Virus record (IMG/VR): IMGVR_UViG_3300021963_000576
Coordinates: 1-26,088 of that record
Length of the DNA: 26,088 nucleotides
Strand: one strand, 5' to 3'
Origin: a virus
Positions 1-26,088 of this stretch are shown here, in pieces (positions within the stretch are counted from its first letter, which is position 1; every line of letters begins with the position of its first letter). Under the pieces are notes generated by a model. That model searched no databases. It saw only the letters and a list, made by a program, of their open reading frames with translations, and had not been told where the DNA came from. The position numbers were made by a program, and so were the translations under genes.

Positions 1-993
1 AACAACTGAGAATACCTTTTTATAGCTACTCTCTGTTTGTAAACTTGCATTTGCATAAACGCTGTCTACTAGTCTCCACAATGTTCTACCACCGTTGCTA
101 GCATTTAATTGATATAACCAAGTATCTGTATTATTAACACCTTGAATGTCAATATCTACTACTTGATTACTAATTTGTTGAGCTAAGTTAAAATCATAAC
201 TCTGTAATGTTCCTTGCTTAAAGTAAAAGAAGAAACCTGTATTTGGACTACCGTAACCTAATTTGTCGTTACGATACATCATATTCATCTTGCCACTTGG
301 TGCAGGAGGAATCTCATAAACATAATCTTGATCTAAACTTGTAGCACTTACAAGTTCAAAATTCATATTGATAGTATCTACTGTGCTAGTGAACGGAACA
401 ATAGGTAAGCTAGTAGGTGGAATATTTACTGAGTATTCATCAGTCTTTACACCTAATATCTCTTGGCTATTTCCTGGACGTCCTACACGTTGACTATTAA
501 TCAATGTAGCATTGATAATTGTATTGAATTGTTCTAACCAATTAGCATTTGCAGGATCGTTCCATAATACTGTTTGATTGCTTAAGTTGATACCGTTAAT
601 ATCTGTGATATTTTCAGTAGTAGCAATGTTAGTTATTTTAAGATAACCTTGACCTGCAATGTTTCTTTTTGGATTGTAACTTACTAAGTTGGCTAACTTG
701 ATAACACTATCTCTACGTTCAGCCGTATCAATAAAGTTTTCACGTGTGTTTAAGTCATTACGGAATGCAAGACCTTGACCCATAAACGCAATAACGTCTA
801 GCAAAGCAATAAACTCACTAGATTCTATATAGTCATTGAACGTTTCAGGATAGTAGGTTCTCAGATAATCAATGAAACTCTTACGTAGGGTTTCATAGTC
901 GTAACTTTTGAAGTCGGCTTCCCTAAAGGTTTGGTAGATTTGTTGCCAATTCTGAACACCAAATATTGCTGATTGTCTTGAACTTGTAGCCAT
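1..993 (-). CDS. 6: Baseplate wedge subunit, gp6-like (partial, C-terminus outside window)
   Basis: Open from an ATG at 993-991 to the window edge, giving 331 codons with no stop, so the C-terminus is missing. The N-terminal part reads like T4 gp6, with a segment around residues 36-80 containing DYLRTYYPETFNDYIES, then LLDVIAF, then FIDTAERRDSVIKLANLVSY, which is the conserved start of the family. In T4, gp6 dimers join the baseplate wedges into a continuous ring around the hub. The gene follows gp25 on the same strand, as in T4-like baseplate clusters. An ATAAATA late-promoter-like element lies 17 bases upstream of the start (1017-1011), with a weak purine-rich ribosome site (AGAGAA). The family call is from motif recognition only; the position beside gp25 supports it. 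Confidence 0.85.
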   Translation of the reverse strand, partial: MATSSRQSAIFGVQNWQQIYQTFREADFKSYDYETLRKSFIDYLRTYYPETFNDYIESSEFIALLDVIAFMGQGLAFRNDLNTRENFIDTAERRDSVIKLANLVSYNPKRNIAGQGYLKITNIATTENITDINGINLSNQTVLWNDPANANWLEQFNTIINATLINSQRVGRPGNSQEILGVKTDEYSVNIPPTSLPIVPFTSTVDTINMNFELVSATSLDQDYVYEIPPAPSGKMNMMYRNDKLGYGSPNTGFFFYFKQGTLQSYDFNLAQQISNQVVDIDIQGVNNTDTWLYQLNASNGGRTLWRLVDSVYANASLQTESSYKKVFSVV

Positions 994-1010
994 AGTTATT
1001 CTCTTTTAAG

Positions 1011-1017
1011 TATTTAT
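1011..1017 (-). promoter_or_regulatory. Putative T4-type late promoter element (ATAAATA) for gp6
   Basis: On the minus strand the bases read ATAAATA, 17 bases before the gp6 start. The T4 late consensus is TATAAATA, read by gp55. Spacing suits a short leader. Between gp25 and this element is an A/T-only inverted repeat (about 1025-1040) that could be a weak terminator. Confidence 0.5.
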
Positions 1018-1041
1018 CTTAAAGAAAAACTACGGTTTTTG

Positions 1042-1491
1042 TTATTGTAACGTTGCTGTGTTAGTTAAATTGTTAAAGAAAACATTTAATATTTCAGCGT
1101 TATTGAAGGGTGCAATAGCTAATTCTACTTCTAATAAAATGCCGTTGTCTTGCTCATAACTCTTTACTGTATTGATAATCAGTCTAGGGTCATTACTAGC
1201 GATTCTACGTATTTCATTCTCTATTTTCAATCGTGTCTGAGGATCATTTGGCTCAAATATATAGCTCCAAATAGTAGAACCATATCCAGGATTTCCAACT
1301 TTCTGGCCTTGCTGAATGTTTAGTGCGTTTATAAAGTCTCTAACAACCAATGGCTCGTCTACTAAACGATATTTCTTGCCCGGGATAACTGGCTTTAAAA
1401 CACCACCTACACCACCGTCAATGCCAGTGGATGCATTAGTTGTCTTTGGCTCATTCGCCCCGATCGTTGAAAATCCTACGTATGTTGGCAT
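1042..1491 (-). CDS. 25: Baseplate wedge subunit, gp25-like
   Basis: This 149-residue protein matches the gp25 family of contractile-tail baseplates, small lysozyme-like wedge proteins that help anchor the first sheath ring. The diagnostic stretch is NPGYGSTIWSYIFEPND around residues 67-83, followed by a helix with EIRRIASNDPRL and a beta strand with GILLEVELAI. The length is close to the T4 protein (132 residues), with about 40 extra N-terminal residues that are glycine-rich. It lies between the gp5-like gene and gp6 on the same strand, a usual T4-like baseplate arrangement. An ATAAATA element lies 16 bases upstream and overlaps the gp5 stop codon. Despite the family's historical 'lysozyme' label, no enzymatic role is inferred. 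Confidence 0.9.
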   Translation of the reverse strand: MPTYVGFSTIGANEPKTTNASTGIDGGVGGVLKPVIPGKKYRLVDEPLVVRDFINALNIQQGQKVGNPGYGSTIWSYIFEPNDPQTRLKIENEIRRIASNDPRLIINTVKSYEQDNGILLEVELAIAPFNNAEILNVFFNNLTNTATLQ

Positions 1492-1507
1492 ATTTTATCC
1501 TATATAA

Positions 1508-1514
1508 TATTTAT
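1508..1514 (-). promoter_or_regulatory. Putative late promoter element (ATAAATA) for gp25
   Basis: Minus-strand ATAAATA lies 16 bases upstream of the gp25 start and overlaps the stop codon of the upstream gp5-like gene. The spacing is nearly the same as for gp6, which supports a functional element. Confidence 0.5.
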
Positions 1515-4500
1515 GCGACCGTTTTTAAGGCTGCTAGTTCATCTGATAGAGCTATCCATTTATTTCGTAGTTCATCGATTTGAGGATCTCCGGCTGGTAG
1601 TTCATTTTTTGCTTTAACAAAAGCTATTCTAGCATTTCTAACTTCTTCAACCTTAGCAAATGTTTTCTTATTTAATTCATATTGTTCTTTTTCTTTATCT
1701 ACAACAATGGCTGTCCCCGCAGTTTCACCCGTTGTTGCAGGATTACCGTTATAGTTTGGCGCAGGTATCTTAGGATCATTTAATGCATCTGTCAGGTTCT
1801 TATTTAAATCTGCTCGATTATTTGTGCCTTCTCCCACTACTGGCATTTTAATAGGAACTGCACTACCTGAACTTAATGATGCAATCGATGCATTCAGTTT
1901 TGCTTTGGAAGCCGGACTTAATCCTGCAATTGCAAGTCCTACTAAAGATGCACCCGGGAGTTTAAGTTTATTAATCAATCCTATAGCAGTTCCTGCTACT
2001 ATACCTGTGCCGATAGAAGATGCCACTTGTGATATCGCACTAGAGACATTAGTTGTTCCTGGTAACGAGGTAGTTCCATTTTTTACTACTAGTGCTACTG
2101 CATTCTGTGCTCCAGGCAATCCGCTTAGACCACTAGAAGAACTTGATGGTAATGTTGCACTAACTACACTTGCGGCATTTTCTGCGGTGCTTACTATATT
2201 AGTAGATCCTGTCCCAGTAGTAACAGCCTTATTAACACTATCTAAACCATTTATAGCGGCTGATGACGCTCCTGATGCGATGCCGGCTGCATCGATACCT
2301 GAATTACTTGCGGCAGCTTTGGTGATATCAGCTATGTTACTTGCTTCTGTACCTGATGACTGAACTTCCGCCGTTGCTTTGTCTGCAATTTGTTTCAAGT
2401 TCTGTGGTTCACCTGCTTTAAGTGACGGGAATCCTTTTGTAATTGCATCGAATGCTGAACCAGCAACACCTTTTGCACTATCTAATAACCCACTAAGTCC
2501 TTTACCTATACCTTTAGTCAATCCACTAAGTGATGTTACAATTGATCCTAAGCCACTTGTTGAAACTTCGCTTAAGTTTGCGGCATAGTTACCAGATGAG
2601 ATAGTTCCAGTAACATCACCTAGCATTTGATTGTTAACACCACTTGCTAACTGTTCTCCTGTACCCTGAACTGCACTTGATGCAGTCTTTACATAATCAA
2701 CTGTGTTAGCTAAACCAACACTGGCAGTGGCAGTAACTAGTCCTGCAATTTGTCCTGATGCTTCATTACCTGTTATAACTCCAGCCTGTGTCAACTGAGT
2801 TTGTGCTTGTTGGAAGTTTGTAACTTGTGCTCCAACTTGAGCTGTCGTGTTGTTAGTGTAGGCTTGTAAGTTTTCTGCTCCGGGCATACCAGTAAACAGA
2901 TTAGGAGTCATTGCTTGTTCAATGGTCTTACCTGAACTTACTAATGAGTTAATTAATACAGCAGAACCGGGTTTCAATATTCCGGCAGCTTCCATTTGTT
3001 GCGGTGACTGTGCCATTTTACCGACTGCGGCAACTGGCCCTGATGCTGTTTGAACAATACCTGAACCTGCTTTAATTGCAGCCGCTGCCGGTCCTGTTTG
3101 TGCCATAGTAGCAACTTGCCCTACCATTGCATTTGTAGTGTTTTTATCTAATGCTTTACTTACTGCTCCTGTTACAGGAACAGTTGATGCTACGCTTGCT
3201 GTTACTGGTTTGTTTGGTGTTCCAGGAACTGCCGCATTTGTTGCGGCTACTGCCGGCGCTGGTGCGCTAGGGAAGTTTGCGCTTGCACTGTTATCAACTT
3301 TAACATCTACGCCTTGATTTGCATTACTCCAAGGTGCGTGTGCAGGTGCACGACTAGTTATACTTAATAATGCTCCAGGCGCTGCCGCCCAACCTTTAGT
3401 TGCATCGTGTAATGTATCTGTGTGCGCCACAGTTGATATAGGTTTTATTTCTTGCGGCACTAGACCAGCTGAGCCTGTGTTTAAATTAACCTTACTACCA
3501 TTGATAAAAGTAACTGCTGAACTTGCAAAACTTGCTTCGCCTGCACTTGCAAGGCTCATACCACTACCTACTTTTAATGTATATTGACCCAATGATTGTA
3601 TATTGTAATCTGTGCCTATTCGGAAGCTAGTTCTCTTATCACTGTTTAATGTAATATTCTCGCTGTAAAGATTAAAATCTTTTTTGGCGTGCATATTAAT
3701 ATTATTATCTGCGTGGAAGTTAAGATCACCCTGTGTTCTTATGTTGACCGAGTTAGTTGAATACATATCAATTGTACCCTCTTTACCTAACTCAATATAA
3801 CTTTGTCCGTTAGCGTGAATAATGAATAACGTTTGTCCATCATCACTCATTAATATCTGATGACCTAAACTACTACGTAATCTTATCAATTGGTCTCTAC
3901 CTAATAGATCACCGTCATCCATTACAATGCTATGACCAACCCTACGTGATGTTATCTTTAATGAGTTTTGTTGCCCTGCATTAGTTGCGGCGCCGGCAAT
4001 AGTTTCATCAGTAAAGCCACCTTCATATATAGGTCTACCTGGAGTATTAACACCCCAACCTACACGACTAGGACTCTCACGCTGTGCTGAAGTTCCTATT
4101 GTACCTCTAATTGTATCTCTAATCAAACCTTGTTGTGCTAATACACCTGCAAGATAACTATTGACTGGCTTTGGTTCATTATAAAACGTTGGACTATTGT
4201 TAATCTTTTCGTTATTTGAATTGATATTAGTGACCGGTAATTTCTTTGCACCGCCATAACTGTTTGCTTCATTTTGATTAAGTACAGCAGTCTCACTTGA
4301 CCCATTAGCAGGAACCATAGATAATGCTTCTGGCTCAGGTACACAACCAATCCAATATCCATAGTTAGGATCACCGTTAATGAAAACGCAAATAACTGTT
4401 GTTCCTACGTCAGGTGGGCTACTCCACATACCATAACTTATAGGATTTTGTTTATATGTACCGTATCCTGTCTTATCGCCTGTACCTTCAGTTAAACCAT

Positions 4501-4717
4501 AGAAAGGTGTCATATAGTTTACAGTAACCCAACTGTTACTATCGTCTGGGTCTGTTCCTCCCATATCGCTTAGGTACACACGCAATCTACCTGAACGTAT
4601 AGGATCAATGTTGTCTTTTACTACTCCAAATACAGGAACAGGGCTAACTACTGCGCCACCTGCGCCTAGTTTGTTATTGCTCGTTGCCCCTTTTGGTTTA
4701 AAAACGTTATTTGCCAT
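1511..4717 (-). CDS. 5: gp5-like baseplate hub/tail spike protein without lysozyme domain
   Basis: This 1068-residue protein begins with an OB-fold like that of T4 gp5: residues about 30-126 include GVVKDNIDPIRSGRLRVYL, WVTVNYMTPFYG, and a GTTVICVFINGDPNYGYWIG strand. Around residues 260-370 comes a run typical of the VgrG/gp5 triple beta-helix (GHSIVMDDGD, GHQILMSDDGQTLFII, then short strands in NINMHAKKDFNLYSENI). T4 gp5 carries a lysozyme between these parts; here no glutamate/aspartate lysozyme signature is seen. From about 430 to 1000 the protein is rich in Ala, Gly, Ser and Thr with low complexity. The last 60 residues look like a charged helix. Start: ATG directly after the upstream stop (TAAATG), with a good ribosome site (GGGAGAAGG). 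The role is membrane-piercing spike at the hub centre, inferred from family. Confidence 0.82.
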   Translation of the reverse strand: MANNVFKPKGATSNNKLGAGGAVVSPVPVFGVVKDNIDPIRSGRLRVYLSDMGGTDPDDSNSWVTVNYMTPFYGLTEGTGDKTGYGTYKQNPISYGMWSSPPDVGTTVICVFINGDPNYGYWIGCVPEPEALSMVPANGSSETAVLNQNEANSYGGAKKLPVTNINSNNEKINNSPTFYNEPKPVNSYLAGVLAQQGLIRDTIRGTIGTSAQRESPSRVGWGVNTPGRPIYEGGFTDETIAGAATNAGQQNSLKITSRRVGHSIVMDDGDLLGRDQLIRLRSSLGHQILMSDDGQTLFIIHANGQSYIELGKEGTIDMYSTNSVNIRTQGDLNFHADNNINMHAKKDFNLYSENITLNSDKRTSFRIGTDYNIQSLGQYTLKVGSGMSLASAGEASFASSAVTFINGSKVNLNTGSAGLVPQEIKPISTVAHTDTLHDATKGWAAAPGALLSITSRAPAHAPWSNANQGVDVKVDNSASANFPSAPAPAVAATNAAVPGTPNKPVTASVASTVPVTGAVSKALDKNTTNAMVGQVATMAQTGPAAAAIKAGSGIVQTASGPVAAVGKMAQSPQQMEAAGILKPGSAVLINSLVSSGKTIEQAMTPNLFTGMPGAENLQAYTNNTTAQVGAQVTNFQQAQTQLTQAGVITGNEASGQIAGLVTATASVGLANTVDYVKTASSAVQGTGEQLASGVNNQMLGDVTGTISSGNYAANLSEVSTSGLGSIVTSLSGLTKGIGKGLSGLLDSAKGVAGSAFDAITKGFPSLKAGEPQNLKQIADKATAEVQSSGTEASNIADITKAAASNSGIDAAGIASGASSAAINGLDSVNKAVTTGTGSTNIVSTAENAASVVSATLPSSSSSGLSGLPGAQNAVALVVKNGTTSLPGTTNVSSAISQVASSIGTGIVAGTAIGLINKLKLPGASLVGLAIAGLSPASKAKLNASIASLSSGSAVPIKMPVVGEGTNNRADLNKNLTDALNDPKIPAPNYNGNPATTGETAGTAIVVDKEKEQYELNKKTFAKVEEVRNARIAFVKAKNELPAGDPQIDELRNKWIALSDELAALKTVA

Positions 4718-7378
4718 TTATATACCTTCTCCCGGTCTTCTTCTAGTGTTTAATGTATCCTCTTGTGTTTCTCTACCAGCATCTGGGCTCTGAGAGTTAG
4801 CTACACCATTTTGTGTTTGTCCTGTATACTGAACACTATCATCGTTTGCTATACCTTGATTAGTGCTTTCAGTTTGTGTAGTGCTTGGTGTCTCATTGTA
4901 ATAGAAACCGTCTTCGACTTGCTGAATCGCCGCTTGCTGTGCTACTGCGTCATCAACTCCAGCAAACTCATTATCAGGAGTATATCCAGTTGAGTATGAA
5001 GTGCTACTACCACTGCTAGGGGTAGAACCATCTCCTGCCTCGTTAGTACCTGAGCGAACGTCAGAACTTGCCAAATCAATACGTCTAGGATCATGTGCCG
5101 CAAACGCTGTTCTTGCGTTATTTGCAGGCTCAGTAGTTAATGATACACCTGTTCTTGCACCAGTTGCATCCGTTGCATTTGCTCTTCCGCCAAGTGCGGA
5201 TGCAGGTGTTCCTAGTAACCCAGGGAAATCGTTGATAGTACAGTTTAATGTTTGCTCAAACTTACCACCTCTGAAGCTATGTTCTATATCAAGAACCATA
5301 AAACTAACACCTTTAATCTTATTTGCTACTGCGGCTGGATAGTTCCAAAAGTATATAGACTCGTTAATGCTCATTAAGCCATCACTATTTTTATAATCAA
5401 CTGCTTCTTTAAAATCAATTTCGATAAACACTTGTCCACCATTAGGATTAATAGTAAATCCGTCACTACCATAAAATTGATTATAAACTTGATTGATACT
5501 TGCAGGTGTTTCTTGCACTAGATAATCAGGGTCACCTAATATAACAACTTTAGCTTTCGTATACGCACCAGGATCAAATAAACTAGTCATATACGCATTT
5601 TGTGCTTCCATACCCACATCTTGTCTACCTTGCGTGTCTTGATTTTGTTTCTTGTTTGGATATGTTGGTACTTGTGCTCCACCACCTTGACTTGCAGGAT
5701 CACCATTAGGAGTTAATGCAACGTTATTAAACGTGTTATCCATTGTTTGTTCGTATGACAATACTTCACTATTCTTGCCAGTGAACCAATATTCATATCG
5801 TTTGTGAGGGCCATAATATTTGCTAGATTTTGTATATGGTGATGCCGCAGCCGGTGTCTCATATGGTTGAATAACATATGTAATCTCGTATGCAAAATCA
5901 CCCACTTTAGTATCAAAACCCAATGTTTTGACTTCAGTGCTTAAATTATACCATTTGATCGGCGGTATGTTTTTCTTAGTAACTACTTCTGGACTGTTTG
6001 TGTCCGGATCAGGTTCTTCACTAGCAACGAATATAACTTTTAATGCATCTTCCATATATGAGCTTTGCTTAATAAGATTGTTAATTGCTTGTGGAATAGG
6101 GGTGCCTTTGTCGATTTGAATTAATCGTTTAGTAATGTCAGGTGCAGAATTAACACTAGTGCCTTCGTTAACTTCATTTGAGTTATCTGCTCTACTCATT
6201 GCTTGCTTTTTCTTGTCCGGATCTGCTTTACTGACAAGACTTGCATTTTGAATAAGTTCGGTATCACCTACAAATCTAACTTTATACACATTTGGTATTT
6301 CTACTGCACCTTGTGTTTTTAATGTTTGTTGATTTTCATTTAATGTCTTTAATAGACTAGTAATACCATCACCTTCACCATCCAATGCTTGTTTAACTGT
6401 GCTTGCAACAATAGGAACTTTATTATCTACTGTTCCCCTAGCTGTTCCCAACCCAACATTAGTGGATATAACATTAGCTGTCATATTATATGTTGTGGCG
6501 CCACCGTTAATTTTAAATTTAACCGAAGTTAAAACAATATCATAGAATCTTTCATACACCCCACTAGCGTCAGGGCTAGTATTAAGTGTGTCGCTTGAAA
6601 ATACTTCACTAGCATTTGCTATATTACCGTTTTTATCATAACCTTGAAATCTAATACCTAAAACAAAAAACTGTCTGCTAGCGTTGGATGATTTATCATA
6701 GTTCTTTAATTTACTATTCTTTCTTAATGCATCACTTGCTCTTTTTAATTTGGTAATAAACGAGAAGCCATATGGTTCGTATATGTTAAACGTCAAACCA
6801 GTAACGTTAGAAGCAGTTTGTGTGTTTTTACCGTTAATTGCTGATTTGATTTTTAGATCATCGATGTAGTAATCCAATTCAAATCCAGGTGCTCTGCGAC
6901 TTGTTTTATTATTAACACCACCTGATTGTGCTATTAAGAATGCACCGCCGCCAGTTGCCTGACCACTAGCATCAGATGCACTTAATGCATTAATGTTTTT
7001 TCTACCTGACAATTGGAAAGCATCGTATGCGTCCGGAGTAATCATATACAAACTTAATTGATATGTATAACTACTAAAGTTACCTAACGGGTTTTTTAAT
7101 CTAGTACCCGGTTTAGGACCGGAACCTACACTTTTATTAACTACCGAATTACTTGCGGGTGCTTGTGCTTTTCCTGCCTGTGTTTGTCCCGCAAAACTCT
7201 CATTGAGAGTTTCCATCTCATTACTACCAACTACAGTAGCATTGTTTTCCATTGAGGCAACTCTAGCGGCATAATCAATATCGTAACTATAATCATCTCC
7301 GCTGGGAGTTCCATCCAAATTATTTTCATTTGGAGTAGAAGATACTATGTTACCAAACTCATCAAACGTTATTGCCAT
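4718..7378 (-). CDS. Large virion structural protein, probable baseplate hub component
   Basis: An 886-residue protein I do not recognise with certainty. The gene directly abuts the gp5-like gene (TAA then ATG) and follows gp53, so it is translated within the baseplate operon. The N-terminal 90 residues and the C-terminal 180 residues are polar and low in complexity (Asn, Ser, Thr, Gln-rich). The middle, roughly residues 95-720, looks globular, with segments such as FSSYTYQLSLYMITPDAYDAF, VTGLTFNIYEPYGFSFI, and YEITYVIQPYETPAA. No Cys pairs, membrane helices or enzymatic motifs are evident. Position between gp53 and gp5 suggests a hub protein that could stand in for gp27, the partner of gp5, but it is more than twice the length of T4 gp27 (391 residues). 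The gp27 idea is inference from position and needs a profile or structure comparison. Confidence 0.6.
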   Translation of the reverse strand: MAITFDEFGNIVSSTPNENNLDGTPSGDDYSYDIDYAARVASMENNATVVGSNEMETLNESFAGQTQAGKAQAPASNSVVNKSVGSGPKPGTRLKNPLGNFSSYTYQLSLYMITPDAYDAFQLSGRKNINALSASDASGQATGGGAFLIAQSGGVNNKTSRRAPGFELDYYIDDLKIKSAINGKNTQTASNVTGLTFNIYEPYGFSFITKLKRASDALRKNSKLKNYDKSSNASRQFFVLGIRFQGYDKNGNIANASEVFSSDTLNTSPDASGVYERFYDIVLTSVKFKINGGATTYNMTANVISTNVGLGTARGTVDNKVPIVASTVKQALDGEGDGITSLLKTLNENQQTLKTQGAVEIPNVYKVRFVGDTELIQNASLVSKADPDKKKQAMSRADNSNEVNEGTSVNSAPDITKRLIQIDKGTPIPQAINNLIKQSSYMEDALKVIFVASEEPDPDTNSPEVVTKKNIPPIKWYNLSTEVKTLGFDTKVGDFAYEITYVIQPYETPAAASPYTKSSKYYGPHKRYEYWFTGKNSEVLSYEQTMDNTFNNVALTPNGDPASQGGGAQVPTYPNKKQNQDTQGRQDVGMEAQNAYMTSLFDPGAYTKAKVVILGDPDYLVQETPASINQVYNQFYGSDGFTINPNGGQVFIEIDFKEAVDYKNSDGLMSINESIYFWNYPAAVANKIKGVSFMVLDIEHSFRGGKFEQTLNCTINDFPGLLGTPASALGGRANATDATGARTGVSLTTEPANNARTAFAAHDPRRIDLASSDVRSGTNEAGDGSTPSSGSSTSYSTGYTPDNEFAGVDDAVAQQAAIQQVEDGFYYNETPSTTQTESTNQGIANDDSVQYTGQTQNGVANSQSPDAGRETQEDTLNTRRRPGEGI

Positions 7379-7687
7379 TTATAAACCTAATATTTGTTTT
7401 AGTGTAGAAGCTTCAGGCAAATAGATACTTGTGCCAGCAGTGAAATCAAAGAAAGGATCTTTCAATGTGTTTGGATTTCTACTTGCAAATACCCACCATA
7501 GTTTTGAATTAGCATACAAGTCATATGCTAACATATCAGGGCGTAAATTATATGTTTGTGTTATTTCCCAATATCTATCGCTACCTAATTTAGGAATAGG
7601 ACGGTCTACTAATACGTCTAAAAATCTACCATTGACTACGCCTGTAGCATAGTATGGACTTGTTGCTGGATATAAATTATTAGGCAT
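7379..7687 (-). CDS. 53: Baseplate wedge protein, short gp53-like
   Basis: A 102-residue protein with the conserved gp53 core: YWEITQTYNLRPDMLAYDLY (residues about 41-60), then LWWVFASRNPNTLKDPFFDF (63-82), and a C-terminal IYLPEASTLKQIL. This resembles LysM-like tail proteins. T4 gp53 is about 196 residues, so this is the short form seen in other marine T4-like phages. gp53 bridges wedge proteins to the hub in T4. The ATG overlaps the stop of the upstream gp48-like gene by one base (TAATG), with a strong GGAGGT ribosome site inside the upstream gene, so coupled translation is likely. The next gene begins right after its stop. Confidence 0.85.
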   Translation of the reverse strand: MPNNLYPATSPYYATGVVNGRFLDVLVDRPIPKLGSDRYWEITQTYNLRPDMLAYDLYANSKLWWVFASRNPNTLKDPFFDFTAGTSIYLPEASTLKQILGL

Positions 7688-8943
7688 TACCAGATACCTC
7701 CACCTGAACGTTTACTGCCGCGTAACAATGCACCTGTCGCATATTCTTTAAGACTAAACTTGTTACTGATATCATTTCTAGTAACGATAGGAATACAAGT
7801 GATTTGCAATTGTAATTTTGTAGGAACATAAGTTGCTTCACTGTTAATCATAGAGTTTTGTGTTGAGAAGTTTGGTAATTTTGGTGCTAGACCATTGATA
7901 ACTGTTCTTACTACGCTTGGAACAAAACTATTTAATATGTTATTTTGTTGGGCAATATTAACACCCGGCTGATTAGTCTGACTACCTGCACGAATATAAT
8001 CTACTTCCGTAGGAGTAGTATATGTAAAATTAGTAACAACTAGTGGGTGTGCGTCAAATGTGTATGCACCAAATCCACTCAAGTAGCATAATGGAGGAGG
8101 AACCCCATTGTTTGGATTTTGATCCTGTCCATAAAACATCTTTGTTACTGAACGGAAGAAATGTATTACTGCTAACAAATAATTAGCTTCAGTAGTGTCT
8201 TGTGCAGTGAAGTCTGCTGTGATAGAAACAGTATCTACACTACTACCTTTATATTGATAAACTTTATAATTACTATGAACCAATTCACTAGCATCATAAC
8301 CTGCACTGTATGTCACTGATATAGCAGGTGTATATGGAAATATTACACCATCTGTTGATTGCAATGGTGCTAAGATACCTGCTTGACCTTTTGGAACTTT
8401 ATAGAGATAATTAGCGTTTGGTGCTAAACTTAATCTTGCTCTCCAATCAGGTTTCTGTTGAAAATTAGCAGTATCGTCTTTTGTTGCGGTTGCACGTGTA
8501 TTGTTTAATGCAGTAGAGATACCTTTTGGTGCACCTTGATTACCAGTTGGGTCAAACACAGATTCAGTATTTGTTTCACCGTTGTTGCCTGAAGGATCAA
8601 AAACATTTTCAGTAACTGAGTTAGGAGAGGTTACTCGTTCTTCACTACCTGTATTTGTATTAGGATCACTATTTGGATCAATCGATTGCTGTGCTCTAGG
8701 AAGTTGTTCAGTCTCGTTTCCTACATTAGTATTAGGGTCATTGGCAGCTACTGTAATATTAGATAGTTGTGCTTCTAAACTAGACAAATTTGCCTGTGCA
8801 TTAGATAGTTCTCGTTCTAAATTAGCAATGACTGCAGGATCAGGATCTGGTGAGCCTGCGGCTGCGTCTAGTTGCAGTTCAAGTGACGATACTTGAGCTT
8901 GTGCCAAAGCAATATCGGCTTCTAATTGAGCTTGTGATGCCAT
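7687..8943 (-). CDS. 48: Baseplate tail-tube cap/initiator, gp48/gp54-like
   Basis: 418 residues. The C-terminal two thirds (about 165-418) resemble the T4 gp48/gp54 tube-initiation proteins: YKVPKGQAGILAPLQ, FPYTPAISVTYSAGYD, YKVYQYKGSSVDTVSITADF, HFFRSVTKMFYG, and a C-terminal LQITCIPIVTRNDISNKFSL. In T4 these two related proteins sit on the hub and template tube polymerisation. Only one such gene is in the window, so gp48 rather than gp54 is a guess. The first 65 residues form a clear coiled coil with Leu/Ala heptads. A polar linker (about 68-140) follows, with repeated units such as VFDPSGNNG and VFDPTGNQG. It is the first gene of the minus-strand operon, with an AAGGA ribosome site and a CTAAATA element 22 bases upstream. 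Confidence 0.78.
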   Translation of the reverse strand: MASQAQLEADIALAQAQVSSLELQLDAAAGSPDPDPAVIANLERELSNAQANLSSLEAQLSNITVAANDPNTNVGNETEQLPRAQQSIDPNSDPNTNTGSEERVTSPNSVTENVFDPSGNNGETNTESVFDPTGNQGAPKGISTALNNTRATATKDDTANFQQKPDWRARLSLAPNANYLYKVPKGQAGILAPLQSTDGVIFPYTPAISVTYSAGYDASELVHSNYKVYQYKGSSVDTVSITADFTAQDTTEANYLLAVIHFFRSVTKMFYGQDQNPNNGVPPPLCYLSGFGAYTFDAHPLVVTNFTYTTPTEVDYIRAGSQTNQPGVNIAQQNNILNSFVPSVVRTVINGLAPKLPNFSTQNSMINSEATYVPTKLQLQITCIPIVTRNDISNKFSLKEYATGALLRGSKRSGGGIW

Positions 8944-8965
8944 AATATGTTGTTATCCTTACTTA

Positions 8966-8972
8966 TATTTAG
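8966..8972 (-). promoter_or_regulatory. Putative late promoter element (CTAAATA) for the baseplate operon
   Basis: Minus-strand CTAAATA lies 22 bases upstream of the gp48-like start. It is one arm of an inverted pair: a plus-strand CTAAATA at 8975-8981 lies two bases away, pointing outward. This implies back-to-back late promoters. Confidence 0.55.
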
Positions 8973-8995
8973 CACTAAATAAAAGTGCTGTTTTT
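8971..8995. terminator. Hairpin AGCACT/AGTGCT with T-run, overlapping late promoter motifs
   Basis: Arms at 8971-8976 and 8984-8989 with a 7-base loop, followed on the plus strand by G and five T. On the plus strand it has terminator form, yet no plus-strand gene lies upstream. Its minus-strand form (AAAAACAGCACTT, then GTGCT) closely resembles the terminator at 22353-22384. It may insulate the divergent operons. Confidence 0.4.
8975..8981 (+). promoter_or_regulatory. Putative plus-strand late promoter element (CTAAATA)
   Basis: CTAAATA on the plus strand, within the loop and arm of the hairpin at 8971-8989 and 90 bases upstream of gp55. It could give late expression of gp55 in addition to the bacterial-type promoter at 9017-9045. 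Confidence 0.4.
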
Positions 8996-9016
8996 ACCCT
9001 TTCCCTCTCAAAATCG

Positions 9017-9045
9017 TTGCTTTTCAGCAACATTAATGCTATACT
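9017..9045 (+). promoter_or_regulatory. Putative sigma70-type promoter for gp55 operon
   Basis: TTGCTT (9017-9022) and TATACT (9040-9045) are separated by exactly 17 bases. The -10 box matches consensus at 5 of 6 positions and the -35 box at about 3 of 6. A 6-bp inverted repeat, GTTGCT at 9016-9021 and AGCAAC at 9026-9031, covers the -35 box and could be a protein-binding site. The gp55 start follows 25 bases after the -10 box. Confidence 0.5.
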
Positions 9046-9070
9046 TACATCAACATAATAACGGAGAACT

Positions 9071-9976
9071 ATGAGCCTACCATCACGAAAACCTGTCAAC
9101 TATTTAAATAATAAAGACATTTTAAAAGAAATTCACGAAAGCAAAAACGCATATTGTTACTTTACAAAGCCTGAATATCACAGATATGATTTTATTGTAG
9201 ATATGCCCCAAGCTAGTATCGAAGATAGTTTAGAGTATGCTTTCAAACCCGAAACAATTCAACAAGCAAAAGAAACACGTGCATTAAGATTAAGTTTAGA
9301 GCAAGGTTCTAAAGACGCAGTTAGTCCTGATTCAATAGAACTAACAGATTTAGTATTTCGTGTAATGACTTGGGATCACGTTCCAGTAGCACCAAAACAA
9401 CCCCGCAAAACAGTTAAAAAGAAAACAGCAAAGGATATCTTTGAGTTTGATGAGGAAGATCCAGATGCGATTTTCGCTGACTTAGAAGATAATACGACCA
9501 AAGCTGAAGTGGATGATATGGTTCACGTTAAAGTTAACTTCCCACCATTCCAACATTACAAAATTGATTCAAATAATACATTCTATTGTGTGGGCAAAAG
9601 TCATTGGGAAGGTGATTTAGAAACAGGTTCTTTTAATAAAGAACACGGTAAAATTACAAATAAACTTGCCCGTATGTATATTATGATGTGTGAAAAATAT
9701 GCAATGAAATATAATTGGCGTGGGTATACATACAACGATGAGATGCGTAACTCAGCGATACTTCAACTAACTTATGTTGGCTTACGATTCAATGAAGCAA
9801 AATCAGCTAACCCATTCGCTTACTACACAGCCGCTATAACAAATAGTTTTTGCCGTGTATTGAACACAGAAAAGCGCAATCAAAACATCCGAGACGACAT
9901 TTTAGAATTAAATGGACTAAATCCAAGTTGGTCAAGACAAGGGTCTGGGTCAAGTTCTACTGTGTACGAAGAATAA
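9071..9976 (+). CDS. 55: Late-transcription sigma factor, gp55-like, with long N-terminal extension
   Basis: The C-terminal part, about residues 175-275, matches T4 gp55, the phage sigma factor that directs host RNA polymerase to late promoters. Visible features are a helix with NKLARMYIMMCEKYAMKYNW, then YTYNDEMRNSAILQLTYVGL, then ANPFAYYTAAITNSFCRVLN, equivalent to the sigma region 2 core. The protein is 301 residues, T4 gp55 is 185, so about 120-150 N-terminal residues are extra. That extension contains a basic stretch (KQPRKTVKKKTAKD) next to an acidic one (FEFDEEDPDAIFADLED). The start has GGAG eight bases upstream. The gene opens the plus-strand set and is followed by a hairpin terminator-like element. 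Its predicted targets, CTAAATA/ATAAATA, recur across the window. Confidence 0.88.
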   Translation: MSLPSRKPVNYLNNKDILKEIHESKNAYCYFTKPEYHRYDFIVDMPQASIEDSLEYAFKPETIQQAKETRALRLSLEQGSKDAVSPDSIELTDLVFRVMTWDHVPVAPKQPRKTVKKKTAKDIFEFDEEDPDAIFADLEDNTTKAEVDDMVHVKVNFPPFQHYKIDSNNTFYCVGKSHWEGDLETGSFNKEHGKITNKLARMYIMMCEKYAMKYNWRGYTYNDEMRNSAILQLTYVGLRFNEAKSANPFAYYTAAITNSFCRVLNTEKRNQNIRDDILELNGLNPSWSRQGSGSSSTVYEE

Positions 9977-9982
9977 TTTAAC

Positions 9983-10012
9983 CAAAGCCGTTGCTAATGT
10001 GACGGCGTTTTT
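9983..10012 (+). terminator. Probable rho-independent terminator after gp55
   Basis: GCCGT (9987-9991) pairs with ACGGC (10002-10006), extendable by a wobble pair, followed by GTTTTT. It lies seven bases after the gp55 stop. The stem is short, so read-through to gp47 is likely. Confidence 0.5.
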
Positions 10013-10025
10013 ATATAATAGACGA

Positions 10026-11042
10026 ATGAGTAACCTTTTTAAAAAAGCCGCTGTGTTCACTGATATTCATTTTGGATTGAAGTCAAACAGCCTACAACAT
10101 AATCAAGACTGTGCCGATTTCGTAGATTGGTTCATCAAAAAAGCAAAGAGTGAGGGTTGTGAAACTTGTTTCTTCTTGGGCGACTGGAATCACCATCGTG
10201 CAAGTATTAACATTCACACATTACAATTTGGATTACAAGCATTGGAGAAACTAAGTGCAAGCTTTGATACTGTATATTTTATCCCAGGCAACCACGATCT
10301 TTATTATCGTGACCGCAGGGACATACATTCTGTTGAATGGGGTAAACATTTACCAAATGTTAAAATTATCAATGACTTCTTCCAACAAGGAGATGTAGTT
10401 ATTGCCCCTTGGTTAGTTCAAGATGATTATAAAAAGTTACAAAAGATGGGCGGCAAATACTTGTTCGGTCATTTAGAGTTACCTCGTTTTTATATGAATG
10501 CTATGGTAGAGATGCCGGATCACGGTGAAATCAATGAAGAACATATGACTGGCTTTGATAAAGTATTCAGTGGTCATTTTCATAAGCGACAAGCACGTAA
10601 GAATATTTGGTATACGGGTAATGCGTTTCCGCATAACTATGCTGACGCAGGAGATGATGCTCGTGGTATGATGATTTTAGAATGGGGTAGTGAGCCAGCG
10701 TTTCATACTTGGCCTAGACAGCCCGTTTTTCGTGTTCACAAACTCAGCGATGTATTAGAAAACCCTGAAGGCTTGTTATTGATTGACAGCCATGTTAGAG
10801 TACATCTTGATATTGAAATCTCATACGAAGAAGCAAACTTCTTACGTGAAACTTGGATCCCTGAACATAAACTAAGAGAGATGGCATTGATTCCTATGAA
10901 AGTAGAAACAAATGAGAACGGTCAAACTGCTGACGGATTGAAGTTTGAATCAGTAGACCAAATCATCATTGACCAGATTAACGCAATCGAATCAAATAAT
11001 TTTGACAAAAAGATTCTTTTGGACATTTATAACAATCTATGA
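10026..11042 (+). CDS. 47: Recombination endonuclease subunit gp47 (Mre11/SbcD-like)
   Basis: 338 residues from the ATG at 10026. An in-frame GTG at 9999 would add nine residues but lies inside the terminator hairpin, so the ATG is preferred; the ribosome site is weak in either case. All calcineurin-type metallophosphoesterase motifs are present: DIHFG near the N-terminus, GDWNHH, GNHDLYY, GHLE, and GHFHKR. In T4, gp47 is the nuclease partner of the gp46 ATPase. The complex resects double-strand ends for recombination-dependent replication and helps degrade host DNA. The last codons overlap the next small ORF by four bases (ATGA), which in turn overlaps gp46, so the three are coupled. Length matches T4 gp47 (339 residues). 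Confidence 0.93.
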   Translation: MSNLFKKAAVFTDIHFGLKSNSLQHNQDCADFVDWFIKKAKSEGCETCFFLGDWNHHRASINIHTLQFGLQALEKLSASFDTVYFIPGNHDLYYRDRRDIHSVEWGKHLPNVKIINDFFQQGDVVIAPWLVQDDYKKLQKMGGKYLFGHLELPRFYMNAMVEMPDHGEINEEHMTGFDKVFSGHFHKRQARKNIWYTGNAFPHNYADAGDDARGMMILEWGSEPAFHTWPRQPVFRVHKLSDVLENPEGLLLIDSHVRVHLDIEISYEEANFLRETWIPEHKLREMALIPMKVETNENGQTADGLKFESVDQIIIDQINAIESNNFDKKILLDIYNNL

Positions 11043-11245
11043 CCGACAGATTAGATTCTCTTATAAAAATAAACAAGCACTTGGGTATTGCGTTATCTGA
11101 ATTATCAAAGACACAACCTTATGTAGGCAGTTTAAGAGAAACACATAGATTGATTAGTGCTAAACTCAAAATAGAAAGTATTATAGAAAAAACATTAAAG
11201 GCAGAAAAATTAGCCAAAGATAGTTTTTTTAGAAAATTAAAATGA
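11039..11245 (+). CDS. Small conserved-position protein between gp47 and gp46
   Basis: 68 residues, basic and predicted mostly helical (LDSLIKINKHLGIALSELSK, then a long Lys/Glu-rich helix ending FFRKLK). It overlaps gp47 upstream and gp46 downstream by four bases each (ATGA), strong evidence for real, coupled translation. T4 also has small ORFs around gp46/gp47 (such as 47.1), but similarity in sequence cannot be claimed. Function unknown; a regulator or accessory subunit of the gp46/gp47 nuclease is a guess from position. Confidence 0.7.
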   Translation: MTDRLDSLIKINKHLGIALSELSKTQPYVGSLRETHRLISAKLKIESIIEKTLKAEKLAKDSFFRKLK

Positions 11246-13314
11246 TTACACTCCAAAATATAACTTTACGCAATTTTTTAAGCATCGGCGCAGTAACACA
11301 AGCAGTTGACTTTGATAAGAAAGACTTAACACTTATTCTAGGTGAAAATTTAGACTTAGGAGGTGACGGTGCTCGTAATGGTACGGGCAAGACCACATTG
11401 ATTCAAGGTCTTAGCTATGCACTGTTTGGTCAACCTATTAACAACATCCGCAAAGATAACTTAGTCAATCGCACAAATGGTAAAGCTATGTTAGTTACAT
11501 TGACATTCAATGTTAATGGTACTAACTACAAGATTGAACGCGGTCGTAAACCTAACATTCTCAAGTTCTATGTCAATGATGTTCAGGAGAAGGCTTCTGA
11601 GGATCAGCAAGGTGAGAACAAAGAAACACAGGCAGCTATCGAAAAGGTCATTAATATGACACCCGATATGTTCCGCCACATTGTTGTATTGAACACATAC
11701 AGTGAACCATTCTTAGCACTGAAGAACAATGATCAGAAAGATATCATTGAGCAATTGATGGGTATCACTCTGTTATCTGAAAAAGCTGAGGTCATCAAAG
11801 AGATGATCCGCAGAAGTAAAGATGATATTCAAAGTGAAGAATTCCGTGTTAAAGCTATTGAAGAAGCTAACAAGCGAGTTAAAGAACAAATTGATGCATT
11901 AAAGCGTAGACAAACATTATGGTTGAAGAAACACGATGAAGATTTGACTACACTCGCCCTTCAGTATGATGAACTAAGCAAAATTGATATTCAAGCAGAG
12001 TTACAAGCACACAAAGATTTAAACGTATGGACGAAGCAGAAAGAGGCGCAAGATACTTACAATGCCTTAGTTGCTCGTTCTACTGCTTGGCAACAAAAAC
12101 ACGATACTGATGTGACAGTAGCATACACGGCTTACTTGCGTAAAAACGAATATGATATTGATGCTGAACTTAAAGCTTGGAGTGACTTAAAAGAATGGTT
12201 ACACAATGATGCTGAACAAAAATCTATAGCAACAACAATTGATACCCTAACCAAAAGTATTACGAAAGAAAAAAAATTAATTGATAAATTGGTTCGGGAA
12301 GTTAAAGAACTTGAGGATCACAAGTGTTATGCGTGTGGTCAAGACTTCCACGATGATAAACATTTAGAAGTTACATTAGAAAAGACTACATTACTTGAGA
12401 ATGCTAAAGCTGATTTGGCTGACCTCGAACGTAAATTGTCAGACAATCAATCGTTGGTTACTGAATTAGGTCCTAAGCCTACTCCATCATACAAGACAGA
12501 AGCAGAAGCTATTCGTCACAGCGGTGATGTAGCTAACTTAAAGAAAGTATGGGAAGACAAGAAACAAGAGTCTAATCCATTTAGTGAACAACTAAATGAT
12601 TTAACACCGGTAGTTCTAGGCCCTCAGCCTGTAACTCATTATGACACAGAAGCCGAAGCAGTTAAACATTCAAGTGAAGTTGCTAATATTCTAAGTCAGA
12701 TTGATAATAAGTCACAAGAATCTGATCCATACGCAGAACAAGTAACTGAAATGGAAACACAAGCACTACAAGCAATTGATTTTGAAGCTATTAATCGTTT
12801 GACACGAACAATGGAACATCAAAAGTTCTTGTTAGATTTGTTAACTAGCAAAGATAGTTTTGTTCGTAAGAAGATTATTGACCAGAACTTGAGTTATTTA
12901 AATAGTCGATTGACACATTACTTAGACAAGATCGGTCTACCACATCAAGTTATCTTTAAGAATGACTTGCAAGTTGAGATTACAGAATTAGGTCGTGAGC
13001 TTGACTTTGATAATCTTTCACGCGGTGAACGCAATCGATTGATTCTAGGCTTGAGTTTTGCGTTCCGTGACGTTTGGGAATCATTATACTCACCAATCAA
13101 TACATTATTCATTGACGAATTGATTGACAGTGGTCTTGACACAATGGGTGTTGAGAACAGTCTAGCAATTCTTAAAGATATGAGCCGTCGCAGACAGAAA
13201 TCTATTTGGCTTGTATCACACCGTGAAGAACTAGCAGGTCGTGTACCTAACGTTCTCAAAGTTGTTAAAGAAAATGGCTTCACAAGCTATAACACTGCAG
13301 TAGATATCGAATAA
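11242..13314 (+). CDS. 46: Recombination endonuclease subunit gp46 (Rad50/SbcC-like ATPase)
   Basis: 690 residues (T4 gp46 is 560). Walker A is GARNGTGKTT at 43-52; the zinc hook is CYAC at 362-365, in the middle of the coiled coil; the ABC signature is LSRGERNRL at 592-600; Walker B is TLFIDEL at 621-627; and the switch histidine is H660 in WLVSHREEL. This is the SMC-like ATPase partner of gp47. The extra length comes from the arms. The N-side arm holds two copies of a unit (about 225-270 and 280-326, both with KHD then a D-I-x-AEL motif), and the C-side arm holds two copies of another (409-450 and 459-500, both LGP then Y-x-TEAEA, HS, ESxP). The stop overlaps the ATG of the next gene (TAATG). 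Confidence 0.94.
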   Translation: MITLQNITLRNFLSIGAVTQAVDFDKKDLTLILGENLDLGGDGARNGTGKTTLIQGLSYALFGQPINNIRKDNLVNRTNGKAMLVTLTFNVNGTNYKIERGRKPNILKFYVNDVQEKASEDQQGENKETQAAIEKVINMTPDMFRHIVVLNTYSEPFLALKNNDQKDIIEQLMGITLLSEKAEVIKEMIRRSKDDIQSEEFRVKAIEEANKRVKEQIDALKRRQTLWLKKHDEDLTTLALQYDELSKIDIQAELQAHKDLNVWTKQKEAQDTYNALVARSTAWQQKHDTDVTVAYTAYLRKNEYDIDAELKAWSDLKEWLHNDAEQKSIATTIDTLTKSITKEKKLIDKLVREVKELEDHKCYACGQDFHDDKHLEVTLEKTTLLENAKADLADLERKLSDNQSLVTELGPKPTPSYKTEAEAIRHSGDVANLKKVWEDKKQESNPFSEQLNDLTPVVLGPQPVTHYDTEAEAVKHSSEVANILSQIDNKSQESDPYAEQVTEMETQALQAIDFEAINRLTRTMEHQKFLLDLLTSKDSFVRKKIIDQNLSYLNSRLTHYLDKIGLPHQVIFKNDLQVEITELGRELDFDNLSRGERNRLILGLSFAFRDVWESLYSPINTLFIDELIDSGLDTMGVENSLAILKDMSRRRQKSIWLVSHREELAGRVPNVLKVVKENGFTSYNTAVDIE

Positions 13315-14192
13315 TGCCAGATATTTTTCGTTTTCAGAATGTAAAGATAGTTCATTTCGAACCTACTACAAACTGCAATGCGGCCTGTCCTCAGTGTTTG
13401 CGCACTAGAACAGAGTTTGAACCAAACGAATTAAGTTTAGATGACGTAAAATTATTGTTTACTCCAGACGTATTACTGCAATTAGAAAAAATCTATATGT
13501 GTGGTAACTACGGTGATCCTGCAAGTGCTAGACAAGCGATTGAGATGTATGAATACTTCAAGTCTGTGAATCCTAATATCATCATTGGTATGAACACTAA
13601 TGGTGGTATACGTTATCCTGAGTGGTGGGACAAACTAGCCAAAATAATGACAGGCGAAAAAGATTATGTTGTATTCAGTATAGATGGATTGGAAGATACT
13701 AATCATTTATATCGTAGAAATGTTCGTTGGTCGAAAGTTGTAGAAAATGCGCAAGCATTTATCAATGCAGGTGGCAAAGCACATTGGGATATGTTAGTTT
13801 TTGAACATAACAAACATCAGGTTGATCAAGCACATCTTATAGCAAAGCAAATGGGTTTCAAGTGGTTCCGTGCTAAAGTTAGCAGACGATTCACACGTTT
13901 CCCGGTAGACGGTATTAGTCAACCAATTGAATTCGTAGATAATAAAGTAACTCAAGGTTATATCGAATGTAGTGCTATGAAAGAGAATAGCATTTATGTT
14001 GATGCATCCGGTAAAGCTTACCCTTGCTGTTGGCAAGGTGAGAATCAGCATCAACCAAATATTGTTCAATGGTTTTATGATTTGTCTGAGAATTGGAATA
14101 CAAACCCTGATAAGACTTGCGCCAAATCTTGTTTAAAGAATAATAGCGGAACTACATTTAGCAATCAGTGGTATAGGGCAATAGAATTATAA
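13314..14192 (+). CDS. Radical SAM protein with C-terminal cysteine cluster (copy 1)
   Basis: 292 residues. C21, C25 and C28 form the CNAACPQC motif (CX3CX2C) that holds the 4Fe-4S cluster and SAM. MCGNYGDP (about 62-69) stands where many family members have GGEP, and TNGG (95-98) and FSIDGLEDTNH (121-131) fit later strands of the partial barrel. The C-terminus has C219, the pair C238-C239 in YPCCW, and C269/C273 (CAKSC), spacing like the auxiliary cluster of twitch or SPASM proteins that act on peptides or proteins. The substrate is unknown. The start overlaps the gp46 stop and the end overlaps copy 2, each by one base (TAATG), so it is expressed with the recombination genes. QueE-type 7-deazaguanine synthesis is less likely given the C-terminal cysteines. 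Confidence 0.85.
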   Translation: MPDIFRFQNVKIVHFEPTTNCNAACPQCLRTRTEFEPNELSLDDVKLLFTPDVLLQLEKIYMCGNYGDPASARQAIEMYEYFKSVNPNIIIGMNTNGGIRYPEWWDKLAKIMTGEKDYVVFSIDGLEDTNHLYRRNVRWSKVVENAQAFINAGGKAHWDMLVFEHNKHQVDQAHLIAKQMGFKWFRAKVSRRFTRFPVDGISQPIEFVDNKVTQGYIECSAMKENSIYVDASGKAYPCCWQGENQHQPNIVQWFYDLSENWNTNPDKTCAKSCLKNNSGTTFSNQWYRAIEL

Positions 14193-15196
14193 TGTTAGCA
14201 TCATGGCATTTTCATATTGAGATAAGCAGTAAATGTACGCTTAAATGCCCACGGTGTCCACGTCAAGAATCACCTGATACTCTTGTTAATAGCGAATTAG
14301 ATTTAGAGTTTTTCAAGCGTAATTTTACTCCCGAATTTATCAAACAACACGTTGAGAAAATCACGTGGTGTGGAGATGATGGAGATCCTATATATGCACA
14401 CGATTTCTTAGAAGTTATAAAATATATTAAGGCAATTAAAAATGTAGCAATGTCAATTGTTACTAATGGCAGTTACAAGAAAGAGTCATTTTGGTCTGAG
14501 CTAGGTCAAGTATTAGATGAGACTGATCAGGTTCATTTCAGTATAGACGGTTATGACCAATATAGTAATGAGCAATATCGGGTGAACAGTAACTGGGATA
14601 GCATTGTATTAGGAGTAAAGACTCTTAGAGCTAATAGCAATTGCTTGATGATTTGGGATGCAATTGGTTTCAAATTCAATGAAACTAAAATTGATTATAT
14701 GAAGCAACTTGCATCTGAGTTGGGATTCGATACTTTTCAATTAAACAAGAGCACTAAGTTTGGTGTTTATAATCCTATATACGGAATCAATGATCCTTTA
14801 CAACCAATTGATAGCTTAATAGCATCGGGTCATAGATTTCAAAGAGAGTTTAGTAATTTATCAGGTAGAGAATTAGTTAAGCCGTGGATGCCTATTAATC
14901 TTGAGTTTTATAACAATGTTGCTATAATAGATGATAAGATAAAACCGTTGTGTCACGTAGGTAATAAAGGATTGTTTATTAATAGTCAAGGTGACTTTTT
15001 TCCCTGTTGCTGGGTAGCGAATCGCTATTCACATAATGATCATTGGCTAGATATTAGTAAGAAGTTTAACCTACACAAAAATAGTTTAAAAGATGTTATT
15101 ATCAATGAATTTTGGAATAAAGAGTTCATTAATAATAGTTTAGAATGTGTTAACAAATGCAGTAAACACATTGTAACAGAAAAATATGCAACCTGA
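14192..15196 (+). CDS. Radical SAM protein with C-terminal cysteine cluster (copy 2)
   Basis: 334 residues, a diverged paralogue of the preceding gene. CTLKCPRC gives C15, C19 and C22 of the SAM-cluster motif. WCGDDGDPIYAHDF (about 59-72) matches MCGNYGDPASA of copy 1. FSIDGYDQY (116-124) again follows. The C-terminal cysteines repeat the same pattern: C254, C272-C273 in FPCCW, then C319 and C323 (CVNKC). The two share the same architecture but little else, so duplication is old or each was acquired separately. The ATG overlaps the stop of copy 1. Reaction and substrate unknown; a protein or peptide modification is inferred from the SPASM/twitch-like tail only. Confidence 0.83.
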   Translation: MLASWHFHIEISSKCTLKCPRCPRQESPDTLVNSELDLEFFKRNFTPEFIKQHVEKITWCGDDGDPIYAHDFLEVIKYIKAIKNVAMSIVTNGSYKKESFWSELGQVLDETDQVHFSIDGYDQYSNEQYRVNSNWDSIVLGVKTLRANSNCLMIWDAIGFKFNETKIDYMKQLASELGFDTFQLNKSTKFGVYNPIYGINDPLQPIDSLIASGHRFQREFSNLSGRELVKPWMPINLEFYNNVAIIDDKIKPLCHVGNKGLFINSQGDFFPCCWVANRYSHNDHWLDISKKFNLHKNSLKDVIINEFWNKEFINNSLECVNKCSKHIVTEKYAT

Positions 15197-15217
15197 TTTT
15201 GTACGATAAGTAATAAT

Positions 15218-15781
15218 ATGCCAAGTCCACAAAAAGCAAAAGGTTCCGGTTTTGAGCGAGAAATCGCTAAATATCTATCAGAGAAGTATGGTGAGTCATT
15301 CATTCGTGCTCCAGGATCCGGTGCTTATATCGGTGGAAAAAATCAGTCAAGAACACAAATTCTACACGAAGGTCAGATTAGAAGTTTTAAAGGGGACATA
15401 GTTCCCGGACATACTTTTACTAAGATGAATGTAGAGTGTAAGTTTTACGCTGATTTTCCGTTTCATTTATTACTTTCAGGGGAATGCAAAGTAATAGATG
15501 CTTGGCTCGAACAACTCATGGATGTAGCCGATCCCGAAGATTGTAATATTCTTTTTATGAAATTCAATCGTAAGGGTCGCTATGTTGCTGTACAAAGCAA
15601 ACTAACATGGGTGACTGACAATTTTGTATATTATACTAATCCCAAACACGGCGATTGGATAATTATGGAATTTGACAGCTTCTTCTTAAACAACAGTACA
15701 TTATTAAAAGCATATTCAGGCTCAACAGACACCACGTCAAATCAAACTGTTACAAATAACATCCTCACAATAGAAACTTAA
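15218..15781 (+). CDS. PD-(D/E)XK-type nuclease, possibly resolvase-like
   Basis: 187 residues. The N-terminus KGSGFEREIAKYLSEKYG (8-25) supplies an early acidic residue (E15), D60 is in SFKGDIVPG, and E73/K75 are in VECKFY. This order, E...D...ExK, is the PD-(D/E)XK metal-dependent nuclease core, with the usual positive loop between (RAPGSGAYIGG). Members include Holliday-junction resolvases and phage DNA-processing enzymes. The exact subfamily is not resolved. Coming after gp47/gp46 and the radical SAM pair, a job in recombination or packaging DNA repair is plausible. About 20 bases separate it from the previous stop. The ribosome site is weak. The C-terminal 25 residues are Thr/Asn/Ser-rich and probably disordered. 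The non-coding structured region begins right after its stop. Confidence 0.72.
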   Translation: MPSPQKAKGSGFEREIAKYLSEKYGESFIRAPGSGAYIGGKNQSRTQILHEGQIRSFKGDIVPGHTFTKMNVECKFYADFPFHLLLSGECKVIDAWLEQLMDVADPEDCNILFMKFNRKGRYVAVQSKLTWVTDNFVYYTNPKHGDWIIMEFDSFFLNNSTLLKAYSGSTDTTSNQTVTNNILTIET

Positions 15782-15782
15782 T

Positions 15783-15788
15783 TAAAAT
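15783..15788 (+). promoter_or_regulatory. Possible -10 box (TAAAAT) for the non-coding RNA
   Basis: TAAAAT matches TATAAT at five of six positions and ends six bases before 15795, the first base of the outer stem of the RNA structure. No good -35 box is seen 17 bases upstream, so the RNA may instead be processed from the upstream operon transcript. Confidence 0.25.
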
Positions 15789-15789
15789 A

Positions 15790-16285
15790 AAAATTTGTTG
15801 TCTGCGTTGGCAGACCTCCTTGAAGATGCCTGAAAGATGGCTGATGGATCTGGAGTAAGCGTGTGTAGCGATATACACGGAATACCGAGAAGGCAATCGA
15901 CAAAGCGAACCTTCAACAAGTCTATTGATATTTTGTCTTGAATCAATAGAATGTGCGTTGCTGAATGAAACACTAAAGTGCGTAAATTCAACTACAATCC
16001 CATAAACTTTACAGAGCAACCGGTAGCATTTAATAGCATCAAATAGCTAATTAGATGGGGAATAGACAACACTGGATGACGGTCGTGCAAACAACCTTTA
16101 CCATTGGTAGTGCTGAATAGCACTACCATGGCTTCAAATCGGCAATCATATCCCGTATTAAATTAGAATAAAAAAGAATAGATAACCGTAAACAATAAGA
16201 ACGAACGAAGTGAGTTCTTAGATGAACGAAGTTCATCTTTACAAAGAAACAACCCGATGTGATAAATGAATAGTTACGGGATTAA
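15790..16285 (+). ncRNA. Putative large structured non-coding RNA (unclassified)
   Basis: No convincing gene lies in these 500 bases, but many strong helices do. 5' domain: TTGTTG 15795-15800 pairs with CAACAA 15914-15919, enclosing GTCTGC/GCAGAC (15800-15805/15810-15815, where G15800 competes with the outer stem), CTCC/GGAG (15816-15819/15852-15855), an 8-bp hairpin with a GCGA tetraloop (15860-15867/15872-15879) and GAAGG/CCTTC (15889-15893/15910-15914). Then a perfect 9-bp stem 15921-15929/15942-15950, GTTGCT/AGCAAC 15957-15962/16015-16020 with a possible pseudoknot CCCAT 15999-16003 to ATGGG 16055-16059, and a 13-bp stem 16101-16131. 3' domain: 8-bp ATCCCGTA/TACGGGAT (16150-16157/16275-16282) around hairpins 16196-16220 and 16221-16237. 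The GNRA loop and a G-U pair favour the plus strand. It is not a tRNA, tmRNA or recognisable group I intron. GOLLD- or ROOL-like large phage RNAs are candidates to test. Confidence 0.6.
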
Positions 16286-16462
16286 TTAGAAAAATGGCAA
16301 TTGTGATTTTTTAGTAATATCCAAATTGCTATCAATAATTTTCTTGATTTCTTCTCTTTCCTCTGTGGACATATTTAACACATCTTCATATGTTACACCA
16401 CCTCTCATGTACCAACTCATACTAAGAGCGTTTTTCTTAATAGCGGCACACTCATTTTCCAT
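16286..16462 (-). CDS. Small baseplate-hub assembly protein (gp51 position), start uncertain
   Basis: 58 residues from the ATG at 16462. The core SMSWYMRGGVTYEDVLNMS, followed by a helix ending KSQLPFF, resembles a small protein encoded next to gp26 in marine T4-like phages, usually annotated as gp51 (hub assembly). It is much shorter than T4 gp51, so equivalence is by position. The reading frame stays open upstream to an ATA at 16513 that overlaps the gp26 stop (ATAA), with 17 further residues of fitting composition (KLLHLDHEGVKKLIDD), so translation may start at a non-standard codon. No good ribosome site is seen at either start. It runs toward the non-coding RNA, ending three bases beyond that RNA's closing stem. 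Confidence 0.65.
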   Translation of the reverse strand: MENECAAIKKNALSMSWYMRGGVTYEDVLNMSTEEREEIKKIIDSNLDITKKSQLPFF

Positions 16463-16509
16463 ATCATCAATCAGCTTCTTTACACCCTCGTGGTCAAGGT
16501 GTAGAAGCT

Positions 16510-17340
16510 TTATCCGAAAAAATCAGATGTGTTTAATGTAAATTGTTGTTCGTATTCGTTTTGGCAATGGATGCAACGAATTTTCAATGGTTTGATTTCA
16601 GTCTGTGCTTTTAACTCAGCATTGTAATCTCTGATAGAAACATATGTGTCTCTATCACAATTCTTTAAGAAATCCAAAATATATTCACGTTCTTCTACAA
16701 ATGCGCTAGGAGTTTTAATATGGGTTATTGTTTGTGACAATATCCTCATAGTTACATCAGTGATAAATTTTAAAGCTTCTTGTGTTTTGCTTGCACGTAG
16801 GGCCTCGTTTTCTTCTTTTTCTAATGTTAAGAAAATACGTTGTGCTTCTAACTGTGTTGTACCAGCTTCATTCATTTCTTTATAAGACAATGGTCTAAAC
16901 TTAATAGATAGATCATTCAATACCAATTCTTTTTCATAATCGGCTGCTTTGAGCTGACTTAAGATACCTACAAGGTTTACAGCATAATCAGCTATTTCTT
17001 TACAACTTGGGCATTCTGAAGAAATAGCCATATCATTTCCACCTGCGGCTGATCTAATTGCAATTAATACAGCATCTAAATCAATGCTGTTAATAGCCCA
17101 GGGGTCTTTAATATCTGGTATACAGCTTTTAATGATATCAGCCATAGCAGTACCGTTATACAAAGCGTCCGGTGTCTTTGCACTAATTTCATCAATTGCG
17201 GTCATCGGGAATACGGGCAACTCACCAGATTCTGGAATATTCACTACACCTGGTGGATACAACTTACCACCGCTTGGTAGCTTCAAATAAATTGAAGGTC
17301 TACGGAAATATTGCTTTAATGGGTTGTTTTGGATAGTCAT
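16510..17340 (-). CDS. 26: Baseplate hub subunit gp26-like
   Basis: 276 residues (T4 gp26 is 208). It fits the T4-type baseplate protein family that covers gp26: the N-terminus has RRPSIYLKLPSGGKLYPPG (14-32), then FPMTAIDEISAKTPDALYNG (44-63), then IKSCIPDIKDPWAINSIDLD. Two Cys pairs, C110/C113 (CPSC) and C256/C259 (CIHC), look like a split zinc site. In T4 it is a hub assembly protein. The start follows AAGGACAACA, a usable ribosome site. Between the late-promoter-like element (17398-17392) and the ATG lies a GGGC/GCCC hairpin. The stop codon TAA overlaps a potential ATA start of the small downstream protein. Confidence 0.8.
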   Translation of the reverse strand: MTIQNNPLKQYFRRPSIYLKLPSGGKLYPPGVVNIPESGELPVFPMTAIDEISAKTPDALYNGTAMADIIKSCIPDIKDPWAINSIDLDAVLIAIRSAAGGNDMAISSECPSCKEIADYAVNLVGILSQLKAADYEKELVLNDLSIKFRPLSYKEMNEAGTTQLEAQRIFLTLEKEENEALRASKTQEALKFITDVTMRILSQTITHIKTPSAFVEEREYILDFLKNCDRDTYVSIRDYNAELKAQTEIKPLKIRCIHCQNEYEQQFTLNTSDFFG

Positions 17341-17360
17341 TGTTGTCCTTGATATAAAAC

Positions 17361-17372
17361 GGGCGTTTGCCC
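17361..17372 (-). other. GGGC/GCCC hairpin in the gp26 leader
   Basis: On the minus strand GGGC, loop AAAC, GCCC, followed by GTTTTAT, 20 bases upstream of gp26. It is terminator-like in form but sits between the putative promoter and the start. It may stop counter-transcription or protect the leader. Confidence 0.4.
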
Positions 17373-17375
17373 AAT

Positions 17376-17399
17376 ACTAAATACTACATAATATTTAGT
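17376..17399. promoter_or_regulatory. Inverted pair of late promoter elements (bidirectional)
   Basis: ACTAAATA (17376-17383) and its inverted copy TATTTAGT (17392-17399) form a perfect 8-base inverted repeat with an 8-base spacer. Read on the plus strand, CTAAATA lies 27 bases before the tape-measure-like gene; on the minus strand CTAAATA lies 51 bases before gp26. The two elements point toward each other, so the transcripts would overlap by a few bases. Confidence 0.55.
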
Positions 17400-17410
17400 G
17401 GGTAAAAAAC

Positions 17411-20272
17411 ATGGCAGAAAATTTAGATCCGGAAGCAATTAGACAGTTCAACGAATCAATGCGTGAGTTGAACAATGTTATGCCGGCACTTATTACCGGA
17501 TTAGGACAACTATCAGGTGTTGCTTCAGGCTCCACTAAAGTACAAGACGCACTAAACAAACACGGGAATGCTGTTAAAGGCATGACTGAGTTAGATCAAT
17601 CTTATATCGATGCGCAAAAGAAAAAAGCCGCAGCCGATGCTAATCGAAAAACGGCTGATGAGGCGGCAATAGGAGCATTAAAGAATCTTACAAGTGCGAT
17701 GATGAATACATCCACTGACTTTGCTAAGTTCAATGATACGCTAGGTAGCGCAGGAGATGCCGCATTAGCCTTAGGTAAAAACTTTGGTGCAGTTGGATTA
17801 ATCATAGGTGGATTAGTTAAAGGTGCAACTAAAGTAGCACAGCTAGCTACAGTACAAGCCGATAACGCTCTTAAGGTAACCGACGAATTTAGTAAGATGG
17901 GTTCTGCTGGAGCCTTTACTGCCAAACAAATGGCAGAGATGAGTATCAGCATCGGATTGAGTAATGAACAATGGAACTTATTACCAAAAGCATTACGTAA
18001 AGCCGGTGATGGCATAGTTGGTTTAGGAACTACTACTGCTAAAGGACAAGAGTCTTTTGCAAAAATGCTTGCAGTTACAAATGAACAAAGACAAGCATTT
18101 CAACGTTTAGGTATTAACCAAGAAGAATTGATGAGTAAACAAGCTGAGTATCTTGCATTGCAAGGTATGTCAGGTAAATCATTGGTTAGTCAAGCAAAAG
18201 ATGCAGATAAGCTACGTAAATCTTCACTTGAATACACAGAAAACTTATTAAGATTAAGTGCGTTGACGGGTAAAGATGCTGATAAGATCGCTAAAGATCA
18301 GCAACTTGCTAATATGCAATATGAAGAGGTTATCAGAACTAGAGTTGAAGATGACAAGATTCGTAAGCTTGCACAAGAAGGTAGAACTGCTGAAGCTGAG
18401 GCATTAAAACAAGAACAAGACGCTAGAAAACAGTTCATCACAGATGCGACAACACGTTTTGGCGAAGAGACTGGATTACAGTTAGCCAAAGTAATGCGAA
18501 CTGGTGCATTTGATGAATCTACTAAAGGTATTGCACAGTTAGGTATAGATGCTACTGAGCTTGCGGCTAAGCTTAAGAAAGCTAAACCCGGTGAAGAAGT
18601 TGCTAATTTATTCAACGAAACTGCGGAAACTGTAAAAACTAAAGTAAGTGATAGACTAGGTAATTTTGAAACTAGTTTACAATTTGGTGGTGAAGAACTA
18701 GGTAAGACATTAGGACTAAACAAAGAACTAATACTAAACACTGGTCGAGTAGTTGAACGTAATGAAAAAGAAGCCGACGCGGCCGCTAAGAGAGGAATAC
18801 TTAAACCTAGTGAAGGTAAAACAGGTGAAACTACTACCGAAGATCCTGCACAAAAAGCTAGAAATGCAGTAACAACTACAACGATTGAGTTTAACAAAGC
18901 ACTAGAAAAAGGCTTAGTTGCTGTTAATCCTTTATTGTCTGGATTTAATAGTTTAACTGTTGCCGTAACAGGGTTAACTGCAGCCGCAATTGCAGCCGCA
19001 GCCGCACTAGCAGCCATAGGTGCTAAAGGCGCATTAGGTAAAGTATTAGGCACAGGCACGATGCCTGATTCAGATGGTGGTAAGGGCAAAGGAAAAGGGT
19101 TAGGAGGCGTCAAAGGTATTGCAGGCGGTCTAGCCAAAGGCGGAGCATTAGCTGTAGGTGGTATGGCATTAGGTGCTGGCGCCGACTATGCTAAAGAGAA
19201 AGGCATGGAAAAGACTGGCACTGCCTTAGATGTTGCAGGACAAGCCGCAAGTTATGCTGGCACCGGTGCTATGATTGGTAGTGTAATACCAGGCATAGGA
19301 ACAGTTGCAGGTGGTGTAGTAGGTGGTCTTGTAGGCGCAGGTATGGGTCTATATGATAATAGAGAAAAAATATTTGGTGGTGCACCGACAACAGGAACTC
19401 AATCTAAACCTGCTACAGCAAAATCAGCACAATCACAATCATCTGGATCAGACGGTGGCGGAGTCGACCCATCACAAAAGGCACAAGGATCCGGTTCATC
19501 AGACGTTAAACTAGGAATGTTGCGTTCTGGTAAAGGTAGTTCTCAAGGAATGAGTGAAGAAGAAATCAAACAAATGATTATTCGTCACGAAGGTAAGAGA
19601 AATAGACCTTACCAAGATAGTTTAGGATTGTGGACTGTTGGTATAGGTCACTTGATTGGTGATGGTAAATCACTACCTCCTGAAATGAATAGAGAATTCA
19701 GTGATGAAGAAGTAATGGCAATGTTTGAAAAAGACTACGCACATCACAGAAGCGCCGCTATGAATATTCCAGGCTTTGATAAGTTAGATGGCAGAGGTCA
19801 AGGTGCATTGACTGATTTGACATTTAATATGGGACCTAGTTGGATTAGTAAATGGCCTAAATTAAAGAAACAATTAGATGAAGGTGATACTAAAGCTGCC
19901 GCACAAAACTTAGAACAAAGTAAGTGGTATGGGCAAGTTGGTAACAGAGCACCTACTGTAGTTAGTTTATTAAGAGATAGTAGTAAAGTTAGTGCTAATC
20001 TTGAAGGTATAGCTCAAGGACCAGAATCTGGCTACAATGCGACATTGCACGGTAATGAACTTATCAAGCGACTTACAAAAGATTCTATATTAGATAAACT
20101 TGCTAATACTCCTGCAGGAGATATGTTCAATGATACTGCTAGTAGCAAAATAGATAATAGTGAATTAGTTGAATTAATGAAAGAATTTGTAGCAAAAATG
20201 GATGATTTGATCGTTGCACAATCTGATAGCAATAGTATCCAAAGTGAATTATTGATGTATTCAAAAGTTTAA
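17411..20272 (+). CDS. Tape-measure-like tail protein with C-terminal T4-type lysozyme
   Basis: 953 residues. The first 500 are largely helical (many Lys/Glu/Ala runs). Then come hydrophobic Ala/Gly segments at about 514-548, 570-592 and 615-650, as in phage tape-measure proteins. A Ser/Gly/Gln linker follows. Residues about 714-875 are a GH24 lysozyme: HEGKRNRPYQDSLGLWTVGIGHL carries E727, D736 and T742, the same 9- and 6-residue spacing as E11, D20 and T26 of T4 lysozyme, and later QNLEQSKWYGQVGNRA matches the C-terminal lobe. The last 60 residues return to a helix. It sits beside gp26 and before the portal, where T4 has gp29 nearby in the hub cluster. Role: tail length and local cell-wall digestion on injection, inferred. 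Confidence 0.78.
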   Translation: MAENLDPEAIRQFNESMRELNNVMPALITGLGQLSGVASGSTKVQDALNKHGNAVKGMTELDQSYIDAQKKKAAADANRKTADEAAIGALKNLTSAMMNTSTDFAKFNDTLGSAGDAALALGKNFGAVGLIIGGLVKGATKVAQLATVQADNALKVTDEFSKMGSAGAFTAKQMAEMSISIGLSNEQWNLLPKALRKAGDGIVGLGTTTAKGQESFAKMLAVTNEQRQAFQRLGINQEELMSKQAEYLALQGMSGKSLVSQAKDADKLRKSSLEYTENLLRLSALTGKDADKIAKDQQLANMQYEEVIRTRVEDDKIRKLAQEGRTAEAEALKQEQDARKQFITDATTRFGEETGLQLAKVMRTGAFDESTKGIAQLGIDATELAAKLKKAKPGEEVANLFNETAETVKTKVSDRLGNFETSLQFGGEELGKTLGLNKELILNTGRVVERNEKEADAAAKRGILKPSEGKTGETTTEDPAQKARNAVTTTTIEFNKALEKGLVAVNPLLSGFNSLTVAVTGLTAAAIAAAAALAAIGAKGALGKVLGTGTMPDSDGGKGKGKGLGGVKGIAGGLAKGGALAVGGMALGAGADYAKEKGMEKTGTALDVAGQAASYAGTGAMIGSVIPGIGTVAGGVVGGLVGAGMGLYDNREKIFGGAPTTGTQSKPATAKSAQSQSSGSDGGGVDPSQKAQGSGSSDVKLGMLRSGKGSSQGMSEEEIKQMIIRHEGKRNRPYQDSLGLWTVGIGHLIGDGKSLPPEMNREFSDEEVMAMFEKDYAHHRSAAMNIPGFDKLDGRGQGALTDLTFNMGPSWISKWPKLKKQLDEGDTKAAAQNLEQSKWYGQVGNRAPTVVSLLRDSSKVSANLEGIAQGPESGYNATLHGNELIKRLTKDSILDKLANTPAGDMFNDTASSKIDNSELVELMKEFVAKMDDLIVAQSDSNSIQSELLMYSKV

Positions 20273-20279
20273 CTAAATA
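20273..20279 (+). promoter_or_regulatory. Putative late promoter element (CTAAATA) for portal gene
   Basis: CTAAATA follows the stop of the tape-measure-like gene by one base and ends 17 bases before the gp20 start, the same spacing as at gp6. Confidence 0.5.
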
Positions 20280-20296
20280 CTGAATAGACCTTCATT

Positions 20297-22090
20297 ATGA
20301 CATACAAAAAACATTTCACTAGAGTTAATCAATCGGGACAAATGAGCCCATTAGGTGGCGGAAGCGTTACCGGTGCATGGAACGGTCCCGGTAGTTCGAC
20401 CACTAGCAATTATAGCAATCAAGATTTTGGATATAAGAACTACGGTAGCCGATTACCTGAAGTGTACACAGGTCACCCAAATCGTATCGAACGCTATAAC
20501 CAATATGAAATGATGGATGTTGATGCTGAAATCAATGCTTGTTTAGATATTATTTCAGAGTTCAGCACACAAAAGAATGAACATAATAAGACCCCATTCA
20601 GTTTAGAATGGCGTGAAGAACCTACTCCGCACGAAGTAGAAATGCTTAAAACTCAACTACAACAATGGTGTAAGTTGAATGAAATGGAAACACGTATCTT
20701 TAAAATCTTTAGAAACTGTCTAAAGTATGGGGATCAGGTTTTTGTTCGTGACCCAGAAAACTTTAAGTTATATTGGGTTGATATGACTAAAGTTATTAAA
20801 GTTATTGTTAACGAAAGCGAAGGTAAGAAGCCTGAACAATACGTTATCAAAGACTTAAACATTAACTTAGAGAACTTGGTTGTAGCACAGAAAACAAATA
20901 CAGACTTTGCCGCAAATCCTGCAACTGGATTAGGTGGCACAGGTGGTGGCGGAGCCGGCGGTGGAGGTGGTTATACTGTTCCTAGTCAACCGTATAACAC
21001 AACTGGTTCACGATTCAGTTTGGGCTTTAATGAAGCCGCTATTGATTCTAAGCACATTGTTCACTTAAGCTTAACAGAAGGCTTAGATAGATTCTGGCCA
21101 TTCGGTCAGTCAATACTAGAGAACATCTTTAAAGTTTATAAGCAAAAAGAATTACTTGAAGATGCGGTTCTTATCTATCGTGTTCAACGTGCTCCGGAAC
21201 GTAGAGTGTTTAAGATTGACGTTGGTAATATGCCAAGTCATATGGCTATGGCATTCGTTGAACGCATTAAGAATGAGATTCATCAAAGACGTATTCCAAG
21301 TGTTCAAGGTGGCGGTAGTATGGTCGATGCAACATACAATCCGTTAAGTATGAACGAAGATTACTTCTTCCCTGTCACTGCTGACGGAAGAGGATCAAGT
21401 GTTGACTTGTTACCAGGTGGACAGAATTTAGGTGAGATTGATGACTTGCGTTACTTCAATAACAGATTAGCACGTGGTCTACGTGTTCCAAGTAGTTATT
21501 TACCCACTGGTCCAGATGATAACGTTACTCCAATGAGTGACGGGCGTGTTGGGACAGCTATGATACAAGAGTTCCGTTTTAATCAATATTGCGAACGACT
21601 ACAGAACTATCTTGTTAGAAAGCTTGATGAAGAATTCAAGTTGTTCTTACGTTGGAGAGGTTTGAATATCGACAGTGGTCTGTTTAATTTAACATTTAAT
21701 CCACCGCAGAACTTTGCGGCTTATCGTCAAAGTGAGTTAGATACTGCACGTATGGGTTCATTTACTGCAGTTGAAGCTTACCCATATATCAGTAAGCGTT
21801 TTGCTATGGAACGTTTCTTAGGATTAACTGAAGAAGAAATTGCTAAAAACGAAAAAATGTGGCGTGAAGAAAACGACAAAGAGATTGAAGTTGAGCCACA
21901 AGGTAATGACTTACGTAGTATTGGTGTATCAGTTGGTGATATTGAATCTGATTTACAGACAGGTGAAGAAGCTACTGCTGCCGAACAATTGCCACCTGAT
22001 CAAGGCTTAGATGCAGCCGGACAAGTACCTGTACCAGGACAAGCGGCGCCGGGTCAGAATATGCCAGCACCCGGCGGTACAGGAATGTAA
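20297..22090 (+). CDS. 20: Portal vertex protein gp20
   Basis: 597 residues (T4 gp20 is 524). Conserved portal motifs are visible: RVQRAPERRVFKIDVGNMP (near 294-312), EDYFFPVTADGRGSSVDLLP, and PGGQNLGEIDDLRYFNNRL, then LRVPSSYLP. The protein forms the 12-subunit ring at the head vertex through which DNA passes and on which the head starts to assemble. Compared with T4 it has a Gly-rich N-terminus, a Gly-rich loop near 215-225 (GTGGGGAGGGGGY), and a Pro/Gly/Gln-rich tail of about 50 residues. No clear ribosome site precedes the ATG. It opens the head gene cluster. Confidence 0.95.
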   Translation: MTYKKHFTRVNQSGQMSPLGGGSVTGAWNGPGSSTTSNYSNQDFGYKNYGSRLPEVYTGHPNRIERYNQYEMMDVDAEINACLDIISEFSTQKNEHNKTPFSLEWREEPTPHEVEMLKTQLQQWCKLNEMETRIFKIFRNCLKYGDQVFVRDPENFKLYWVDMTKVIKVIVNESEGKKPEQYVIKDLNINLENLVVAQKTNTDFAANPATGLGGTGGGGAGGGGGYTVPSQPYNTTGSRFSLGFNEAAIDSKHIVHLSLTEGLDRFWPFGQSILENIFKVYKQKELLEDAVLIYRVQRAPERRVFKIDVGNMPSHMAMAFVERIKNEIHQRRIPSVQGGGSMVDATYNPLSMNEDYFFPVTADGRGSSVDLLPGGQNLGEIDDLRYFNNRLARGLRVPSSYLPTGPDDNVTPMSDGRVGTAMIQEFRFNQYCERLQNYLVRKLDEEFKLFLRWRGLNIDSGLFNLTFNPPQNFAAYRQSELDTARMGSFTAVEAYPYISKRFAMERFLGLTEEEIAKNEKMWREENDKEIEVEPQGNDLRSIGVSVGDIESDLQTGEEATAAEQLPPDQGLDAAGQVPVPGQAAPGQNMPAPGGTGM

Positions 22091-22094
22091 TTAG

Positions 22095-22101
22095 ATAAAT
22101 A
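22095..22101 (+). promoter_or_regulatory. ATAAATA element before small head-cluster gene
   Basis: ATAAATA lies only five bases before the ATG at 22107. If used as a late promoter the transcript would start at or near the ATG, giving an almost leaderless mRNA, so function is uncertain. Confidence 0.25.
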
Positions 22102-22106
22102 ACTAT

Positions 22107-22331
22107 ATGAAATTATTTGAAATGTTCGATCCAGCAACCGCAGGTTATCAAGACGTAAGTGCGGATAATAGCCAACCAAAATGGAAAGAAAGCCGCAAAA
22201 CAAAACTAACATTAAAACAAATACGTAAGTTGCGTAAGATGAATGATGTTCGTAATTATGAAAAAGTTAATTACTTGAAAAAGGTTCATCAGCAATATGC
22301 ACCAAAAGCAGAAGGCGCACCGTCTGTATAA
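22107..22331 (+). CDS. Small basic protein in head cluster, function unknown
   Basis: 74 residues, strongly basic in the middle (KWKESRKTKLTLKQIRKLRK). It begins KLFEMFDPATAGYQD and ends Ala/Pro/Gly-rich. It lies between the portal and the core proteins, where T4 has gp67. I do not see gp67's acidic character, so it is not named. The gene starts 16 bases after the portal stop and ends just before a strong terminator, so it belongs to the portal transcript. A structural or core-associated role is inferred from position only. Confidence 0.65.
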   Translation: MKLFEMFDPATAGYQDVSADNSQPKWKESRKTKLTLKQIRKLRKMNDVRNYEKVNYLKKVHQQYAPKAEGAPSV

Positions 22332-22352
22332 CACTAGTTTAATCAAAAACGT

Positions 22353-22384
22353 AAAAAAACAGCACTTATTGTGCTGTTTTTTTT
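22353..22384 (+). terminator. Strong rho-independent terminator
   Basis: ACAGCAC (22359-22365) and GTGCTGT (22371-22377) form a perfect 7-bp stem with loop TTATT, preceded by A-run and followed by seven or more T. It separates the portal transcript from the core-protease-scaffold-capsid transcript and could work in both directions. Confidence 0.85.
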
Positions 22385-22392
22385 GATAGTCA

Positions 22393-22399
22393 CTAAATA
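22393..22399 (+). promoter_or_regulatory. Putative late promoter element (CTAAATA) for core/capsid operon
   Basis: CTAAATA lies nine bases after the terminator T-run and 33 bases before the ATG at 22433, which has a good GGAG ribosome site. Terminator followed by promoter marks a transcription unit border. Confidence 0.6.
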
Positions 22400-22432
22400 A
22401 CTCTACAAAGCCATTACTTAGGAGAACATACA

Positions 22433-23221
22433 ATGGATAATAAAAAATTTGAACAACTTATTGATTTGATTATCAATGAGAACGAAGAACAAGCACGTGC
22501 ATTGTTCCATGATATCGTAGTTGAAAAAAGCCGCGAAATCTATGAAGGAATGATGGATGACGAAATGGGTGAAGGAATGGGCGGTCAAGTTGGCGGTCTA
22601 TTAGACGAAATCGAAGTTGAAGAACAAGGTATGGCCGAAGCCGAAGATGATGACCTAGAGTTTGATTCCGAAGAAGATGAAGTAATCGACATTGAAGATG
22701 GTGAAGATGAAGAAGGCGAAGGCGAAGAAAACTTGGAAGACCGTGTAGTTGACCTAGAAGATAAGCTAGATCAATTGATGGCTGAATTCGAAGACATTAT
22801 GGCAGGTGATGATGCTGAAGTTGACGGTGCAGAAGCTATGGATGATGCTGACGCTGACTTCGGTGACGCTGATGCTGATTTTGGTGCAGCCGATGATGAA
22901 GAAGCTATGATGGAAGCTGTACAGATGCAGAAAGTTTCTGTAACACACGGTGACAACGGTGTTCAAAACAAGAGCACAGTAGACGCAAACAGTGGTCAAG
23001 CTGGTATGGACAGCAAGCCAGTTAAGTTCAGTGGTGCTAGTGAAGCAGTTCCGACAAGTCCAAAAGGTCCATCTAATGCATATGCAAAAGGTGAGACAAG
23101 TGTAAAGGGCGCTGGTTCATTCAAGAACGCTCCTGGTCACAAAGGTCAAGACTTGTCAGCGGCTCCTAAGCCAACGACAAAAGATGCGGCTGGCGCAGTT
23201 AAGAGCCCAGTAGCTAAGTAA
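22433..23221 (+). CDS. Acidic prohead core protein, gp67/gp68-like
   Basis: 262 residues. The N-terminus FEQLIDLIINENEEQARALF then HDIVVEKSREIYE is typical of the prohead core protein annotated gp68 in marine T4-like phages. Residues about 40-160 are extremely acidic (Asp/Glu runs, and a tandem DADADFG unit). The C-terminal 100 residues switch to Gly/Lys/Ser/Pro-rich and basic. T4 gp67 and gp68 are internal core proteins cleaved by gp21 during head maturation. Here one protein appears to combine an acidic and a basic part. It leads the operon that continues with protease, scaffold and capsid. A gp67 versus gp68 choice is not justified. Confidence 0.75.
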   Translation: MDNKKFEQLIDLIINENEEQARALFHDIVVEKSREIYEGMMDDEMGEGMGGQVGGLLDEIEVEEQGMAEAEDDDLEFDSEEDEVIDIEDGEDEEGEGEENLEDRVVDLEDKLDQLMAEFEDIMAGDDAEVDGAEAMDDADADFGDADADFGAADDEEAMMEAVQMQKVSVTHGDNGVQNKSTVDANSGQAGMDSKPVKFSGASEAVPTSPKGPSNAYAKGETSVKGAGSFKNAPGHKGQDLSAAPKPTTKDAAGAVKSPVAK

Positions 23222-23234
23222 GGAATCTGAGAGA

Positions 23235-23879
23235 ATGGCTTTGTATCTCAAAGAGCACTTGACATTTGACCGAGCCGGTATGGTGGTCGAATCTGTCAGT
23301 GAAGGCGACAAGAAGAACCTTTATATGAAGGGTATCTTCATTCAGGGTGGGGTAAAGAACGCTAATGAGCGTGTTTACCCTGTTTCTGAGATTGAAACTG
23401 CCGTACAAACTCTTAATGAACAAATTACAACAGGCTACTCAGTATTAGGTGAAGTAGATCACCCAGATGATTTAAAGATTAACTTAGACCGTGTATCACA
23501 TATGATTACATCTATGTGGATGGACGGAGCTAACGGCTTCGGCAAATTAAAGATTTTACCAACTCCAATGGGAGACTTAGTTAAGACTATGTTGGAGAGT
23601 GGTGTGAAACTCGGCGTATCAAGTCGTGGAAGCGGTAACGTTGACGACATGAGCGGCAAAGTGAGTGACTTTGAGATAGTCACTGTGGATATTGTTGCAC
23701 AACCTAGCGCACCAAATGCGTATCCTAAAGCAATTTATGAAGGAATGATGAATATGCGTCATGGTCATAAGTTGTTGGATATTGCAAAGGACGCAAGAGG
23801 CGACAAGAAAGTAGAGAAATACTTGCGTGAGGAAGTAATGCGCCTCATCAAGGATCTCAAAATTAACAAAGGGGAATAA
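23235..23879 (+). CDS. 21: Prohead core protease gp21
   Basis: 214 residues, near T4 gp21 (212). Serine-protease motifs are visible: GEVDHPD with H76, then KLGVSSRGSGN with S129/S130, then DFEIVTVDIVAQPSAPNAYP, the block that follows in the family. The protease is packed inside the prohead and cuts core proteins and the capsid protein before DNA packaging. The ATG follows AAGGAATCTGAGAGA. Thirteen bases separate it from the core protein gene and two from gp22. Confidence 0.93.
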   Translation: MALYLKEHLTFDRAGMVVESVSEGDKKNLYMKGIFIQGGVKNANERVYPVSEIETAVQTLNEQITTGYSVLGEVDHPDDLKINLDRVSHMITSMWMDGANGFGKLKILPTPMGDLVKTMLESGVKLGVSSRGSGNVDDMSGKVSDFEIVTVDIVAQPSAPNAYPKAIYEGMMNMRHGHKLLDIAKDARGDKKVEKYLREEVMRLIKDLKINKGE

Positions 23880-23881
23880 GC

Positions 23882-24982
23882 ATGTTTGATGCTATCAAGC
23901 CATTACTTGAAAGTGGTCTAATCAATGACGATATCGGGCAACAATTAAATGAAGCCTGGGAATCTAAATTGAATGAAGCCCGCCAACAAGTTCGTGCAGA
24001 ATTACACGAAGAATTCGCACAACGTTATGAACATGACAGAAGCGTGATGGTGGAAGCCCTTGACAAGATGGTTACAGAAAGCCTATCAGAAGAAATTGAA
24101 GAATTTCACGCTGAGAAGCAAGCAATGAACGAAGACCGTGTAAGAGCACAAGAAAAATTACGTGAATCTGCAACAAAATTCAATGATTTTATGGTTACTA
24201 AACTAGCTGAAGAAATCAAAGAATTGCGTTCAGACCGTATGATTGCTAAAGAAAGTCAACAAAAGCTAGAACAATTTATTGTTCACGCTTTAGCTCGTGA
24301 AATCAAAGAGTTCGCTCAAGATAAACAAGCAGTTGTTGAAGCTAAGGTTAAGTTAGTTGCAGAAGGTCGTCAACAACTAGAAGCATTGAAAGCACGTTTT
24401 GTTGCTGAAAGTGCTAAGAAGTTGTCAGCCGCTGTAGCAGGACAGTTAAAGGGTGAAATTGGTCAATTGAAAGAAGACATTAAAGTTGCAAAAGAAAACA
24501 ACTTTGGTCGTAAGATTTTCGAAAGCTTTGCAGGTGAATTCTCAGTTACTCATTTAAATGATAAAGCTGAGACAAGAAAACTAATGCAAAAGCTAGAAGA
24601 AAAAGATCGTCAATTAGCTGAATCCATTACACAAATCAACAACGCTAAAAAGCTAGTTGAATCAAAAGAACGTGAAGTTCGTATTATTAAAGAGTCTAAT
24701 ATTCGTGAAAAAACAATGAGCGGTTTACTCAGCACATTGAACGAAGAAAAGGCTGCAGTAATGCAGAACTTACTAGAAAGCGTGCAAACACCAAAATTGC
24801 AAGCCGCTTTCGATAAGTATCTACCAGCAGTTCTAAATACTGGCGCTGTTAAGAAGTCTACCAAGACTAGCTTAACTGAGTCAACTATTACAGAAGTTAC
24901 TGGGGATAAAGCTGCCAAACAAGAAGTTGATATGGAACAACGTGATAACGTTATCGATATCAAGCGTCTGGCAGGGCTTTAA
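23882..24982 (+). CDS. 22: Major prohead scaffold protein gp22
   Basis: 366 residues, almost entirely charged coiled coil as in the T4 scaffold (269 residues). A repeated heptad-like unit, LSEEIEEF (68-75), LAEEIKEL (108-115), LAREIKEF (137-144) and LKGEIGQL (189-196), suggests growth by repetition. The N-terminus MFDAIKPLLESGLI and C-terminus NVIDIKRLAGL are conserved-looking ends. T4 gp22 forms the core and is digested by gp21 at L/I-x-E sites; several such triplets are present. A good AAGGGGAATAA ribosome site precedes the ATG. A CTAAATA lies inside the gene at 24833, 173 bases upstream of gp23. Confidence 0.9.
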   Translation: MFDAIKPLLESGLINDDIGQQLNEAWESKLNEARQQVRAELHEEFAQRYEHDRSVMVEALDKMVTESLSEEIEEFHAEKQAMNEDRVRAQEKLRESATKFNDFMVTKLAEEIKELRSDRMIAKESQQKLEQFIVHALAREIKEFAQDKQAVVEAKVKLVAEGRQQLEALKARFVAESAKKLSAAVAGQLKGEIGQLKEDIKVAKENNFGRKIFESFAGEFSVTHLNDKAETRKLMQKLEEKDRQLAESITQINNAKKLVESKEREVRIIKESNIREKTMSGLLSTLNEEKAAVMQNLLESVQTPKLQAAFDKYLPAVLNTGAVKKSTKTSLTESTITEVTGDKAAKQEVDMEQRDNVIDIKRLAGL

Positions 24983-25012
24983 TTAAAAAGACATAGATTA
25001 GGAGAAACATAA

Positions 25013-26088
25013 ATGTCAAAAGTTCTATTAGAAAGCCGTTGGGACGAGACCAAGGAAGCTCTGTTAGAAGGCTTAAAGGGCACTCGCCGCTCAACTATGG
25101 GTGTTATCTTAGAAAATACTAAGAAACAACTTCTTGCTGAAAGTTCAGCAGGTACAACTACAGCTGGTAACATCGCTACATTAAACCGTGTGATTCTTCC
25201 AGTTATCCGTCGTGTTATGCCAACAGTTATCGCTAACGAGTTGGTTGGTGTTCAACCAATGACTGGCCCAGTTGGTCAGATCCATACACTACGTGTACGT
25301 TATGCACAAAACTTAGTGGACAACTCTGCTGCCGCAACTAGCGTTACTGCTGGTCAAGAAGCATTGAGCCCATTCACTATCGCTCAAGCATATTCACGTC
25401 AACCATCTAATGACGCAACTGCTACTGGTTATACTGGTAACAACACTGCGGCTCTTGAAGGTAACGGTGGTCGTCAGATCAGCGTACAAATCTTGCGTCA
25501 AGCTGTTGAAGCTAAGTCACGTAAGTTGCAAGCACGTTGGACATTTGAAGCGGCTCAAGACGCTCAAAGCCAACATGGTATTGACGTAGAAGCAGAAATC
25601 ATGGCTGCATTAGCACAAGAGATTACTGCTGAAATCGACCAAGAGATTCTATTGTCATTGCGTACATTAGCATCTACAGAATATACATACAACCAAGCTA
25701 CTGTATCAGGTACAGCTACTTACGTTGGTGACGAACACGCTGCCTTAGCTGTTCTAATCAACCGTGTTGCTAACTTGATCGCCCAACGTACACGTCGTGG
25801 CGCAGGTAACTGGGCTGTTGTTTCTAGCGCCGCATTGACAGTATTGCAATCTGCAACTACTTCTGCTTTTGCTCGTACAACAGAAGGTACTTTCGAAGCT
25901 CCAACTAACACTAAGTTCGTTGGTACATTGAACGGCGCTATGCGTGTGTTCGTTGACTCTTATGCACCTGATACAACACCTGTATTGGTTGGTTACAAGG
26001 GTTCTAGCGAAACTGACGCGGCAGCATTCTATTGCCCATACATTCCATTGATGAGCAGTGGTGTTGTTCTAGATCCATCAACATTCGA
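25013..26088 (+). CDS. 23: Major capsid protein gp23 (partial, C-terminus outside window)
   Basis: ATG at 25013 with a strong TAGGAGAAACA ribosome site; the frame stays open to the window end (358 full codons). The sequence has gp23 landmarks: LLAESSAGTTT near residue 40, then LPVIRRVMPTVIANELVGVQ, then MTGPVGQIHTLRVRYA, and IDQEILLSLR with VVSSAAL later. T4 gp23 is cut by gp21 after a Glu in I/L-x-E; LAE at 41-43 is the likely site here, leaving a shorter removed peptide than the 65 residues of T4. HK97-like fold, forms the hexamers of the head. Confidence 0.95.
   Translation, partial: MSKVLLESRWDETKEALLEGLKGTRRSTMGVILENTKKQLLAESSAGTTTAGNIATLNRVILPVIRRVMPTVIANELVGVQPMTGPVGQIHTLRVRYAQNLVDNSAAATSVTAGQEALSPFTIAQAYSRQPSNDATATGYTGNNTAALEGNGGRQISVQILRQAVEAKSRKLQARWTFEAAQDAQSQHGIDVEAEIMAALAQEITAEIDQEILLSLRTLASTEYTYNQATVSGTATYVGDEHAALAVLINRVANLIAQRTRRGAGNWAVVSSAALTVLQSATTSAFARTTEGTFEAPTNTKFVGTLNGAMRVFVDSYAPDTTPVLVGYKGSSETDAAAFYCPYIPLMSSGVVLDPSTF

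Follow-up and report, generated by a model that had tools for sequence, protein, structure and literature searches.

Two radical SAM genes in a variable slot behind gp46 of a jumbo T4-like phage, and a short-chain dehydrogenase link in their relatives

The window is the whole 26,088-nucleotide stretch of viral DNA that we analysed (IMG/VR virus record IMGVR_UViG_3300021963_000576, positions 1 to 26,088). In the recombination operon of this uncultured T4-like phage, we found two radical SAM genes, rsA and rsB, between gp46 and a nuclease gene:

9071..9976, + strand: gp55-type late sigma factor, first gene of the operon (phrog_12791, 245 bits)
9999..11042, + strand: gp47, SbcD-like nuclease subunit (phrog_100, 216 bits)
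11039..11245, + strand: 68-aa ORF between gp47 and gp46, not tied to radical SAM genes
11242..13314, + strand: gp46, SbcC-like subunit of the recombination nuclease, bounding the slot on the left (phrog_77, 355.7 bits)
13314..14192, + strand: rsA, radical SAM protein of 292 aa, predicted to have a single auxiliary Fe-S cluster site
13374..13397, + strand: rsA CX3CX2C (C21, C25, C28), ligating the [4Fe-4S] cluster that binds SAM, unchanged throughout alignments A1 and A5
13500..13520, + strand: rsA CGNYGDP, the form that the GGEP region takes in this family, read from the sequence and near-invariant in A5
13968..14132, + strand: rsA C-terminal auxiliary cluster cysteines C219, C238, C269 and C273 (alignments A1, A5)
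14192..15196, + strand: rsB, 334-aa radical SAM protein of a subfamily other than that of rsA
14234..14257, + strand: rsB CX3CX2C (C15, C19, C22), invariant in alignment A6
14369..14389, + strand: rsB CGDDGDP, read from the sequence; C60, G61, G64, D65 and P66 invariant in A6
14951..15160, + strand: rsB auxiliary cluster cysteines C254, C272, C319 and C323, invariant in A6
15218..15781, + strand: PDDEXK_15 nuclease, Holliday-junction-resolvase-like, bounding the slot on the right (PF24608, 88.1 bits; phrog_244)

Both radical SAM ORFs are present where an earlier note on this DNA had placed them. That note described gp46, rsA and rsB as tightly coupled and one base apart; the coupling holds, but the genes overlap by one base, since each gene begins on the final base of the stop codon before it (TAATG). 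The gp46/rsA junction around 13312-13316 reads GAATAATGCC and the rsA/rsB junction around 14190-14194 reads TTATAATGTT, and in both the start codon shares one base with the stop. Consistent with coupling to gp46, an rsA-type gene lies next to gp46 and overlaps it in 66 of the 75 rsA-anchored viral loci. Promoter- and terminator-like matches in the operon occur at about shuffle level, with no internal signal above it; none of the terminator-like ones falls in the stretch from gp46 to the nuclease gene, and the operon gave zero matches to Rfam families or tRNAs. Because dN/dS is low (0.025-0.105 for rsA, as low as that of gp46, and 0.036 for rsB), indicating strong purifying selection, rsA and rsB are not chance ORFs.

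The proteins appear to be intact radical SAM enzymes with an extra predicted Fe-S site, as had been proposed, with motifs kept and four C-terminal cysteines conserved. CX3CX2C is retained among relatives, and the loss that had been named beforehand as refuting was not seen. The replacement of GGEP by CG-x-x-GDP is real and family-wide (96/104 viral rsA-type, 53/53 viral rsB-type and 56/94 bacterial homologues). Pfam Radical_SAM (PF04055, cut-off 29.5 bits) matches rsA at 42.9-44.4 bits and rsB at a borderline 29.2 bits in the protein scan and 30.8 bits in the six-frame scan. SPASM (PF13186) reaches 21.8 bits in rsB against a cut-off of 21.5, and the Pfam scan found no SPASM match in rsA. At the C-terminus, we found four conserved cysteines and one adjacent Cys (PCC); in rsA, C238, C269 and C273 are invariant in A1, and in A5 (65 sequences) C219 and C238 are invariant while C269 and C273 are present in at least 90%. 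Having only four conserved C-terminal cysteines speaks against a seven-cysteine SPASM domain with two auxiliary clusters, and the twitch pattern C-gap-G-gap-C followed by CX2-3C is found in 96/104 viral rsA-type and 51/53 rsB-type proteins. Of the SPASM/twitch-like tails first described, the twitch-like part is the better fit: judged by sequence, the region resembles a twitch domain with one predicted cluster.

No NCBIfam subfamily profile reached its cut-off with rsA or rsB, and no curated subfamily claims either. NF033640 (N_Twi_rSAM, 'twitch domain-containing radical SAM protein') describes the same enzyme kind as rsA and has true members (282-352 bits) in an island of the close relative G003; however, rsA, in which the N-terminal FCxxPW region is missing, reaches 33.5 bits where 170 are required, and rsB is not listed. 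The best NCBIfam match of rsA, matched by 65/65 rsA-type members, is the tungsten-enzyme maturase TIGR04317, which together with weak matches to NirJ and AhbD models could point to enzymes supplying the host with a heme-like or metal cofactor. We consider such cofactor maturation very unlikely: the scores fall far under their cut-offs (TIGR04317 60.7 and 52.4 bits against 380; AhbD 25 against 500), cofactor pathway genes are absent nearby, and viral 'ahbD' calls are considered speculative by their own authors (PMC9301287).

A single-sequence search with rsA and rsB found no solved structures, and profile searches of solved structures reached viperins and a sactisynthase-type protein, at no better than E 0.0006-0.002. 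The rsB profile meets PDB viperins at E about 6e-4 and rsB scores 32.7 bits with the PADLOC pVip profile, which, with the operon context, would fit nucleotide or DNA modification, or viperin-like antiviral nucleotide chemistry, tied to replication and recombination. However, rsB scores 27.9 bits against a cut-off of 180 with the viperin model NF038283, base-modification genes are absent from the window, and viperins are not known to have a conserved auxiliary cluster site such as that of rsA and rsB, which makes this a quite improbable reading.

AlphaFold2 models of rsA (pLDDT 94.5, pTM 0.91) and rsB (pLDDT 90.3, pTM 0.90) match MoaA, anSME and SuiB at Z 16.5-19.0, with the partial TIM barrel expected of the superfamily. 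The best structural match, the peptide maturase SuiB (Z 18.6-19.0), is on a par with BlsE (17.9-18.6), one of three small-molecule enzymes matched by both models along with DesII (17.1-17.5) and BtrN (14.4-15.7). Because the top match is tied, the predicted fold does not decide between a small-molecule and a peptide substrate.

The peptide maturases SuiB, SkfB, anSME and ChlB are all among the best fold matches, the coupling to gp46 is stable across wide divergence and rsA distances track gp46 distances (Mantel r 0.71), as might be expected if these were SPASM/twitch maturases that install a thioether, C-C bond or epimer in a protein of the phage or of its host while infection proceeds, perhaps in the co-translated gp46/gp47. 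Against this, neither Pfam nor the models show an N-terminal leader- or peptide-binding domain in rsA or rsB, whose cores begin within 15-21 residues of the N-terminus, and gp46 of close relatives exists without rsA or rsB. In the window the gap is too small for a precursor peptide, and most loci offer little space for an adjoining one because all gaps are at most 75 nt in 82/123 gp46-radical SAM-nuclease blocks (not dereplicated), which bears out the earlier view that no precursor gene adjoins. The 68-aa ORF was rejected as a precursor: it has 70-87% homologues in phages whose gp46 runs directly into the PDDEXK gene, with no radical SAM following (L248, L274, L280). Protein modification would also not predict the dehydrogenase fusions described below, and we regard it as unlikely, though worth keeping in view.

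The site behind gp46 is a swappable slot that has repeatedly been filled with one radical SAM family. In cultured jumbo relatives, the gp55-gp47-gp46-nuclease-hub backbone occurs without rsA or rsB; in close relatives, the PDDEXK gene directly follows gp46; and an adjacent radical SAM is absent from 51/80 gp46-anchored contigs. This argues against the specific role with the recombination nucleases that had been suggested. At this one site, relatives may have either gene by itself, the two together or none, so an obligate rsA-rsB heterodimer does not hold, for the window pair included. Relatives have a second, smaller cargo slot in the gp47-gp46 gap, and the two gaps hold other cargo (sulfotransferase, NAD-epimerase, Trp-halogenase, AMP-binding enzyme, 2OG-Fe(II) oxygenase-like protein, B12-type radical SAM). 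The patchy presence of a radical SAM beside gp46, and the homing-type genes (NUMOD3) that also enter the slot, would suit selfish cargo with no role in the window phage, retained merely as the gp46-nuclease junction tolerates insertions. We find that scarcely credible, as dN/dS is as low as in gp46, every catalytic cysteine is retained, the gp46-linked rsA genes form one viral clade (SH-aLRT 99) and the pair has no nuclease or transposase.

The two proteins had been called paralogous, and they are homologous (31% identity over 209 aa); however, they belong to separate subfamilies. Because rsA and rsB each form a separate viral clade with bacterial branches in between, a recent tandem duplication was rejected, in a tree where many deep forks have low support. 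Among cultured phages, we found no close relatives of rsA and four relatives of rsB, all distant.

The best functional clue comes from outside the window. We found 16 non-redundant short-chain dehydrogenases in the slot, 13 adjacent and 3 fused to a radical SAM of the rsA/rsB family, and none elsewhere in the sampled loci, a linkage that is inflated because loci were sampled via rsA, rsB or gp46. The fusions (L148, L254, L259) are about 570 aa long, and their radical SAM parts form a third subfamily, neither rsA nor rsB. TGG-x-x-GLG and YR-x-[SA]-K are kept in the dehydrogenases that were aligned, seven stand-alone proteins of 194-202 aa and two fused domains. The link occurs on the rsB branch (L134, L257, L292, L305), and the same rsB-dehydrogenase pair is found in a Bdellovibrionales locus (L190). 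The rsB of the window sits in a sub-branch without a dehydrogenase, and no dehydrogenase or sugar gene adjoins rsA or rsB in the window. Of the 'protein or small molecule' first proposed as substrate, these neighbours and fusions tilt the choice to a small molecule without settling it.

The explanation that we favour, to which we give an even chance, is that rsA and rsB are accessory, long-resident metabolic enzymes in the gp46 cargo slot, most likely for tailoring of a small molecule, probably a sugar, and not for recombination. Besides the dehydrogenase link, several points favour it: the other cargo of the two gaps, the genes that accompany distantly related radical SAMs in the cultured phages CP220 and Mosig, the fold matches to BlsE, DesII and BtrN, and the lack of an N-terminal peptide-binding domain and of a precursor. 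They would be co-translated with gp46 of this jumbo T4-like lineage via the overlapping stop and start codons. In each enzyme, CX3CX2C would hold the [4Fe-4S] cluster that cleaves SAM to the 5'-deoxyadenosyl radical, and one auxiliary Fe-S cluster in the C-terminal twitch-like domain may join in electron transfer, as family knowledge and the conserved cysteines suggest. The radical enzyme might oxidise, dehydrate or epimerise a sugar or nucleotide-sugar-like metabolite, and a short-chain dehydrogenase, which in the window phage could be encoded beyond the 26-kb fragment or by the host, would complete the reaction by hydride transfer, much as AprD3 partners AprD4. The product may serve a surface or tail glycan or alter a host metabolite. 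AprD4/AprD3 are a radical SAM diol dehydratase and an NADPH-dependent reductase that act on a sugar (PMC5461906). The likeness lies in a radical SAM with a reductase partner, as rsA/rsB relatives are adjacent or fused to dehydrogenases; it is one of gene association and working principle, not membership. AprD4 is a member of another radical SAM subfamily. A bolder possibility, that gp46-linked radical SAMs with or without (fused) dehydrogenases form a phage-specific pathway to a novel modified sugar or nucleotide that serves replication itself, is a long shot; if true, its product could, for example, decorate phage DNA or virions against host defence, and it would account for the stable coupling to gp46.

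T4-like phages rich in radical SAM genes have been described before, and the gp46 slot and dehydrogenase fusions seem to be new. Like the window phage, the Campylobacter phages CP220/CPt10 (Firehammervirus; PMC2853527) are T4-like, and they carry 11-12 radical SAM genes in an exchangeable operon. Their homologues share 25% identity with rsB, CX3CX2C and three auxiliary cysteines; in contrast to rsA and rsB, they are not at gp46, have G-x-x-[GC]-EP in place of CG-x-x-GDP, fall outside the viral clades of rsA and rsB in the tree and, in CP220, are accompanied by an amidinotransferase and glycosyltransferases. In Mosig, another cultured phage with a distant relative, the radical SAM is found with an ArnB-like aminotransferase, a carbamoyltransferase and an epimerase. 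Aquatic and marine T4-like viruses can carry as many as 12 radical SAM genes, in some cases along with Fe-S carriers, and the parts of these reports that we consulted (Nishimura 2017, PMC5332604; pelagimyophage hypervariable cluster, PMC7029224) give gene counts or a cluster at another place and mention neither a gp46 slot nor dehydrogenase fusions. Among the metabolic genes of aquatic T4-like phages, those for radical SAM enzymes are common and unexplained, and best-hit annotation tends to misname them (AhbD, MoaA); one subfamily can now be assigned to a fixed genomic position behind gp46 that lends itself to testing, and the fusions point to a redox pathway whose two-enzyme combination in one polypeptide is a concrete target for assay.

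Bacterial contexts vary, from multi-radical-SAM clusters (Bdellovibrionales) to a TPR fusion (Oscillatoriales) and a place beside a likely methyltransferase gene (Gammaproteobacteria), and were rejected as a decisive functional clue because they differ. In large relatives the number of radical SAM proteins reaches 19, and each of the two largest relative contigs has two A-type Fe-S carrier genes; such supply genes, found in 2/15 records only, are not a feature of every relative. The 'bacterial' contigs Rickettsiales MED657, Neisseriaceae CE-Jul18 and Pacearchaeota ARS103 look like phage contigs misbinned with bacteria or archaea.

In the 26,088-base IMG/VR virus record, the two radical SAM genes rsA and rsB lie directly behind gp46, in an operon that reads as follows:

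9071-9976, gp55-type sigma factor, at the operon start
9999-11042, gp47
11039-11245, 68-aa ORF between gp47 and gp46
11242-13314, gp46
13314-14192, rsA
14192-15196, rsB
15218-15781, PDDEXK_15 nuclease, which closes the gp46 operon

Downstream come genes for the baseplate hub, a tape-measure-like protein, the portal and the head. The earlier note had gp46, rsA and rsB one base apart; they are packed that closely, but as one-base overlaps, with TAATG at both junctions. rsA matches gp46 in codon fit and G+C (0.366 and 0.372), and rsB (0.328) is slightly more A+T-rich. The window gp46 has 690 aa as compared to about 590 aa in many relatives, and its extra part seems to hold a repeated motif (TEAEAIRHSGDVAN / TEAEAVKHSSEVAN).

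The two proteins align over 209 residues with 31% identity. Profile searches, named in the earlier note as a check, place the pair in the Pfam superfamily but in no NCBIfam family. rsA matches Pfam Radical_SAM at 42.9 bits; rsB is borderline (29.2 to 30.8 bits, cut-off 29.5) and just touches SPASM (21.8 bits, cut-off 21.5). The best NCBIfam match is to TIGR04317 at 60.7 of 380 bits, a model matched by all 65 rsA-type members. When we aligned rsA and rsB with their relatives and with three proteins from Campylobacter phages, we found that CX3CX2C (C21, C25, C28) is kept throughout, and that the TN of the TNG motif, F..DG, YR, N166 and C-terminal C238, C269 and C273 are also kept. With C219 (C254 in rsB) there are four C-terminal cysteines, enough for one predicted auxiliary Fe-S cluster. 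The replacement of GGEP by CG-x-x-GDP, as first noticed in the window, is real and present in 96 of 104 viral rsA-type proteins, all 53 viral rsB-type proteins and 56 of 94 bacterial homologues. In contrast, phage CP220 has G-x-x-[GC]-EP at this region. These data indicate that CG-x-x-GDP is a subfamily signature and not a peculiarity of the window phage.

Across viral contigs the site behind gp46 is polymorphic, with rsA only (window relatives L005-L019), rsB only (L026, L027, L031, L035, L036), both, or further combinations (L254, L257, L292, L305). The earlier note had called a heterodimer possible; an obligate one is argued against by the loci where either gene stands alone. Of 75 rsA-anchored loci, 66 have the rsA-type gene immediately behind gp46 and overlapping it. 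Of 80 gp46-anchored loci, 28 have a radical SAM gene next to gp46, 51 lack one and one is cut off too early to tell. Both lists are drawn from the best 80 of the matches listed and are not completely dereplicated, so the counts are descriptive. Many of the closest gp46-anchored loci have PDDEXK directly behind gp46. Judged by portal and gp46, the closest relatives in culture are the jumbo phages PA5oct, Phosso and Atu_ph07 (by portal also XaC1); in these three and a Vibrio jumbo phage, all with gp47 and gp46, no radical SAM gene is annotated at gp46. The nuclease on the right can be exchanged too: the PDDEXK_15 gene of the window's clade (15218-15781) is replaced in another clade by an unrelated SegE-type GIY-YIG nuclease at the same position (L020:7016-7447, L027:7425-7859; PF19835, 116.8 bits).

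Against close relatives, dN/dS is about as low for rsA (0.025-0.105) and rsB (0.036) as for gp46 (0.047-0.065), with dS saturated in one comparison. rsA distances follow those of gp46 (Mantel r 0.71, 51 loci) nearly as closely as gp47 distances follow those of gp46 (0.74), by a statistic that ignores shared ancestry. In a tree of 134 proteins, in which many deep forks are weakly supported, gp46-linked rsA forms one group (40 viral rows and one contig labelled Pacearchaeota, SH-aLRT 99); rsB forms a separate group, whose 18 viral rows hold together with support 83 and join one Bdellovibrionales protein with support 100. Because bacterial branches fall between the two viral groups, rsA and rsB most likely came from bacteria in separate acquisitions and were then retained. 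Loci assigned to genomes of Pacearchaeota, Rickettsiales MED657 and Neisseriaceae (L156, L158/L184, L165) look like phage contigs and are probably mis-binned; they have phage-type ORFs, and one 71-73-aa ORF recurs in two of them. Among bacterial homologues, those of rsA in cyanobacteria (Oscillatoriales; L198:7995-9578 and similar) have 527 aa with a C-terminal TPR-like region, and a Bdellovibrionales multi-radical-SAM cluster includes a QueC-like ATP-pyrophosphatase (L206:7047-7805). In gammaproteobacterial loci (L229:5868-8570 and similar), the rsA homologue lies in conserved order behind IHF-alpha-like and MerR-like genes, with a methyltransferase-like gene upstream of it and a 356-aa gene, aminotransferase-like by eye, downstream.

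Cargo in the gp47-gp46 and gp46-nuclease gaps includes about 199 genes of one cluster, which consists mainly of the rsA/rsB family, together with B12-type radical SAMs, a sulfotransferase, NAD-epimerases, a tryptophan halogenase, an AMP-binding enzyme and a 2OG-Fe(II)-oxygenase-like protein. Between gp47 and gp46 lie a tryptophan-halogenase-like gene (L311:1122-2690; PF04820, 193.6 bits) and a 393-aa gene (L307:2820-3998), amidinotransferase-like by eye with no Pfam support. The most telling cargo gene encodes a short-chain dehydrogenase (about 170-205 aa). All 16 non-redundant dehydrogenases in the sampled loci are adjacent (13) or fused (3) to a radical SAM of the rsA/rsB family, with none found away from one; five come from the gp46-anchored sample, chosen without regard to radical SAM genes. 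The fusions (L148, L254, L259; about 570 aa) are unlikely to be assembly errors, since they occur on three separate contigs and the two sequences compared differ; their radical SAMs form a third subfamily, neither rsA nor rsB. In the rsB branch, a dehydrogenase precedes rsB-like genes in L134, L257, L292 and L305, and in Bdellovibrionales L190 the rsB homologue is overlapped by a protein with a sub-threshold dehydrogenase match (21.6/26.6 bits). The window rsB sits in a sub-branch without the dehydrogenase.

AlphaFold2 models of rsA (pLDDT 94.5, pTM 0.91) and rsB (pLDDT 90.3, pTM 0.90) are confident, and both match SuiB (Z 18.6-19.0) and BlsE (Z 17.9-18.6) in the PDB, as well as SkfB, DesII, anSME, MoaA, PqqE, viperins and BtrN. 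These matches mix peptide and small-molecule enzymes, so the fold alone cannot name the substrate. Peptide maturation, the main rival reading, is disfavoured because rsA and rsB have no leader-binding domain and there is little room for a precursor: among 123 blocks of gp46, radical SAM and nuclease genes, counted before dereplication, 82 have no gap above 75 nt, in agreement with the earlier remark that no precursor gene adjoins. We favour rsA and rsB as accessory small-molecule tailoring enzymes. They would oxidise, dehydrate or epimerise a sugar-like metabolite, a step that in relatives may be coupled to the dehydrogenase. AprD4 and its NADPH-dependent reductase AprD3 (PMC5461906) are a precedent pair, which the radical SAM and dehydrogenase here may resemble in working principle. 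Overall, the observations of the earlier note stand with corrections and its interpretation is partly supported.

Radical-SAM-rich T4-like phages are already known: many such genes are published for CP220 and CPt10 (PMC2853527), for pelagimyophage cassettes (PMC7029224) and for a marine T4-like contig, which has 12 (PMC5332604). Baltic viral 'ahbD' calls are speculative according to their own authors (PMC9301287). A search limited to open-licence papers turned up no account of the fixed gp46 slot, of its presence/absence pattern or of the dehydrogenase fusions; given that limit, we consider them new with moderate confidence. The 116-kb L011 contig, with 92% identity to the window in gp46, has 16 radical SAM genes; other large relatives have 19 (347 kb), 13 (337 kb) and 12 (262 kb), and A-type Fe-S carrier genes, two per contig, occur in the two largest. 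The L011 radical SAM island includes carbamoyltransferase and dehydrogenase-like genes, comparable to the sugar-type neighbours of radical SAM genes in CP220 and Mosig. In a close relative (contig G003, 36-62 kb, L069-L070), an island near a tail-fibre-like gene holds a carbamoyltransferase and roughly twelve radical SAM genes of the twitch type, members of NF033640.
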